From assembly GCF_017873855.1 (NCBI RefSeq), contig NZ_JAGGKR010000001.1:1989529-2053528 (forward strand): a DNA stretch of 64,000 bases, read 5' to 3'. The DNA comes from Methanolinea mesophila (lineage in GTDB: Archaea; Halobacteriota; Methanomicrobia; Methanomicrobiales; Methanospirillaceae). The notes below the pieces were generated by a model that made no database searches, had not been told where the DNA came from, and saw nothing but the letters and a program-made list of their open reading frames with translations. Shown here piece after piece: positions 1 through 64,000 of this stretch. Every line of letters begins with the position of its first letter. Position 1 is the stretch's first letter. Made by a program: the position numbers and the translations under genes.

Positions 1-1210
1 TTCCGGTCATGATGGCAATATCCTCGAGCTGGATCACCTTTTTACCGGTTTCAAGCCCCATGACGCTCTCCGCAATCTCATAGAGATCCGCATCGGTCAC
101 CCGCTTCCCCTTGACCGAGATGAACTTGACCTTCTCGACGATGGCATCGAGCTGTTCGTCGGAGGGGTTCATGTGCACCTCCTGGAGCATCTGGCGGACC
201 GCGTGCCTGCCTACATGCTTACCCAGGGTGAGCTTTCTCCGGTGCCCCACCATCTCGGGGGTCATGATCCCGGGCTCGAACGTGGCGGCACAGGCGATCA
301 CCCCGTGGGAATGGATCCCGCTCTCGTGGGAGAACGCGTTGTCCCCCACGATTGGCTGGATGGGCGGGATGCCGATCCCGGAATACCGTGAAATCAACCG
401 GGAGGTCTCGACCAACCGGGGGAGATCAATCCCCGTCCGGATCCCGAAGATGGTCTCGAGGATCATCACCGACTGGGCAAGGTCCGCATTTCCGGCCCGT
501 TCGCCGAGTCCGTTCACCGTGACCTGCATCTGCGACGCACCCGCTTCGACCGCGGTGATGGTGTTCGCCACCGCGAGGCCGAAGTCGTTATGACAATGGA
601 CGTCAACCGGGCAGTCCACATCCGCGACAATGCGGGAGACGAGGGCCCGCATCGCCGACGGAGCATAAACCCCGACGGTATCAGGTACATTGATGATGGT
701 GGCCCCGGATTCTGCCGCCGCCCGGAACACCGAGATAAGGTATTCCGGTTCGGTACGGGTGGCATCCATCGCAGAGAACATGCACTGGTCGCAGTGTTCC
801 CGGACATAGGCCACGATCTCCCGGGTGATATCAAGCACTTCTTCGGGAGATTTCCGGATAGTGTGTACCCGCTGCACCTCGGAAGTGGGGATAAAGACAT
901 GCACCATGTCGACCCCGCAGTCGAGACAGGTATCCACGTCCTCCTTTCTCGAACGGGCGAGCCCGCAGACTACCGAGTCGAGCCCCAGATCAACGATGGC
1001 CCGGACCGTTTCCCGTTCTCCCTGCGAGGACGCAGGGAAACCGGCCTCTATGGCATGGACCCCGATTGAGGATAACTGGCGAGCGATCTCCAGTTTTTGT
1101 TCGAATTTAAACGAGATACCCGGCGTTTGTTCGCCATCCCTGAGGGTGGTATCAAAGACAGTGACTTTTCTGGTCGACTGGCTATCGGTGAAGAAAACAA
1201 TTCCCCGCAA
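1..1210 (-). CDS. 2-isopropylmalate synthase / (R)-citramalate synthase family protein, 3' end cut by window edge
   Basis: The minus-strand frame is open to the left edge (about 403 codons visible). It shows the HMGL-like TIM-barrel motifs of the LeuA/CimA/AksA family: FDTTLRDGEQTPG near the start, the HCHNDFGLA metal-binding motif, and VNGLGERAGNA. These enzymes condense acetyl-CoA with a 2-oxo acid in leucine, isoleucine (citramalate) or coenzyme B precursor (homocitrate) synthesis. The frame runs on past the barrel into 'QLEDIAIMTG', which looks like the entry to the LeuA C-terminal regulatory domain; that favours LeuA or CimA over AksA. No ATG or GTG lies between the upstream in-frame stop and the first conserved motif, so a TTG start at 1210 is inferred. 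A TATA-like box sits about 45 bases upstream. Exact substrate is undetermined. Confidence 0.85.
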   Translation of the reverse strand, partial: MRGIVFFTDSQSTRKVTVFDTTLRDGEQTPGISFKFEQKLEIARQLSSIGVHAIEAGFPASSQGERETVRAIVDLGLDSVVCGLARSRKEDVDTCLDCGVDMVHVFIPTSEVQRVHTIRKSPEEVLDITREIVAYVREHCDQCMFSAMDATRTEPEYLISVFRAAAESGATIINVPDTVGVYAPSAMRALVSRIVADVDCPVDVHCHNDFGLAVANTITAVEAGASQMQVTVNGLGERAGNADLAQSVMILETIFGIRTGIDLPRLVETSRLISRYSGIGIPPIQPIVGDNAFSHESGIHSHGVIACAATFEPGIMTPEMVGHRRKLTLGKHVGRHAVRQMLQEVHMNPSDEQLDAIVEKVKFISVKGKRVTDADLYEIAESVMGLETGKKVIQLEDIAIMTG

Positions 1211-1250
1211 CCTTTGTTATGGGAGACATACACCTATTACAATGCGCCCG

Positions 1251-1262
1251 AAGTATAAAAGA
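1251..1262 (-). promoter_or_regulatory. TATA box upstream of the LeuA-family gene
   Basis: The minus strand reads TTTTATACTT about 45 bases before the inferred TTG start, in an otherwise GC-rich stretch. Spacing fits an archaeal TATA box with a leader of roughly 20 bases. No other promoter-like element is evident there. Confidence 0.45.
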
Positions 1263-1302
1263 GTCGCGGGAACGGCTCGCGAGGATATCGTAAATCGGAA
1301 CG

Positions 1303-1309
1303 TTTAATA
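1303..1309 (+). promoter_or_regulatory. TATA-like element for tRNA-Tyr/tRNA-Asp
   Basis: TTTAATA is centred about 35 bases upstream of the tRNA-Tyr 5' end, a suitable distance for an archaeal promoter. Only 24 bases separate tRNA-Tyr from tRNA-Asp, so one promoter may serve both. Confidence 0.4.
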
Positions 1310-1340
1310 AGTTACCTCTCCATATATGATGAGCGCAGAA

Positions 1341-1446
1341 CCCGCCTTAACTCAGCCTGGTAGAGTGCGCGGCTGTAGTATGAGTTGCCGTTCAGGCAAA
1401 TTGCGCGGCTACCGCGATGTCCCCGGTTCGACTCCGGGAGGCGGGA
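1341..1446 (+). tRNA. tRNA-Tyr (GTA) with a 32-nt intron at 37/38
   Basis: The cloverleaf can be folded by hand. The acceptor CCCGCCT pairs with AGGCGGG, followed by discriminator A. The D stem is ACTC/GAGT, the anticodon stem CGCGG/CCGCG, and the T arm CCCGG-TTCGACT-CCGGG. The anticodon loop CTGTAG gives GTA. The C1-G72 pair and A73 are archaeal tRNA-Tyr identity features. An intron at 1379-1410 interrupts the loop between positions 37 and 38, the canonical archaeal site cut by the splicing endonuclease. No CCA is encoded. Confidence 0.93.
1379..1410 (+). other. Canonical tRNA intron in tRNA-Tyr
   Basis: 32 nt lie between nucleotides 37 and 38 of the mature tRNA. Removing them restores a seven-base anticodon loop and the five-pair stem. 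The position is the standard one for bulge-helix-bulge introns; I did not fold the bulge-helix-bulge itself. Confidence 0.85.
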
Positions 1447-1470
1447 TATCTTCCAGCGCGAAACAACGGT

Positions 1471-1543
1471 GCCCAGGTAGTGTAGCGGCCTATCATGTCT
1501 GCCTGTCACGCAGACGACTCGGATTCGAATTCCGACCTGGGCG
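1471..1543 (+). tRNA. tRNA-Asp (GTC)
   Basis: The acceptor GCCCAGG pairs with CCTGGGC and is followed by discriminator G. The anticodon loop CTGTCAC carries GTC. The T arm contains GGATTCGAATTCC. No intron. It lies 24 bases downstream of tRNA-Tyr on the same strand. Confidence 0.95.
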
Positions 1544-1869
1544 TAGCAATCTTTTCGCCATAATCTGTGCAGGGAAGACTACCTCACTTTTCTAGGCTAA
1601 GTCAATCAAGGTGACCTGATATTTTTTATAATTTTATATTCGGGCTGACCTCCGTGATAATCTCTATTCCGGCATTTCTCCCTAATCGGAAACAAGTAAA
1701 ATCAAGATATGCGGGTATGACAGCCCATGGACGAAAGTGCGGTGTTCCGGAAAAACAAAGGCCGGCGGACCTGTCCTTCCAGGGGAGAACTATCCCGGCC
1801 GGATTGAAAATAATTTCATATAGCCCGGCGTAGATACATTCAGTGATCGCGATGGACTCCGGAAATATT
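1544..1869. other. Intergenic region, no gene seen
   Basis: This AT-richer stretch lies between tRNA-Asp and the PKD protein gene. Short open frames exist on both strands, but none has convincing composition or a recognisable product. An AT-rich patch at about 1621-1640 could belong to a promoter. Confidence 0.4.
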
Positions 1870-2736
1870 ATGATACGATTACTATTGCTGACTTTTTGCG
1901 GGTTCCTGGTATTCCAGGCGGCTTCAGCCAGCTGCCCCTGTCTTTTGCCAAACTTTTCCCATGGCAATACCAGTTATTCCCCATCGCAATGTCTCTGCCC
2001 TTTTAACCAGAGCAATGTGAGTTATCCCTTTTATCCCTGTTACTGTCCGTTCTACGACCCTAACCAGACCATTTCCCCCTGCCCGACACCTTGTCCCTGC
2101 CCTTTTAATACGTCCTGCAGTCTCCCCCCAAGGCCGGTGTTGATGACAACGGTTCAGGCGGATTTTACTGAAAACGTCACTTCGGGGGATGCACCCCTGA
2201 CGGTAAAATTCACCGACAAATCCTCGGGAAGACCGAATTCATGGCTCTGGGATTTTGGGGACGGGAGCACCTCCAGCCTGCAGAACCCTGTTCATACCTA
2301 CTCGAGCGCGGGGACGTATACCGTTACCCTGACTGCGGGGACGGTATTTGACCAGGGTGGTGTCCATTCGGGAATATCCACCGTGATCCGGAAAGAGAAC
2401 CTGGTCACCGTGACCGGGACGATCCAGGCTGTGCAACCCGGTTCCGGAGTGATTCCAGGAAGTTCGTCACCGCCAAAGACCAGTTTCTCCGCGGCCGATA
2501 TTGAGGAGTTCATCGGTCAACGTTCGCTTCCAAGCATTTCCGGGCAACTAGTATCCGATAACTCCACGGGGAGCTACAGGGGTGTCGAAAGCGCTACCAG
2601 GATTCTGGTATTGGGAGATCCGGCAATTCCCACCGAGATTTCTACTGCAGAACAGGATCTGTTGCAAAACCGTCTTCACTCTGGACAAAGTGGTTCCACT
2701 GCGGCCCTGTTGATCAGGCAAAGGTTATCCACATAA
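1870..2736 (+). CDS. Secreted PKD-domain protein with Cys-rich N-terminus
   Basis: The protein has about 288 residues. It starts with a signal peptide (MIRLLLLTFCGFLVFQAASAS) and continues with a roughly 65-residue Cys/Pro/Asn-rich segment holding four imperfect CxCPF-type units (CPCLLPNF, CLCPFNQ, CYCPFYD, CPCPFNTSC). One PKD domain follows, with the hallmark WLWDFGDGS, NPVHTYSSAGTYTVTLTA. The C-terminal 100 residues are low in recognisable features. PKD domains are beta-sandwich modules common in methanogen surface proteins, so an extracellular or cell-envelope location is expected. An earlier in-frame ATG at 1843 would place polar residues before the signal peptide, so the later ATG is preferred. 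There is no transmembrane anchor or sorting signal at the C-terminus. Function unknown. Confidence 0.75.
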   Translation: MIRLLLLTFCGFLVFQAASASCPCLLPNFSHGNTSYSPSQCLCPFNQSNVSYPFYPCYCPFYDPNQTISPCPTPCPCPFNTSCSLPPRPVLMTTVQADFTENVTSGDAPLTVKFTDKSSGRPNSWLWDFGDGSTSSLQNPVHTYSSAGTYTVTLTAGTVFDQGGVHSGISTVIRKENLVTVTGTIQAVQPGSGVIPGSSSPPKTSFSAADIEEFIGQRSLPSISGQLVSDNSTGSYRGVESATRILVLGDPAIPTEISTAEQDLLQNRLHSGQSGSTAALLIRQRLST

Positions 2737-2894
2737 ACTCCGGCAGTTCATGGAGATTATCTCGAGGTCGGGGCCCGGATGGACTTTTTTTTGAATGGAT
2801 ACTCTTTTATCACCGGCTGGCTACAATGAATCTGCAGCGGAATGCTTTTCCTGTCGAAAGCCAGTAAGATGCTGTACGTAATGGAGATGATCCC

Positions 2895-3560
2895 ATGTTC
2901 AGCGGGAATTTGAGAATTTTTGCGATATTGTGCGTCATCGCGCTCCTGGTATCCCCGGTGCTTGCCGGGGTGAACCAGGGCCCGATGCAGACACAGGTTC
3001 GGAACCTGCTTGAAAAGGTGAGATCCGGGGGGGTAACCGAGAGTTCATTACTCTCCACCCGATCATTTGTTGCGGATATTCAACCGGGTATGTCGGGTCC
3101 ACAGGCGTCTCTACTCGCAATCACCTACCCCTATCGACCGCCGGTGAGGAATTCGACGATAACCTACCCATTTCCCGGGCCTGCTCCGACCGTATATCCT
3201 CTCCCCGTGATCCCCACGATCCCCACCACGACCCCGATCATCCCTTCCTCTTCGAGAGGCTTTGGATCCCTTCTGGTAAAGACCAGCTATGAGGGGCAGC
3301 TTTACCTTTGGATAAAATCGGATTTCTTTGCACAGGACGTGGAGCCGGGATATGATATGCGATGGCACACAGGAGGGGCGATTCCGGTGTATTACGAGAA
3401 TAATATCCTGGCGGGTCACTATTATCTGAAGGCCACCACCAGCTCACACGACAACTCCACCGGGGTATTATGGTGTGGTCAGGCTACGATTTATGAGGGA
3501 CAGGTGACCGAAGTGAATATTGTTCCCACTGTATGCCCCTTCGGCTGTTCCTGCTGCTGA
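2895..3560 (+). CDS. Predicted secreted protein, unknown function, CPFGCSCC C-terminus
   Basis: This 221-residue protein has a clear signal peptide (FAILCVIALLVSPVLAG). A helical segment of about 40 residues follows, then a Pro/Thr-rich linker (residues ~85-120, several TIPTTTP-like stretches). The C-terminal domain of about 100 residues is rich in aromatic residues and ends in CPFGCSCC. I do not recognise the family. It follows the PKD/Cys-rich gene on the same strand and shares the CPF cysteine motif, suggesting a related role in the envelope. A GGAGATGATCC stretch just upstream of the ATG offers a ribosome site. Confidence 0.65.
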   Translation: MFSGNLRIFAILCVIALLVSPVLAGVNQGPMQTQVRNLLEKVRSGGVTESSLLSTRSFVADIQPGMSGPQASLLAITYPYRPPVRNSTITYPFPGPAPTVYPLPVIPTIPTTTPIIPSSSRGFGSLLVKTSYEGQLYLWIKSDFFAQDVEPGYDMRWHTGGAIPVYYENNILAGHYYLKATTSSHDNSTGVLWCGQATIYEGQVTEVNIVPTVCPFGCSCC

Positions 3561-4180
3561 CCCGGTATTTTCTACCCTTTAGTTCTTTTTTGCTTCGTTG
3601 AAATCCCTGATCACCTTTCGAACTATTACGTCCAGGGTTATGTGCCGGGGACTGCCGCAGCGGCAGAGCGAATCCTGTGAAACGTAATGAGAAGGATTTT
3701 TGGGATAGCCCCGTTGTTCGGCTGTTTTCCCTCTGTCCCTGAAATGAATGGCCCTGCGTCGATTTCGGGTTAACAGGTATCCAAAACAAGGATTTTAATG
3801 CCAGTACAAAAATCCGGGATATCTGATTACGCGGGGGATCGAAGCGGTATTCGGGGCCGACAGGAGATCCTGAATAATCTCAGGGACGGGTGTCGTTGCC
3901 GGTGATTGTCGTGGTCGTGTTTTTTTCGAAAGAACAATCCAGGGAGATGCATTCACATCGTTGTATCCTCCGTCTCCTCCCTTATTAAAAGAAAATTGTG
4001 ACCCGATATCTCCCCCATTTCGTAATTCCGAACGCCTTTCAAAATACGGCGATATTTTTGATTTTTCAACTATAAACCGTATAGTGCGATATGATAAATG
4101 CGTCAGGGATCTACCTTGCGCAGAAGGAGAGAGAAAAGAACTATACCGGGGGATGACAGAGTCTGGACCCTGCGAGAAGC
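3561..4180. other. Long intergenic region, no confident gene
   Basis: About 620 bases carry no convincing coding sequence. A minus-strand frame (3795-4295) has a stretch of plausible-looking sequence near its end, but its upstream half lies antisense to the small gene at 4181 and lacks a good start. An AT-rich patch around 4040-4100 may hold the promoter of the downstream small membrane protein. Confidence 0.4.
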
Positions 4181-4381
4181 ATGACAGAACCGAAATCAGC
4201 CAATCCCTGCTGCCCGTTATTCGGGGTGAAGAGCGGGGTGCCCCCCATTGGAATCGGGATACTGTTGATCCTCTTCGCGGTGATCCCCGTGGCAATCGGG
4301 ATGCCGGGTCTTCCCTTTCCTGTAACCATCGTATTTGTGGCGGCAGGGATTTTCTTCATCTGGATGGGATTTGCCCGGTGA
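4181..4381 (+). CDS. Small two-helix membrane protein
   Basis: A 66-residue product has a short polar N-terminus containing NPCCPLFG, then two hydrophobic segments: GIGILLILFAVIPVAIG and FPVTIVFVAAGIFFIWMGF. This is a typical composition for a small helical-hairpin membrane protein. No family recognised. It sits alone between a long intergenic region and the HEAT-repeat gene. The CC pair near the N-terminus might bind metal or be modified; that is a guess. Confidence 0.55.
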   Translation: MTEPKSANPCCPLFGVKSGVPPIGIGILLILFAVIPVAIGMPGLPFPVTIVFVAAGIFFIWMGFAR

Positions 4382-4456
4382 ACCGGAAGAGCCGGCCGGT
4401 GCCTCCGGGCCTTCGATGAGAGGGTTATTGAATCCTCATAATATAATGGAATAAGT

Positions 4457-5077
4457 ATGGAGGAACATGCATCCGATTACGATCGCGGCCGCGGAGTTCT
4501 GGTGAGAAGTGCAAGGGAGTGCCCCGACCCTCATGCGAGGCGGTACTCGATCCTCCTTCTTTCCCGGGAGAAGGACCCCGATCTCCTGCCGCTGTTCGTG
4601 GCGGGGATGAAGGATGAGGATAAGGGGGTCAGGGAGCAGGCGGCGAGGGCACTCGCAGAAATGGGCGAACCCGCGACAGCAGCCCTTCTGGACCTCATCA
4701 GGGACAAAGAGTGGAGAGTGCGGTACAGGTCGGCCGAAGCGCTCGGGTTGATGGGTTACAGCCCGGGAGATGCCGCCCTGATCGAGGCACTTCATGACCC
4801 GAAGGATCATGTCCGCTATATGGCCGCGAAATCGCTGGGCCTGATAGGAGACCCCTTAGCGCTGGAGCCACTGATCGGACGGCTGGAGGACGAGAACGAG
4901 TTCGTCCGGCGGATCGCAGCGGTATCGCTGGCAAAGATAGGTCTTCCGAGGGCCCGCTCCGCCGTTGCCATGGCAATGGAAAAAGAAAAGAATCCCGAGG
5001 TGCGTGAGGCCATGGCACTCGCTCTCGCGGGCTTTACGCTTTCCGGCCCGGAACTCGATGACGAGAACACGGATTGA
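4457..5077 (+). CDS. HEAT-repeat (PBS-lyase-like) protein
   Basis: The 206-residue protein consists of about six consecutive 31-residue helical repeats with the consensus DxxVRxxAAxALGxxGDxxAxxPLxxxLxDE. Good units are VREQAARALAEMGEPA, VRYRSAEALGLMG, VRYMAAKSLGLIGDPLA and VRRIAAVSLAKIG. This is the PBS-lyase HEAT-like repeat, a protein-protein interaction scaffold common in Methanomicrobia. Nothing indicates lyase activity. The N-terminal 25 residues and the acidic tail (DDENTD) lie outside the repeats. No operon partner. Confidence 0.85.
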   Translation: MEEHASDYDRGRGVLVRSARECPDPHARRYSILLLSREKDPDLLPLFVAGMKDEDKGVREQAARALAEMGEPATAALLDLIRDKEWRVRYRSAEALGLMGYSPGDAALIEALHDPKDHVRYMAAKSLGLIGDPLALEPLIGRLEDENEFVRRIAAVSLAKIGLPRARSAVAMAMEKEKNPEVREAMALALAGFTLSGPELDDENTD

Positions 5078-5284
5078 TTTCCGGGCTGATACCGACCCTG
5101 GGATGATCCCGTGCCCACGGATTGAATGGTCCGCATCCGGTCCGGTATGAGATACGAGTACCGGATGAACCGGACACCCTCAAATTTTCTAACCCATTTT
5201 TATCCGAAAGTTTCCGATGTGCCCGCCCGGGGGGCGGCTCACGCGTCTTCTTTTCGAAGCAACGTGCTTGAATCCGGAAAAAAT

Positions 5285-7276
5285 TTAACGAATTTTCGTA
5301 CCCGGTTCCACAACAGTGAGCGGGACCAGGAGGGAGGCGGTATCGCCGGCGGCGAGGATCATTCCTCTGCTCTCCACCCCGAAGATCGTCGCCGGGGCAA
5401 GGTTCGCCAGTACCGCGACCTGCTGTCCCACCAGATCCTCCGGGGTATAGAACTGGGCGATACCGCTCACGATCTGCCGTTTCTCCTGGCCCAAATCCAC
5501 GATAAGTCTCAAAAGTTTTTTGGATTTTGGAATCGGTTCGGCCTTCAGGATCTTACCGATCCGGATATCCATCCTGCAGAAATCCTCGATCGATATCTCC
5601 TCCATTTTCGGGGCCGGTGGAGCTCCGGCCTCCTTTACCCGTTTCTGGAGGAGGAGATCGAGCTCGGCGATAAGACCGTCCTCGAGCTTCTCGAAAAGCG
5701 GTGCCGGAACGGGGATTGCGCCCCCAAGGAGAGGATCGGTTGCGTCCCGAAGGAGATGGGAACCTGCCTGGTCCGTATACCCGAGCGCCTCCCAGACCTT
5801 CTGGGATTTCTCCGGGATCACCGGCTCGAAAAGCAATGCGAGAGCCCGGACCAGGAAGAGGCAGTTCTTGATGACCTTCCGCGCCTGGTCGCGATCGGTC
5901 TTGACCAGTTTCCATGGAGCATTGGACTGGATGTAGTTGTTGCCGAATGCGGCGAGTCCCATCATGGCATCGATTGCGTTCTTGAACTCGTACTCCCTCA
6001 TCGCGGAGTCTACCGCCGCAAGTGCGCATTTCACCTCTTCGAGAACGAGTGCGTCGACGGGGTCATCGGGTATCCCTGAAAACTCTTTATTGGCGAAATA
6101 AAGGCTCCGATAGATGAAATTGCCAAGGGTATTGACCAGTTCGTTATTGACCCGCTCCTGGAACACAGTCCAGGAAAAGTTCAGTTCCTTGGTGTGATTG
6201 GTGTACGAAAGAAGGTAGTACCGGAGGTAGTCGGGAGAGAGCCCGCGGTCAAGGTAATCCTCGTTAGTCCACACCACGTAACCTCTGGACTTGGAGAACT
6301 TGTGGTCGTCGACCTTCACCATCCCGCTCGCAACCACCGCATGGGGGAGGCCGTAACCCGCTCCTTTCAACAACGCAGGCCAGAAGATGCAATGGTGGTA
6401 GATGATGTCCCCGCCGATGAAGTGGGTGATGCGATTTTCCCCGCACCAGAATTCTTTCCAGTCGTTTCCGGTTATTTTCGCCCATTCCTCGGTGAAGGAG
6501 ATGTATCCGATAGGGGCGTCGACCCAGACATACACGACAAGGTCGTCTCTTCCCGGGAACTTGACCCCCCATTCGAGAGTCCTGGTGATACACCAGTCGT
6601 GAAGCTCGTCTTTCACCCAGCCCAGGGCATAATTTCTTGCGTTCAGGGTTCCCTTCAGGCCAGGGAGGTATTCGAGCAGGAAATCCCTGAAATCGCTCAG
6701 CCGGAAAAAATAATGCTCCTGGTCGCGGAACTCGGCCTTCGTACCGCAAACTTTGCAGGTCGGCTCCTGGATCTCGCCGGGTTCCAGGTGACGACCGCAC
6801 CCCTGGTCACACTCGTCACCTCTGGCGGGAGTCCCGCAATGGGGACATATCCCCTCCACGTAACGGTCTGGGAGGAACCTCCTGCACCGGGTGCAGTAAC
6901 TCTGCTTGACCACCTGGGAATAGACATACCCGTTCCCTATAAGGGAGGAGACGATCTGCCGCGTGCGATCGTGATTGGTGGGATCATCGGTCATCCCGAA
7001 GTGATCGAAGCAGACCTGCATCCGTTTGAATGTCCGGTCGAAATGGTCGTGATACCGTTGGGACATCTCACGGGGGGAGATCCCCTCCATCTCCGCGCTG
7101 ACCACGATAGGGGTCCCATGGTTATCCGAGCCACAGACAAAAACTACCCGCTCACCGCACCGCCGCATATAGCGCACGTAAAAATCGGCCGGCACGTAGG
7201 TCCTCAAATGCCCGATATGGCACGGACCGTTGGTATAAGGGAGTCCGCAGGTCACCAGCAGCGGTTGATCACTCAT
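5285..7276 (-). CDS. metG: Methionyl-tRNA synthetase
   Basis: This 663-residue class I aminoacyl-tRNA synthetase charges tRNA-Met. The HIGH signature is in [12 protein letters not shown], and the KMSKS-type loop is KFSKSRG. Between them is a connective peptide with four CxxC-like cysteine pairs (CTRC, CPHC, CDQGC, CKVC), consistent with two zinc knuckles. The anticodon-binding helical domain follows. The C-terminus (from about residue 555) is an OB-fold tRNA-binding domain of the EMAPII/Trbp111 type ([23 protein letters not shown]). Fused C-terminal OB domains are known in many MetRS and promote dimerisation and tRNA binding. A TATA-like TTATTTATAG lies about 30 bases upstream, so the transcript may have little or no leader. 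Confidence 0.97.
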
Positions 7277-7298
7277 CAGTATGCTTTTGATAATGATG

Positions 7299-7310
7299 CT
7301 ATAAATAAGA
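7299..7310 (-). promoter_or_regulatory. TATA box for metG
   Basis: The minus strand reads CTTATTTATAGC, centred about 30 bases before the metG ATG. That spacing suits a leaderless or very short-leader transcript. The same AT-rich element lies only 17 bases before the plus-strand gene at 7318, too close to serve as its TATA box. Confidence 0.4.
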
Positions 7311-7317
7311 TAACGAG

Positions 7318-8109
7318 ATGGCCAAAAAACTGTTTTTTCCCACCAGATCGTTCGGATCCGATAGTCCCCAGGCCGGGATCACCGAGTTGTCGGAATGGGT
7401 GGGCACCAGGTCGGGGAAAGGGGGAGATCTCCTTCTTTACCGCCTGGAAAAAACGCTTATTCCCCAGATAGAAGCGGGCATCGGAATGCCATGCGCGGGA
7501 GGGCCTTTCTATGACGAAAGAATACTCGAATGCACCCCGGGGATCCGTGAAAGGAAGATCGCGGGCGAACTCTGGCTAGAAACCGGGCTTGTGGAAGGTG
7601 ACGGGAGAATAATCAGGGGGCATTCCTCCTGCGCCTGGTGTGCTATCCCCGCGCCCTCCCTCCTCGATCTGGACAACGAATATTACTCCGATGACGAAGA
7701 TGCCCTCCATGCCCTCTGTTCTCACTACCAGGTCATTATGAGGGAGATGCGGGACCAGGGCGTCGCGGGACACGTGATCGTGGCAGATGGTGCCGTGGAA
7801 GAGGAGATTGAGCGGCTTTCGGGGAAGAAAACATATTTTTACATAACAAGGAATGAAGTGGATTCTCTCTCCACCCTTCTCGAATACCAGCGCGATGTGG
7901 CCGTGGTTCCTGGGGACCTCGATGTGCTGGCCGGCCTTTCGGATGAGTTCCGGGTAGGAACCGTAACCCTTTGCGAGCCTGATCGGGATTCCCTGGGCCG
8001 GCTCCTGGAATGGAAAGACCGGGACCAGGTGATGGCGGGAGGGTACTGCCGGGAAGACTGCCCCGGGTACTGGAAACGTCTGGTTGAATCCTCTGTATTC
8101 ACTCAATAG
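7318..8109 (+). CDS. Conserved-looking hypothetical protein, Cys-containing
   Basis: A 263-residue acidic soluble protein without signal peptide or membrane segments; I do not recognise the family. It has a CAWC pair near residue 107 and further cysteines at the C-terminus ([15 protein letters not shown]). A central alternation of hydrophobic strands and helices ([20 protein letters not shown]) suggests an alpha/beta fold. It is divergent from metG with 41 bases between the starts, and its last 11 bases overlap the convergent DHH gene. Codon usage matches its neighbours, so it is very likely a real gene. Cys pairs could bind zinc or iron-sulfur; this is unproven. Confidence 0.7.
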
Positions 8110-9139
8110 ATTCTGCGATCTTCACGAACCTGTCGAATTTTGAATTTTTCCCGCGCAACCAGAAGAGGAATTTCTCCCATAACGAAAAATCGAACGACCC
8201 TCCCGCGGCATTGGGGTGTCCGCCACCGTTAAATTCCCGGGCGATGAGGTGGCTTATCGGGGGGACGGACCTGAGTGAAAACCGTCCGCCGGGCGATATC
8301 AGGACTTCCATATCGGAAGAGAGGTCTTTTCTGAGACGGGCCGCGGTCTCGCTGGGATACCCGTAGAGGGGTGCGAGTACGATCCTGTACCTGCTCCCCA
8401 TTACGACTGCCCTCCTTTCGCTCTTCTCCATCATTGCCTCCATCTCATCGCTGATCTCCCTGTATTCCCGTTCGATCGTCTCGTCCGACAGGACTCCCTT
8501 CACCATGGCATCCCTTACATAATCGCGGTTCTTCCGCTTCTGCAGCACGATCCCGAGAACCGCCGAACGGGGGTCCTCGTGTTTCCACAGGTCATAGTCA
8601 CATACCACCCGTGCCACCTCCGCGGCCTGCGGATCGCCCGGCATAAGGTCCCTCGCACACAATCCGCACCCGCAGGTGGTGACATCGACCGAGAGCAGGT
8701 CGACGATCTCACCGGCGATGCGGAGTTCCTCATCTTTCCACCGGTGATGGTCCCGCCATTCTATACGCCATCCGTTCGTCTTCAGGTTTTTCAGCGGTGC
8801 GACCGCCTGCTGCTGGAACCCGAGGTCGCTTATACTGAGCAGGTCCCCGTTTCCATGGATACCGCTGATCTGCCCGAGGATCGAGGGAAAACTCCCCACG
8901 GAGCAGAAGACGCTGACGATTTTCCCGAATTTCATCCGGTGGATTGCATCCGCCCCTACTGCATCGAGATCGTTATGGGTCAGGTGCACCACCCCGGTCT
9001 CTCGTGACGCGATCATCTCCCCGATTCCGCTCTTCCCCGCTCCTGCCGCTTTATCCCGTGAAGTCTTTTTCAGAAAATCCACCGCCTCGTATGGAAAAAA
9101 TGTGATTCCTGTCGTACATCGGTCTAAAAACCAGATCAT
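8099..9139 (-). CDS. DHH/DHHA1 family phosphoesterase
   Basis: The product has 346 residues. The metal-binding motifs of the DHH phosphoesterase superfamily are visible: HNDLDAVGADA, the DHH itself in EWRDHHRW, and the DHHA1 signature GGGHPNAAGG near the C-terminus. Members hydrolyse phosphodiester bonds in short oligonucleotides, cyclic dinucleotides or pyrophosphate. The DHHA1 motif argues for a nano-RNase/cyclic-dinucleotide type rather than a pyrophosphatase. The ATG at 9139 is preceded by AGGTT. A second in-frame ATG about 42 codons later, just before the first motif, is an alternative start. The gene is convergent with, and overlaps by 11 bases, the unknown gene at 7318. Confidence 0.88.
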   Translation of the reverse strand: MIWFLDRCTTGITFFPYEAVDFLKKTSRDKAAGAGKSGIGEMIASRETGVVHLTHNDLDAVGADAIHRMKFGKIVSVFCSVGSFPSILGQISGIHGNGDLLSISDLGFQQQAVAPLKNLKTNGWRIEWRDHHRWKDEELRIAGEIVDLLSVDVTTCGCGLCARDLMPGDPQAAEVARVVCDYDLWKHEDPRSAVLGIVLQKRKNRDYVRDAMVKGVLSDETIEREYREISDEMEAMMEKSERRAVVMGSRYRIVLAPLYGYPSETAARLRKDLSSDMEVLISPGGRFSLRSVPPISHLIAREFNGGGHPNAAGGSFDFSLWEKFLFWLRGKNSKFDRFVKIAESIE

Positions 9140-9171
9140 TTATCAACCTGCACGTTCAATACTGTTACCCT

Positions 9172-9245
9172 GCCTCAGTAGCTCAGTTCGGGAGAGCGCC
9201 AGACTGAAGATCTGGTTGTCCCCGGTTCAAATCCGGGCTGAGGCA
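9172..9245 (+). tRNA. tRNA-Phe (GAA)
   Basis: The acceptor GCCTCAG pairs with CTGAGGC and is followed by discriminator A. The anticodon loop ACTGAAGAT carries GAA. The T arm is CCCGG-TTCAAAT-CCGGG. There is no intron. An AT-rich element (CATTTATCAA) is centred about 31 bases upstream and may be its TATA box. Confidence 0.95.
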
Positions 9246-9464
9246 TCCGGAACAGTAGTTCCAAATCCTCTCCTCGAACTTTTTCACGCTATGTCTCTTA
9301 TCGATCCCTTATCTTCCGGCAATATCACGACGAAATACCTGCTCTGTAACATCAATTAACCTCTCCAACCGGAGGTGCGATGGACCGATACAAATCGATT
9401 CGGAAACAGTCCCATGAACCTCACTTCGATATCTACATATCAGGTGTCCTGTTCATTCTGATCT

Positions 9465-10916
9465 ATGGAACAGCACCGCTCGTTCCCCTGGGGCGTTCTC
9501 TTTATCGTGAGCCTGGCGGCATTCATCCTGGTCATCGACACCACCACGATTGAAGTCTCCCTCAGCGCCCTGGCCGTAGGCCTGAACACCGACCTCACAT
9601 CCATACATTCCATCATTACCCTCTATACCCTGGTGAAAGCCTCCTCCATGCTGATCGGGGCAAAGATACAGGACATCATCGGGAGGAAGAAGACGTTTAT
9701 GACAGGGGCCGCGATTTATGGCGTTGGGACCTTCATCGCCGCAATAAGCCAGGACGCAGGCATGTTTCTTTTCGGCTGGTCGATACTCGAGGGGATTGGC
9801 ACGGTGCTGATGCTCCCGGCAACGGTAACGTTCATTACCGGGGCGTATAAGGGGAAAGAACGGGCTTTTGCCTTCGGTGTCTGGGGCGGGATCGCAGCGG
9901 CAGCGAGCATCTTCGGCCTTATCTTCGGTGGTTACCTGGCCACCTTTTACTCCTGGAGGTGGGTATTTGTCCTCGAACTGGTAATCCTGCTCGTCATCTT
10001 TGCGTTTCATCGCGTGCTTACGGAAACCCGTCCGACGACATCCTGGAAAAGATTTGATATCGGGGGGGCACTCCTCTCGTTTTTCGGCCTTATCGCCCTC
10101 GTTTTTGGGATCCTGCTCGTCAAAGAGCCGGAAAAATGGGTGCTCGTCCCCTTCCTCGTCACTGGTGGGATCATCCTTCTCTTCGGGTTTTACCTCTGGG
10201 AACGGCGGCAGATCGGGAAGGAAACAGACATCCTGGTAGATGTGACCATACTTCCTACGCGTTCCTTCCTTGCGGGGAATGTCGTTGCAATCGGCCAGAA
10301 ATTTATCACTGCCGGGTTCATCTTCCTCTTTCCCGTGTTTTACGAGATCGTTGCGGGTGCAAGCGCATACGAAACCGGTATTGCCCTTCTGCCCATGTCC
10401 CTTGCGATCGTCGTGTTCTCCATCCTCGGCGCCCGGCTCGCGTCGTGGTTCGAACCAAAATATGTTCTTCTCGGAGGGATTGCTCTCACCGGTGCAGGAC
10501 TGGCAGCCATCAGGGATGTCTTTACCCTTACCACAACCGTCTATGACATCCTCTCCGGGAGCCTCCTGTTCGGGATCGGGCTCGGCATCGTCCTCTCCCA
10601 GGTGACCAACCTCACCCTCTCTTCTATCCGGAGCGAGCGCCAGACCGATGCATCAGGTATCTATAATACTACGAGACAGCTGGGGAGTTCTCTCGGAACT
10701 GCAGTCATCGGGATTGTCCTGGCCCTCGGTTTCGTGGCCGGGCTGTTCCCCGGTCGGTCGCTGTCACTCCCTTCCGGCCAGCCGTTGTTGTCACTTGGGA
10801 TCAGCGATGCAGCGGTCAACCAGGGAATGGAATGGGCGTTCATTGCGATGATCCTGGTGGTAATCGGTATGTTTATCGCGGGCCTGTTCATCCGGAAGAC
10901 CGGGAAGATCGCGTGA
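9465..10916 (+). CDS. MFS transporter, DHA2 (14-helix) drug-exporter type
   Basis: The 483-residue hydrophobic protein has roughly 14 predicted membrane helices. The MFS loop 2-3 motif is present (GAKIQDIIGRKKTFM), and helix 5 has the motif C-like stretch GGIAAAASIFGLIFGGYLA. The first helix bears IDTTTIEVSLSAL, the family's motif D1 region. Such proteins are proton-coupled exporters of drugs or other hydrophobic compounds. Substrate cannot be deduced. The gene is monocistronic in appearance, downstream of tRNA-Phe and convergent with the BASS transporter. No regulator gene is adjacent. Confidence 0.9.
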   Translation: MEQHRSFPWGVLFIVSLAAFILVIDTTTIEVSLSALAVGLNTDLTSIHSIITLYTLVKASSMLIGAKIQDIIGRKKTFMTGAAIYGVGTFIAAISQDAGMFLFGWSILEGIGTVLMLPATVTFITGAYKGKERAFAFGVWGGIAAAASIFGLIFGGYLATFYSWRWVFVLELVILLVIFAFHRVLTETRPTTSWKRFDIGGALLSFFGLIALVFGILLVKEPEKWVLVPFLVTGGIILLFGFYLWERRQIGKETDILVDVTILPTRSFLAGNVVAIGQKFITAGFIFLFPVFYEIVAGASAYETGIALLPMSLAIVVFSILGARLASWFEPKYVLLGGIALTGAGLAAIRDVFTLTTTVYDILSGSLLFGIGLGIVLSQVTNLTLSSIRSERQTDASGIYNTTRQLGSSLGTAVIGIVLALGFVAGLFPGRSLSLPSGQPLLSLGISDAAVNQGMEWAFIAMILVVIGMFIAGLFIRKTGKIA

Positions 10917-11245
10917 AGCCGGAGAATTGAGAAGAAAAGGAACCCCGGGAAAAGGGCTTGTTTCTTCGGGACTGATCCTGACGGGCTGAATCAAGGTGAG
11001 AGCGGGGTGACAGGTCCGGGCCGGAATTGGGTCCCTTTGATTTTCCTTTGTTTTGCGTGGCGGCGGCAAAAAGGAAGGGGATGGGGATTGCTTCTGGCAC
11101 CATGTGGTCTTCAGGATGTAAAGCATTGCATATTCTCTCTCTGAAACCCCGGGCTGAAACATCTTTGAAACTTCATAAAAATGGTGATTATCTAATTTTA
11201 TGCCATTTAATGGATTTTTAAATCTTCATTTTTTTTACCATCATA
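10917..11245. other. Convergent intergenic region, no gene
   Basis: About 330 bases separate the MFS exporter and the BASS transporter stop codons. No coding sequence is convincing. A run of eight T (11229-11236) on the plus strand could end read-through transcripts from the exporter. The right part is distinctly AT-rich. Confidence 0.5.
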
Positions 11246-12127
11246 TTATGTCGCCGTAACGCTCTTCCCAGCCCCCCGTGCACTTCGCCTGCCAAGCTCT
11301 CCCGCAATGATCATCAGGATGATAAATCCAATTACCGCTACGTCCATTACTTCTATCAGTACTTCCGGATCGGCGGCAAAATTGCTGGAGGCAACGGCAA
11401 ACGCCGCGGCCAAATTTCGTTGACCCGTCCCGAGTGCGAGAACCTTTTTATTGTCTTTATCGGTCCCCCCCAGCAGGTACCCTATGATAACCGCGCCTAC
11501 CACCAGGAGAATGGACACCAGAATTCCACCGGTTCCAAGAACTCCGTAGGTTACATCCCAATAACCCACAAAATATCCGATGAACATTGCCGCGAGGGAC
11601 AGGTTGGCTGCCATGTTCATAGTGGGGATCAGGCCCTTGGCCACCTCTTCATACCTGGCTCGAATTAACAGGGCGACAGCGAGCGGAATCAGCATGAGCA
11701 CGATCAAGCTCTGGGCGATCTCCCACGGATTGACCTGCACTCCGGTCAACACGAGTGGCAGGACTATGGGCAGGTAGGCGATGGTTACCACCATCAGGAG
11801 GACCATCAGCCCTGCGGTGAACGCCATGCCGCCTTTCGCCATCTGGACCAGCTTTGGCAGGAATGGCGCCCCTGCGGCGAAACCAACCAGAATCAGGCCG
11901 ATCTGCAGTCCCTCGGAGAGTGGGATGATTCTCACGATCAATAAAGCCAGGATAGGCACGAGAACGAAATTGGCAACGAGAGACATGATGACCAGCGTTC
12001 TATTCCGAAGCGGGGTCAGGATTTGGGAGAAGGTCAGGCCAAACCCCATACCGAGCATGCTGGTAATCACGAATATCAGCACGCCCAAAGTACCAATGGC
12101 GATGAAGAAAGGATCGAACTGGGTCAT
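11246..12127 (-). CDS. Bile acid:sodium symporter (BASS) family transporter
   Basis: A 293-residue membrane protein with about nine or ten hydrophobic segments. Its layout is that of BASS transporters: an N-terminal GMGFGLTFSQILTPLRNRTL, and the later motif GTGQRNLAAAFAVAS, which matches the family's conserved helix-break region. BASS proteins couple sodium uptake to transport of organic anions such as keto acids or pantoate. The archaeal substrate is unknown here, and arsenite (Acr3) transport cannot be excluded by eye. It is transcribed alone; 336 bases upstream contain no gene. Confidence 0.8.
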   Translation of the reverse strand: MTQFDPFFIAIGTLGVLIFVITSMLGMGFGLTFSQILTPLRNRTLVIMSLVANFVLVPILALLIVRIIPLSEGLQIGLILVGFAAGAPFLPKLVQMAKGGMAFTAGLMVLLMVVTIAYLPIVLPLVLTGVQVNPWEIAQSLIVLMLIPLAVALLIRARYEEVAKGLIPTMNMAANLSLAAMFIGYFVGYWDVTYGVLGTGGILVSILLVVGAVIIGYLLGGTDKDNKKVLALGTGQRNLAAAFAVASSNFAADPEVLIEVMDVAVIGFIILMIIAGELGRRSARGAGKSVTAT

Positions 12128-12464
12128 GATTTCAACCCCTGCCTAATACTACTTTTATTGAGCCGGCTTTCGCTATCATAGACTTGACCCTCCGGCAACG
12201 CCATTTTTTCTGAATCATGTGTGTCAATGTATGCTCCAATTCAGGGATAGTGTCGTGATTAAATATGATTTGTGTGATTCGCTCCGCGGAGGCGCGGGAG
12301 CTATCAATCCTTGCAACAGCTCTGACAAGGCTGGGTTTGCGTGGCTTAACTGCCGGGAAATGACCGATGCGTCGGTAGGGCGGAAGAAGGTCCCGCATGT
12401 TCCGCCCGGGACACAACGAATGACCGGATATATAGTCAGATTGCGAGAATAGAAAAAAAAGGAT
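12128..12464. other. Intergenic region, no confident gene
   Basis: This region lies between the BASS transporter start and the TerB-like gene end. A 94-residue minus-strand frame (12132-12416) has a very basic, irregular composition and no good start site, so it is not called. The T-run terminator of the TerB-like gene lies at the right end. Confidence 0.4.
12453..12460 (-). terminator. Oligo-T terminator of the TerB-like gene
   Basis: Eight consecutive T on the minus strand begin 5 bases after the stop codon. Oligo-T runs without hairpins are the usual archaeal intrinsic termination signal. Confidence 0.5.
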
Positions 12465-12881
12465 TCAGGAAAAGATTGAAAAATCGTTTTTCAATGCGAT
12501 TGTGTCTACAATGGGCTTGAGTACTGCTTCGGAAATTCCGAACTTCTCCGCGTACTGCTGCAGCAGTTTCTGCTCGTTGCCCACGAGCACTCCGTCGGCC
12601 ATTGCGAGGTCTGCGAGGATCGCGATGGTGGAGATTTTCTGTTTCTCGTCAAGGCAGTTGTTCACCATATCGATTGCTTCCGGCAGCGGGGTTGTTCGAA
12701 GAACCTGAATAGCGGTGTCTATGGCCTTTTTATCACCGCGGACAATCTTTGCGAGGTCTCCGAGTTCGGCCTCGTCGATTACCCCGTCCGCCGCGACTAC
12801 GGTAAGGGCGGAGAGGACCAGGGCTGATTTCGGGGTCAGCTGCACATTTTTGCTTCCTGTAAGCTTGTCAAAAATTCCCAT
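12465..12881 (-). CDS. TerB-like domain protein
   Basis: This 138-residue all-alpha protein has the TerB pattern of two acidic helix-loop motifs: LTVVAADGVIDEAELGDL near residue 30 and LADLAMADGVLVGNEQKLL near residue 90. TerB/TerB-like (COG3793-type) proteins are associated with tellurite and phage stress systems and bind divalent metal through these acidic residues; the physiological role is poorly known. The ATG at 12881 is chosen because GAGGTGA lies five bases upstream; a GTG three codons earlier would overlap that site. No other ter genes are adjacent, so a stand-alone role is likely. Confidence 0.8.
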   Translation of the reverse strand: MGIFDKLTGSKNVQLTPKSALVLSALTVVAADGVIDEAELGDLAKIVRGDKKAIDTAIQVLRTTPLPEAIDMVNNCLDEKQKISTIAILADLAMADGVLVGNEQKLLQQYAEKFGISEAVLKPIVDTIALKNDFSIFS

Positions 12882-13132
12882 ACGATTCACCTCTTTACGA
12901 TTCCACAGTGATATGAACCTGAATGGATATCTTCCTTTCCCTGGCGCAGGTTACCTGCATGAACCGATCAATCCGGCCTGGGGGAGACAGGACCATGGAC
13001 TGATGCAGGGTTAGGCGATGACGGAAACTGAGTTTCCGTTCACTCGGGTGTATAGTGAGCAGATAATCTGACGACAGGAAGTCAGAGTGCCGGGTTTCAC
13101 CGGAAGTTGAGGGGTCTATCTGCCGGCCCTGC

Positions 13133-13915
13133 TCAGGTTTCGTAGTATACGGATGAATGCAAACGGATCTCTTTTCCGGGCCGAATGAGAAACAGGCCGT
13201 ACATCAGTGCCAGAAGTCCTGCCCCCGCAACTGTTGCGAGCTGGATCGGCGACTGGGCCGGGACAAAGAGCGTCCCTCCGGAGAGCAGTGCGGTGAAATC
13301 GGTCAGGGAATGAATCCCTACGACCGGCCAGATCGTGCCGGTCCTGAAAAGAATGGCGGCGAACGCGACCCCCAGGCCGAACGCGGCAAAACTGTCTGCA
13401 AGGGTAAAGCCCGGGTCCCATGCCCCGGAGAGGGCGTTGAGGAGGTGGGGCAATGCGAACAGGGCAGCTGAAATCATAACGGTCCTGAACATGCCCAGGG
13501 AGACCAGGGACTGAAGCATCAGTCCCCTGAAATAGGTCTCCTCCGATACGCCGATGACCAGCGCCACCGCAAGGAAATACAGCACTGTAACGGCGGAAAA
13601 TTCCACGGTCCCTTCCGAGAGCGAGAGGAGGGCAATTCCCGCGGGCAGGATATACAGCGGAACGTCGCCCAGCCTCCCGGATGTTGCGTATCCTGCCCGC
13701 CTCACCCATCCGAGACGTAAGATAAACAGAATTCCTACGATTCCCGCAGACCCCTCGGCGATCGCGACCAGTGTGAGCGTGCTTCCGGTCACAAGGATCC
13801 CGACGGCTCCTCCAAGTGTTCCGACGAGCAGGAACAGGATCAGAAAGTATACCGCTCCGCCGATCGGGTGCCTCACGATAAACCCCGGAAGAATCCCGGG
13901 CTTCTGTACCTCCAT
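13133..13915 (-). CDS. CPBP-family intramembrane metalloprotease (Abi/CAAX-like)
   Basis: A 260-residue protein with about eight hydrophobic segments. The CPBP motifs are present in order: EETYFRG (EExxxR), FALPHLLNAL (FxxxH) and GIHSLTDF (HxxxD/N). These residues form the metal site of the Rce1-like intramembrane proteases. Family roles range from prenyl-protein processing to bacteriocin self-immunity. No prenylated CAAX substrate or bacteriocin gene is seen nearby. The gene is isolated from its neighbours by more than 200 bases on each side. Confidence 0.88.
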   Translation of the reverse strand: MEVQKPGILPGFIVRHPIGGAVYFLILFLLVGTLGGAVGILVTGSTLTLVAIAEGSAGIVGILFILRLGWVRRAGYATSGRLGDVPLYILPAGIALLSLSEGTVEFSAVTVLYFLAVALVIGVSEETYFRGLMLQSLVSLGMFRTVMISAALFALPHLLNALSGAWDPGFTLADSFAAFGLGVAFAAILFRTGTIWPVVGIHSLTDFTALLSGGTLFVPAQSPIQLATVAGAGLLALMYGLFLIRPGKEIRLHSSVYYET

Positions 13916-14139
13916 TGCAACACCTTGTCCGATAACCGGAATTCGAGCTATGTGGCCTGCATCCTAAATAACTACATCTCCATGTCGGTCAGGAGTTTCG
14001 GGAGGAGGACCGTGTCCGGCCGGGAGTCTTATTGTTTGCGCATCGCAGGACAATAGGACCCCTGGAATGGGAAGGGCGATCAGGATCGGCAGGAAAACGG
14101 CCTGCGTTCCTGTTATACAGATTACGAAGATGTTTTTTC

Positions 14140-16974
14140 TCACCGGCCCTGGTACCGGTCGAGATATTCATCCATCAGTTTCTTCCGTTCGGGGTCGATC
14201 CCGTAAAGCCCGCACACCAGAGAATCGATCGCCATCGCCGTATGTCCTATGCGGACCGCAAGCCTTTCTGAGGCGTCCTTATCGGGGCCACGGACCAACA
14301 GGGCGAGGTGGAACATCCGTTCGACAAGCATCCTGATCCGTTCCCAGGTTCGGGATTCTTCCGCCGATGCGGGATCTATCACGTGGACCGGGAATGCCAT
14401 CGCCCGGGAGACTGCAGTACTTCCCGGGCTTCCGGGTGTTTTTTCCTCGCCGAATATCATGTAAAACCTGGCGACGGAGGAGTTGATCACCCCGACGAGA
14501 TAGAGGTCCGGATGGGGTGCATGCAGTATTCCCCCGTCATAGCACATACCCTGGTCGGCGATAGTTGCCATCAGGGAATGAGCCCCTGTGGCGATTACGA
14601 GTTCCCCGTCCTCCTCGTTTTCCCGGCAGGAGTCCGTGGCCGTTTCCAGTCCGGCGGGATGCCCTGACGTGGATGGTACTCTGCAGGATTCGTCCGGGCC
14701 GAGGTATCCGTCGGGGACGAGTCTGACATACGGGATTACCGACGAGCCCCTTGCATACGGCCGGGAGGAATCAGGTCGCCCCCCCCCGGGCGCGGAATGT
14801 GGGACTTCCCGCCTGAACCCCAGAGGGAGTGTCCCCCGGAAGATCTCCCCGAGCAGGTACCGGGAGAGAGGGGTGCCGTGGTTCGCGATATGCGCCCGGA
14901 GTTCGCCTAGTCTCGGGTCTTTGAGACTCCAGCCTCCTTTGCCGGTCGGGGCGGGGATCTCCTCCCGGGGGGTCATCAGAGGCCCGGGAAGCCTTCCCGT
15001 CGATGCATGAATCACCCCGACGGACCCTGCCGGGGGTGCGTTTCTTCCGGTGATGACACAGTACCCCTCGCCCCTGTGGGAAATTGTGCCGTGGCGCTCA
15101 GGTCCGTATTCCAGGACCGTGAGAATCTCTTTCCCGGAGATCATATCCCGGGCATCCCCATCAACGATAGCCGAGAGCCACCTGCCGGGAAATGTTACGG
15201 AATAAATGCCGCCTTCCCGGAGGAATTCAAGAATTCGTTCGAGATAGCAGTCCTCGAGCCCGGCGGCAGGCCGGAAGAATCGGTACTTCCGCGCCAGGTA
15301 ATCCCGGACGGCACGGGGAAGCCGTTCGGGTGGAAAGAGGAACTCCCCCCCGATGCCTTCGAATCCTGCCTCTTCCACCCAGGGGAACCGGGCGGGCCAG
15401 TCGAGAGGAAAGAGCCTCTGCTCCTGCAGGGTGCCTGTTTCCGCACGGAAGAGGTCCGTGAGAATATCGGTACCGATGATTGCGTTCCCCCGTACAAGGG
15501 TGACACCTGGCAGTTCCTCCCCCCTGCGATAAAGGGAGGAGAAATCCGCCTCATCGCCCGTGTCATTCCCTGAACCACCGTAACGCTGGAGGAAAAGCAC
15601 GAATCTCGTGCACTCCAGCATGACAGGGTCGGGGTCCACGCCGTACAGCGTGATAACTGGTCCGGAATCCTGCCGATCGGTCGTATGTTCCGGCATCCCG
15701 CCTCCGTCTCCCCGGAAACAATGGAATATCCCGGAAAGTTCGAGCAGGAACGTCCCGGTCCTGCAGCAGGGATCGAGGACCCTGACCGGGTTCATCCCCT
15801 CATATTCCCGGCACAGCCCCTCCGAAAACAACGCCGCTGCCAGTCCGCTCACCGCCCCCGGGGGATTCGGCGGAATTTGGAGTTCATGGTGCGGCATTTT
15901 CCGCTTTTTCTGGAGCCGGTGCTCCTTTTCATGGAGTACGATGGAAAACACCCGGCTGTACAGCTCCGGGGGAATCGGGGAGAACAGGAGAGAAGGGCCG
16001 GCGAAGTCATGCATACAGAGCCTCCGGAGCCGCTCACCTTCAAGCCCTTCGACGGAAAGAGAGGGAAAGTGTGATCCGGGGCCATTTTCTAAACGTGGCC
16101 GGTTACCCGGTGTCTGCGCCCGTTCCAGGTCCATGTGTTCGAGGATAAGATTACACACGATCTGCATCGCTCTCAAATCCCGTTTCTCGTGGTCAAGGCC
16201 CGGATCGGCGGATCTCAGGATCCGTTCGACCCCCTCTCGCCAGTATTTCACCCGGGAAATCAGTGCGTCCCGAAGGGTGAGTGCAGTTTCATCCGGTTCA
16301 CCGGGAAGGATCCGGTCGTGCCGGGCAACCCTCCACAAAAGAGGGACCGGAGAGATCGAGTGTAAAAAATTCTCTGCACTCTCACCGGGCAGTCCCGGGG
16401 TCCAGGCCGAGATCGTCCTGGATCCCGGGGGTCGTCCCTGAATGACCGCAGAAGTGTCCTGCAGTGCACAGCGTTCCGGAGTGAAGAGGACACAGCACGG
16501 ATGATTTGTGTTCCAGGCCCATTGCAGTATGGTTTCCTTATCCCGGGAATTCTCCCGTTCCCCGGGCCCGGCCGGTGCGAGGACTGCAACGGGTGCCCGC
16601 AGGAATCGCGGGGGGAGCGGGGGGTATGAGACATCCTGTTCCACATAGAAGCATGAAAGTCCGGGATCCGGCAGGAAACACGCGGGAATACGAACGGGTG
16701 ATACCCTGTGCCACCCGAGCGGGGAGAAGAAGCGGAGAAGTATCTGCGGGAGATGGCCGCAATCCCCCGGGGGTCCGGCGAACACATCCCCGAGGCACTC
16801 CGAAAGGTGCAGGAGAGATGATGTCGCGTCAGGCGGACTACGCTTCTCTGAGGCCATGAATGGGAGAATATTGGAGATCACGGGTGATAAGGCTGCCAGT
16901 GGAAGGGATGCCGGCGGTTTAGCAACAGGTAGTTCGGCACGAAGACCGATATTCCGACGGGAGATCATCCTCAC
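14140..16974 (-). CDS. Degenerate Eco57I/PglX-type DNA methylase-like protein
   Basis: A 944-residue protein whose middle follows the Eco57I-type (gamma-class N6-adenine) methylase plan but with decayed motifs. Motif I at residues ~398-410 reads VRVLDPCCRTGTFL (family norm DPACGSGxFL). The acidic motif II is near YGVDPDPVMLECTRFVL, and RGNAIIGTDI matches the family's GNSLIGTD. The catalytic (N/D)PPY motif, expected after the FPWxxExGF stretch, is replaced by IGGEFLFPPER (residues ~541-550). The C-terminal part (EIFRGTLPLGFRRE, PDSSRPYARG) resembles the TaqI-like target-recognition domain. DNA methylation therefore looks unlikely, although DNA binding could remain. No endonuclease, Pgl or BREX gene is adjacent. 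The start is uncertain: GTG 16974, ATG 16968 or ATG 16857. Confidence 0.65.
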   Translation of the reverse strand: MRMISRRNIGLRAELPVAKPPASLPLAALSPVISNILPFMASEKRSPPDATSSLLHLSECLGDVFAGPPGDCGHLPQILLRFFSPLGWHRVSPVRIPACFLPDPGLSCFYVEQDVSYPPLPPRFLRAPVAVLAPAGPGERENSRDKETILQWAWNTNHPCCVLFTPERCALQDTSAVIQGRPPGSRTISAWTPGLPGESAENFLHSISPVPLLWRVARHDRILPGEPDETALTLRDALISRVKYWREGVERILRSADPGLDHEKRDLRAMQIVCNLILEHMDLERAQTPGNRPRLENGPGSHFPSLSVEGLEGERLRRLCMHDFAGPSLLFSPIPPELYSRVFSIVLHEKEHRLQKKRKMPHHELQIPPNPPGAVSGLAAALFSEGLCREYEGMNPVRVLDPCCRTGTFLLELSGIFHCFRGDGGGMPEHTTDRQDSGPVITLYGVDPDPVMLECTRFVLFLQRYGGSGNDTGDEADFSSLYRRGEELPGVTLVRGNAIIGTDILTDLFRAETGTLQEQRLFPLDWPARFPWVEEAGFEGIGGEFLFPPERLPRAVRDYLARKYRFFRPAAGLEDCYLERILEFLREGGIYSVTFPGRWLSAIVDGDARDMISGKEILTVLEYGPERHGTISHRGEGYCVITGRNAPPAGSVGVIHASTGRLPGPLMTPREEIPAPTGKGGWSLKDPRLGELRAHIANHGTPLSRYLLGEIFRGTLPLGFRREVPHSAPGGGRPDSSRPYARGSSVIPYVRLVPDGYLGPDESCRVPSTSGHPAGLETATDSCRENEEDGELVIATGAHSLMATIADQGMCYDGGILHAPHPDLYLVGVINSSVARFYMIFGEEKTPGSPGSTAVSRAMAFPVHVIDPASAEESRTWERIRMLVERMFHLALLVRGPDKDASERLAVRIGHTAMAIDSLVCGLYGIDPERKKLMDEYLDRYQGR

Positions 16975-17075
16975 ATTCCCTGAGTCCGGGGTCGGGGTTC
17001 CGGGTCATGTCCCATCCCCTCTGTGAAAACCGCCGTACCGATGATCACTAATAGAATATTTCCCAACACTCTACC

Positions 17076-17753
17076 ATGCGGCCCCATGTATGGGTGAATG
17101 TTGCCATGAGCGCCGACGGGAAGCTCTCCACCCGGGAACGGCGCCAGGTGAAGATTTCGGGAAAAGAGGACTTTTCGAGGGTGGACCGGCTGAAGTCGGA
17201 GAGCGACGCCATAATGGTGGGCATTGGCACGGTCCTCGCCGATGACCCCTCCCTTACCGTCAAGTCTCCCACGCTCAGGGAGATGAGGACGAAGCGGGGG
17301 GTGGAGGAGAACCCCGTGCGGGTCGTGGTGGACAGTACGCTCCGCTGCCCGGCCGATGCATCGGTCCTTCACAAGGGGGGAGGGAGAAGGGTCATCGCCT
17401 GCACCAATCGTGCAGACCCGGAAAAGGTGACGCTCCTCGGTGAGTACGCGACGGTCATCCGGGCGGGAGGGGATCGTGTCGACCTGAAGGTGCTCCTCTC
17501 CAGCCTGTACGACATGGGGATCCGCAGGCTGATGGTCGAGGGAGGGGGGACCCTGATCTGGGCCCTTTTCGAGGCGGACCTGGTGGACGAACTGACCTGT
17601 TTCGTAGGGAATATTATCATCGGCGGGGCGAGCGCGCCCACCCTGGCGGACGGAACCGGGTTCACACGGGAAGACGCATTTATACGCCTTGACCTTGAAT
17701 CTGCCGTGCGGATCGAGGAAGGAGTCCTGCTCACCTGGAGGGTCAGAAGATAG
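17076..17753 (+). CDS. arfC: 2,5-diamino-6-(ribosylamino)-4(3H)-pyrimidinone 5'-phosphate reductase
   Basis: This 225-residue protein has the RibD C-terminal/DHFR-like fold. Family landmarks are NVAMSADGKLSTRERRQVKISG at the N-terminus, DRLKSESDAIMVGIGTVLADDPSLTV, and the nucleotide-binding VEGGGTLIWAL. It reduces the ribosylamino-pyrimidine to the ribitylamino form in riboflavin and F420 precursor synthesis, using NADPH. Archaea have the reductase separate from the deaminase, as here. The start is a well-placed ATG, divergent from the degenerate methylase gene. The next gene follows 36 bases downstream and may be co-transcribed, though it has no obvious link. Confidence 0.93.
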   Translation: MRPHVWVNVAMSADGKLSTRERRQVKISGKEDFSRVDRLKSESDAIMVGIGTVLADDPSLTVKSPTLREMRTKRGVEENPVRVVVDSTLRCPADASVLHKGGGRRVIACTNRADPEKVTLLGEYATVIRAGGDRVDLKVLLSSLYDMGIRRLMVEGGGTLIWALFEADLVDELTCFVGNIIIGGASAPTLADGTGFTREDAFIRLDLESAVRIEEGVLLTWRVRR

Positions 17754-17789
17754 GAGTGCCGGAGACGGATTATCACGTACATCCCGGTC

Positions 17790-19010
17790 GTGGTTCTCGG
17801 GCTGGTATTTCTTCTCATCGCGATCAGGCAGGTGGGAAGATACCGGTTCAGGATATGGCAGATCATGCTCTTCGGGGCAGTGATAGTCCTGATCACAGGA
17901 CAGATCAGTCCGGTCGAAGCGCTCGCTTCCATCAACCCGGAAGTTATGATCTTCCTGTTCGGGATGTTCGTAGTGGGCGGGGCGCTTGTTGAGAGCGGAT
18001 CTCTCTCCGCCATCGCCTATAGTATTTTCAGGCACGCCCGCACGGGAAACCAGCTGATCCTGTTTATCCTGTTCGGGCTTGGCTTTTTCTCTGCGGTGCT
18101 GATGAACGACACGATCGCCGTCATCGGGACCCCCCTGGTCCTCGCCCTTGCCGGGACGTTCGGGGTCTCCCCGAAGGGGACACTCCTCGCACTCTGCACC
18201 GCAATTACCATTGGCAGCATACCGAGCCCCATTGGGAACCCGCAGAATGTCCTGGTGGCGAGTTATGCGGGATTTGCCAATCCCTTCGTAACGTTCGCGG
18301 TATATCTCGCCATTCCCACCCTTATCAGCCTGGTTATCGCCTACCTTCTCCTGGGCCGCCTGTACCGGTTCTCATCCCCGGAGGAACAGGTGCAGATTTC
18401 GATCCCCGAAATAATAGACCCGGCTCTTGCCCGGCTGGCAAAGATCTCGCTGCTTCTTGTCTTCGGCCTGTCAGGAATGAATATACTGGCAGGATTCGGG
18501 ATATTTCCGTTTACATTCCCCCTCTCGCTCATCGCGGTCGTTGCGGCCCTCCCCGTCCTCCTGGGATCAGGGAAACGGTTCAGGATCCTCGCTTCGATAG
18601 ACTGGGGCACCCTCGTCTTTTTTGTGTCGATGTTTATCCTCATGGAGAGTGTGTACCTGTCGGGTATCATCCAGCAGTTCCTCACTTCGGGGACAATTAC
18701 CGGGATACCCGCAATATTCTGTTCGAGCGTCCTGGTGAGCCAGCTGGTCTCGAATGTTCCCTTCGTGGCGCTCTTCTACCCCCTCATCGCCGGGGCAGGA
18801 CTTCCCACCGCCCAGATCCTTGCGCTCGCAGCGGGGAGCACCCTCGCAGGGACCCTCACGATCCTCGGGGCGGCGAGCAACGTGATTGTGATCCAGAGCG
18901 CCGAACGTCATGGGATAGAACTTTCATTCTGGGAATTCCTGCGGCTGGGAATCCCCCTCACTGCCCTTTCCGGGGTGGTATACGTGATCTTCCTCCTGCT
19001 CTTCTCATGA
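17790..19010 (+). CDS. SLC13/ArsB-like anion permease
   Basis: The roughly 406-residue integral membrane protein has about ten helices of the ion-transporter superfamily. Conserved family stretches are NPEVMIFLFGMFVVGGALVESG in the first half, LMNDTIAVIGTPLVLALA, and SIPSPIGNPQNVLVAS, which corresponds to the (S/T)NxxT/ GNPQN re-entrant loop. The second half repeats the arrangement (VSNVPFVALFYPLI, ILGAASNVIVIQSAE). Substrates of the family include dicarboxylates, sulfate, arsenite and protons/sodium; none can be assigned. The only conventional start is GTG 17790, but it lies 25 bases from a GGAG site; an ATT at 17769 is better placed. Confidence 0.85.
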   Translation: MVLGLVFLLIAIRQVGRYRFRIWQIMLFGAVIVLITGQISPVEALASINPEVMIFLFGMFVVGGALVESGSLSAIAYSIFRHARTGNQLILFILFGLGFFSAVLMNDTIAVIGTPLVLALAGTFGVSPKGTLLALCTAITIGSIPSPIGNPQNVLVASYAGFANPFVTFAVYLAIPTLISLVIAYLLLGRLYRFSSPEEQVQISIPEIIDPALARLAKISLLLVFGLSGMNILAGFGIFPFTFPLSLIAVVAALPVLLGSGKRFRILASIDWGTLVFFVSMFILMESVYLSGIIQQFLTSGTITGIPAIFCSSVLVSQLVSNVPFVALFYPLIAGAGLPTAQILALAAGSTLAGTLTILGAASNVIVIQSAERHGIELSFWEFLRLGIPLTALSGVVYVIFLLLFS

Positions 19011-19156
19011 ACGGGAATGGATGAAAAAAGTTCACTTTCCTGGAAAAACCCTGTATTGGAGGAGTCGAGCCGATTCCCCCTTTGAAAACGACGTCACGCC
19101 CTATCCGTCCTCTGGTGCCAATGGCCGGCACTCGCCGATCATCGTGACCTGAACAA

Positions 19157-19750
19157 TCATGTGTGGAAAATGATGAACGGCCAGGTTGACGGCCGCATTA
19201 CCGGAAACGTGATCTTCTTCTCGTTGCTCTGGAACTTTTTTATCAGTTCTGCCGCGGACGACCCATGGTCCTGGAAGGAAGGGGATACCGGGGTGGGTGT
19301 CACCGTGGGAGTGACGGTCGGTACGGAAGTCGGGGGAATATAGATATAGCCGCTCCCGGAATCCGGCTTTTCAACGACAAGGACGGTGAGCAGGTAATTC
19401 CTGGCGACTCCCTCCTCGAAGGGCCTCTTATACTCACCACGAACTTCCTGGAGGCCGGGTGCGGCTGCCAGGTAGACCCATTCGTGTTGTCCCTCTGCAC
19501 CGAAACGATCGTTCTCGAGTTTAGTATAGGTATCATCTACGAGTTTCAGCCCGCTCGTTGCGTTCATCACCCAGCTGTACCCGGTCGACGGGTTTTCACT
19601 GAGTGTTACCGTGATCGTCGCGCCCTGCGAGACGGTCATGCTGTTCCGGGTCTCAAGTCCGACCCCCTGCAGGTCTGCGGCTGCAGCGGAGACGAAAAGC
19701 GATCCCAGCACCAGCAGGCCGGCCATCAGGAATATTGCACTTCTCTTCAT
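19157..19750 (-). CDS. Secreted chagasin-like (I42) cysteine-protease inhibitor
   Basis: A 197-residue protein with an N-terminal signal peptide (AIFLMAGLLVLGSLFVSAAAA). A chagasin-type immunoglobulin-like domain spans about residues 27-130: the inhibitory loop NPSTGYSW, the GxxGxHEWVYLAAAPG strand, and GEYKRPFEE (family RPWE). Chagasin-family proteins block papain-like cysteine proteases. A Thr/Pro-rich stalk (VPTVTPTVTPTPVSP) and a short tail follow. There is no C-terminal anchor. It probably acts outside the cell, against self or foreign proteases; the target is unknown. Confidence 0.85.
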   Translation of the reverse strand: MKRSAIFLMAGLLVLGSLFVSAAAADLQGVGLETRNSMTVSQGATITVTLSENPSTGYSWVMNATSGLKLVDDTYTKLENDRFGAEGQHEWVYLAAAPGLQEVRGEYKRPFEEGVARNYLLTVLVVEKPDSGSGYIYIPPTSVPTVTPTVTPTPVSPSFQDHGSSAAELIKKFQSNEKKITFPVMRPSTWPFIIFHT

Positions 19751-19954
19751 CTGAATCCTGCTCCCTAGTTCCGGTGAGTATCGTTCTCCGGTCTACCCCT
19801 GATTAATTATACTGATGGATCCGGTTCACAATACTCCTTGTTCCGGTTCAGCCGGATCTGTCCATGATACCCCGGTATTGCGCAATAATTAAGGATTAAG
19901 GAGTTTATGAAAAAGAAGGAATAAAGGCGGGTAATGTCCGGATGATGATATGAC

Positions 19955-22384
19955 ATGGCGGAGGAAAAAAAGAAGGTCGATCTCAAGATTTCGGGAATGC
20001 ACTGCGCGACATGTGCCATCACCGTTGAAAAAGCGGTGAAAGGGCTCGAAGAAGGTACGGATGCGAGTGTCAACTTCGGGACCGATACCGCCAGCGTGAC
20101 CTTCGATCCCGGCAAAGTCACTCTTTCGCAGATCGAGGATGCGGTCCGTGAATCGGGGTACGAAGTGCTCTACGAAGAAGCGACCATAAAGGTGGGCGGA
20201 ATGGTCTGCGCGACCTGCGTCCAGACCATCGAAGAGGCCCTCCGGGCTCTTCCGGGGGTTATCAGGGCGAACGTGAACCTCTCCACCGAGAAGGCGTATG
20301 TAGCCTACAACTCGTCGCTCACGAGCCTCGAAGATATGAAGGATGCCATAGAGTCGGCAGGATACCAGTACCTCGGGCTCGCTGATCTCCTCACCCAGGA
20401 GGCGGAAGAAAAGGCGAGGGCAAAAGACCTTTCCGGAAAGTTCCGCCGGTTCACGATCGGGTTTGCCGTCAGCATCCCCCTCTTCCTCCTGATGTACGTG
20501 TCCCTCCCCATATCGATGCAGGCTTTGGCCTATGCAGAACTCCTGGTGGCGACGCCGGTCTTCGTCTACGTGGCATCCCCCATATTCCGGGCGGCATGGA
20601 CCGCACTGAAGAACCGGACCCTGAACATGGACGTGATGTACGCGATGGGTACCGGTGTCGCCTACGTGGCGAGCGTGATGGGCACGTTCGGTATCGTGCT
20701 CACCACGGAGTTCATATTTTACGATACGGCGGTCATGCTGGCATCGTTCCTCATGCTGGGGAGATATCTCGAGGCCCGGGCGAAAGGGCGGACCTCTGAG
20801 GCGATTAAAAAGCTCATCGGGTTACGCCCGAAGACTGCAACAGTGATCTCCGACGAGGGAGAGCGGGAAGTTCCGGTCGAGGACGTCCAGGTGGGGGACC
20901 GGATTCTCGTCCACCCGGGAGAGAAGGTGCCGGTGGACGGGGAAGTCATCGCCGGTGAGAGTTATGTCGACGAGTCCATGATAACCGGAGAACCTGTTCC
21001 GGCCGCAAAGAAGAAAGGTTCCAAGGTTGTGGGAGGGACCCTGAACACCAATAGCGTGCTCACGTTCCGGGCCGAAAGGGTGGGAAAGGATACTGTGCTT
21101 GCGCAGATCATCGCCCTCGTCGAGGAGGCGCAGGGTTCACGCCCGCCGGTTCAGCGGATCGCGGACGTCGCGGTGACCTATTTCATCCCCACGGTGCTGA
21201 TAATCGCGGTCGGTGCGTTTCTCATATGGTACTTCGTCGCCGGGCAGACCCTTCTCTTTGCACTCACCGCCCTGATCTCGGTGCTGGTGGTCGCCTGCCC
21301 CTGTGCGCTCGGGCTTGCCACACCGACCGCGGTAACCGTAGGAGTAGGGAGAGGTGCTGAGCTGGGCATACTGGTAAAGAACGGGGAGGCGCTGGAGGTG
21401 GCGGACCGGCTTACCACCGTTCTTTTCGACAAGACCGGGACACTCACCCGGGGAAAACCGGAAATAACCGATATTATCCCGGAAGGGATGGATAAGGGAA
21501 CGCTCCTTGCGCTCGCGGCGAGCGTGGAGAGGAACTCCGGTCACCCCCTGGCGGAGGCGGTCGTACGTGCGGCGAAGGAACAGGGGCTCCCGCTCCATGA
21601 GAGCGTGCGCTTCGACACCCTCGCCGGGCTGGGAGTCAGGGCGGAGGTGCTCGGCGAGGAGGTCCTGATCGGGAACAGGGCACTGCTTGCAGAGAAGGGG
21701 ATACCGCTTCCGGCCGGCACGGATGCGTCGCTCGTGTCGCTCGAGAAAGATGGCAAGACAGGGATTATAATCGCGGTGGCCGGGATGGTCGCGGGAATCA
21801 TCGGGATCTCGGACATCCTTAAAGACCACAGCAGGGAGGCTGTAGACGGGCTCGCGAAGATGAAGATCCGGGTCGCCATGATCACCGGGGACAATGAAAA
21901 GACCGCCTCGGCCATTGCACGCCAGATTGGGATCGACAGGGTGATCGCGCAGGTACTGCCCCAGGACAAGGCGAACGAGGTGAAGCGTCTCCAGCAGAAG
22001 GGAGAGGTGGTGGCGTTCGTGGGCGACGGTATCAATGACGCCCCCGCCCTGGCACAGTCGGACGTAGGCATCGCCATCGGGAGCGGGACGGACGTCGCCA
22101 TAGAGACCGGTGATCTCGTCCTGATCAAGGACGATCCTCTCGATGCGGTGGCGGGGATCCAGCTCTCAAGGAAGGTGATGACAAGGATTAAACAAAATAT
22201 ATTCTGGGCATTCGCCTACAACACCGCCCTGATCCCGGTCGCGGCAGGGGCCCTCTATCCCTTCACCGGGTACACGTTCAAACCGGAGCTCGCCGCACTG
22301 GCGATGGCGATCAGCTCGGTGACAGTGATCTCGCTCTCCCTCCTGCTCAAAAAGTATATACCTCCGGCCAGGAAAGGTAGGTGA
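19955..22384 (+). CDS. copA: Copper-translocating P1B-type ATPase
   Basis: This 809-residue heavy-metal ATPase exports Cu(I). Two N-terminal HMA domains carry GMHCATC and GMVCATC. About eight membrane helices follow, with the transport-site [12 protein letters not shown]. The actuator loop has TGEPVPA, the phosphorylation motif is DKTGTLT, the nucleotide-binding HP is in SGHPLAEA, and the hinge is [14 protein letters not shown]. These mark the Cu+ (P1B-1) class. A YHS mini-protein gene begins 17 bases after its stop and is probably co-transcribed. AT-rich sequence upstream (about 19885-19925) could hold the promoter and a copper-responsive operator. Confidence 0.96.
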
Positions 22385-22400
22385 CGAGGCGTATGCTGAA

Positions 22401-22541
22401 ATGGCCGTAGATCCGGTATGCAAAATGGAAGTAGACGAAAAGACCGCGAAGTTCAAGTCGGAGTACCAGGGAAAGACCTACTACTTCTGCGCTCCGGGGT
22501 GCAAGAAGCAGTTCGAAAAGGACCCGAAGAAGTACCTCTGA
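22401..22541 (+). CDS. YHS-domain metal-binding mini-protein
   Basis: A 46-residue gene, easily missed because of its size. The product is a complete YHS domain: DPVCKMEV at the start, YQGKTYYFCAPGCKKQFEKDP in the middle and end, with three cysteines in the family pattern CxxC-less D-P-V-C ... FC..xC. YHS domains often occur in copper and silver ATPases or next to them and are thought to bind metal. Here it follows copA by 17 bases, so it is most likely a metal chaperone or sensor for CopA. Confidence 0.88.
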   Translation: MAVDPVCKMEVDEKTAKFKSEYQGKTYYFCAPGCKKQFEKDPKKYL

Positions 22542-22682
22542 CCTCCAAACTTCTTCACACCCTTTTCCCGGGCTCCCTGCCCGTATCAGAACATCATCAC
22601 CGGGCTGGAACCGGGTGTCTTCCGTTCAATCGGTTACGATAGGTATTTTTGCCCGGGAGGGGATGATCTTCTCGGTTTTTCG

Positions 22683-23426
22683 ATGATTCAGCTACGCTGG
22701 CAGGTCAGGCTCGGGATTATCCTTGTCCTGGCGTCCCTGTCGATCTACATGGTAAAATTCCTGGTGCTGGGAGATCCCGAAAATACCTACTATTACGTCT
22801 TCAATGCGCTGGGATTCCTGCCCATCAACGTCCTGTTCGTGACCCTGATCCTGAACGAACTGCTGAGCATCCGGGCGAAGAGAGAACGGCTTGAGAAGCT
22901 GAACATGGTTATCGGTACGTTCTTCTCCGAGGTGGGGACCAACCTGCTGATGTACCTCTCGGACTGTGACCCGGATCTCGACCGGGTCCGTTCGATGCTC
23001 CTCGTCCGGAGTGACTGGTCGGAGGATGATTTCCGGCACCTGGCCGAGAGCCTGGGGAAGTACCAGTACCGGACCGACGCAGGAAGAGTCGATCTCCAGG
23101 CATTACATGCCTTCCTGCACGAACACCGGGATTTCCTGCTCCGCCTGCTCGAAAATCCGGTCCTGCTCGAACACCAGACCTTCACCGAACTGCTCAGGGC
23201 GGTGTTTCACCTCACCGAGGAACTGGAACGGAGAGAGCGTCTTGTCGGGCTTCCCGCAACTGACCTGACGCACCTGGAGGGGGACATAAACCGGGTCTAC
23301 CGGAACCTGGGTGGGCAGTGGGTCGCCTATATGAGGTACCTGAAGAACAATTACCCGTACCTCTTCTCACTGGCGATGAGGACCAATCCGTTCGACCGGA
23401 ATTCATCCGCGATAGTGGCGGCATGA
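22683..23426 (+). CDS. Membrane-anchored hypothetical protein, two N-terminal helices
   Basis: A 247-residue protein with two membrane helices near the N-terminus (LGIILVLASLSIYMVKFLVLG and FLPINVLFVTLILNELL). A charged alpha-helical cytosolic domain of about 180 residues follows (KRERLEKLNMVIGTFFSEVGTN, then many Leu/Arg/Glu helices ending in WVAYMRYLKNNYPYLFSLA). I recognise no catalytic motif. The architecture recalls uncharacterised membrane proteins seen widely in bacteria and archaea, but I cannot name a family. It sits between copA-YHS and ferritin; a link to metal homeostasis is only positional. Confidence 0.72.
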   Translation: MIQLRWQVRLGIILVLASLSIYMVKFLVLGDPENTYYYVFNALGFLPINVLFVTLILNELLSIRAKRERLEKLNMVIGTFFSEVGTNLLMYLSDCDPDLDRVRSMLLVRSDWSEDDFRHLAESLGKYQYRTDAGRVDLQALHAFLHEHRDFLLRLLENPVLLEHQTFTELLRAVFHLTEELERRERLVGLPATDLTHLEGDINRVYRNLGGQWVAYMRYLKNNYPYLFSLAMRTNPFDRNSSAIVAA

Positions 23427-23524
23427 AAAGAAATTCTCTCTCTTTTCTTCTCACCGGAAAAACACTGTTACGAAATTATTAAAAGAAAACAAGATACATA
23501 CGGTTGCGTAAAGGAGATTGTACT

Positions 23525-24013
23525 ATGTTGAAAAAGAGTGTCGAAGATGCCTTGAATAAACAGTTGAATGCCGAGTTATATTCATCGTATCTCTACCTTT
23601 CCATGTCGGCGTATTTTGAAGAAATACCCATGAAGGGCTTTGCAAAATGGTTGAGAATACAGGCGGAAGAGGAAAAAGCCCACGGGATGAAGTTCTACGA
23701 TTACATCATTGAGGCCCAGGGTACCGTGAAACTGACCAAGATCGATGCCCCGAAGACTTCATGGAAGTCTCCGCTCGATGCATTCGAGGAGGTTTACGCC
23801 CACGAACAGAAGGTCACCGGTATGATCAACAATCTCATGGACCTCGCCGTGAAGGAGAAGGACTATGCAACCCAGAACATGCTCCAATGGTTCGTGAAAG
23901 AGCAGGTCGAGGAAGAAGCGAACGCCAGCGAGATAGTGGCGAAGATCAAGATGATCGGTGAGCGGATCGGCCACCTCTTCTGCCTGGACCACGAGCTCGG
24001 TAAGAGAGAATAA
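23525..24013 (+). CDS. ftn: Non-heme ferritin
   Basis: The 162-residue four-helix ferritin has the usual ferroxidase ligands in order: the glutamate in LNAELYSSYLYLSMS, EEEKAHG in helix B, and QVEEEANASE in helix D. It oxidises Fe(II) and stores it as mineral in a 24-mer shell. The ATG at 23525 is chosen because AAAGGAG is correctly spaced before it; an upstream in-frame TTG would lie over that site. A T-run follows the stop and can act as a terminator. Methanogen ferritins protect against iron-driven oxidative stress. Confidence 0.95.
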   Translation: MLKKSVEDALNKQLNAELYSSYLYLSMSAYFEEIPMKGFAKWLRIQAEEEKAHGMKFYDYIIEAQGTVKLTKIDAPKTSWKSPLDAFEEVYAHEQKVTGMINNLMDLAVKEKDYATQNMLQWFVKEQVEEEANASEIVAKIKMIGERIGHLFCLDHELGKRE

Positions 24014-24091
24014 CTTCTTTTTTGTTACCGCGGGAAGAATACGGTTTTTTGGGCAAATCCCGGCATGTTCCGGGAGAGAGCATTGATAAAA

Positions 24092-25219
24092 ATGTCTGAA
24101 CGTTTCGGGGATGCACCATCCGAAGTATTTTTTGCCGATATCAGGGCACGGGCCCCGGGAGAAAACACGATCGGGCAGATCAGGAATCTCTTCGACCGGG
24201 CGGGTTTTCCCGCGGTTATCGCGAATTCGGCTCCCACGGCAATCAAGCTCCATTTCGGGGAGTGGGGTAACGATTCGTATATCAACCCGGTGTTCGTCAG
24301 GCAGGTGGTGGACAAGGTAAAACAATCGGGGGGGCGCCCGTTCCTCACCGATTCAAACACCCTTTACCGGGGGAGCAGGTCCAATGCGGTTGATCACCTG
24401 ATTACCGCCATCGAACACGGCTTCTGCTATTCGGTGGCGGGCGCCCCTCTTATCATCGCAGACGGGCTGACGGGGAAGAACCACCGCAGGGTCCGGGTCG
24501 AGGGAAATCACTTCACCTCCGTCCTCATATCTGCCGATATCGCAGAGGCCCCGTCTATGGTGGTGCTCTCACATTTCAAAGGGCACGAGGTGGCGGGTTT
24601 CGGCGGAGCGATCAAGAACCTGGCGATGGGCTGCGCCCCCCGGGCAGGCAAGCAACACCAGCATTCGGCGAGGCCGATGAACGTCGAAGGACATTGCGTA
24701 GGCTGCGGAAGGTGCATCGCGGTATGCCCGAGGCATGCAATCGACCTGGATGCAGGGGTGTCCCGCATACGAACGGAGGATTGTATCGGGTGCTTCGAAT
24801 GCATGACTGTCTGCCCGGAAGACGCCATCGACGTGGACTGGACCACGGAGATCCCTCTGTTCATCGAAAGGATGGTCGAATACGCCCTGGGTGCAGTGCA
24901 CAACAAGACGGGCAGGCTCGGCTTCATGAACTTCCTCATAGACATAACCCCTGACTGCGACTGCGTGCCCTGGAGCGATGCCGCAATCGTCCCCGATATC
25001 GGGATTCTCGCCTCGCGTGACCCGGTGGCGATCGATGCAGCAAGTTTCGACCTGGTGAATGCCAGCCGCGGGATCGAAGGTCCCTATCTTTCGAGGAACC
25101 TGGAGGAAGGTGCCGATAAGTTCAGGGGGATGAGAGCGCAGACCGATGCCTGCCGGCAGATCGCGTATGCCGAAAAACTCGGGCTTGGATCTTCGGACTA
25201 CCGCCTGGTAAGACTGTAA
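24092..25219 (+). CDS. DUF362 protein with two [4Fe-4S] ferredoxin motifs
   Basis: About 375 residues. The N-terminal and C-terminal parts form a DUF362 domain (AIKLHFGEWGND, LTDSNTLYRGSR, LSHFKGHEVAGFGGAIKNLAMG, and ASRDPVAIDAASFDLVN). Between them lie two clusters of the 2[4Fe-4S] ferredoxin type: CVGCGRCIAVCP and CIGCFECMTVCP. Such proteins are common in anaerobes; their electron-transfer partner is unknown. GGGAGAG lies upstream of ATG 24092; an earlier in-frame ATG at 24065 would add nine residues without conserved features. Confidence 0.88.
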   Translation: MSERFGDAPSEVFFADIRARAPGENTIGQIRNLFDRAGFPAVIANSAPTAIKLHFGEWGNDSYINPVFVRQVVDKVKQSGGRPFLTDSNTLYRGSRSNAVDHLITAIEHGFCYSVAGAPLIIADGLTGKNHRRVRVEGNHFTSVLISADIAEAPSMVVLSHFKGHEVAGFGGAIKNLAMGCAPRAGKQHQHSARPMNVEGHCVGCGRCIAVCPRHAIDLDAGVSRIRTEDCIGCFECMTVCPEDAIDVDWTTEIPLFIERMVEYALGAVHNKTGRLGFMNFLIDITPDCDCVPWSDAAIVPDIGILASRDPVAIDAASFDLVNASRGIEGPYLSRNLEEGADKFRGMRAQTDACRQIAYAEKLGLGSSDYRLVRL

Positions 25220-25313
25220 ACCTGGCGGTTTATTTGTTTTTTTTCTGTTTGGGGGTCGAATATTCCGCCGCCTATTGCATGATAGAAAGGTTTATAAAAT
25301 GGGGGAAGGCAAG

Positions 25314-25325
25314 CGCTTATAAGCG
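25314..25325. promoter_or_regulatory. Perfect 12-bp palindrome upstream of the glutamate-synthase-like gene
   Basis: CGCTTATAAGCG is its own reverse complement. It lies just before a TATA-like AATATAAAAC (25331-25340) and about 100 bases before the start codon. Position and symmetry suggest an operator for a dimeric regulator. Which regulator is unknown. Confidence 0.45.
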
Positions 25326-25348
25326 AGAGAAATATAAAACTATGTTGT

Positions 25349-25371
25349 GTTTGAGCAATTCCCGCTCAAAC
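25349..25371. promoter_or_regulatory. 8-bp inverted repeat in the leader of the glutamate-synthase-like gene
   Basis: GTTTGAGC and GCTCAAAC are perfect inverted repeats separated by AATTCCC. They lie between the TATA-like box and the start codon, so they could be an operator or a stem-loop in the 5' leader. Confidence 0.45.
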
Positions 25372-25420
25372 GGACTTCGATATTTTATTGAGGTCAATTT
25401 TAGAGCAAAGGAGAGAATCA

Positions 25421-27010
25421 ATGAATCTTCGACAGCCAAATGCCAATGAAGCGACCGGCACCGCAAACCGTTCGCGTGATGTGGCTCCCATGTCCGGGAT
25501 CTGTACCAGGTGCCTGGACGGATGCAAGGGGAGCTGTGAAATATGGCTTTCCACGTTCAGAGGGAGAGAAGTACTCTATCCGGGACCTTTTGGAGAGATA
25601 ACCGCCGGAGCGGACAAGAATTACCCGGTGGACTACTCACACCTGAATATCCAGGGATACGCGGTAGGTGCGAAAGGGCTCCCCGAGGGGACCGATATCG
25701 GGCCTGACACTGCCGTCTTTTATTCCGTGGACACCGAGACCGAGTACGGGTGGGACAAGAAGGTCAAGATGCGCCTGCCCATCTTCACCGGTGCACTTGG
25801 TTCCACCGACATTGCCCGTATAAACTGGGAGCACTTCGCCATCGGTGCGGCAATCTCGGGTATCACCATCGTCTGCGGAGAAAACGTGTGCGGGATCGAC
25901 CCCGGCCTTGTCCTGGACAACAACGGCAAAGTAACGAAATCGCCCGAGATGGACCGGAGGATCGACATCTACAAGAAATTCTGGGAAGGCTACGGCGAGA
26001 TGCTGGTCCAGATGAACGTGGAAGACACCCGTCTTGGCACGGCTGAATACGTTTCTTCAAAGCACAACCTCGAGACCATCGAACTCAAGTGGGGCCAGGG
26101 AGCCAAGTGTATCGGTGGCGAGATCAAGGTGCGTTCGCTGGACCGCGCCCAGGAACTGAAAAAGAGAGGATATATCGTTCTCCCCGATCCCACCCGGCCC
26201 GACATGCAGGCCGCATTCAAACAGGGAGCAATCAAGGAGTTCGAGCGGCATTCCCGTCTCGGGTTCGTGTCCAAGGAAGGCTTCCTGGAGGAGGTCGACA
26301 GGTTAAGGGGCATCGGGTTCAAGAGAGTGACCCTCAAGACCGGAGCGTACTCCGCAGTCGAACTCGCGATGGCAATCCGTTACTGCTCGGAGGCAAAGAT
26401 TGACCTGCTCACCATCGACGGTGCCCCCGGCGGAACCGGAATGAGCCCCTGGCCGATGATGAACGAGTGGGGTATCCCTACCTTCTATATCCAGTCCCTG
26501 GCCTACGAATATGCGGAACTGCTCAAGCGCAGGGGAATGAGGGTACCCGACCTGGCGATGGCGGGAGGCTTCTCGGACGAGCCCAATGTGTTCAAAGCGC
26601 TTGCAATGGGTGATCCCTACGTGAAAGCGGTTTGTATGGGCCGCGGTCTGATGATCCCCGGTATGGTCGGCAAGAACATCGAGAAATGGATCAAGAACGG
26701 GGAACTCCCGAAGACCGTTTCCAAGTACGGAAGTGTGCCGGAAGAGATCTTCGTCACCTGGGAAGAGCTCAAAGAGAAGTACGGGTCCAAGTTCAAGGAG
26801 ATCCCCATGGGTGCAATCGGCATTTACACCTATGCCCAGAAGTTCAGGACCGGCCTCCAGCAGATCATGGCCGGCAGCAGGAACTTCTCCCTGTCCTCCA
26901 TCTCGAGGAACGACCTGATGGCACTCACCGAGGACGCATCCCGCATCTCCGGCATCCCCTACGTGATGGATGCCTACGCGGACGACGCGCTCACGGTGCT
27001 GTTGGATTAA
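25421..27010 (+). CDS. FMN-binding glutamate-synthase-like protein with N-terminal Cys cluster
   Basis: A 529-residue TIM-barrel protein of the glutamate synthase central/FMN-binding family. Typical stretches are GQGAKCIGGEIK (family GQGAKPGxGG), IDLLTIDGAPGGTGMSPWPMMNEWGIPT, and MAGGFSDEPNVFKALAMG. The N-terminus carries CTRCLDGCKGSCE, four closely spaced cysteines that could hold an iron-sulfur cluster. The cysteine-rich 3Fe-4S signature after the FMN region in bacterial GltB is not visible; the corresponding place reads AVCMGRGLMIPGMVG. There is no amidotransferase domain. It may make glutamate from free ammonia or do different chemistry. ATG 25421 follows AAAGGAGA. A hairpin plus T-run terminates it. 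Confidence 0.85.
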   Translation: MNLRQPNANEATGTANRSRDVAPMSGICTRCLDGCKGSCEIWLSTFRGREVLYPGPFGEITAGADKNYPVDYSHLNIQGYAVGAKGLPEGTDIGPDTAVFYSVDTETEYGWDKKVKMRLPIFTGALGSTDIARINWEHFAIGAAISGITIVCGENVCGIDPGLVLDNNGKVTKSPEMDRRIDIYKKFWEGYGEMLVQMNVEDTRLGTAEYVSSKHNLETIELKWGQGAKCIGGEIKVRSLDRAQELKKRGYIVLPDPTRPDMQAAFKQGAIKEFERHSRLGFVSKEGFLEEVDRLRGIGFKRVTLKTGAYSAVELAMAIRYCSEAKIDLLTIDGAPGGTGMSPWPMMNEWGIPTFYIQSLAYEYAELLKRRGMRVPDLAMAGGFSDEPNVFKALAMGDPYVKAVCMGRGLMIPGMVGKNIEKWIKNGELPKTVSKYGSVPEEIFVTWEELKEKYGSKFKEIPMGAIGIYTYAQKFRTGLQQIMAGSRNFSLSSISRNDLMALTEDASRISGIPYVMDAYADDALTVLLD

Positions 27011-27041
27011 TCCACGGACCGGAGTTACCGATACGACACCG

Positions 27042-27064
27042 GGAGGGGTTCCCCCCTCCTTTTT
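27042..27064 (+). terminator. Hairpin-T terminator after the glutamate-synthase-like gene
   Basis: GGAGGGG pairs with CCCCTCC over a four-base loop and is followed at once by five T. It begins 31 bases after the stop codon. This looks like a bacterial-style intrinsic terminator. Confidence 0.65.
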
Positions 27065-27251
27065 GTCAAAAATAACCCCGGGATGAAGACTTTTCCCCGA
27101 TTAGTCGTGTAACTTTTCTAAAATCCCCTGACAAAAAAACCAATGCTTTTAAGAATGATTTCAACCGGATAACGCAGAGGTAATGGGGGCAATTCAAAAT
27201 CCCGGAGCAACTTCCTCTCCTGCGCGAACGATACGAATAGAATACTGAATA

Positions 27252-28397
27252 TCAGCGAGGGGAAAACGCGTCGAGGATCTTTCCGGTTATCCGGGCTCCG
27301 AGGCTCGGGCTTATGGACTCAAGCCACAGGAAAAAACCGACTTTTGAGGGGGTTTTTCGTTCAAACTTAAAATTACCGTCTTTGTCCTGCACCATCTTCA
27401 GGTATTCCCTCTTCTGGCGGGACCGGAGATAGACCAGAGGTTCGTAATCAGGAAGATCTGTTGCAAGGATAACCTTTGAATACTGGCTCATGAGATTTTC
27501 GAAGTCGAGCTGCCGCCCTTTGATGGAGAGCGCCCGGTCCTGGCAGAGGTTCCTGATGGCCGAGGGATAAAGACCTCCGTACAGGATCTTCTTGACCAGC
27601 CTCGAGGTCTCTTCCGGGGTTTTTGTTCCTTTCACGTCGACCTCTTCGGCGACGTGCTTAAAGACCCTGTTACGCTCCCAGTCGTGATATTTCTGGTAAT
27701 TAAATGGACGTTTCACCCGGATGCTCGTGGCACTGATCATTTTTGCATGCGCTTCCGGAGGCCTGTTCGGCACCCTCCTCGCGTCGTCCCTCCGCAACAG
27801 TCCCTTGATCTCCTCGCAGGATGCGGTCCTGATATTGATATTGTCGGGGGCTTTGAGGAGCCGCTTACCTACCGCGTAATTACTCACGTCGAACGATGAG
27901 ACCAACAGGAATGGGACGCTCTGCTGGTCGAAAAGATACCCGAGCAACTGCTTTTTGTACGCGATCTCCCTCTCGAACTCCTTCATGTCCGAGGCTGAGG
28001 TGACCACCTCAGCGAAGGCGACCCTGTCCTGCCAGTCCACCATGAGGAGATCGAACTCCGCGAGGTCCTGCCCGTTTCCTCTGATGGTGATATCCCCGCA
28101 ACGGGAATAATAAAGGCCGTTCTGTCCGAGCTGGATATTTTTCCGGCCGCAGGGTGCGTCGGCACCCTTGAGCGCGAGATACTTGATCACGTCAGTCCGT
28201 GCCGTGAGTTCAACGAACATCTCGTAGGCGATGGCCTCGTACCAGCGTCCTTCTGCGGTGCGCATCTGTTCTATCTCGGGAGAAAACAATCTTTTGCGCT
28301 CGATCTTGTTCATGTGTCTCACGGCGCTGGCGGCATGCAGCCGTGTAGGCTGGAGAAGTGAACGGTTTTGTTTAAGCCAGCTGGTGAGTTCTCCCAT
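27252..28397 (-). CDS. Hypothetical protein, possible nuclease-like core
   Basis: This 381-residue soluble, basic protein belongs to no family I recognise. Around residues 50-155 the order of acidic residues and strands (an early helix with RWYEAIAYEMF, then EFDLLMVDW, then VAFAEVVTS, followed by a helix with KK) is reminiscent of the PD-(D/E)XK nuclease fold, although the lysine of the ExK motif is absent. The C-terminal half contains many Arg/Lys residues, suitable for nucleic-acid binding. It lies between the glutamate-synthase-like gene and a response regulator, divergent from the latter by about 130 bases. Codon use is like its neighbours. The nuclease idea is a guess. Confidence 0.6.
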   Translation of the reverse strand: MGELTSWLKQNRSLLQPTRLHAASAVRHMNKIERKRLFSPEIEQMRTAEGRWYEAIAYEMFVELTARTDVIKYLALKGADAPCGRKNIQLGQNGLYYSRCGDITIRGNGQDLAEFDLLMVDWQDRVAFAEVVTSASDMKEFEREIAYKKQLLGYLFDQQSVPFLLVSSFDVSNYAVGKRLLKAPDNINIRTASCEEIKGLLRRDDARRVPNRPPEAHAKMISATSIRVKRPFNYQKYHDWERNRVFKHVAEEVDVKGTKTPEETSRLVKKILYGGLYPSAIRNLCQDRALSIKGRQLDFENLMSQYSKVILATDLPDYEPLVYLRSRQKREYLKMVQDKDGNFKFERKTPSKVGFFLWLESISPSLGARITGKILDAFSPR

Positions 28398-28531
28398 GGA
28401 ATTCCTGGTAAGTATTTATTCTTTTTGGTTAAAAAGATACCCGAAGAGATAAAGAAATTCGGTTTGAGGCTGGGCGCGTGAAGGAAAAGACATTTCGGGA
28501 ATACCCTCGAACACTGTACAGGGGAGCGGGA

Positions 28532-29023
28532 GTGTCAGGGGTGAAAGGCAGGGTTCTGGTCGTGGACGATAACGCCTACATCGTCGAAGGGCTCACAGAA
28601 ATCCTGAAAAGAAAGGAGTATTTCCCGATTCCCTGCAGGGGCGGGGAGGAGGCGTTGCAGATCCTGAAATCGACCGAGGTCGATGTGATGTTGCTCGACA
28701 TCTCCATGCAACCTCTCGACGGATGGAAGACGCTCGAACGGGTGCGCACCGACCCCTCGATAGCCGACACTCCGGCAATCATATTCTCGGCAAGGAAGTT
28801 CCTGGAGCACGAAGCGGAGGAGTGTCACTGGCGCGTCGATGCGGTCCTCGCCAAGCCCATCAATACCCGGGACCTCATTGAGGCGATAGAGAAGGCGATT
28901 AAAAGAACGAGGGCTCCTGCATCGGTCCAGGACGACAACGACCCGGATCTCCTCGTGCCGTGGCCGGGGGACGTCGTCTCGCTCGCCGGTGATGCTTCCC
29001 GGGATGGGGGCTCGCGTGACTGA
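28532..29023 (+). CDS. Stand-alone response-regulator receiver protein
   Basis: A CheY-like receiver domain of about 120 residues with a 40-residue acidic tail and no output domain. Phosphorylation-site residues are visible: VVDDN (acidic pocket), DVMLLDISM (phospho-acceptor Asp), and LAKPI (conserved Lys). It likely receives phosphate from a histidine kinase encoded elsewhere and signals by protein contact. GTG 28532 (SGVKGRVLVVDDN) places the first beta strand next to the N-terminus and follows a GGGGAGCGGGAG stretch; an upstream in-frame start at 28478 would add 18 residues without features. Confidence 0.9.
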   Translation: MSGVKGRVLVVDDNAYIVEGLTEILKRKEYFPIPCRGGEEALQILKSTEVDVMLLDISMQPLDGWKTLERVRTDPSIADTPAIIFSARKFLEHEAEECHWRVDAVLAKPINTRDLIEAIEKAIKRTRAPASVQDDNDPDLLVPWPGDVVSLAGDASRDGGSRD

Positions 29024-29136
29024 AAGGATCCGGCAAACGGGAGCCGGGAAGGACCACGATGGTCCTGTGGTCAGACCTATAAATACTTTTAAATACTTTT
29101 CTTGTATTGTAATAATGCTGTGTTGTACTTCTGGGT

Positions 29137-29210
29137 GGGTCCGTAGCTCAGTTAGGTAGAGCGCCTGGCTTTTAACCAGGTGGTCGGGGGTTCAAATCCC
29201 TCCGGGCCCG
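29137..29210 (+). tRNA. tRNA-Lys (TTT)
   Basis: The acceptor GGGTCCG pairs with CGGGCCC (one G-U pair) and is followed by discriminator G. The anticodon loop CTTTTAA gives TTT. The T arm contains GGGGTTCAAATCCC. Upstream, a direct repeat AAATACTTTT (29085-29101) supplies TATA-like sequence 40-50 bases before the 5' end. It is followed 78 bases later by rpoH. Confidence 0.95.
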
Positions 29211-29288
29211 CTACCGCGGTACAGACGTGGTTTTTCACCGGTGATGCATCTGAAAAAAACTTGTAGAATAATTGATGGGGGTTTTTAA

Positions 29289-29540
29289 GTGAGCACCAAA
29301 CTGAATGTGTTGGAACACGTAATGGTGCCGGATCATAAAATCATGACTGAGGATGAGGTGAACGGCCTCCTCTCTTCCTACACTATTACTACCGAGCAAT
29401 TACCAAAAATTTATCATGACGATCCTGCAGTGAAGACCATCGGGGCGAAGGTCGGTGAAGTCATCAGGATCATCCGGGACAGTCATACTGCCGGCAGGGC
29501 CGAATCGTACAGACTTGTTATCAAGCGACCGAAGAAATAA
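29289..29540 (+). CDS. rpoH: DNA-directed RNA polymerase subunit H (Rpo5)
   Basis: This 83-residue subunit is homologous to the C-terminal domain of eukaryotic Rpb5. Typical features are [19 protein letters not shown] at the start, a central [15 protein letters not shown], and the conserved end [12 protein letters not shown]. It is the first gene of the polymerase operon and starts at GTG. In the assembled enzyme it sits on the lower jaw near downstream DNA. The next gene follows within about 65 bases or less. Confidence 0.96.
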
Positions 29541-29605
29541 ACGCGGAGCTGGTACATCTGATTGACCGTAGCATTCTATCTAAGGCATATTTTTCGCGCG
29601 AACAC

Positions 29606-31117
29606 GTGGCGCGCCACCAGCTGGACTCGTTCAACAACTTCCTGACCCAGAACCTTCAGAAAGTGGTGAACGAGCAGCGGGTTATCGAGACCGATATCGA
29701 GATCCGGGGACGGAGCAACGAGCCGGTCTGGGTGGAACTGGGAAAGGTGGAGGTGAAGAAACCGCTCGTCAGGGAGGCGGACGGTTCACAGGGAGATCTC
29801 TTCCCGAGTGAGGCAAGGCTCCGAAACCTTACCTATGCGGCGCCGATCCAGCTCGGGCTCACCCTTGTACAGGGAGAAGACCGTCAGGAGCCGGTGATCA
29901 CCACCATCGGGCAGTTACCCATCATGGTGGGGTCGGCAGCATGCAATCTCTATGGGATGAGCGACGACGAACGGGTTCTGCACGGGGAGGACCCCTACGA
30001 CGCCGGCGGCTACTTCATCGTGAACGGAACGGAACGGGTCCTGATGACCCTTGAGGACCTGGCCTCGAACAAGATCATGACCGAGTATACCGAGCGGTAT
30101 AACGAACGGATCTACGTGGCCAAGGTCTTTTCCCAGTACCGGGGCTACCGGGCACTGGTAGTGGTGGAAAGGAACCGGAAGAACCTGCTCGAGGTATCGT
30201 TCCCGTCCGTTGCCGGCCACCTTAAATTCGTCGACCTCATGAGAGCGCTCGGAATGGAGAGCGACCACGACGTGGTGAACGGGGTTTCGACCGACGAGGA
30301 CATCCTTACCTTCATGATGCAGAACCTGGAGGAGAGCGAGTGCGACTCCATTGAGGACGGGATCATGTACGTGGGGAAGAAACTGGCCCCCAACCAGACG
30401 AGGGACTACCAGCGCAAGCGGTCCGAATTCGTGCTTGACAACTACCTCCTCCCTCACCTGAACTACCTCATGCCCGCGGGCTTAAAAGAGGAGGACGAAG
30501 GATACCGCGAGGCGGTTGAGAGCGTAAGGCTCGCGAAGGCGCACTTCCTCGGGAGGATGGCGGAGGCCTGTTTCGATCTCGTCCTTGAGAGACGGAGAAT
30601 CGACGATAAGGACCACTACTCCAACAAGAGGCTCAAACTCGCCGGCGACCTGATGGAGGATCTCTTCCGTATCTCGCTGAACCGGCTGACCAGGGATATC
30701 AAGTACCAGCTCGAGCGGGCCAGCATGCGGCACCGCGATCTCTCCATCGGGACCGCGGTAAGGGCGGACGTCCTGACCGAACGGCTCCTCCACCCCCTCG
30801 CGACCGGCAACTGGGTCGGGGGAAGGACGGGGGTTTCCCAGCTCCTGGACCGGATCGACCACATGAGTGTGCTCTCCCACCTGCGGAGAGTTATCTCTCC
30901 GCTTTCGCGGTCACAGCCCCATTTCGAGGCTCGTGACCTGCACCCCACCCAGTGGGGCCGGATCTGCCCGAGCGAGACGCCCGAAGGACCGAACTGTGGC
31001 CTGGTGAAAAATTTCGCCCAGATGGTCGAGATCAGCAAGGGGGTTCCCGACGAGGACGAGGTCACCAGGATGCTCTATTCCATCGGGGTTGAACCCATCA
31101 AGGGAGGCATGAGATGA
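29606..31117 (+). CDS. rpoB2: DNA-directed RNA polymerase subunit B''
   Basis: The N-terminal half of the split second-largest subunit covers protrusion, lobe and fork-loop regions. Landmarks are [29 protein letters not shown], and the C-terminal [36 protein letters not shown]. 503 residues are counted from GTG 29606. The frame continues upstream and encodes [17 protein letters not shown], which looks like the conserved B'' N-terminus, but the only plausible initiators there are non-standard (CTG 29558 or ATT 29561, the former 9 bases after CGGAG). The true product is probably about 16 residues longer. It overlaps rpoB' by four bases. Confidence 0.95.
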
Positions 31118-32928
31118 GACAGGCAAGAGTGTTCGTCGACGGTGCCCTGATCGGGCTGGTGGACGACCCGCGGTCCCTCGTGGGGAACATCAGGGCGATG
31201 CGCCGCCAGGGCGGGATCTCCACGGAGGTAAATGTCTCCTACAAGGAGTTCAACAACGACGTGATCATCCACACCGACCGGGGACGCGCCCGCCGCCCCC
31301 TGGTGGTGCTGCAGAACGGAAAACCCGTCGTGGGCAATGAAGACCTCGAGAAACTCCGTAAAAAAGAGACAGATTTCAATTACTTCATCCAGAAGGGGAT
31401 GATCGAGTTGATCGACGCGGAAGAGGAGGAGGATCTCCTTATCGCGATCAATCCCGAAGACATCTCCCCCGACCATACCCATCTGGAGATCGACCCCTCC
31501 CTGATCCTGGGTATCGGCGCGGCACATGTCCCGTTCCCGGAGCACAACGCGAGTCCGCGTGTCACCATGGGTGCAGGGATGGTCAAGCAGGCGCTCGGAT
31601 TCGGGGCCGCAAACATGAAACTGCGTCCCGACACCAGGAACCACCTGCTCCATTACGTGCAAAAACCACTGGTGCACACCCAGACTTCCGACCTGATCGG
31701 GTCGGACGACCGGCCCGCGGGCCAGAACTTCGTGGTCGCGATCCTCTCGTTCGAAGGGTACAACATCGAGGATGCGCTCATCTTCAACAAGGCCTCGATC
31801 GACCGCGGCCTGGGGAGATCGCACTTTTTCCGGACCTACGAGGGTGAGGAGCGACGTTACCCCGGCGGCCAGGTGGACCGGATCGAGATCCCCGACGAGG
31901 AGGTCGTGGGAGCGCACGGCTCCGAGGCCTACAAGAACCTGGACGACGACGGGGTTATCAACCCCGAGACGGTGGTCCAGGAGAAGGACGTGCTGATCGG
32001 AAAGACCTCTCCGCCCAGGTTTCTGGAAGAACCCACGAGCGACCTGATCACCGTGGAGAAGCGAAGAGACACCTCGGTGACCATGAGGAGCAACGAGCAC
32101 GGCATCGTGGATACCGTGATCATCACCGAGGGCGAGAACAGCTCCCGCCTGGTGAAAGTACGGACCAGAGACCTCAGGGTCCCCGAGGTGGGAGACAAGT
32201 TCGCCTCCCGGCACGGACAGAAGGGGGTTATCGGACTGATCGCCTCCCAGGAGGACATGCCCTTCACCGAGTCGGGAATCTCGCCCGACCTGGTGATCAA
32301 CCCCCACGCGATTCCCAGCCGGATGACCATCGGCCACATGCTTGAGATGATCGGCGGAAAGGTCGGCTCTCTCGAGGGCAGAAGGATCAACGGGACCGCG
32401 TTCTCGGGAGAACTGGAGACCGACCTCCGCGAGTCCCTGAAACGTCTCGGTTTCGCTCACTCCGGGCGCGAAGTCATGTACGACGGGTTTACCGGGCGCA
32501 GGTTCAAGGCCGATATCTATGTCGGCGTGATCTACTACCAGAAACTCTACCACATGGTCTCGTCCAAGATGCATGCCCGGTCCCGGGGACCGGTGCAGGT
32601 GCTCACCCGGCAGCCGACCGAGGGTCGTGCCCGTGAAGGAGGTCTCCGGTTCGGTGAGATGGAGCGCGACGTGATGATCGGTCACGGCGCCGCCATGGCA
32701 TTGAAAGAGCGCCTGCTCGATGAATCGGACAAGGTACAGGAGTACGTGTGCGCCCACTGCGGTATGGTGGCCATGCTCGACCGGAAGTCAAATACCACCC
32801 GGTGTCTTGCCTGCGGCAGCGAGACCGACATCTACTCGGTGGAGATGTCGTACGCGTTCAAGCTGCTGCTCGACGAGATGAAGAGCATGGGAATTGCCCC
32901 CCGGCTGAAGCTGGAGGACGTGGTGTAA
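31114..32928 (+). CDS. rpoB1: DNA-directed RNA polymerase subunit B'
   Basis: This 604-residue C-terminal half of the second-largest subunit includes the hybrid-binding and wall domains. Recognisable parts are [41 protein letters not shown], and a C-terminal zinc-binding pair CAHC...CLAC (the clamp anchor). The ATG overlaps the stop of rpoB'' (ATGA), so the two are translationally coupled. The natural B''/B' split is typical of methanogens, Archaeoglobus and haloarchaea, and is not a frameshift. Confidence 0.97.
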
Positions 32929-32935
32929 GGAGGTT
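32927..32935 (+). promoter_or_regulatory. Strong Shine-Dalgarno before rpoA'
   Basis: TAAGGAGGT overlaps the rpoB' stop codon and sits at good spacing before the rpoA' ATG. It is one of the strongest ribosome sites in the operon and fixes the rpoA' start. Confidence 0.7.
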
Positions 32936-32938
32936 ATC

Positions 32939-35578
32939 ATGCCCAGTCCAAAGAGAATAGGAAAAATAGAATTCGGCCTGCTCTCCCCGAAGGAGATCAG
33001 GACCATGAGCGTCAGGAAAGTCATCTGGGCCGATACCTATGACGACGACGGGTTCCCGTATCCCCAGGGGTTAATGGACCTCCACCTGGGAGTGATCGAT
33101 CCCGGGCTTCGGTGCAAGACCTGCGACCAGAAGGCGAGCGAGTGCCCCGGGCATTTCGGGCATATCGAGCTCGCGAAGCCCGTGATCCACGTCGGCTATA
33201 CCCGGCTGATACGGAAACTGCTCAGGGTGACCTGCCGGAGTTGCAGCCGCCTGCTCCTCTCCATGGAGGAGATCGAGAAGGTCGTGGGGACCGAGGACGA
33301 CCTGACCGGTGACGTGCTCTCCGAGAAGGATATCAAGAAGGAGCGGGTCTGCCCCCACTGCGGGGAGCAGCAGCTGAAGATCAACTTCGAGAAGCCCACC
33401 ACTTTCTCGGAGGTGCTTCTGGAAGAGGGCAAGAAGGTGGAGCACAAGCTCACCCCGGCCGATATCCGGGCGCGGCTGGAGAAGATCCCCGACGAGGACC
33501 TCCGCCACCTTGGGATAAATCCCGATGTGGCACGTCCCGAATGGACCATCCTCACTGTACTGCCGGTCCCGCCGGTCACCATGCGCCCCTCGATCATTCT
33601 CGAGAACGGGCAGCGGTCCGAGGACGATCTCACCCATAAACTTGTGGACATCATCAGGATCAACCAGCGGTTCAAGGAGAACCAGGACGCGGGGGCACCC
33701 CAGCTGATCATCGAGGACCTGTGGGAACTGCTCCAGTATCACGTGACTACCTATCTGGACAACGAGGTCGCGGGATGCCCGCCGGCCAGGCACCGGAGCG
33801 GAAGGCCGTTAAAGACCCTCTCCCAGAGGCTCAAGGGCAAGGACGGGCGGTTCCGCGGATCGCTTTCGGGGAAGAGGGTGAACTTCTCGGCCCGTACGGT
33901 CATCTCGCCGGACCCCAACCTGAGCGTGATCGAGGTGGGGATTCCCCTCGCGGTGGCGAACGAGATGTCCATCCCGGTCCACGTCACCCCCTACAATATC
34001 GAAGAGCTCCGCCAGATGGTGCGCTGCGGACCGGTAAGGGCGAGCCTTCAGCAGCCCTGCGGGGCGAACTACGTGATCCGCCCCGACAAACGCAGGCTGC
34101 GGCTGGCGGAAGGGAACCTGGACACCGTTGCCGAGATGCTCGAACCAAGCTGGACCGTGGAGCGCCAGATCCGTGACGGCGATATCGTGCTCTTCAACCG
34201 GCAGCCGTCGCTTCACCGGATGAGCATCATGGCCCACCGGGTCAAGGTCATGGACGGGAGAACATTCCGGCTCAACCCGGCCGTATGCCCGCCCTACAAC
34301 GCAGATTTCGACGGGGACGAGATGAACCTCCACATCCCCCAGACGGAAGAGGCCCGGGCCGAGGCGGCGATCCTCGTCGCAGTGGAGGAGAACATCCTCT
34401 CGCCCAGGTTCGGGGGCCCCATCATCGGTGGGATCCACGACCACGTGTCAGGCATCTTCATGCTCACAAACCAGCTCCGGTGGTTCGAGAAGACCGATGC
34501 CCTCTATCTCCTGAAGAAGATCGAGGTGGACCACCTTCCCGAACCGGGAAGGACTGAGAACGGTATGCCGATGTGGAGCAACAAGCAGGTATTCTCCACG
34601 ATCCTTCCCCCGGAACTGAACATGGTGTTCCGGGCGAGTTCCTGCCAGAACTGCGATACCTGCATGCGTGAGGACTGCGACCGTGACGCCTACGTGAAGA
34701 TCATCGACGGGGAACTGGTCACCGGCACCATCGATAAAAAGGCGGTGGGTGCGTTCGACGGCCAGATCGTGCACCGGATCATCCGGCAGTACGGAATGAA
34801 GCGTGCCGCGGGCTTCATCGACGATGTCACCCAGCTCGCAATCCGTGGAATCATGCTGGACGGTTTCTCCTTCGGGATCGATGACGAAGACCTCTCCAAG
34901 ACGGAATACGGGCAGATCGACGATGTGCTGCATACCGCAATGATGGACGTCCAGCGCCGGATCCGGATCTACGAAGACGGCCAGCTCGAGCCGATGCCGG
35001 GAAGGACGCCTGAAGAGACCCTGGAGATGCAGATCATGCAGGTGCTCGGCAAGGCCCGTGACCGCACCGGTGAGATCGCCGGCCGGCACCTCGGGCTCGG
35101 GAACTCCGCGGTGGTGATGGCGGTGAGCGGTGCCAGGGGTTCAATGCTGAACCTTACCCAGATGGCGGGGTGCGTCGGCCAGCAGTCGGTCCGTGGGGAA
35201 CGCATCATGCGAGGGTACGACGAGAGGACCCTTCCCCATTTCAGAAAAGGCGACCGTGGCGCTGACGCCCGCGGGTTCATCATGCACAGTTACAAAGGCG
35301 GCCTGAACCCTACGGAATTCTTCTTCCATGCGATAGGGGGCCGTGAAGGGCTGGTGGACACTGCGGTGCGTACATCACAGAGCGGGTACCTCCAGCGGCG
35401 GATGATCAACGCGCTCCAGGACCTGAAGGTTGCCTACGACGGCACCGTCAGGACCACGGGAGGGAGGATCATACAGTTCAGGTACGGAGAGGACGGGACC
35501 GACCCCATGAAGAGCAGTTTCGGGGACCCGGTGGACGTAAAGGGCATCGTGGGAAGTATCCTCAAAGAGGAGGTGTAA
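32939..35578 (+). CDS. rpoA1: DNA-directed RNA polymerase subunit A'
   Basis: This 879-residue N-terminal part of the largest subunit holds the catalytic aspartates YNADFDGDEMNLH, which bind the active-site magnesium. The N-terminal clamp zinc sites are CKTCDQKASECPGHFGH and further CxxC pairs (CRSC, CPHC). The bridge-helix-adjacent region reads GARGSMLNLTQMAGCVGQQSV and the trigger-loop region GLNPTEFFFHAIGGREGLVDTAV. It ends exactly where archaeal A' subunits are split from A''. rpoA'' starts three bases after its stop. Confidence 0.98.
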   Translation: MPSPKRIGKIEFGLLSPKEIRTMSVRKVIWADTYDDDGFPYPQGLMDLHLGVIDPGLRCKTCDQKASECPGHFGHIELAKPVIHVGYTRLIRKLLRVTCRSCSRLLLSMEEIEKVVGTEDDLTGDVLSEKDIKKERVCPHCGEQQLKINFEKPTTFSEVLLEEGKKVEHKLTPADIRARLEKIPDEDLRHLGINPDVARPEWTILTVLPVPPVTMRPSIILENGQRSEDDLTHKLVDIIRINQRFKENQDAGAPQLIIEDLWELLQYHVTTYLDNEVAGCPPARHRSGRPLKTLSQRLKGKDGRFRGSLSGKRVNFSARTVISPDPNLSVIEVGIPLAVANEMSIPVHVTPYNIEELRQMVRCGPVRASLQQPCGANYVIRPDKRRLRLAEGNLDTVAEMLEPSWTVERQIRDGDIVLFNRQPSLHRMSIMAHRVKVMDGRTFRLNPAVCPPYNADFDGDEMNLHIPQTEEARAEAAILVAVEENILSPRFGGPIIGGIHDHVSGIFMLTNQLRWFEKTDALYLLKKIEVDHLPEPGRTENGMPMWSNKQVFSTILPPELNMVFRASSCQNCDTCMREDCDRDAYVKIIDGELVTGTIDKKAVGAFDGQIVHRIIRQYGMKRAAGFIDDVTQLAIRGIMLDGFSFGIDDEDLSKTEYGQIDDVLHTAMMDVQRRIRIYEDGQLEPMPGRTPEETLEMQIMQVLGKARDRTGEIAGRHLGLGNSAVVMAVSGARGSMLNLTQMAGCVGQQSVRGERIMRGYDERTLPHFRKGDRGADARGFIMHSYKGGLNPTEFFFHAIGGREGLVDTAVRTSQSGYLQRRMINALQDLKVAYDGTVRTTGGRIIQFRYGEDGTDPMKSSFGDPVDVKGIVGSILKEEV

Positions 35579-36745
<1,167 letters not shown>

Positions 36746-36757
36746 GAGAAATTATAA

Positions 36758-37048
36758 ATGGACTTTAATGCATCATTGCGCAGGGCCATCAAGACGGGCA
36801 ATGTGATCCTCGGGCAGAACGAGACCGAGAAGAGCATCCGGGAGAAAAAAGCCCAGCTTGTGGTCGTAGCGAAAAATTGCCCCCAGGAATTCAGGGAAAT
36901 TATCAACCAAAACAAAGAACTCGATGTCTATGTCTTCGAGGGATCGAGCGTCCAGCTCGGGATGGCCAGTGGAAAACCGTTCATGGTAAGCGCGCTTGCT
37001 GTCGTTGACCCGGGTGAATCAGATATTTTAAGCCTAAAGAGGGCATGA
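36758..37048 (+). CDS. rpl30e: Ribosomal protein eL30
   Basis: The 96-residue L7Ae/L30e-fold protein binds rRNA kink-turns. Characteristic sequence is LRRAIKTGNVILGQNETEKSI and VVVAKNCPQEFR. It lies in the standard archaeal order between rpoA'' and nusA, with 12 and 1 base spacing, so it is translated from the same transcript. Confidence 0.95.
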   Translation: MDFNASLRRAIKTGNVILGQNETEKSIREKKAQLVVVAKNCPQEFREIINQNKELDVYVFEGSSVQLGMASGKPFMVSALAVVDPGESDILSLKRA

Positions 37049-37049
37049 A

Positions 37050-37499
37050 ATGGCAGAAGTTGTGCTGACCGAAGACTGCATGCGCCTGATCTCCCAGTTC
37101 GAGCGGCTTACCGGTGCAGGGAGCAGGGACTGCGTCATTGACGAACGGAACAACCGGATAATCTTCGTGATCAATCCGGGTGAAATGGGACTCGCTATCG
37201 GGAAATCCGGCTCTTCCATCAAGAAAGCGATGGAAGTGATGGGCAAGAGGATCGAGGTCGTCGAGTATGCCTCGAACGCCGAGCAGTTCCTGAAGAATTG
37301 TTTCCTTCCCGCCAAGGTCCTTAACGTGGACCTTGAAGGCAATGACGACGAGAAGGTGGCATATATCACCGTAGCGGATGAAGACCGCGGCATCGCGATT
37401 GGAAAAGAAGGAAAGAATATTTTCAAGGCGAAGAAGCTCGCCCAGCGTCAGTACAACATTGCAGACGTACTTCTCACTTCAAACGAAGAAGCTTCTTAA
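37050..37499 (+). CDS. nusA: NusA-like transcription termination/elongation factor
   Basis: This 149-residue archaeal NusA contains only the two KH domains (GLAIGKSGSSIKKA with GxxG loop; GIAIGKEGKNIFKA). The bacterial polymerase-binding and S1 domains are absent, as is usual in archaea. It is the last gene in this operon: the stop is followed by eight T after nine bases. In many archaea the operon continues into rps12, rps7 and the elongation factors; here it stops. Confidence 0.95.
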   Translation: MAEVVLTEDCMRLISQFERLTGAGSRDCVIDERNNRIIFVINPGEMGLAIGKSGSSIKKAMEVMGKRIEVVEYASNAEQFLKNCFLPAKVLNVDLEGNDDEKVAYITVADEDRGIAIGKEGKNIFKAKKLAQRQYNIADVLLTSNEEAS

Positions 37500-37508
37500 C
37501 CTTCCCGC

Positions 37509-37516
37509 TTTTTTTT
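37509..37516 (+). terminator. Oligo-T terminator of the RNA polymerase operon
   Basis: Eight consecutive T start nine bases after the nusA stop, in a pyrimidine-rich context. No gene on the same strand follows for more than 7 kb. Confidence 0.6.
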
Positions 37517-37534
37517 ACTAATTAACGAATGATT

Positions 37535-37804
37535 TCAACCGATCGAATTTTCATCAGCGTACCTCGTATCCGAATATTCAATTGACCTTGTCGGATCTTG
37601 CCCGTTGTTGACAGGATAGTCCCGCCCTGGGAGAATTCTCACTGAATGAGACGCGACAACCCCGACCCTGTAGAACCGTGACTCCGAATAATTCCAGGTC
37701 TTTACCCGGATTGACGAAACAGGATCGTCGCTCCCGTCCACAGGGCAGGCACCGCGCTCTCCGAAGGCAGCGGTGGTATTGACGCCGGAATTCATGGTCC
37801 CCAC
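37535..37804 (-). pseudogene. Possible remnant of an extracellular protein gene
   Basis: An 89-residue minus-strand frame reads like coding sequence (TMNSGVNTTAAFGERGACP, VKTWNYSESRFYRVGVVAS, DYPVNNGQDPT), with balanced codons and polar, tyrosine-rich composition. The first possible start (GTG) sits just after a stop codon, and a different frame upstream continues with plausible sequence (GPGDGDLSSTW), as would happen after a frameshift. No family recognised and no ribosome site. It may instead be a chance open frame. Confidence 0.3.
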
Positions 37805-37816
37805 GTAGAAGAAAGA

Positions 37817-37983
37817 TCACCATCACCGGGACCGGTCAATGCGATCAGTTTGAGCATGGTGATACGCGACGACCGAGAGAAAATACACCCCTCACCTTCG
37901 TAAATACATTCGTGTATCCGCCCGTGGTGCGTCAAATCGTTCCACGCGATCCCGTGATTCGAAATTCACCGTAAGGCTGCAGG
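37817..37983. other. Remainder of the nusA-DUF11 intergenic region, no gene
   Basis: Convergent intergenic DNA. Apart from the possible remnant at 37535-37804, I see no coding sequence. A short hairpin with a TTCG loop (ATACA-TTCG-TGTAT) lies at 37904-37917. Confidence 0.4.
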
Positions 37984-37991
37984 AAAAAAAA
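37984..37991 (-). terminator. Oligo-T terminator of the DUF11-repeat gene
   Basis: Eight T on the minus strand lie 18 bases after the stop codon of the giant repeat protein. Confidence 0.5.
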
Positions 37992-38009
37992 GATAGATTT
38001 GTCCGGGGG

Positions 38010-41000
38010 TCACCCGTGATACCACGGGGGCCTTATCCGGTCGAGGATGCTTGATCCGGAACTGCTTCCTGAAGTGGTCTGGCTGGGGACCGCCACCTTG
38101 ATCTCACCTGTCTTGATCACGGTATTTGCCCCCCAGTCGTTCATCGCGGTCAGGGTTACCGTGTAGGTTCCCGGGTTGGTGTAGATGTGGGTCGGGTTTC
38201 TCAGGTGCGAGGTGGTGTTGTCACCAAAGTCCCAGAGCCATGCCGTTGGTGAGCCTGTAGAGAAGTCCATGAACTTCACCGAGAGCGGTGAACCGCCTGT
38301 CCTCGGTATGGCCACGAACCTGGCGACCGGGGGATACACGATCACTTTGTGCGGATCGGGTATCCTGGCCGGGTTGATCACTACCGTATTGGTGGTGGTG
38401 GTGGTCACCTGGTCGGAGAAGAACGTCACTACGTTGTCCACCGCCGGGTCGACGATGATCAGGGGGACCTGGACGATGATCTCGAGTTCTCCCTCGGCGC
38501 AGGCCGGAACTTCCCCGATGCTCCAGGTGACGTTGTTGCCGTCGTAGGTCCCGCCGTGCGTCGCCGACACGAACACCACCTCATCGGGGAGATGATCGGA
38601 GACGACCACGCCGGTCAGGTTTCCGCAGCAGGAATTCTCGTATTCGATCGTGTACACGAAGGACTCACCCGGCGCGACCTCCGGCTGGGATGAAGTCTTC
38701 TCCAGTTCGACTGCCGGGACGCAGCCGACTACGGTCACGTTCGTGCAGTCCTGCACGGTCTCGGTCTCGTCGGTGAGGAGCAGCGCACAGTTGGTGATGA
38801 TTCCTTCGGGAGCATCTTCCTCGACCTCGACGGTGAGGGTCACGTTACCTTCTTCGTAAGGCCCGAGGGTGCCGATATACCAGGTGACGGTCGAATCTTC
38901 CAGGGTCCAGTCACCTGTGGCATTCACGAACTCCAGTCCGTCGGGGATGGTATCGACGATAATCGCCCGGGTCAGGCTAAACCCGGAGGGGTTCTCGTAC
39001 TCGATGGTATAGGTGAACGTCTCTTCCCGTGCAACGTTGTCAACGGATGCGGTCTTCTCCAGTTCGGGCACGACCTCCATCACGTGAACATCGGTGCAGC
39101 TCTCCACGGGCTCCGTCTGGTCGGTGAAGAGGGTGGCGCAATTGGTGATGGTGTCTTCCGCATCTTCCTCTACTTCGACGGTGAGGGTCACGTTACCCTC
39201 TTCGTAAGGTCCGATGGTCCCGAGGTCCCAGATGACGGCGGTACCGTTAAAGGTGTAGGGGTTGGTGGCGCTCACGAACTCCAGCCCGTCGGGAATGATA
39301 TCGACCAGCGATGCATTGGTCAGGTCGAAGTCCGAGGGGTTCTCCCATTCGATGGTGTAGGTGAACGTCTCTTCCCGTGTAACGTTTTCAACGGAGGCGG
39401 TCTTCTCCAATTCGGGCAGGACTTCAATCACGTGAACGTCGGTGCAGCTCTCCACGGGCTCGGAGAGGTCGGTGAAGAGGGTTGCGCAGTTGGTGATGGT
39501 GCCGGCGGGAGCATCGGTCGCTATCTTGACAAACAGGAGAACCTCACCTCCGCTGTCGGGCGAGAGGGTACCAAGGTCCCAGATAACCGCGGTTCCGTTG
39601 AAGGTGAAGGGTCCTGTGGCATCGACGAACTCCACGTATTCAGGCAGAATATCCACCAGTGACGCCCCGGTCAGGTCGAAGGTCGAGGGGTTCTCCCATT
39701 CGATGGTGTAGGAGAATGTCTGTTCCCTGGTGACGTTTTCAACAGAGGCGGTCTTCTCCAGTTCAGGTACGACCTCCATTACGTGAACGTCGGTGCAGCT
39801 CTCCACTGGATCTGCCTGGTCGGTGAAGAGGGTGGCGCAGTTGGTAATGGTGTCTTCCGCATCTTCCTCGACCTCGACGGTGAGGGTCACGCTTCCTTCA
39901 TCATATGGCCCGATGGTCCCGAGGTCCCAGATCACGGCGGTCCCGTTAAAGGTGTAGGGGTTGGTGGCGCTCACGAACTCCAGCCCGTCGGGAATGATAT
40001 CGACCAGCGATGCCCCGGTCAGGGCGAAGTCCGAGGGGTTCTCCCACTCGATGGTGTAAGAGAAGGTCTGTTCCCTTGTAACGTTTTCAACGGATGCGGT
40101 CTTCTCCAGTTCAGGTACGACCTCCATTACGTGAACGTCGGTGCAGCTCTCCACTGGATCTGCCTGGTCGGTGAAGAGGGTGGCGCAGTTGGTAATGGTA
40201 TCTTCCGCATCTTCCTCGACCTCGACGGTGAGAGTCACATTTCCTTCTTCATAAGGCCCGATGGTCCCGAGGTCCCAGATCACGGCGGTCCCGTTAAAGG
40301 TGTAGGGGTTGGTGGCGCTCACGAACTCCAGCCCGTCGGGAATGATATCGACCAGCGATGCCCCGGTCAGGTCGAAGTCCGAGGGGTTCTCATACTCGAT
40401 GGTGTAGGAGAAGGTCTGTTCCCTGGTGACGTTTTCAACGGAGGCGGTCTTCTCCAGTTGGGGAATTATTTCGATAACCGTCACATTCACGCAATCTTCA
40501 ACCGGCTCGGTCTGGTCGGTGTAAAGGGTGGCACAATTCACGAGTGTCCCCAGAGGTGTATCCTCCTCGGTCTCGACGGTGAAACTCACGGATCCCTCCC
40601 CGTAGGGTCCGATAGTCCCGACATCCCAGGTAATGGTCGAATTCTCGAGAGTATAGTCCCCGGTGGCGTTGACGAACATAAGCGTGTCAGGGATAGTATC
40701 CACGATGGTCGCTCCCGTGAGACTGAATCCGGAGGGGTTCTCGTACTCGATCGTATAGGTGAAGTATTCCTCTCGCATGACCTCTCCCACCGAAGCGGTC
40801 TTCTCCAGCGTGGGCTCAACCACCATCACGTGAACATCGGTGCAGCTCTCAACAGGCTCGGAAAGGTCGGTGAAGAGTGTGGCGCAGTTGGTGATGGTAT
40901 CTACCGCATCTTCCTCGACCTCGACGGTGAGTGTCACGCTTCCTTCTCCGTAAGGCCCGATGGTCCCGAGGTTCCAGATGACGGCAGTACCGTTAAAGGT

Positions 41001-44000
41001 GTAGGGGTCGGTCGCGCTCACGAACTCCAGCCCGTCGGGGATGATATCGACCAGCGATGCCCCGGTGAGGCTGAACTCCGAGGGGTTCTCATACTCGATG
41101 GTGTAGGAGAAGGTCTGTTCCCTGGTGACGTTTTCAACGGAGGCGGTTTTCTCCAACAGGGGCACGATCTCCATCACGTGAACATCGGCGCAGCTTTCTA
41201 CAGGTTCGGAGAGGTCGGTGAAGAGGGTGGCGCAGTTGGTGATGGTGTCTTCCGCATCCCGCTCGACTTCGACGGTGAGGGTCACGCTCCCTTCTTCGTA
41301 GGGCCCGATGGTCCCGAGGTTCCAGATGACGGCGGTTCCGTTATAGGTATAGGGCGCGGTCGCGCTTACGAACTCCAGACCGTAGGGAAGGATATCGACC
41401 AGCGATGCCCCGGTGAGGCTGAACTCCGAGGGGTTCTCATACTCGATGGTGTAGGAGAAGGTCTGTTCCCTGGTGACGTTTTCAACGGAAGCGGTCTTCT
41501 CCAACAGGGGCACGACCTCCATCACGTGAACATCGGTGCAGCTTTCTACAGGCTCGGTGAGGTCGGTGAAGAGGGTGGCGCAGTTGGTGATGGTGTCTTC
41601 CGCATCCCGCTCGACTTCGACGGTGAGAGTCACGTTACCCTCTTCGTAGGGCCCGATGGTCCCGAGGTCCCAGATCACGGCGGTTCCGTTAAAGGTGTAG
41701 GGGTTGGTGGCGCTCACGAACTCCAGCCCGTCGGGAATGATATCGACCAGCGACGCGCCGGTCAGGTCAAAGTCCGAGGGGTTCTCATACTCGATGGTGT
41801 AGGAGAAGGTCTGTTCCCTGGTGACGTTTTCAACGGAGGCGGTCTTTTCCAGTTGGGGAATTATTTCGATTACCGTAACATTGACGCAGCTTTCCACGGG
41901 TTCTGCCTGATCAGTGAAGAGAGTGGCACAATTCGTGAGCGTCCCGAGAGGTGTATCCTCCTCGGTCTCGACGGTGAAACTCACGGATCCCTCCCCGTAG
42001 GGTCCTATGGTCCCGATATCCCAGGTGATGGTAGAATCATCAATGGTGTAGTTCCCGGTCGCATCCACGAACATAAGCGTGTCTGGGATGGTATCGACGA
42101 TGGTGGCGCCGGTGAGGCTGAATCCGGAGGGGTTCTCGTACTCGATCGTATAGGTGAAGTATTCCTCTCGCATGACCTCTCCCACCGAAGCGGTCTTCTC
42201 AAGTTCAGGGATTATCTCGATTACCGTGACATCCACACAACTCACTACGGGATCCGTCTGGTCCGTGTAGATGGTGGCGCAGTTGGTGATGTTTCCCTCT
42301 TCTGCATCCTCGTCAACCCTGACGGTAAGCGTCCGATCACCGAATTCCCCGGGTAACAACGTCCCAAGGCTCCAGTTCACGGTCTGCCCCTCGAGAGTTC
42401 CGTTATCCGAAGCCGATACGAATTCCAGGCCGTAAGGGATCGGATCGAGGATGTACGCATCGCTCAGGCTGGCAACGTTCGGGTTCCTGAAATGAATGTT
42501 GTAACTGAAGGTCTCGTTCCGGAACACTGTGGAGGTCGTCGCGGTCTTCGTCAGTTCGGGGACCTCAGGAGTGACCACCGGGACCAGGACGCATGCGGTG
42601 CGCGGCACGGTCTGGTCCGACGTGATGACGCCGCAGTTCAGGATCAGGATACCGCTCTGCACGGAATCTTTTACCCGCACGGTAAAGTTCACTTCTCCCA
42701 CGCCCATCGCCGGAATGCTGCCGATGGTCCAGTTTACGGAGGTGCCGTCAAACGTACCCCCTGCCGAGGCTGAGATGAAGATAAGTTCGGGCGGGAGCGC
42801 GTCAGTAATAGTGACATTGGTGACGGGGTTATCGCCGGGATTCTCGAACACCAGGGTGTAGACATATTCCTGCCCCGGGACCGCCTGCATCACCGAACTC
42901 TCTTTCTCCAGCTCGAGTCGGTACACGCTGACCTCAGTGCAGGAGGTCACCGGAGTCAGGTCTTCGGCATAGATGGTGGCGCAGTTGATGATGGTCGCAC
43001 TCTCGATATCTTCTTCAACTTCAACCGTGAGGTTCACCATCCCGGTCTCTCCGGGGTCAAGATCACCGAGATCCCATATTACCGCGGTCCCGTTGAAGAC
43101 ACCTCCTCCCGATGCGGAGACAAACTCGAGCTCTTCGGGCAGGATATCTATAATTGTGGCATCATATGCAGGGAATGGCCGTAAATTCCCGTACGAAATA
43201 TGGTAGGTAAACACCTCTCCCGGTGAAACAATTTCCTGGTCTGAAGTCTTGTTGATTGTAATGTTGCCACCCGGCTCGAACTCCGCCTCGAGGATGTGGT
43301 AACAGACGAGCGGCGGGAACGTGTATTCCGCATGCCCGTCGGGGAAGAGCACGTACCCCTCGGTACCGACGACGGAGACCGAATCGACCTCGACCTCATC
43401 TATGGAGAAGAACAGGTTGGGGGTGATCACATAGGTAGGGGTCTCACCGCAATCGAAGATCTCGATGTGGTAGGGAGGAGAGATAAACCCGTCCGGAGAC
43501 TCCACCGTTCCGTTGGTGCCCGATATTGCAGTGACGGGTATCCTGAGATACACATTGTTGCTGATAACGGGGGTGCATTCCTGGTCGGTATTCGCCCAGA
43601 CATGATACCCCGAGCAGCTGATCGGGCAGAGGTTATGAATCCCGCAGGAGAACGTGATCAGAACATCGTTGTTGAACGGAATATCCATCGGACTGTCGAA
43701 TTTGACCGTGGTCGTCCCGTTCTGGTATTGGGGATAATCGGGATTTGGGTTATTGATAATGACAACCCGGTCGGGATGAGCAGACGTCCCGTTGTAGGTC
43801 ACGGTGATACATTCCGGGTTGAAGTACGTATCGGCCGTCAGATTCTGGTCGAACGTGATGAAGAACCCGTCTGTGGTGTTCACAATCCCCGTGTTGATAT
43901 GAAACGAAACGTTCCATATATTGTCCTGGTCTGCGATTCCGGGATATACCGAGAGATTCACGTGCGTGACATCCGCCGAAACCACCCCGCAGAAGAGCAG

Positions 44001-44105
44001 GAGAAAAGTCAGAAGAACGATACCGGTAATAGTGTGTGTCCGAAGAAAAACCGGCCCTTCCGGCCGGTCCCCTCCGCTATGGCCACCTGAAGTACTGCGC
44101 ACCAT
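38010..44105 (-). CDS. Giant secreted DUF11-repeat/PKD surface protein
   Basis: A 2031-residue protein. The signal peptide lies at about residues 24-44 (GIVLLTFLLLFCGVVSA). A unique N-terminal region runs to about 275. Then about 14 tandem DUF11-type repeats of ~116 residues follow, to about 1900 (core pattern LEKTASVENVTREQTFSYTI, SLVDIIPDGLEFVSAT, VIWDLGTIGPY, and TNCATLFTD..ESC). Most repeats carry the same two cysteines about 15 residues apart, probably a disulfide. One PKD domain (WLWDFGDNTTSH, YTNPGTYTVTLTA) sits at about 1931-2010 before a Ser/Gly-rich end. There is no C-terminal membrane anchor. The architecture suits an adhesin or S-layer-associated stalk. AGGTGG precedes the ATG. 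Transcribed alone. Confidence 0.92.
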   Translation of the reverse strand: MVRSTSGGHSGGDRPEGPVFLRTHTITGIVLLTFLLLFCGVVSADVTHVNLSVYPGIADQDNIWNVSFHINTGIVNTTDGFFITFDQNLTADTYFNPECITVTYNGTSAHPDRVVIINNPNPDYPQYQNGTTTVKFDSPMDIPFNNDVLITFSCGIHNLCPISCSGYHVWANTDQECTPVISNNVYLRIPVTAISGTNGTVESPDGFISPPYHIEIFDCGETPTYVITPNLFFSIDEVEVDSVSVVGTEGYVLFPDGHAEYTFPPLVCYHILEAEFEPGGNITINKTSDQEIVSPGEVFTYHISYGNLRPFPAYDATIIDILPEELEFVSASGGGVFNGTAVIWDLGDLDPGETGMVNLTVEVEEDIESATIINCATIYAEDLTPVTSCTEVSVYRLELEKESSVMQAVPGQEYVYTLVFENPGDNPVTNVTITDALPPELIFISASAGGTFDGTSVNWTIGSIPAMGVGEVNFTVRVKDSVQSGILILNCGVITSDQTVPRTACVLVPVVTPEVPELTKTATTSTVFRNETFSYNIHFRNPNVASLSDAYILDPIPYGLEFVSASDNGTLEGQTVNWSLGTLLPGEFGDRTLTVRVDEDAEEGNITNCATIYTDQTDPVVSCVDVTVIEIIPELEKTASVGEVMREEYFTYTIEYENPSGFSLTGATIVDTIPDTLMFVDATGNYTIDDSTITWDIGTIGPYGEGSVSFTVETEEDTPLGTLTNCATLFTDQAEPVESCVNVTVIEIIPQLEKTASVENVTREQTFSYTIEYENPSDFDLTGASLVDIIPDGLEFVSATNPYTFNGTAVIWDLGTIGPYEEGNVTLTVEVERDAEDTITNCATLFTDLTEPVESCTDVHVMEVVPLLEKTASVENVTREQTFSYTIEYENPSEFSLTGASLVDILPYGLEFVSATAPYTYNGTAVIWNLGTIGPYEEGSVTLTVEVERDAEDTITNCATLFTDLSEPVESCADVHVMEIVPLLEKTASVENVTREQTFSYTIEYENPSEFSLTGASLVDIIPDGLEFVSATDPYTFNGTAVIWNLGTIGPYGEGSVTLTVEVEEDAVDTITNCATLFTDLSEPVESCTDVHVMVVEPTLEKTASVGEVMREEYFTYTIEYENPSGFSLTGATIVDTIPDTLMFVNATGDYTLENSTITWDVGTIGPYGEGSVSFTVETEEDTPLGTLVNCATLYTDQTEPVEDCVNVTVIEIIPQLEKTASVENVTREQTFSYTIEYENPSDFDLTGASLVDIIPDGLEFVSATNPYTFNGTAVIWDLGTIGPYEEGNVTLTVEVEEDAEDTITNCATLFTDQADPVESCTDVHVMEVVPELEKTASVENVTREQTFSYTIEWENPSDFALTGASLVDIIPDGLEFVSATNPYTFNGTAVIWDLGTIGPYDEGSVTLTVEVEEDAEDTITNCATLFTDQADPVESCTDVHVMEVVPELEKTASVENVTREQTFSYTIEWENPSTFDLTGASLVDILPEYVEFVDATGPFTFNGTAVIWDLGTLSPDSGGEVLLFVKIATDAPAGTITNCATLFTDLSEPVESCTDVHVIEVLPELEKTASVENVTREETFTYTIEWENPSDFDLTNASLVDIIPDGLEFVSATNPYTFNGTAVIWDLGTIGPYEEGNVTLTVEVEEDAEDTITNCATLFTDQTEPVESCTDVHVMEVVPELEKTASVDNVAREETFTYTIEYENPSGFSLTRAIIVDTIPDGLEFVNATGDWTLEDSTVTWYIGTLGPYEEGNVTLTVEVEEDAPEGIITNCALLLTDETETVQDCTNVTVVGCVPAVELEKTSSQPEVAPGESFVYTIEYENSCCGNLTGVVVSDHLPDEVVFVSATHGGTYDGNNVTWSIGEVPACAEGELEIIVQVPLIIVDPAVDNVVTFFSDQVTTTTTNTVVINPARIPDPHKVIVYPPVARFVAIPRTGGSPLSVKFMDFSTGSPTAWLWDFGDNTTSHLRNPTHIYTNPGTYTVTLTAMNDWGANTVIKTGEIKVAVPSQTTSGSSSGSSILDRIRPPWYHG
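38330..43280 (-). repeat. Tandem array of ~348-bp coding repeats (DUF11 units)
   Basis: About 14 units lie within the giant surface protein gene. The phrase encoding the start of each unit (plus strand GCGGTCTTCTCCA) recurs near 39053, 39395, 39750, 40098, 40446, 40798, 41144, 41492 and 41842, a period of about 348 bases. Several central units are near identical at DNA level; the first three and the last are diverged. Confidence 0.85.
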
Positions 44106-44229
44106 GATTTTTTGCCACCTTATTTCACCGCAGGGATAATCTCCGGGGTATTACTTCCGATTGCCAGTCGGTAAGATCGATACCCGCCACCTTCCCAAAG
44201 AGTGAATATCTGTGAGTTATCTCAAGTAG

Positions 44230-44242
44230 TATTTAAACTTAC
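44230..44242 (-). promoter_or_regulatory. TATA-like box for the DUF11-repeat gene
   Basis: The minus strand carries AAGTTTAAATACT in an AT-rich patch about 130 bases before the start codon. If used, the transcript would have a leader of about 100 bases. Confidence 0.35.
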
Positions 44243-44307
44243 CCGGGAAGTGCCTCGAAACTACACCCGAATGTGCGATAAGTGCGAAAAAACCCAAAAA
44301 AAGTGAA

Positions 44308-44382
44308 CGGGCCTGGAGGGATTCGAACCCCCGACGTCCGGGTTAGAAGCCCGGCGCTATATCCTGGCTAAGCCACAAGCCC
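44308..44382 (-). tRNA. tRNA-Arg (TCT)
   Basis: On the minus strand the acceptor GGGCTTG pairs with CAGGCCC, followed by discriminator G. The anticodon stem CCGGG/CCCGG encloses CTTCTAA, giving TCT. The T loop is TTCGAAT. No intron. Confidence 0.94.
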
Positions 44383-44465
44383 CAGCGACTGTAACCATTT
44401 GGCGGATATCCTCATTAAACTTGTACTGTGAGTAAAAAAATGCGGATTCAGGCATAAAAATCGGG

Positions 44466-44858
44466 TTATCCTGCATGATAGCAGGATGATCTGACCACTT
44501 CCACCTCGACCGGGTGGACCAGCCCCTCGTGTGTCACACTTTTCACCGTTGCGGATGCTGCGCACTTGACCTTAATCCTCGCGGACATCCTTTCCCGCTC
44601 CTCGTAATGATATCCCTGGGTAAACTCCATCATCCTTTTCATCATGATGCTCACCGAGAGCACATCCACCATGATACCGCTGTCCCCCGCGGTAAGGTCC
44701 TCCATATCCACCGAGGTCATGAAAACCGGCGTGCCCGGGTTCACCCTCGAGAGGGTGACCACATTGTGGGTGCTCTGCAGTTCAATGGTCCGTGGTTTCC
44801 CCAACTTCAATTCCCTGATCACTTCGGGAGCAATTCCTGTCAATGCGAATGCCTTCAT
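44466..44858 (-). CDS. DUF473 family protein
   Basis: A 130-residue archaeal protein starting MKAFALTGIAPEVI, which I associate with DUF473, a small family found in methanogens and relatives. Function is unknown. Composition is mixed alpha/beta, with TLSRVNPGTPVFMTSVDMEDL in the middle. It starts six bases after the stop of the PAC2 gene, so the two are probably one transcript, perhaps linked with proteasome biology. Confidence 0.65.
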   Translation of the reverse strand: MKAFALTGIAPEVIRELKLGKPRTIELQSTHNVVTLSRVNPGTPVFMTSVDMEDLTAGDSGIMVDVLSVSIMMKRMMEFTQGYHYEERERMSARIKVKCAASATVKSVTHEGLVHPVEVEVVRSSCYHAG

Positions 44859-44864
44859 GGTGGT

Positions 44865-45593
44865 TCACCCGTACATCGGAAGCTGTTCTTTCTTCGGCAT
44901 CTGCTCGGCGGTCTGGACCTGCTCCGCGAGCTTGTGCATGGTCGACTCGATCTCTTCAGCCTGTTCGAGGAGTGGCTTTACCTCGAGCTCCAGGTTGTAC
45001 ATCTTGTTCAGGACCTCGATCGTTGCCGCGGACGAACGGGGGTCGGGCGCGTTTATCGTCTCCCCAAGGAGGCCATAGGCCGGGATATTCCGAAGCTTGC
45101 ACTCGGTGAGAATGCTGCTCGCGATACCCGATATGCTTCCTATGGGAAGGATGATGGTGTGGTCCTGGATCCGTGGAAGCGCCTCCTCGGTGGTTGCAAC
45201 CCCGAACACCCTTTTTTCCGGTTCATTCGTGACGATCCCCGCGATGGTGATCACCTCCCGGACCTTATGCGGCTCGAGCCAGTCCATGAGACCGTTCGCC
45301 ACCTCGTAACAGATCATGGGGTGGACCGGAATATCCGCGACGATCACCGCGAGGTCGTCTTTCTCGTAAAATCGTACCGGGACGTTGATCACCCCTTTGT
45401 TCATCATTGCGAGCGGAGGGAAATATTTGCTGTTCATGCTCCCAATCTGGGTAAACTCGAGCTGGTCGACCATGTACTGGAGCGCAATGCTTCCCACGAG
45501 TCCGCTCCCGGGAAACCCCATTAACACTGAGGTGTTCTCATTCGAGAGCGGTTTTGAAAAAATCCTGATATCGGAATTCGGTTCGGGTGACAT
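44865..45593 (-). CDS. Proteasome assembly chaperone (PAC2) family protein
   Basis: This 242-residue protein has the PAC2-family N-terminus SVLMGFPGSGLVGSIALQYMVDQL, followed by strands typical of the family and GSISGIASSILTECKLRNIPAYGLLGET. The C-terminal 50 residues form a charged helix (EVLNKMYNLELEVKPLLEQAEEIE). Eukaryotic PAC2 helps assemble the proteasome alpha ring; the archaeal relatives are thought to act on proteasomes but direct evidence is limited. It is the first gene of a pair with DUF473 and is divergent from the DUF5611 gene by only 33 bases. Confidence 0.88.
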   Translation of the reverse strand: MSPEPNSDIRIFSKPLSNENTSVLMGFPGSGLVGSIALQYMVDQLEFTQIGSMNSKYFPPLAMMNKGVINVPVRFYEKDDLAVIVADIPVHPMICYEVANGLMDWLEPHKVREVITIAGIVTNEPEKRVFGVATTEEALPRIQDHTIILPIGSISGIASSILTECKLRNIPAYGLLGETINAPDPRSSAATIEVLNKMYNLELEVKPLLEQAEEIESTMHKLAEQVQTAEQMPKKEQLPMYG

Positions 45594-45626
45594 TAGATTA
45601 ACATATCACCCCTCCCTAAAAATATT

Positions 45627-45944
45627 ATGCAAGAGTATCAGGTGAAGAGAACCTCCATAAAGACGCTCCCTGTCGCCATGGTCGATCAGCTGAAGGAATG
45701 TTTCGGTGCGGAGGTCACGGAGAAGGACGGGCATTACCGGATCGGGTACGGGGCACTCACCCGTATGGAGGTCAGTCTCGGTCCCGGGGGAAAGACCCTG
45801 GTGGTCGATACCGAGTCGGACACGGGTGCGTCCGATGAGACCATCATTGACACGAACAAGAGGTTCCGTGTCTATCTTGAACGGGTTACCGGATTTACCG
45901 CCAAAGAACGGTTAAAAAAAGCAAAAAAGATGTGCGAGGAATAA
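45627..45944 (+). CDS. DUF5611-like small archaeal protein
   Basis: 105 residues beginning MQEYQVKRTSIKTLP. I associate it with DUF5611, a small archaeal family of unknown function. Predicted beta-rich with a helical, lysine-rich end (KERLKKAKKMCEE). It is divergent from the PAC2 gene and its stop is four bases from the convergent leuS stop. Confidence 0.65.
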   Translation: MQEYQVKRTSIKTLPVAMVDQLKECFGAEVTEKDGHYRIGYGALTRMEVSLGPGGKTLVVDTESDTGASDETIIDTNKRFRVYLERVTGFTAKERLKKAKKMCEE

Positions 45945-45948
45945 CTCC

Positions 45949-48729
45949 TCATTCCATTACAATCGCGGGTTTGAAGGGGAGTGCCGATCCCGCCTTCGCA
46001 TGCCCGCTCTCTTCTGCACGTGCAATCGTTACCGGGATGCCGAACTCCGCTTCGAGGAATTTCTTTGCCCCGCTGAAGATCGCCATTTCGTCCGGGGCTC
46101 CGGCAAGGATCCGTTCCACCAGCTGAGGGGGAAGCCGGTGCACCAGAGTGACGCAGGCGCGGGTGGTATCGGCGGTCTCCTTCCCCCTGACCTTCAGTTC
46201 CTGGTCTTTCATGACCTCTTTGATCGCCTGGTTCCGGTCTTCTGAACCCGCAACGATCGCGAATATATTCTGTTTCCATTCGGGTGCGATATAAATGGTA
46301 ATGGATGCAGGCTCCATCTGGATGATCTTCTTGATGGACTCGATGTCTTCCACGGTCCGGAGCAGCAGCTCCTCCGCCAGCTCCAGGTCCGGCGCAACCG
46401 CGGTCTCGTCCGGGACCGGCCAGGGTGCGAACGAGACGAGACCTTCGCCCCCGAGGTCTTTCCACAGCTGCTCGCAGGTGAACGGGATCACCGGCGCCAG
46501 CAGCCTTACCCAGGCCGAGCAGAGGTCATGGAGCGCACTGCCGCCCGTTGCGCTATCCCCAAGCCTGCGGCGGTACCACCTGAGATCGGATTCGACGGCG
46601 AAGAATGCCTCCTGGAGCGCCTGCCGGGTCTGGAACCGTTCGAGGGACTCGGTGGTCCTCGCGATATGCGCCTGGAGCCGGGAGAGCAGCCACCGGTCAA
46701 GTGCGCCTCCCCCGTTCCCGGGCTGCAGAGGTTCCGAAACGGTATTGTAAAAGCGTTCTATCTGCTTACGCGTGGAAGAGACCAGCTCGTTCCTCCAATC
46801 GAAATCCTGCCAGGGCTCCGCGCTTCCAATGAGGAACATCCTCACCGTGTCGGCACCGAACTCCTGTACCGCATCTTCGAGAAGGAATACATTCCCTTTC
46901 GAGGAGGACATCTTCGCCCCGTTCAGGAGGCCCATTCCGAAGACTACCATGCCCCGCGGGAGGCATTCACGTGGAAATATCGCCACGTGATGGAAGAGCT
47001 GGAACGTCAGGTGGTTCGATATCAGGTCTTTTGCCGAGAACCTGAAGTCATAGGGGTACCAGAAGAGAAACTCCGACCGGAGGCGGTCGAGCCTCTCCCG
47101 ATCCGGAAGCCCGGGGGACTCCCTGCCGAGGAATACGTAATCGAACACCTCCGGGGTGAGTACCGCGGGATCGAACTCCCGGATCATGTGGGCGATGGTA
47201 TAGTACGCCATGTAGATCGTGGAGTCGGAGAGCGGCTCTATCAACCAGGCCGGGTCCCAGGGGAGCCTGGTTCCCAGACCGACCCTTCTCGTGCAGGCCC
47301 AGTCCTTCAGCCAGTCGATAGTCCTCTCGAACTCTGCACGGACCTCGGGGGGAACGAGGTCCATGTCGCGTAAGTGGGATGCAACCTCGGCCTTCCATTC
47401 CGGGTCGCTGTACTGGAGGAACCACTGGTCATGAAGGATCTTCACGAAGACCTGGCCCCCGCACCTGCAGACGATGGGCCGGGAATCGAACTCGTACATC
47501 ACTTTCGATCCGTACTGGGCGATCATCATCTCGCCTACGGTGTCCCTGGCCTGGCGGACGGGCTCACCCCCGTACCGCTCGAAGAGTTTTCCGGACGAAA
47601 ACTCGGCGCTGTAGACCTCCTGGGTGAGGGCGTCCATACGGGTGTCCTGCTGGTTCCGGATTCCCGCCCGTTCCACCGCGTCCTTTGCGGGGACTTCCCC
47701 GTACCCCGGGACCCTGATGAGCGGAACGGGAGTGATGCCGGTATATCTGCCCTTTTCCTGGAGGTCGCGCAACGCGATATAATCGAAGGGGGCGTGTGCC
47801 GGGACGCTCATCACCATTCCTGATGCCATATCCGGGTCTACGAACGTAGCGGGCAGGATGGGAACTTCCCCGCATAACGGATGCGAGACCGTCTTATCGA
47901 CCAGGGTGCTGCCGGGGATTTTCTCGATCACCTCCACGGAGTGGTCCTGCAGGGATAGTTTCTCCGCCGCCTGGACACTCACTACCCAGGGGATGCCGTC
48001 TACCATTGCCTTCACATAAGTGACTTCAGGGTTCACCCAGAGGTTGGTCACCCCGTAGATCGTCTCGGGCCGGAGAGTCGCGGTGGGGATGAACGCGTCC
48101 CCATACCTGAACATGACCAGGACGAATTTTATGATCTCAGCCTTGTCCCCTTCAAGAAGATCGTGATCTCCTACCGGGTTTTCACATTGCGGGCAGTAGC
48201 GGACCGGGTGGGCCCCCTTGAGTACGTGCCCTTTCTCATGGAGATGCTTCCACTGCCATTCGATAAACTTGCTGTACGTGGGGTCCACTGTAGTGAACCG
48301 CCGCCTCCAGTCGATGGAAAGACCGCATTCCCGCATCACCCGCTGGTATTCCTGTGAAAAATGCTGAACGATTGCCAGGGGGTCGACGAACTGTTCCAGT
48401 ACATCCTCAGGCACCTTGTAGAGGTCCCGGTACAGGCTGATCGCTTTCGGGTCTCTTTTCGCGATCCTCTTGGAGATCCCGATAACCGGTGCGCCGGTTA
48501 CGTGGAATGCCATGGGGTAGAGGACCTCCCTTCCCCTCATTCTCCAGAACCGGGCGATGACGTCAGGAACGATATATGTCCTGCCGTGGCCCACATGCAT
48601 GGCCCCGGAGGGATACGGATACGCTACGGTGAGGTAGAACTTCTCCCGATCCGACGGGTCCGATTCAAAGGCATGTTCCCATGCCGAAAGTGCAGACTCC
48701 TCCATCTGCCGCATATCAAATGCACTCAC
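45949..48729 (-). CDS. leuS: Leucyl-tRNA synthetase, archaeal type
   Basis: A 926-residue class I synthetase. The HIGH-type motif is in [16 protein letters not shown] and the KMSKS-type loop in [10 protein letters not shown]. The editing domain insertion is present ([16 protein letters not shown]). Length and the [10 protein letters not shown] stretch match the archaeal/eukaryotic LeuRS type. It charges tRNA-Leu and edits mischarged isoleucine or norvaline. It is downstream of the PIN-KH ATPase gene by 37 bases, on the same strand. Confidence 0.97.
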
Positions 48730-48766
48730 TACGATTCACCCTCAGAACGCACAAAAAATTTTGATT

Positions 48767-50656
48767 TCACACAGGTTTCAACCTGATGGTATCCCCTTCG
48801 TTATACCGCTTAATCAGTTCCTGGGCGATGGTGCTGTTCTTCGCCAGGTGGATCTCGCCACCCTCGTTTACGGTAGCGGTGAAGAGGTATTCTTTACCTG
48901 CAAAGACATCCACGATCTTGCTCCCGTACTCGGGGCAGATTATCGCGAGCTGCTTCTTGTCCATGCGGATCTTGACCCCGCCGCCAAGCGAGAGCTCTTC
49001 TTCTGCCTGGGGCTGGGACGGCTGCTGTTTCTCAAGTTCCGACCTGGGCCGGATATCGATCCCGATGCCGACCTTGTTCACGATACCCGCGATATTCTTG
49101 CCGCCCTTCCCGATCGCGGCGGGCACGTCCTTATCGTCGATATATACCACGGCCTTTGTATCCGAGAGCATGTGGACGTCGACGTACCCGTCGGTATATC
49201 TCCCGATCTCGCGCTGGATCTCCTTTTCGAGGATCTTCCAGGAGGAGTTCCCTTCTTCCTCCTCCTTCTGGGCCGCCGGGGGTTTCAACGGGGCGGTCGC
49301 GGTCCCGGTCTGCATCACGGGCATGACGATGGTCTCGGAGTCGTACTTGAATATCTCGAAGACCAGCTCGCCGGTCTCGTAATCGCTCACCGTGGTCACC
49401 GGCCTGAGATTGATCTCGCTCGACATCCCCTCGGGGACCTTGATCGTGAATCCCACATCGTAGACGTTGGTGATCTCGCCCTTATCCACGAAGATGATGG
49501 TGTTCGCGATCTGGGGGAGCACCCCGAAGTCCACCCGGTCGGAGAACCGCTGCAGCGCGTCGTGGGCCCCAATCGCATGCACCACGCCCACCATGCCGAT
49601 TCCCGCGAGCCTCATGTCGGCAAAGACCCGGAAGTCCTCGTTCCTGCGGAGTTCGTCGAAGATCACGAAATCGGGCCTGACCAGCATGAGGACGTCGGCA
49701 GTATTCTGCATACTCCCCTCGAGGGAGGTATACTGAGTGATGTGATCCGGGACCTGAAGTTCCCGGGGCGACTCCATGGTCTTTACGACCGAGCCGTGAT
49801 CTGCGAGGTAGGTGGCCACGCTCTGGGCCAGGGTGGTCTTCCCGCCTCCCGGAGGCCCGGCGATGAGCAACCCCCGCTTATCTCCCATGATGCGGTTCTT
49901 TATCACGCTCGCCTTGTTGTACTGGTCGAGGGTGATATCCACGATAGGTCTGACCGCGGTGATCTCCATCCCGTCGGAGAACGGCCTGCGTGCAATCGCG
50001 ATGCGCATGGACCCTATCTGGACCACCGTGACTCCCCGCTTCTCCACCTCGATGAACCCGTCCGGGTCCCGTTTGGCCCGTTCCAGGATCTCCTGTGCCA
50101 GGAACCGGAGCTCGTGCTCGGTGGTCGGGTTGTCACGGATCTTCACCAGCTGCATCTCTTTTACCGTGCCTTTCCTGGCGAATGGCGGAACCCTTTCCTT
50201 GAGGTGCACTGCGATGGTGAACTCATCGAAGAACTGGTCGATCCCGAGGGGGGTGAACCCTTCGACTTGGGGCTTGAGATACACCACGTCCAGTCCTTTT
50301 GCCTTCGCAACCTCGGCCTGGACAAAATCGCTGGTAATGAAGCGTGCCTGGTGTTCGATGGCGACGCTGCGGATCAGGGCATCGATCTCGCCCCCGCTCG
50401 CCAGCTTGACCTGTTCGAGGGTGGGTCTCGGACCGGAGAATTTCAGTTCGATGATGCTTTCCTCGGCCATCTTACACAATGCCTGCAGTTCGTTAAGGCC
50501 GGAGAACCCGATCTCCCGACCCTGGTTTGCCTGGGCCTCGAGTTCTGCAATCACCGCCTCTGGTATGATTATTGTGGCGCCGGTATATTCACCCGAATGT
50601 ATCAGCTGGGTGATGCGCCCATCGATGACGACGCTCGTATCTGGAACCAATTTCAA
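48767..50656 (-). CDS. PIN-domain/KH-domain ATPase
   Basis: A 629-residue protein widely conserved in archaea. The N-terminal PIN/VapC-like domain has KLVPDTSVVIDGRI, EAVIAEL and the acidic GGEIDALI and TSDF motifs of the nuclease centre. The middle is a secretion-type (VirB11/PilT-related) ATPase with Walker A GPPGGGKTT and the acidic PDFVIFDELRRNEDF. A C-terminal KH domain follows (AAIGKGGKNIAGIVNKV). The combination suggests RNA cleavage or processing driven by ATP; the function is not established. It lies 24 bases downstream of hisI and upstream of leuS. Confidence 0.92.
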   Translation of the reverse strand: MKLVPDTSVVIDGRITQLIHSGEYTGATIIIPEAVIAELEAQANQGREIGFSGLNELQALCKMAEESIIELKFSGPRPTLEQVKLASGGEIDALIRSVAIEHQARFITSDFVQAEVAKAKGLDVVYLKPQVEGFTPLGIDQFFDEFTIAVHLKERVPPFARKGTVKEMQLVKIRDNPTTEHELRFLAQEILERAKRDPDGFIEVEKRGVTVVQIGSMRIAIARRPFSDGMEITAVRPIVDITLDQYNKASVIKNRIMGDKRGLLIAGPPGGGKTTLAQSVATYLADHGSVVKTMESPRELQVPDHITQYTSLEGSMQNTADVLMLVRPDFVIFDELRRNEDFRVFADMRLAGIGMVGVVHAIGAHDALQRFSDRVDFGVLPQIANTIIFVDKGEITNVYDVGFTIKVPEGMSSEINLRPVTTVSDYETGELVFEIFKYDSETIVMPVMQTGTATAPLKPPAAQKEEEEGNSSWKILEKEIQREIGRYTDGYVDVHMLSDTKAVVYIDDKDVPAAIGKGGKNIAGIVNKVGIGIDIRPRSELEKQQPSQPQAEEELSLGGGVKIRMDKKQLAIICPEYGSKIVDVFAGKEYLFTATVNEGGEIHLAKNSTIAQELIKRYNEGDTIRLKPV

Positions 50657-50680
50657 AAAATATCACCAGATATGTACTTG

Positions 50681-51052
50681 TCATTCTTCTTTATTAGCAT
50701 ATACCTTGGAAGGATCGAAGACCAGGTCGCCGATGATCTCTCCATCGAGCGTCCGGTAGAAACAGGTCCGGTATCCCGTATGGCAGGCCGCCCCGGTCTG
50801 TTCTACCAGATACAGCAGGCAGTCCTCGTCGCAATCGACGAGGATCCGAAACACTTTCTGGAAATGACCGCTCTCTTCCCCCTTCTTCCATAATTTTTTC
50901 CTGCTCCTGCTGTAGTAGTGCGCAAATCCCGTTTCCCTGGTGAGCGCCACCGCCTCTTTGTCTGCATACGCCACCATCAGTACTTCCCGGGTTTTTGCGT
51001 CCTGGACCACCACCGGGATCAGGCCGCCTTCCTTAAACTGCAGTTCAAGCAT
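50681..51052 (-). CDS. hisI: Phosphoribosyl-AMP cyclohydrolase
   Basis: The 123-residue enzyme of the third step of histidine synthesis opens the purine ring of PR-AMP. Family motifs are [34 protein letters not shown], the metal-binding aspartates in [15 protein letters not shown], and [11 protein letters not shown] with zinc-binding cysteines. It is the single-function form, without the HisE pyrophosphohydrolase fused. No other his gene is nearby. It lies between the A24 peptidase and the PIN-KH ATPase in a tight same-strand series. Confidence 0.96.
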
Positions 51053-51064
51053 CGTTCTTTCGCC

Positions 51065-51850
51065 TCATATCAATAATTGCATCATTATTACCAGGATATC
51101 CCCCGCAAACAGGGCCACTATCATCCCCGCGGTAAGGGGCACGATGAAGGGTACCCCGTACGAGATCCACACCTTCCCTGCCCTCGAATAAAGGGAAAGC
51201 TCCTCCCTGTACTCGTCCGGGTTCCGGCGGAGATCCAGGGTATACACCCTCCCGCTCCCCTTCATCATGCCCTTCAGGGCCTCGGAAAAGGAGAGAAACC
51301 TCCGCGTGATCCGCCCGTCATCATCTTCCCTGATATCTTCCATGATGTACCCGAAAGAGTTCGCGATAGTCTTCCCGTCCACAGGGAACCCGAGGAACAT
51401 GTTGGCAACAGGGGCGCGATTTCCCTTTGCCACGTTATATGCGAATATTCCTGCCGGGGTGACCAGGTTCAGGATAAGCGCGTTCACCAGGACGGAGAAA
51501 GGGAAAAATCCCAGGGGAGGCACCCCGAATGCCGGCTCGAAAGGAAAGGCCGGGACCAGGACCGAGAGGAATATGAGGGCATATGCGTCTGCCCCCCCGA
51601 AGAGGTGGAGGTAGGCAAATGAATAGAACAGGAGCGAGAATACCGCAACCAGGACCAGGTATGCCAGGGCCAGGCTCCAGAAGCCGGAAAGGAACAATGA
51701 CCCGTAGAACCACGCGACCAGGGGAATCCCGATGACGAGCATGGGGTACCATGTCCTGAACGGGACCCTCCGTTCAACGATGTCTCTCGCCGATGCGTAG
51801 AGGAGGGTGATCACAACCGCGATAGCGCTGACGGTCAGGGGGATAATCAT
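51065..51850 (-). CDS. A24-family prepilin/preflagellin peptidase
   Basis: A 261-residue aspartic protease of the FlaK/PibD/EppA class, with six or so membrane helices. The two catalytic aspartates are visible in SARDIVERRVP (cytosolic end of the first loop) and in the GxxD motif FGGADAYAL. A cytosolic insertion and C-terminal helix pair complete the archaeal A24 form. It removes class III signal peptides from type IV pilins and archaellins. The ATG at 51850 places the first helix at the N-terminus; an upstream start would add an implausible basic stretch. It heads a run with hisI and lies next to the filament genes at 52-61 kb. Confidence 0.88.
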   Translation of the reverse strand: MIIPLTVSAIAVVITLLYASARDIVERRVPFRTWYPMLVIGIPLVAWFYGSLFLSGFWSLALAYLVLVAVFSLLFYSFAYLHLFGGADAYALIFLSVLVPAFPFEPAFGVPPLGFFPFSVLVNALILNLVTPAGIFAYNVAKGNRAPVANMFLGFPVDGKTIANSFGYIMEDIREDDDGRITRRFLSFSEALKGMMKGSGRVYTLDLRRNPDEYREELSLYSRAGKVWISYGVPFIVPLTAGMIVALFAGDILVIMMQLLI

Positions 51851-51983
51851 GGGTCGCTGTACTATTGTCGGCAGAGGTTTTATGTCTCGCTTCTCCCTCC
51901 TTATCATTGTATAACGTGAACATTCCCGACCTGATCCCGGCTCCCGGGATCGCCAGGGAATTACAGCCGGGTACGCGTGAATC

Positions 51984-52604
51984 ATGAAGGATGAAGATAT
52001 TCTGGATGACCTGATCCGGGGCTCCTCCCCGCTCGGCCGGTTTTCCCTGACCGAGCTGGTTGCGTACGTGGGCCAGAAACGAATTTCCGGGGTTGCCTGT
52101 GCGAGGGAGGGCGGGAAACGGTATTACGTCCTTTTCTCCGAAGGCGAACCCGAGGGGGCGGAACTCTTCGACGAACAGGGTTCGCTTTTCGGCAATGCGG
52201 CGACCTATCACCTGAAGGGGAATGAGGCATTTACCCTTTATGCACTCGATACGCCGGTTGCCGATCGCCTGATTCTCAGGTGCAGGGTCTTCGATAAAAG
52301 TCACCTGAAAAAGAACATATCGGTCAGCCTTCCTCAGATAGGAAAAAAACCCGAGGGGATCGGGATCTTTTCCATGAAGGTCACCGGGGAAGGAACACCC
52401 CTCGGCGGGATGCAGGTCACCATCCGGAAAGGAGGCCAGGTGCTTGGCAGCGACATGACCAACAGGGAAGGCAGAGTCTCCTTCAAACTGCTCCACGGCC
52501 GTTACGAGTGCGTGGTCTCGGGGAAGGGATACTCCCTCAGGGCGTACGATTTCGTATTCAACCCCGGCCAGCCCGAAGGCGTCCTTGAACTGGGTCCCGC
52601 ATAG
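51984..52604 (+). CDS. PATAN-like N-terminal domain plus beta-sandwich tail protein
   Basis: 206 residues. The first ~100 resemble the PATAN/DUF4388 pattern: SLTELVAYVGQKRISGVACA, then YYVLFSEGEPEGAELFDEQGSLFG, comparable with the N-termini of the proteins at 54394 and 55647. The last ~80 residues look like a carboxypeptidase-regulatory or PEGA-like beta domain (GGMQVTIRKGGQVLGSDMTN, GRVSFKLLHGRYECVVSGKGY). There is no signal peptide or membrane helix. It is divergent from the A24 peptidase by 133 bases. I infer a regulatory or scaffold role for the filament system. Family assignment by eye, moderate. Confidence 0.6.
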   Translation: MKDEDILDDLIRGSSPLGRFSLTELVAYVGQKRISGVACAREGGKRYYVLFSEGEPEGAELFDEQGSLFGNAATYHLKGNEAFTLYALDTPVADRLILRCRVFDKSHLKKNISVSLPQIGKKPEGIGIFSMKVTGEGTPLGGMQVTIRKGGQVLGSDMTNREGRVSFKLLHGRYECVVSGKGYSLRAYDFVFNPGQPEGVLELGPA

Positions 52605-52783
52605 ACCGGTCCGGGAATGTCTGTCAGCACGACTTCATCCGGTGCAATCCGCGAGCTCCACGGACTGGGGAAAAGGCAGCGGGATAGGGGTGGATTATTG
52701 CGGCCGGATACGGGGTCAGGCAGTAACACGGCCGCATGTCCGGGCTGCAGCCATAAAAAAAGGGATAGAGAATAAGAGAACGC

Positions 52784-52981
52784 TCAGATCTTCAGTTTCT
52801 TGATCTCTTCCACATTTCGTGCGAGCGCCTCTATCTCCGAGTCGGTGACTTTCATCCTCGACTCCATCTGATCGAACTCCCGGAGCAGTTGCTGTATCCT
52901 GACATACATGATGTAGACTACAAAAAGGAGGACCAGGATGATGATCCCGAAGATGATCAGGAGTATGGTCTCGAATGTCAT
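52784..52981 (-). CDS. Small membrane coiled-coil protein co-translated with the MinD-like ATPase
   Basis: 65 residues: one N-terminal membrane helix (ILLIIFGIIILVLLFVVYIMY), then an acidic amphipathic coiled-coil-like helix (REFDQMESRMKVTDSEIEALARNVEEIKKL). Its ATG overlaps the stop codon of the MinD-like gene (ATGA), so translation is coupled and a physical partnership is likely. No family recognised. By position and shape it could tether or regulate the ATPase at the membrane. Confidence 0.75.
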   Translation of the reverse strand: MTFETILLIIFGIIILVLLFVVYIMYVRIQQLLREFDQMESRMKVTDSEIEALARNVEEIKKLKI

Positions 52982-53763
52982 TTTTTCCCCTTGAACAATG
53001 CTTTTGCAAAACGATCGACAAATCCTTCCTTCATTTCAATCCGGGCCTCCTCGAAGGAGATCCCGGCGAGCTGGGCTGCAATTTTCTTGATGGCCATGGA
53101 CGCCCCGGAGACGGGATATTTAATGACGACCGGAGTCTTGCTTGAGGCCGCCCGGCGGACATTCGGGTCTTCAGGGATCACCCCGAGCACCCGGACTCCC
53201 AGCACCTTCTCGATCTTCTGGGTCACGATGTCCGGCTTTTCAAGACCGATCCGGTTAATGACCACACCCATGACATGACCGCCCACCACTTCTGTGAGGA
53301 TCTTGGTCTTGAGCGCATCCACGATCGAGGAGAGTTCGGGATTCACCACCAGGATCACGTCGTCGGCTACCGCAAGAGGAATGACTCCGTCCCTGCTAAT
53401 CCCTGCGGGGGCGTCGATCAGGAGAAAATCGCAGCGGTCGACCAGGTCCTTGAGAACATCCCGCAATTTCTCCGGATCTGCCTGCTGGAAGCCCTGCAGG
53501 GAGATTCCGCTCGGGACCACCTTGACCCCCCCGGGACCTTCGTAGATGGCATCGCTGATGTTTGCTTTCCCGGCAAGCACCTCATGGAGGGTGACAGGAA
53601 CATCCTCCAGGCCAATGGCCAGCCCGAGATTGGCCATTCCGATATCAGCGTCCATAATATAGGTATTTCTTCCGAAAAGCGCGAGACTGGTTCCGAGGTT
53701 CACGGTGACTGTGGTTTTTCCTGTCCCCCCCTTACCGGATGCAAAAGTGAATACCCGGACCAT
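52978..53763 (-). CDS. minD: MinD/ParA-family ATPase
   Basis: This 261-residue deviant-Walker ATPase has Walker A ASGKGGTGKTT with the signature lysine, the switch I region DADIGMANLGLAIGL, and Walker B-type LLIDAPAGISRDG. The C-terminus (EGFVDRFAKALFKGKK) is basic and amphipathic, like the membrane-targeting helix of MinD. Such proteins position complexes on membranes; TadZ/CpaE of Tad pili and FlhG of flagella belong to the same superfamily. Its gene is in the operon divergent from the filament ATPase genes. Confidence 0.92.
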   Translation of the reverse strand: MVRVFTFASGKGGTGKTTVTVNLGTSLALFGRNTYIMDADIGMANLGLAIGLEDVPVTLHEVLAGKANISDAIYEGPGGVKVVPSGISLQGFQQADPEKLRDVLKDLVDRCDFLLIDAPAGISRDGVIPLAVADDVILVVNPELSSIVDALKTKILTEVVGGHVMGVVINRIGLEKPDIVTQKIEKVLGVRVLGVIPEDPNVRRAASSKTPVVIKYPVSGASMAIKKIAAQLAGISFEEARIEMKEGFVDRFAKALFKGKK

Positions 53764-53832
53764 TTAACCCTCCATACGTTTTGATTGTCGGTGGATTTAT
53801 ATATAGATGTTGTCAAATTGTCTGAAAAGTTC

Positions 53833-54378
53833 CTATAATTCAGCTTCCAGTATCCTGACGACGTCTTTTTTGATCCCTGCCATCCATGAACGGGATATCT
53901 CTCTCTGTGCCCGGATTATTCCCACCAGCGGCGATCCGCGGTAATTGACAGAGAAAAGCGTGACTTCCTTCTCGACGGGGGCCACTCCCCGGACAAGGGC
54001 ACTGCTGTAATGTGCTGCATCGGTCTCGGCATCGGAACCTCCCGAGGTCGCCACGACCAGGCCGTCGGTGGTGGCCAGGGTGATCGAACCGAGGGAGTAT
54101 TTGCGCACAAGAGCCTGCAGCGCTCTGCCCATTCCCCCGCCTCCTGCCAGTACATCGATATCCGGGGGCATTTCTTCGGGAACAGGGATTGCCGCCGCGG
54201 CCGGTGCGCTTTTTTCTTTTACCGACCTTTCGCGGAGCTTTGAATAAAGGCTGGTCATCTGGCGCTGGATTCGTACCAGGACATACACCTGGTAAATCCC
54301 GAGGACGATCACCACCAGCACGAGGGCAAGCAGAACGATCATCAGATCGGATTGGGAAGGAAATGCCGTTGTTTTCAC
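53833..54378 (-). CDS. Membrane-anchored Roadblock/LC7-like protein
   Basis: 181 residues. An N-terminal membrane helix (LMIVLLALVLVVIVLGIYQVYVL) is followed by a basic, Ala/Pro linker and, from about residue 85, a Roadblock/LC7-like domain (LVRKYSLGSITLATTDGLVVATSGG, then a strand-rich segment ending in a helix). Roadblock domains dimerise and bind small GTPases or ATPases, as MglB does in Myxococcus. Located between the PATAN-like gene and the MinD-like gene in one operon (16 and 69 base gaps). Confidence 0.72.
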   Translation of the reverse strand: MKTTAFPSQSDLMIVLLALVLVVIVLGIYQVYVLVRIQRQMTSLYSKLRERSVKEKSAPAAAAIPVPEEMPPDIDVLAGGGGMGRALQALVRKYSLGSITLATTDGLVVATSGGSDAETDAAHYSSALVRGVAPVEKEVTLFSVNYRGSPLVGIIRAQREISRSWMAGIKKDVVRILEAEL

Positions 54379-54393
54379 CTCTTTGACTGATTC

Positions 54394-55137
54394 CTATTCG
54401 TGGTTTTGATTCTCGATCAGGTGACCCAGGTTCAGTTTTTCCACCATGAGCTTGCAGTTCGTGCGGATCTTTTCGGTCATGCCGTCGAGATCCATTGCAT
54501 CGAGGGCTTTTAAGTCCCGCGCGATGCTCTCGTCGTTTTCCGCATCTTCGATATCCGGGACTGGGTTTGGCGTCCATTCCTTCGGAGGCGGAGGAACGGG
54601 CGGAGGTAGGGGTACTGGTGCGGGAACCTCAGGCTCTTCACGCGAATGACCGCTCTCGATCGCCTCGACCAGTGACAGTACCTCCGACGGACCCGGCGAA
54701 GGGGTCGGCAGAATGGAGGGGCCGTTCTCATCAGCCGCAGGCTTTGTCACGGGTTCACGGTACTTCGTAGTCTGCGACGGCCTGGATGGTGTCTCCTTCT
54801 CCCCGCTTCCGGCCTTTATCGGGCGACTGCCTCCCTGAAGTTTCGACCCGGGGTTGAACTCCTGTGCAAGCGAGATCTGCGGCTCGGTCATCTCGGAGAG
54901 ACTGGCATCGATGTTCCGATCGCAAAGACTCCCGATGCGCTCAAGGGCGGCATCCCCCTGATCGGATCCGAATTCGGCAAGGAGGACCTTCCCTTTGCGA
55001 AAAACGAGGTTCACGGCCGTTCTGTCGACCTCGATCGCCGCCGAGCCGGTGAAGCGCATATCCTGCAGTTCTTCCAGAAGGTTTGCCACGCCGATATCCC
55101 TCTTTATACCCTGGAATGTCCCTCTGGGGAGCTGCAT
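54394..55137 (-). CDS. PATAN/DUF4388-like (DUF2226-like) protein with Pro-rich linker
   Basis: 247 residues. The N-terminal ~85 residues follow the PATAN/DUF4388 pattern: GTFQGIKRDIGVANLLEELQDMRFTG, then VNLVFRKGKVLLAEFGSDQGDAAL. A Pro-rich central linker contains PVPLPPPVPPPP. A short C-terminal helical segment ends in an acidic region (LDGMTEKIRTNCKLMVEKLNLGHL). It is the first gene of the minus operon, 160 bases from the divergent plus operon. PATAN proteins in cyanobacteria regulate type IV pili by contacting the pilus ATPase (known for other organisms). The family label is by eye. Confidence 0.6.
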   Translation of the reverse strand: MQLPRGTFQGIKRDIGVANLLEELQDMRFTGSAAIEVDRTAVNLVFRKGKVLLAEFGSDQGDAALERIGSLCDRNIDASLSEMTEPQISLAQEFNPGSKLQGGSRPIKAGSGEKETPSRPSQTTKYREPVTKPAADENGPSILPTPSPGPSEVLSLVEAIESGHSREEPEVPAPVPLPPPVPPPPKEWTPNPVPDIEDAENDESIARDLKALDAMDLDGMTEKIRTNCKLMVEKLNLGHLIENQNHE

Positions 55138-55297
55138 ACAGTATCAGGTGGCACGGATTTCATATAAGCATATGCGATTATCGCCGAAAGATTGTGAATA
55201 TCGATAAAAATACGCCGTTTAAAATCCCTAAAGCGGGGGTGGGAAAGCTTAATTACTTCCGGTAAAGACAAATGGTTTATATAAGGGTGGCAGGGTA
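55138..55297. promoter_or_regulatory. Divergent promoter region between the two filament-locus operons
   Basis: 160 AT-richer bases separate two divergent operons. Candidate TATA boxes are CATATAAGCATATG at about 55159-55172 and TTTATATAA at 55276-55284. The second is only about 15 bases from the start codon at 55298, so the true promoter may instead be GATAAAAATAC near 55203-55213. One regulator could control both sides. Confidence 0.45.
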
Positions 55298-55645
55298 ATG
55301 CTGAAACAGATTCTTGGTGAATTTTTAAAAATCGAAGGTGTTTCTGCCGCAGTAGTGGTGGGCAGAGACGGTTTTGTCATCGAAAGTGCGGTTTCGGGTA
55401 AGATGGATATCGATGCACTCGGGGCGATGGCCTCGACGGGGCTCGGGACATCCGAAGCGATGGGAAAAGAACTGGGCAAGGGAGAGCTCCGTCAGTTGCT
55501 TGTTGAACTGGACAAGGGACCGATCATCATGTCTCCTCTCTCGGCTGACGAACTCATCGCGATTGTTGCTGAAAACGAGTCCAACGTGGGCAGGATCCGG
55601 TACGAACTGAAGAAAAACAAAGAACGCCTTGTCGCAGCACTCTGA
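55298..55645 (+). CDS. Stand-alone Roadblock/LC7 domain protein
   Basis: The 115-residue protein is one complete Roadblock domain: a first helix (LKQILGEFLKIEGVSAAVVVGRDGFVIES), the central helix around GAMASTGLGTSEAMGKELGKGEL, and strands with LLVELDKGPIIMSPLSADELIAIVA. The length matches MglB-like single-domain members. It is the first gene of the plus operon; the next starts one base after its stop codon. Roadblock proteins form dimers that bind NTPases, and none of the small-GTPase type is encoded in this window. Confidence 0.88.
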   Translation: MLKQILGEFLKIEGVSAAVVVGRDGFVIESAVSGKMDIDALGAMASTGLGTSEAMGKELGKGELRQLLVELDKGPIIMSPLSADELIAIVAENESNVGRIRYELKKNKERLVAAL

Positions 55646-55646
55646 T

Positions 55647-56333
55647 ATGAAATTGCCCCAGGGACAAGTGCTGGGGTCGATTGAGGATCCTCTCCAGAAG
55701 AATTCGTTGCAGAACCTCCTCACATTTGTGGGGGTGATCGAGATCTCCATGGAAACAGGAAAGGGATATATCCTCGCCGACCGGGGGAATATTTTTGCAG
55801 CCTGTTTTAGGGACGACTCTGGAATATTTCAGGGAAAAGATGCACTCGCCCGGTTGAAAGAACAGGGTTCGATCCGGGACCGGAATCTTTTGTTTACATT
55901 GCGAGTCTATACCGACGACGAATTCGCCGAGGCAAATGAGGCATTTGTGAACGCGGGAATGCAGATCAGCCATCCACAGGAGCGGACCGCCTCGACGGTG
56001 AAAAACATCATCGACCGGGATAAACTTGCGAGACTGCTCGAACAGCCTGGGGTAATCGCGGTCTCGATTTTTTTTGAGGGTTTCGCGGTCCAGTCGATGG
56101 GAGAAGCGGATTTCGATCAGGTTGCCGCAGTGGCCGAGGATCTGCTCAGGGCAAGCAGGAAGATCGCAGACGACCTCAGGATCGGAGAACTCGACCAGGT
56201 CCTCCTGGAGACCGGGGAGAACAAATGCATCATCGCCCCCTACCAGGACCTCTACATCTGCCTGATTACCCGAAACGATGCGAATCTGGGCCTGATCCGG
56301 CTTGCGCTCAGAAATCTGACCAAAGGGGTGTGA
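55647..56333 (+). CDS. PATAN-like plus Roadblock fusion protein
   Basis: 228 residues from the ATG at 55647. The N-terminal ~90 residues match the PATAN-like pattern (LQNLLTFVGVIEISMETGKGYILADRGNIFAACFRDDSG, with GKDALARL). From about residue 120 there is a Roadblock-like domain (KLARLLEQPGVIAVSIFFEGFAVQS, VAEDLLRASRKIADDLRIGELDQVLLE, and a final helix). It therefore combines the two regulatory modules seen separately in neighbouring genes. It sits between the single Roadblock gene and the secretion ATPase gene. An upstream in-frame ATG (55629) overlaps the previous gene and is less likely. Confidence 0.68.
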   Translation: MKLPQGQVLGSIEDPLQKNSLQNLLTFVGVIEISMETGKGYILADRGNIFAACFRDDSGIFQGKDALARLKEQGSIRDRNLLFTLRVYTDDEFAEANEAFVNAGMQISHPQERTASTVKNIIDRDKLARLLEQPGVIAVSIFFEGFAVQSMGEADFDQVAAVAEDLLRASRKIADDLRIGELDQVLLETGENKCIIAPYQDLYICLITRNDANLGLIRLALRNLTKGV

Positions 56334-56398
56334 CATTATACCTGCAACCACTATACTGTACCGGGTGACCCGGAGAAGATCGGGGAGGCGGTCCTGAT

Positions 56399-59110
56399 AT
56401 GGCAGAAAAAGAGAAGGAAGGGGCACGATCGTGGCGGAAACTCTTCGGGAAAGAGAAGGCGGGCGAAGAGCCGGTCGCAGGACCGGACCAGTCGGGACCC
56501 CCGGCAAAGGACAATGCCGCGGCAGGAACATCACCGGAGGAAGTTCTTGAAACGCTGATAACGCGGCTGGGTATTTCGCTCGAACAACCGAGACCCGGGG
56601 CCCCGGCGACCCCCGGATTTTCCGTGCCCTTCCCGGTGGTTGAACAGGCTACCCCTGCAGGGGAAGGAGGAGCAGCGAAAGCCCGGGTGGTTCCGCAGGG
56701 GAAACCTGAAAGTCCCCCGGAAGAGCCGATAGAACAGTTGCTTCAGCGACTGGTGAACAAACCGGCAGAACCTGCTGCAGAGAAAGAGGCTTCCGGACCG
56801 GCGAAGTCACCGGGAGAGGGGCCGGGAGCAGAGCAGCCCGCGGCACTGCCCCGGAAACCTGCGCCCGCCCCGGTTGAGGAACCCGTGAAGAGTCCTCCAC
56901 CTGCTCCGGTTGAAGTACCAAGGGAGGAACCGCCCGCGATTCCTGTAACAAAAACGGAAGGATCTCCGGAGGGGGAGCCGATTGAACAACTGCTCCAGCG
57001 ACTGGTGAATAAACCCGGTGAGCTGAAGGAGGAGAAACCGGTTGAGGCGAAAAATATTCCTGAACCGGAAGAAGCGACCGTACCTGCGGCTGAAGAAGAA
57101 TTGCCTGCGCGTCCCCCGGGTTCTCCCGCCCCGATGACGGTACCCGTCGCGGAGCCCGCTCCTCCGGTGTTTGAAGAAGCGGCGGAGAGCGGGGAAGCCG
57201 GTGAGATCGCCCCGCCCCAGGCCGCGGGACCGGAGTTCACTCCTGCAAAGAAGACCATCTGGTCCGAGGGGAATGCGGGGGAGGCAGAAGGAGGCGTAAT
57301 CTCCATCGACCAGATCGATGACCTCTCCGGGCTGATCCTTCCACGCGGAGCTTCATTCGAGATCGATGAACTGAAGATCCGGAACCAGTCGGGCATATTC
57401 TCTCCCAAAGGGACGGAGGGAATTCCGTTCCAGAGTGAGGAGCTCCGGAAGAGCGACATATCCCAGTCCGGCATGCGGACGATAGCCCAGGAGGCCGCCG
57501 GAGTGGAGGCGGAGGGTGAGAAAAAGAGCGCGTTCAGCAAACTGAACATACTCAGCGTGATCCGCCATGAAGTCGTGGAGTACAACCCCCGGATCCACGG
57601 CCCGATGGTCAACCTGAAATGGCGGCCAAAACCGGGAATGGAGGAGATCGAGATGTATCCCGTCAATGAACCCTATGCATATGTCCGGATCATCTACGAC
57701 CACGCCACCCACGAGTATACCTACGAGGTCCTCGAGCCCGAACTCTCCCCGGCAGAGATAGACCTTTTCAGGGAGATCAAGGAACGCATATTCGAACGGC
57801 TCGATATCAATACCACCGATGTAATCGCGGATTTCGCCAAAAAAACCCTCCGCTCCGCAACCGACGATATCATCGCCGACTTCGGGATCAAGCTGACCCC
57901 CCTCGAACGGGAGAAGATCCTCTACCAGATGTACAAGGAATTCCTCGGAAACGGCAAGATCGATCCCATCATGCACGACCGGTACATCGAGGATATCTCC
58001 TGCGACGGGGTGAACACCCACCTCTTCGTGTACCATTCCCGATACGAGTCGATGAGGACCAATCTCGAGTACAAGAGCGCCGAGGAACTGGACTCGTTCG
58101 TGACCAAGCTCGCCCAGAAATCAGGGAAGTACATCTCGATCGCAGAACCCATGCTCGATGCCACCATGAGCGACGGCTCGAGGATCCAGATGACCCTCGG
58201 CCACGAGGTGACCGCCCATGGATCGACCTTCACCATTCGTAAATTCAGGGACGAGCCTATCAGCCCCACGGACCTTATCGAATGGTCGACTTTCTCCCCG
58301 CTCTCGATCGCATTCCTGTGGCTTGCGGTCGAGAGCGGCAAGTCCGCCATCTTTGCCGGCGGGACCGCGTCGGGAAAGACCACCTCGCTCAACGCCATCT
58401 CCCTGTTCATTCCCCCTCTCGCGAAGATCGTCACCCTCGAGGACACCCGGGAATTAAAGCTCCCCCATCCCAACTGGATCCCCTCGGTCACCAGGGCTTC
58501 GTTCGATACGGCGGGGAAGGGCGAGATCGACATGTACGAGCTCCTCCGGGCGGCACTCAGGCAGCGTCCGGAATATATCATCGTGGGTGAAGTGAGAGGC
58601 CGGGAGGCCCTTACCCTCTTCCAGGCGATGAGCACCGGGCACGTGACGTATTCCACCATGCACGCAGATTCGGTGGCGAGTATCGTGCACAGGCTGGAGA
58701 ACCCGCCCTTAAACGTCCCCCGGAACATGCTCTCGGCGCTGGACATTGTCTGTGTCCAGGTCCAGGCCAGGGTGGGCGGACAGCGGATCAGGAGGAATAA
58801 GCAGTTGATCGAGATCCTCGATCTTGACCCGAGGACCAATGAACTGATCACCAACGAGGTCTTCAAGTGGCATCCTTCCACCGACGAGATCACCTACTCC
58901 GGCAAATCCTTCATTCTGGAAGAGATCATGGAGGAGCGGGGGTGGGACGAGAGCAGGATGAGAGAAGAACTGAAGATGCGGCAGGAAGTCCTGGAATGGA
59001 TGCGTATCAAGAAGATCAGGAACTACCAGGACGTCTCGAATATCCTGATCCAGTACCACCGTGAACCGGCCTCGGTGATGGAACGAGTGCGGGCTGACCT
59101 CTATGAATAG
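56399..59110 (+). CDS. TadA/FlaI/VirB11-type secretion ATPase with long N-terminal extension
   Basis: 903 residues, much longer than the ~500-560 of archaellum or Tad ATPases. The first ~370 are low-complexity (Pro, Glu, Ala), with two near-identical copies of EPIEQLLQRLVNKP (residues ~109-122 and 193-206) and a weaker third near residue 47. The conserved core begins near residue 380: a domain containing YIEDISCDGVNTHLFVYH, Walker A GGTASGKTT, Asp box TLEDTRELKLPHPNW, Walker B PEYIIVGEVRGREAL and His box STMHADS. It is the hexameric motor that assembles type IV-like filaments. The gene overlaps its TadC-like neighbour by eight bases. Confidence 0.9.
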   Translation: MAEKEKEGARSWRKLFGKEKAGEEPVAGPDQSGPPAKDNAAAGTSPEEVLETLITRLGISLEQPRPGAPATPGFSVPFPVVEQATPAGEGGAAKARVVPQGKPESPPEEPIEQLLQRLVNKPAEPAAEKEASGPAKSPGEGPGAEQPAALPRKPAPAPVEEPVKSPPPAPVEVPREEPPAIPVTKTEGSPEGEPIEQLLQRLVNKPGELKEEKPVEAKNIPEPEEATVPAAEEELPARPPGSPAPMTVPVAEPAPPVFEEAAESGEAGEIAPPQAAGPEFTPAKKTIWSEGNAGEAEGGVISIDQIDDLSGLILPRGASFEIDELKIRNQSGIFSPKGTEGIPFQSEELRKSDISQSGMRTIAQEAAGVEAEGEKKSAFSKLNILSVIRHEVVEYNPRIHGPMVNLKWRPKPGMEEIEMYPVNEPYAYVRIIYDHATHEYTYEVLEPELSPAEIDLFREIKERIFERLDINTTDVIADFAKKTLRSATDDIIADFGIKLTPLEREKILYQMYKEFLGNGKIDPIMHDRYIEDISCDGVNTHLFVYHSRYESMRTNLEYKSAEELDSFVTKLAQKSGKYISIAEPMLDATMSDGSRIQMTLGHEVTAHGSTFTIRKFRDEPISPTDLIEWSTFSPLSIAFLWLAVESGKSAIFAGGTASGKTTSLNAISLFIPPLAKIVTLEDTRELKLPHPNWIPSVTRASFDTAGKGEIDMYELLRAALRQRPEYIIVGEVRGREALTLFQAMSTGHVTYSTMHADSVASIVHRLENPPLNVPRNMLSALDIVCVQVQARVGGQRIRRNKQLIEILDLDPRTNELITNEVFKWHPSTDEITYSGKSFILEEIMEERGWDESRMREELKMRQEVLEWMRIKKIRNYQDVSNILIQYHREPASVMERVRADLYE

Positions 59111-60026
59111 TTTCGAACGCTTCTGTTTCCGCCTCCTGGGAGACTGGGTGGGGAAACGGAGGGATAAATACGCCGAGCTGCGAAAGGACCTCGTATCCGC
59201 CAGGATGAAGGTACCGTTCGAGGTCTACCTCTCTACGGCGTTTTTCAGTTCGTTCCTGGCGGGGATCATCGGAGCGGTGGTGCTGGGATTCATCACCTAC
59301 GCCTTCAACCTCCCCCAGATGATCATCTACCGGGGAGCGGTCCCCCAGTTCGTGTTCGTGCTCTCCCAGTACAGCCAGATCATCGGCACCATCCTCGCGG
59401 TAATCGTCTCTTTCGCGGTAATCGCCGGAGTAACCTATCTTGTATTCCTTGTATATCCCAACATCGTGGCAGGAACCCGGAAGAGGAACATCGACGCCAC
59501 GCTCCCTTATGCCATCAACTACATCACGGCGATGTCAACGGCCGGTATCCCTCCGGCGGAGGTATTCCGGCAACTTGGGAGCAGTACCATTTACGGTGAG
59601 AGCGCCACGGAGGCCCGGTTCATCGCCATGGAGATAGACCTCTTCGGCAAGGACCTCATCGATGCCATCCGGCTCATATCCGCCACCACCCCGAGTCTCC
59701 GGATGAAAGAGTTCCTCCAGGGGGCGATGGGGGCGATTTCCAGCGGGAGCGACCTCACCGAGTATTTCAGGACCAAGGCCGAGCAGTATTCGCTCGAGAA
59801 CCGGCAGACGCAGAAGGTGTTCCTCGACACCCTGGGACTTATCGCGGAATCCTATGTCACCGCGATGGTGGCGGGGCCCCTTTTCCTGATCATCCTCCAG
59901 TCGATCATGTCCATCCTCTCTCACCAGACGCAGCCGTTCTTCCTCTACATCATCATCTACATGATGATCCCGTTCGGGAGCATCATGTTCGTCATCCTGA
60001 TCAGTTCAATGACTCCGGAGCAGTGA
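59103..60026 (+). CDS. TadB/TadC (FlaJ)-like membrane platform protein 1
   Basis: 307 residues, type II secretion system F (T2SF) domain. Membrane helices: one or two in the N-terminal third (STAFFSSFLAGIIGAVVLGFITY, IGTILAVIVSFAVIAGVTYLVFLV), and two at the C-terminus (MVAGPLFLIILQSIMSIL, YIIIYMMIPFGSIMFVILI). The conserved T2SF core is around RKRNIDATLPYAINYITAMSTAGI and LGSS. It forms the inner-membrane platform on which the ATPase turns. It begins before the ATPase stop (eight-base overlap), so the two are translationally coupled; the next platform gene begins one base after its stop. Confidence 0.88.
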   Translation: MNSFERFCFRLLGDWVGKRRDKYAELRKDLVSARMKVPFEVYLSTAFFSSFLAGIIGAVVLGFITYAFNLPQMIIYRGAVPQFVFVLSQYSQIIGTILAVIVSFAVIAGVTYLVFLVYPNIVAGTRKRNIDATLPYAINYITAMSTAGIPPAEVFRQLGSSTIYGESATEARFIAMEIDLFGKDLIDAIRLISATTPSLRMKEFLQGAMGAISSGSDLTEYFRTKAEQYSLENRQTQKVFLDTLGLIAESYVTAMVAGPLFLIILQSIMSILSHQTQPFFLYIIIYMMIPFGSIMFVILISSMTPEQ

Positions 60027-60027
60027 C

Positions 60028-61245
60028 ATGGCACTCAAGGATTTATTCGGGGGTAAGAAAGGGGGCAAGGAGAAGGACTCCTTTGAAGTCAGCCCCAAAG
60101 TGACCGCAGGCAGTCCCGGCGGAAAACCGGGAAGCAGTCCCGGCACACCTCCTGCAAAGAGCGCTGCCACTGCACCCGGCGGCCCGTGGGCGAAGCAGCC
60201 CGAGCCCGAGAAGACCGGCTTTTTTGCAAAGCTGTTCCCGGGGAAGAAAGAAGCCGAGGTGATCCGGGGTTCGAAAGAAGAACAAGAATACGAGAAGAGG
60301 GAGAAAGAGATCGAGAAGAAGCTCGAGCACGGCCGCAAAGCCCGGCAGGGGTTCGAGCGAGTCATCCGCCACCCTCTCAAGGCGGTACTCGAGAAACCGA
60401 TCAATATCCTGATTGTCACGGTCCCCCTAGCGATGATCGTCTTCGTCTTCGGGACGGCGCTGCTCATCCGGGACTACGGGGTATCGATCCTGTTCTATGC
60501 CACCACGGTGGACGACGTAGCGATCATATCGCTCCTCATCGTGATGGTCCCCCTCGCGATCCTGGACTTCCGGGAGAGCCAGCGGGTCAAGCATATCGAG
60601 GATGCGCTGCCCAATTTCTTCCGGGACCTTGCCGGGATGAACGATTCCGGTATGACGCTCCCGAACGCGGTCCACCTCGTGGCCCAGAGCGAGTACAGCA
60701 CGCTCACCCCCTTCATCAGGAAGATGGACGACGAGATGTCCTGGAACACGACGTTCATCGATGCGATCAACCGCTTCAGGGCCCGGCTCGGCACGCCTCT
60801 CACCGACCGGAGCATCGACCTGATCGCGAAGGCAAGCAAGGCAGGAGGGGATGTGAGCGAGGTGCTCCGTGCTGCGGCGAACGACGCGTACTCGTTCATC
60901 CAGCTCCGGAACGAACGGAGGAACAACATGCTGATCTACGTGATCATCGTGCTGATCTCCTTCATGGTCTTCGTGTTCGTCATCCTTATCCTGGTGAGCA
61001 CCTTCCTTACTACCATGGCCAGTGCGGGAAGTGCCGCCTCGAGTGCCGGCGCAGGAGCGGCGTCGTTCGCCGGCACGGTCGACCTCTTCTTCTATACCCG
61101 GCTCTTCTCGCATGCCGCGATGATCCAGGCGGTCTTCTCCGGGCTCGTGGCAGGACAGATGGGTGAAGGGAGAGCAGTTGCCGGCCTGAAATACTCGGCG
61201 ATCATGCTGGTAATTTCGTGGGTCATGTTCCGGTTCTTCGTGTGA
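60028..61245 (+). CDS. TadB/TadC (FlaJ)-like membrane platform protein 2
   Basis: 405 residues. An N-terminal charged cytosolic region of ~130 residues is rich in Lys, Gly and Pro (FGGKKGGKEKDSF, FAKLFPGKKEAEVIRGSKEE). A T2SF domain follows (RVKHIEDALPNFFRDLAGMNDSGMTL), with helices IVTVPLAMIVFVFGTALLI, IISLLIVMVPLAILDF, YVIIVLISFMVFVFVILILVS and two near the end. Tad pili use two such paralogues (TadB, TadC) with one ATPase, whereas archaella use one FlaJ. It is the last gene of the plus operon; an eight-T run follows 22 bases after the stop. Confidence 0.86.
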   Translation: MALKDLFGGKKGGKEKDSFEVSPKVTAGSPGGKPGSSPGTPPAKSAATAPGGPWAKQPEPEKTGFFAKLFPGKKEAEVIRGSKEEQEYEKREKEIEKKLEHGRKARQGFERVIRHPLKAVLEKPINILIVTVPLAMIVFVFGTALLIRDYGVSILFYATTVDDVAIISLLIVMVPLAILDFRESQRVKHIEDALPNFFRDLAGMNDSGMTLPNAVHLVAQSEYSTLTPFIRKMDDEMSWNTTFIDAINRFRARLGTPLTDRSIDLIAKASKAGGDVSEVLRAAANDAYSFIQLRNERRNNMLIYVIIVLISFMVFVFVILILVSTFLTTMASAGSAASSAGAGAASFAGTVDLFFYTRLFSHAAMIQAVFSGLVAGQMGEGRAVAGLKYSAIMLVISWVMFRFFV

Positions 61246-61266
61246 GTGGGCTTGCCTCACCCGGTA

Positions 61267-61274
61267 TTTTTTTT
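61267..61274 (+). terminator. Oligo-T terminator of the filament operon
   Basis: Eight consecutive T, 22 bases after the stop of the second platform protein. Confidence 0.5.
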
Positions 61275-61486
61275 GATCCACCTGCACATGAAGCTCCAGT
61301 AATGTGTTCCCGCCCGTCACGGGGACTCGACAGGGCAGGCCGGCAATTGGTGATGCCTGACTTTTGGATCCCTGGTCTCCGGGATACCTCTTTTAAAGGA
61401 CCAGGGAACCTGTGCGTAAAAATGAAGAGAGCCTTATTTCTCATGTGGTTTTGTTCTTAGAAACCTACGGACTGACCAGATCCTTT

Positions 61487-61495
61487 AAAAAAAAA
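61487..61495 (-). terminator. Oligo-T terminator of the topoisomerase VI operon
   Basis: Nine T on the minus strand, about 54 bases after the stop of the 189-residue membrane protein gene. Confidence 0.5.
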
Positions 61496-61548
61496 GGTTA
61501 TCGCTCAATGCCCGGTATTACCTCGAAACCGACCGGGAAAAATCCCTA

Positions 61549-62118
61549 TTACTTCCCGTTTACCCAGTCCCTCATCCGGCGGATGATATCTGCGATCATC
61601 TGCCGGAACTCGTCCCCAATCTCGTTCCACGTGGGACTTCCGGAGCATGGACCGGATCCCGGCGATCTGCTCCGGTATTCCGGCGTTTCACCCCGGAGTT
61701 CTGCGGCAATCGACACATATCCCGCGATCAGGACGACGAGGGGTACGAGCGGATACAGGATGAGTTCGAGAAGGTCCAACGCCGGGGAGAGCCCGAAGCC
61801 GTAGTAAGACTCAAGGAATGCGAAGATGTTGAAGATGAACGTCACCAGGAAGACGCTTCCCACGGCCTTGATGATCGGGAACGGAAGGTCGAACGGGTAC
61901 CGGAACGCCTCGAAGATGTCGCCGATCATGAACAGTAGGGAAAAAAAGACGATGAGTGCGGCATTCGCATAGAGGAAGTCCACGAACGCGGAGAAGAACG
62001 GCCAGGCCGCGTGCTCTGCGATGAACCTGAACAGCACGAGCACGAGCAGGAATATGACGATCCCGATCACGCCCGAGACCAGGGCGCGAACCGGAGAACG
62101 ACAGCGGTAATGTCTCAT
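61549..62118 (-). CDS. Hypothetical membrane protein downstream of top6A
   Basis: 189 residues with about four membrane helices: ALVSGVIGIVIFLLVLVLFRFI, AALIVFFSLLFMIGDIFEAF, PIIKAVGSVFLVTFIFNIFAFL and LELILYPLVPLVVLIAGYVSIA. A polar C-terminal region ends in a basic helix (MIADIIRRMRDWVNG). Family not recognised. It begins 31 bases after the top6A stop and shares its strand, so it is probably in the topoisomerase transcript; no functional connection is evident. Confidence 0.72.
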   Translation of the reverse strand: MRHYRCRSPVRALVSGVIGIVIFLLVLVLFRFIAEHAAWPFFSAFVDFLYANAALIVFFSLLFMIGDIFEAFRYPFDLPFPIIKAVGSVFLVTFIFNIFAFLESYYGFGLSPALDLLELILYPLVPLVVLIAGYVSIAAELRGETPEYRSRSPGSGPCSGSPTWNEIGDEFRQMIADIIRRMRDWVNGK

Positions 62119-62149
62119 GATATCCTTTTGTTCGTGGTGGAGAATATCC

Positions 62150-63238
62150 TCAGATTATCCCCATATCCGTGAGCCGGGCGGGGAGGTATTCTTTCGTCAC
62201 GAAATCGAGTCCCTTGGCGGCGAAGGCCTGCTGTTCCGATTTCAGGTTCAGGGAGAGCTGGAGCTGGATCTGCTCTTTCCAGTAATCTGTCGCGAACCGG
62301 GGATCGGTGAGCTCCGCCTGTAAGGCGGCGACGTCCCGCTCGGTGAGCTTGTCGGAAGGGAGGTTGTAGTCCCGGATATCGCTTGGCTGAACCCCGATGA
62401 ACTGCGCCTTCGGGGTCGCGAGCAGTTCGGACATGTGGGCGCTCTTGATGGCCCCGTAAGCGACGCTCGCATAAATCCGGTAGGACCAGGGGTCGCCGTC
62501 GGTGAAGACCACGACCGGGATCCCGAACTTCTCGTTCAGCTTGTTCAGGCAGCGCCGGGTGGAACGGGCAGGCTGGCCCTTGAGGTGGACCAGGATGGCG
62601 TTATGGTCCGCGTCGAAGCCGTTCTCGATCAGACGGGCGTACATACCGCCGGTCTCAATGGCGATGATGAACTTCGCATCGTGGTCAAGAAAATCCACGC
62701 TCTCCACGTTGTTCGGGATCTGGTATCCTGCCTCGCCCACGTCGTCCTGGCAGTGGATCTCACGGTCGCCGCGCCTGGTCAGCTCTTTTAGCCGGAGCGG
62801 CCCGAATATGGTGGCCCCGTCCTCCTCCGGACGGAGATGGAACGCCTCCCGCTGGAGGTCGGTCAGGATCTCCAGGTCCTCGATTAAGAAGTTGCTCTCG
62901 TCCTGGGCCCCGAACTTGGCCTTTTTCCAGCCTTCCGAGATATAATACAATTCTCTCAGTGTCGACGAACGGTTTTCGAGGATCTGCTTCTTCAAAAACC
63001 ATATCACATACGCCATCTTCAGGAGATGGAGCGCACTTTTTGCGTTTCCCGCGGAACGGACGCTCTCACGGTCTCCGTACTTCCATACCTCGCTCTCGTC
63101 GTCGTACTCGATATTCCGTTTCGTCCTGGTGGGCAGCGAGATCGAGGGCACTTCCCCGCCGGTCATCTGGTCGTACCACCGGCAGGCAATCTCGATCAGT
63201 TTCCTCTTCGCAGTGTTATCCATCTCTTCCTTAGACAT
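62150..63238 (-). CDS. top6A: DNA topoisomerase VI subunit A (Spo11-like)
   Basis: The 362-residue catalytic subunit. The active-site tyrosine lies in [13 protein letters not shown] within the 5Y-CAP (winged-helix) domain. The Toprim domain shows [11 protein letters not shown] and [14 protein letters not shown], with the glutamate and aspartates that bind magnesium. It cleaves duplex DNA to relax supercoils and decatenate chromosomes in archaea. Its ATG overlaps the end of top6B by eight bases (ATGTCTAA), giving translational coupling. Confidence 0.97.
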
Positions 63239-64000
63239 CGAGATCCACCGTCACTACGTATTTCTGGTCGATTCCGCGGATATCCAGGCTCCCCCCGCCT
63301 GACCCGGAGTACTCAACTCTCCATACCGAACCCGGCTCTATCGGGACCTGCCAGACCTTGGTGAACTCCTGTTCCATCTGCGTTGAAAAGTCGGGTTTTA
63401 CGGTAGCGTCCTCTGCGGTGTCGGCAGAGGTGTCGTAGAGAGTGACCGCGCCTTTCTGGTCGGTGTAGTTCCTCACTTCGATGACCACCTTCCCGTCGCG
63501 GGTCTCCCGCCGGGTCACCAGTTTCCGCATGATCTTGCCTTCGATGGGGGAGATATCGGGAGGCGGCAGTTCCACGATCTCCGCTACTTTCGCAGCGATC
63601 TCGGGGATGATCGCACACACCGCCCTGGCCCGGTCTTCCTGGAGGCGGCTCTTGTCGCGCCGGGAAAGATAGGTCTTGAGCTCCCGTCCCAGGTCCTGCA
63701 GGGCAAGGGTGACCTCCCGTTCGATCTCCGGGATGGATGCCACGGCATCCTTGCTCTCGCTGGTGAAGGGGACATTGGTGGAGGCGATATGGACCAGGAT
63801 CAGGAGGGGCCCGATAGGAAGGCCGCTCTGGGAGATCCCATAGGTCTTCCAGTTTATCCCCGCGATACACCCGGTGATGGCGCATGCGCCCTGCTGGTAG
63901 ACCAGCGGGACCCGGTTTGCAAACCGGAGGATCTGGGCGTTTCCCTCCGGGGGAAGTTTCCCCCCGTACCCAATCGCAGCCTCCACCATGAACGGGTTGC
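63231..64000 (-). CDS. top6B: DNA topoisomerase VI subunit B, C-terminal part (cut by window edge)
   Basis: The visible 256 codons cover the C-terminal half of the transducer domain and the C-terminal immunoglobulin-like domain. The frame is open through the right edge, so the start and the GHKL ATPase domain lie outside. Recognisable stretches are [19 protein letters not shown] and [29 protein letters not shown]. It drives strand passage with ATP together with Top6A. The stop codon overlaps the top6A start. Confidence 0.95.

Follow-up and report, generated by a model that had tools for sequence, protein, structure and literature searches.

The gene at positions 14140 to 16974 of the analysed stretch of DNA (64,000 nucleotides from Methanolinea mesophila, hereafter the window) belongs to a family of proteins derived from Type IIG restriction enzymes that lacks both catalytic motifs of its ancestors. 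We favour, with modest confidence, the view that this is a vertically inherited, disarmed Type IIG family of single origin, whose members most likely are sequence-specific DNA-binding proteins, perhaps dependent on AdoMet. At the level of sequence, the data establish the common descent of the family from Type IIG enzymes, the loss of both motifs and the maintenance of the genes; we infer that the family binds DNA in a sequence-specific manner, and this binding may possibly depend on AdoMet.

The window gene and its product

The minus-strand translation of 14140-16974 is open over 944 codons from a GTG, and the plus-strand translation of the same interval contains many stops. The initial annotation of this DNA had given the 944-codon frame correctly and missed its strand; the Type IIG restriction-methyltransferase ancestor and the loss of the nuclease were likewise absent from it. 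Translation probably begins with the ATG of codon 40 (16857), which gives a protein of 905 aa, because the third-position GC bias of the later codons (0.65-0.69) is missing from codons 1-39 (0.49). The features of the locus are as follows:

14140-16974, minus strand: open frame encoding the motif-less protein of Type IIG descent, matched by an HMM built from relatives
16546-16584, minus strand: VLAPAGPGERENS, at the position of the PD-(D/E)xK nuclease motif of intact relatives (FICEAKKP), without ExK
15742-15783, minus strand: motif I (AdoMet loop), RVLDPCCRTGTFLL, with DPCCRTG; R instead of the first glycine of GxG
15616-15648, minus strand: motif II, LYGVDPDPVML
15466-15498, minus strand: motif III, LVRGNAIIGTD (GN..IGTD)
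15322-15387, minus strand: motif IV region, FPWVEEAGFEGIGGEFLFPPER; catalytic NPPY absent in alignments with relatives
15196-15258, minus strand: motif V helix, LEDCYLERILEFLREGGIYSV, containing ERI
14140-14502, minus strand: TaqI-like C-terminal part (YLVGVINSSVARFYMIFG ... IDSLVCGLYGIDPERK), common to intact and motif-less relatives
17076-17753, plus strand: RibD-type reductase, divergent neighbour
17790-19010: transporter, neighbour
19955-22384: CopA-type ATPase, neighbour

The protein has an Eco57I/CamA-type adenine methyltransferase fold and a TaqI-like C-terminus. Among proteins of solved structure, CamA, an adenine methyltransferase, is the closest in sequence (E 0.004), the PADLOC mad2 profile matches weakly (E 2.8e-5), and the Pfam Eco57I profile (PF07669) scores 12.9 bits (E 0.12; curated cut-off 25.3), a cut-off that is exceeded by the relatives L148, L037, L031 and L050. 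Two structure models both match CamA, M.BseCI, PglX, M.TaqI and BpuSI, with poor global superposition (TM 0.2-0.5), and the model of the window protein is weak (mean pLDDT 64, residues 1-193 below 50). The sequence landmarks first described are present, and the Eco57I-class ancestry proposed from them is supported.

The initial annotation had also placed the loss of motif IV within 15325-15783, and correctly so: GFEGIGGEFLFP aligns exactly where intact relatives have GFDAVIGNPPY, and the window protein reads GGEFLFPPER at motif IV. No [ND]PP[YFW] at a shifted position was found in a search throughout the protein, where the other xPPx words (SPPD 46, NPPG 370, APPA 646) all lie away from motif IV.

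Loss of both active centres in a family of Methanoregula and allies

Of 61 genomes searched for relatives, 29 gave matches. A profile made from 15 of these relatives had hits in 83 of 108 genomes from the archaeal family concerned (Methanoregula and allies). We classified 76 full-length proteins: an intact [ND]PP[YFW] is present in 26 and missing from the other 50. One of the latter, L040, was set apart, leaving a motif-less family of 49 proteins, the window protein included, with frames of about 700-1080 codons. They come from 49 different genomes in 12 genera, one motif-less copy per genome, and those family matches that bear names are Methanoregula or Methanoregulaceae; two partial motif-less relatives (G053 and G058) occur in one other family. 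As to fixation of the altered motif across the Methanomicrobiales, which the initial annotation had raised, the loss is fixed in one clade, almost all of it from one family, and the replacements differ by genus. It is not order-wide: NPPY or NPPW is present in all 22 relatives that we read from the order's other families, and most of these also have the nuclease motif.

L040 (7887-11132, one draft genome) is an intact-type enzyme with its nuclease motif kept and NQPY in place of NPPY. This is one codon away from NPPY and may reflect a sequencing error or a recent mutation; such an enzyme, if real, would cut without protecting.

None of the 49 motif-less proteins has [ND]PP[YFW]; at the position of NPPY, tyrosine is never found and asparagine in 14 of 49. 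The replacements follow genus or sub-clade (GAPPPY, NPPEG, NLPDG, SFPAH, GFFNVS, GEFLFPPE), and GAPPPYRPF is nearly invariant in one sub-clade, Methanoregula group 1. The YTP of motif X, already seen as altered in the window protein, is gone from the motif-less proteins. A sequencing or frame error as the cause of the motif IV loss was rejected, as 49 proteins agree, and their sharing of the loss as one clade puts it beyond chance.

The intact relatives are Type IIG fusions, in which an N-terminal HSDR_N-type nuclease (IDYSFR...FICEAKKP) is followed by the methyltransferase and a TaqI_C-type recognition domain, and 24 of the 26 have the D..ExK nuclease residues. Among the motif-less proteins outside L040 no recognisable ExK was found at the nuclease position: the window protein lacks it at the place aligned with the N-terminal PD-(D/E)xK nuclease, and the Methanoregula motif-less proteins lack the entire nuclease domain. 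The loss of both activities in the family is well supported, and the motif-less proteins would be expected neither to methylate nor to cut.

The residues of the AdoMet site are retained in 41-48 of the 49 proteins: both the D and the last G of motif I in 48, the acidic D of motif II in 48, and the G and N of motif III in 48 and 41, respectively. The motif V glutamate (ERI) is invariant (49/49). The GxG of motif I and the acidic motif II are present in most relatives; in the window protein, R replaces the first G, so that AdoMet binding by this protein is doubtful. Its CCRTG, noticed from the outset as an altered motif I, is indeed unusual even within the family, where 42 of 49 proteins keep the glycine.

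A single origin within the Type IIG enzymes

A tree was computed without the motif IV columns and rooted on outside enzymes. It places all 48 motif-less rows in a single clade (SH-aLRT 99) that lies inside the intact Type IIG enzymes and is adjoined (98) by the intact L041, L045, L142 and L143, plus L040. These supports come from a quick search, and long branches, the window's among them, make the exact placement unsure; fast-evolving sequences can be pulled together on trees. The deep order was not resolved in an earlier tree made without outside rows. Several independent losses as the main story were rejected, since the outside-rooted tree needs one, plus that of L040.

The four adjoining intact enzymes, each from a different genome, lie in the slot of most Methanoregula motif-less genes, with deoxyhypusine-synthase/PyrF-like genes on one side and TiaS-like/thermosome genes on the other. 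In G018 and G083, which carry an intact enzyme in this slot, no motif-less copy was found among the profile matches. The slot of the window (RibD, transporter, CopA) is common to L031, L032 and L034 (genera g8 and g11), which group with the window protein on the tree (94), and a third slot is common to the genomes of g7 and g13, the latter presumably Methanospirillum.

Several other genes were observed around these loci. A conserved protein of about 150 aa (F2, 27 genes in the cluster) is encoded convergently beside the slot gene in L142, L143, L047, L131 and other Methanoregula-type loci; it has no Pfam match and accompanies intact and motif-less genes alike. An AbrB-like and PIN-domain-like pair (F13/F11), perhaps a toxin-antitoxin pair, occurs close to the slot gene or downstream of it in some ten genomes (L036, L095, L099, L136, L137). 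Type IIG-family C-terminal fragments of about 70-150 aa are repeated near intact genes (L125:2128-5825, L118:9300-10530, L119:1322-1765) and look like spare recognition-domain cassettes for specificity switching. The window's own chromosome carries, at about 286 kb (G000:C1; L126:6163-7281), what is left of a Type IIG enzyme of the intact type: 373 aa that keep DPACGSG, with the frame lost before motif IV.

The slot neighbours are housekeeping genes that differ from slot to slot, and a search of the neighbourhoods found no partner gene common to all slots. This speaks against the motif-less proteins being non-catalytic partners that recognise the target on behalf of an active methyltransferase, or another enzyme, whose gene lies elsewhere, a reading that we consider unlikely. 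It has a precedent in METTL14 of the eukaryotic RNA methylation complex, a non-catalytic methyltransferase relative with a degenerate motif IV (EPPL replaces DPPW) that serves complex integrity and substrate binding (PMC5023411). It would also agree with the conserved recognition domain of the motif-less proteins and with the several orphan methyltransferases found to be universal in the group by a survey of archaeal restriction, which names the persistent methyltransferases of this archaeal group, the motif-less family not being among them (PMC10609329). METTL14, however, belongs to an unrelated RNA system, has a known active partner and was found to bind no AdoMet, none being seen in its site, whereas the motif-less family conserves its AdoMet-site residues.

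Constraint and rate of evolution

Over 13 pairs of motif-less genes dN/dS is 0.20-0.57, with bootstrap upper limits of at most 0.78, versus 0.13-0.32 for four pairs of the intact group, and a pseudogene was rejected on these values. In the methyltransferase core the values are 0.18-0.53 for motif-less and 0.08-0.15 for intact pairs; constraint on the recognition region is similar in both, and that on the core is weaker in the motif-less proteins. The initial claim that selection keeps the gene thus holds for the family, through the dN/dS of relatives, while the argument drawn from the open frame itself is weak in GC-rich DNA; the window gene has no relative close enough for dN/dS.

Restriction enzymes changing specificity are expected to diverge fastest in the recognition region, and the intact enzymes do so. 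At a core identity of 0.50-0.72, the ratio of recognition to core identity is 0.87-0.91 in motif-less groups, partly raised because the core itself is less constrained, versus 0.56 in intact enzymes; the motif-less proteins therefore give no sign of specificity swapping.

The weaker constraint, the fast divergence, the stops within the matched stretch in some frames (G107, G092) and the true relic of intact type elsewhere in the window's genome would all fit Type IIG relics slowly on their way out, with frameshifts yet to come. We nevertheless find such decay quite improbable: a single old loss has left 49 full-length frames in 12 genera, no pair has a dN/dS as high as 1, and at about 50-60% identity the replacement motif APPPY itself hardly varies.

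The window protein is 25% identical to L031, in the same slot, where neighbour genes reach 54-74%. Fast evolution at a fixed place could point to a decoy, an option already raised in the initial annotation, that would serve defence by sequestering viral anti-restriction proteins or by vying with invading restriction enzymes for their sites. So could the fold kinship with PglX, for which structures in complex with the viral mimic Ocr have been solved; since no defence genes adjoin the family gene and no viral partner is known, we give this little credence. That the remodelled motif IV methylates another substrate (another base, RNA or protein) seems very improbable: the kept AdoMet residues and motif V glutamate and the near invariance of GAPPPYRPF in Methanoregula group 1 would allow it, but motif IV chemistry that varies by sub-clade is a poor fit to one catalytic solution, and the YTP of motif X is lost.

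A disarmed restriction enzyme as a putative DNA-binding protein

We return to sequence-specific DNA binding as the leading explanation, in line with the non-methylating, DNA-binding role guessed at first. As the sequences show, a resident Type IIG enzyme in a common ancestor of Methanoregula, Methanospirillum and allies lost its nuclease and its adenine-methylation centre, a joint loss that would avoid self-cutting. Still present are a helical connector, a methyltransferase fold in which most AdoMet-binding positions persist, and the domains for target recognition and at the C-terminus, all under purifying selection, as seen in relatives. The protein would most likely act by occupying a fixed DNA sequence, perhaps on condition that AdoMet or S-adenosylhomocysteine is bound to it, in gene regulation, nucleoid organisation or site masking. 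The fast evolution between the window protein and L031 counts against a regulator, as it need not be seen in a strict one. Overall, the data suggest that an old defence enzyme was turned into a DNA binder that leaves DNA unchanged.

The family resembles Type IIG enzymes (PADLOC PDLC03604; BpuSI, Eco57I and MmeI type) in its domain order, with a connector followed by the gamma-class methyltransferase core, the recognition domain and the C-terminus, and an intact sister gene in the Methanoregula slot matches this profile with E 3e-210. It differs in lacking the nuclease D..ExK and NPPY, and in its single copy per genome, vertical inheritance and unswapped recognition region. Both models have their best fold matches in CamA, M.BseCI and M.TaqI, orphan or Type II adenine methyltransferases that are active and retain NPPY. 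PglX/BrxX of BREX, with a fold match and a weak profile match, also keeps the catalytic motif; identity with BREX PglX was rejected, as the window gene is surrounded by housekeeping genes and transporters and no BREX genes.

Pseudoenzymes are a known kind of protein. Restriction enzymes are as a rule acquired, switched and lost again; in this family both activities were lost at a single point of the tree, and the descendants were kept in single copy across a dozen genera. Our literature search found no description of a motif-less Type IIG family, and a lineage-wide, doubly disarmed one of single origin is, as far as our searches show, undescribed. Annotation of these proteins as Eco57I-type or Type IIG methyltransferases would lead one to expect methylation that ought to be absent. 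How the enzyme became a non-enzyme is directly testable, as the intact ancestor type survives in some relatives, in the slot of most Methanoregula descendants. We suggest only tentatively that a domesticated Type IIG enzyme, deprived of both centres, serves an entire archaeal lineage as a core AdoMet-sensing, sequence-specific DNA-binding protein; if true, such a binder would link methyl-group supply to chromosome regulation.
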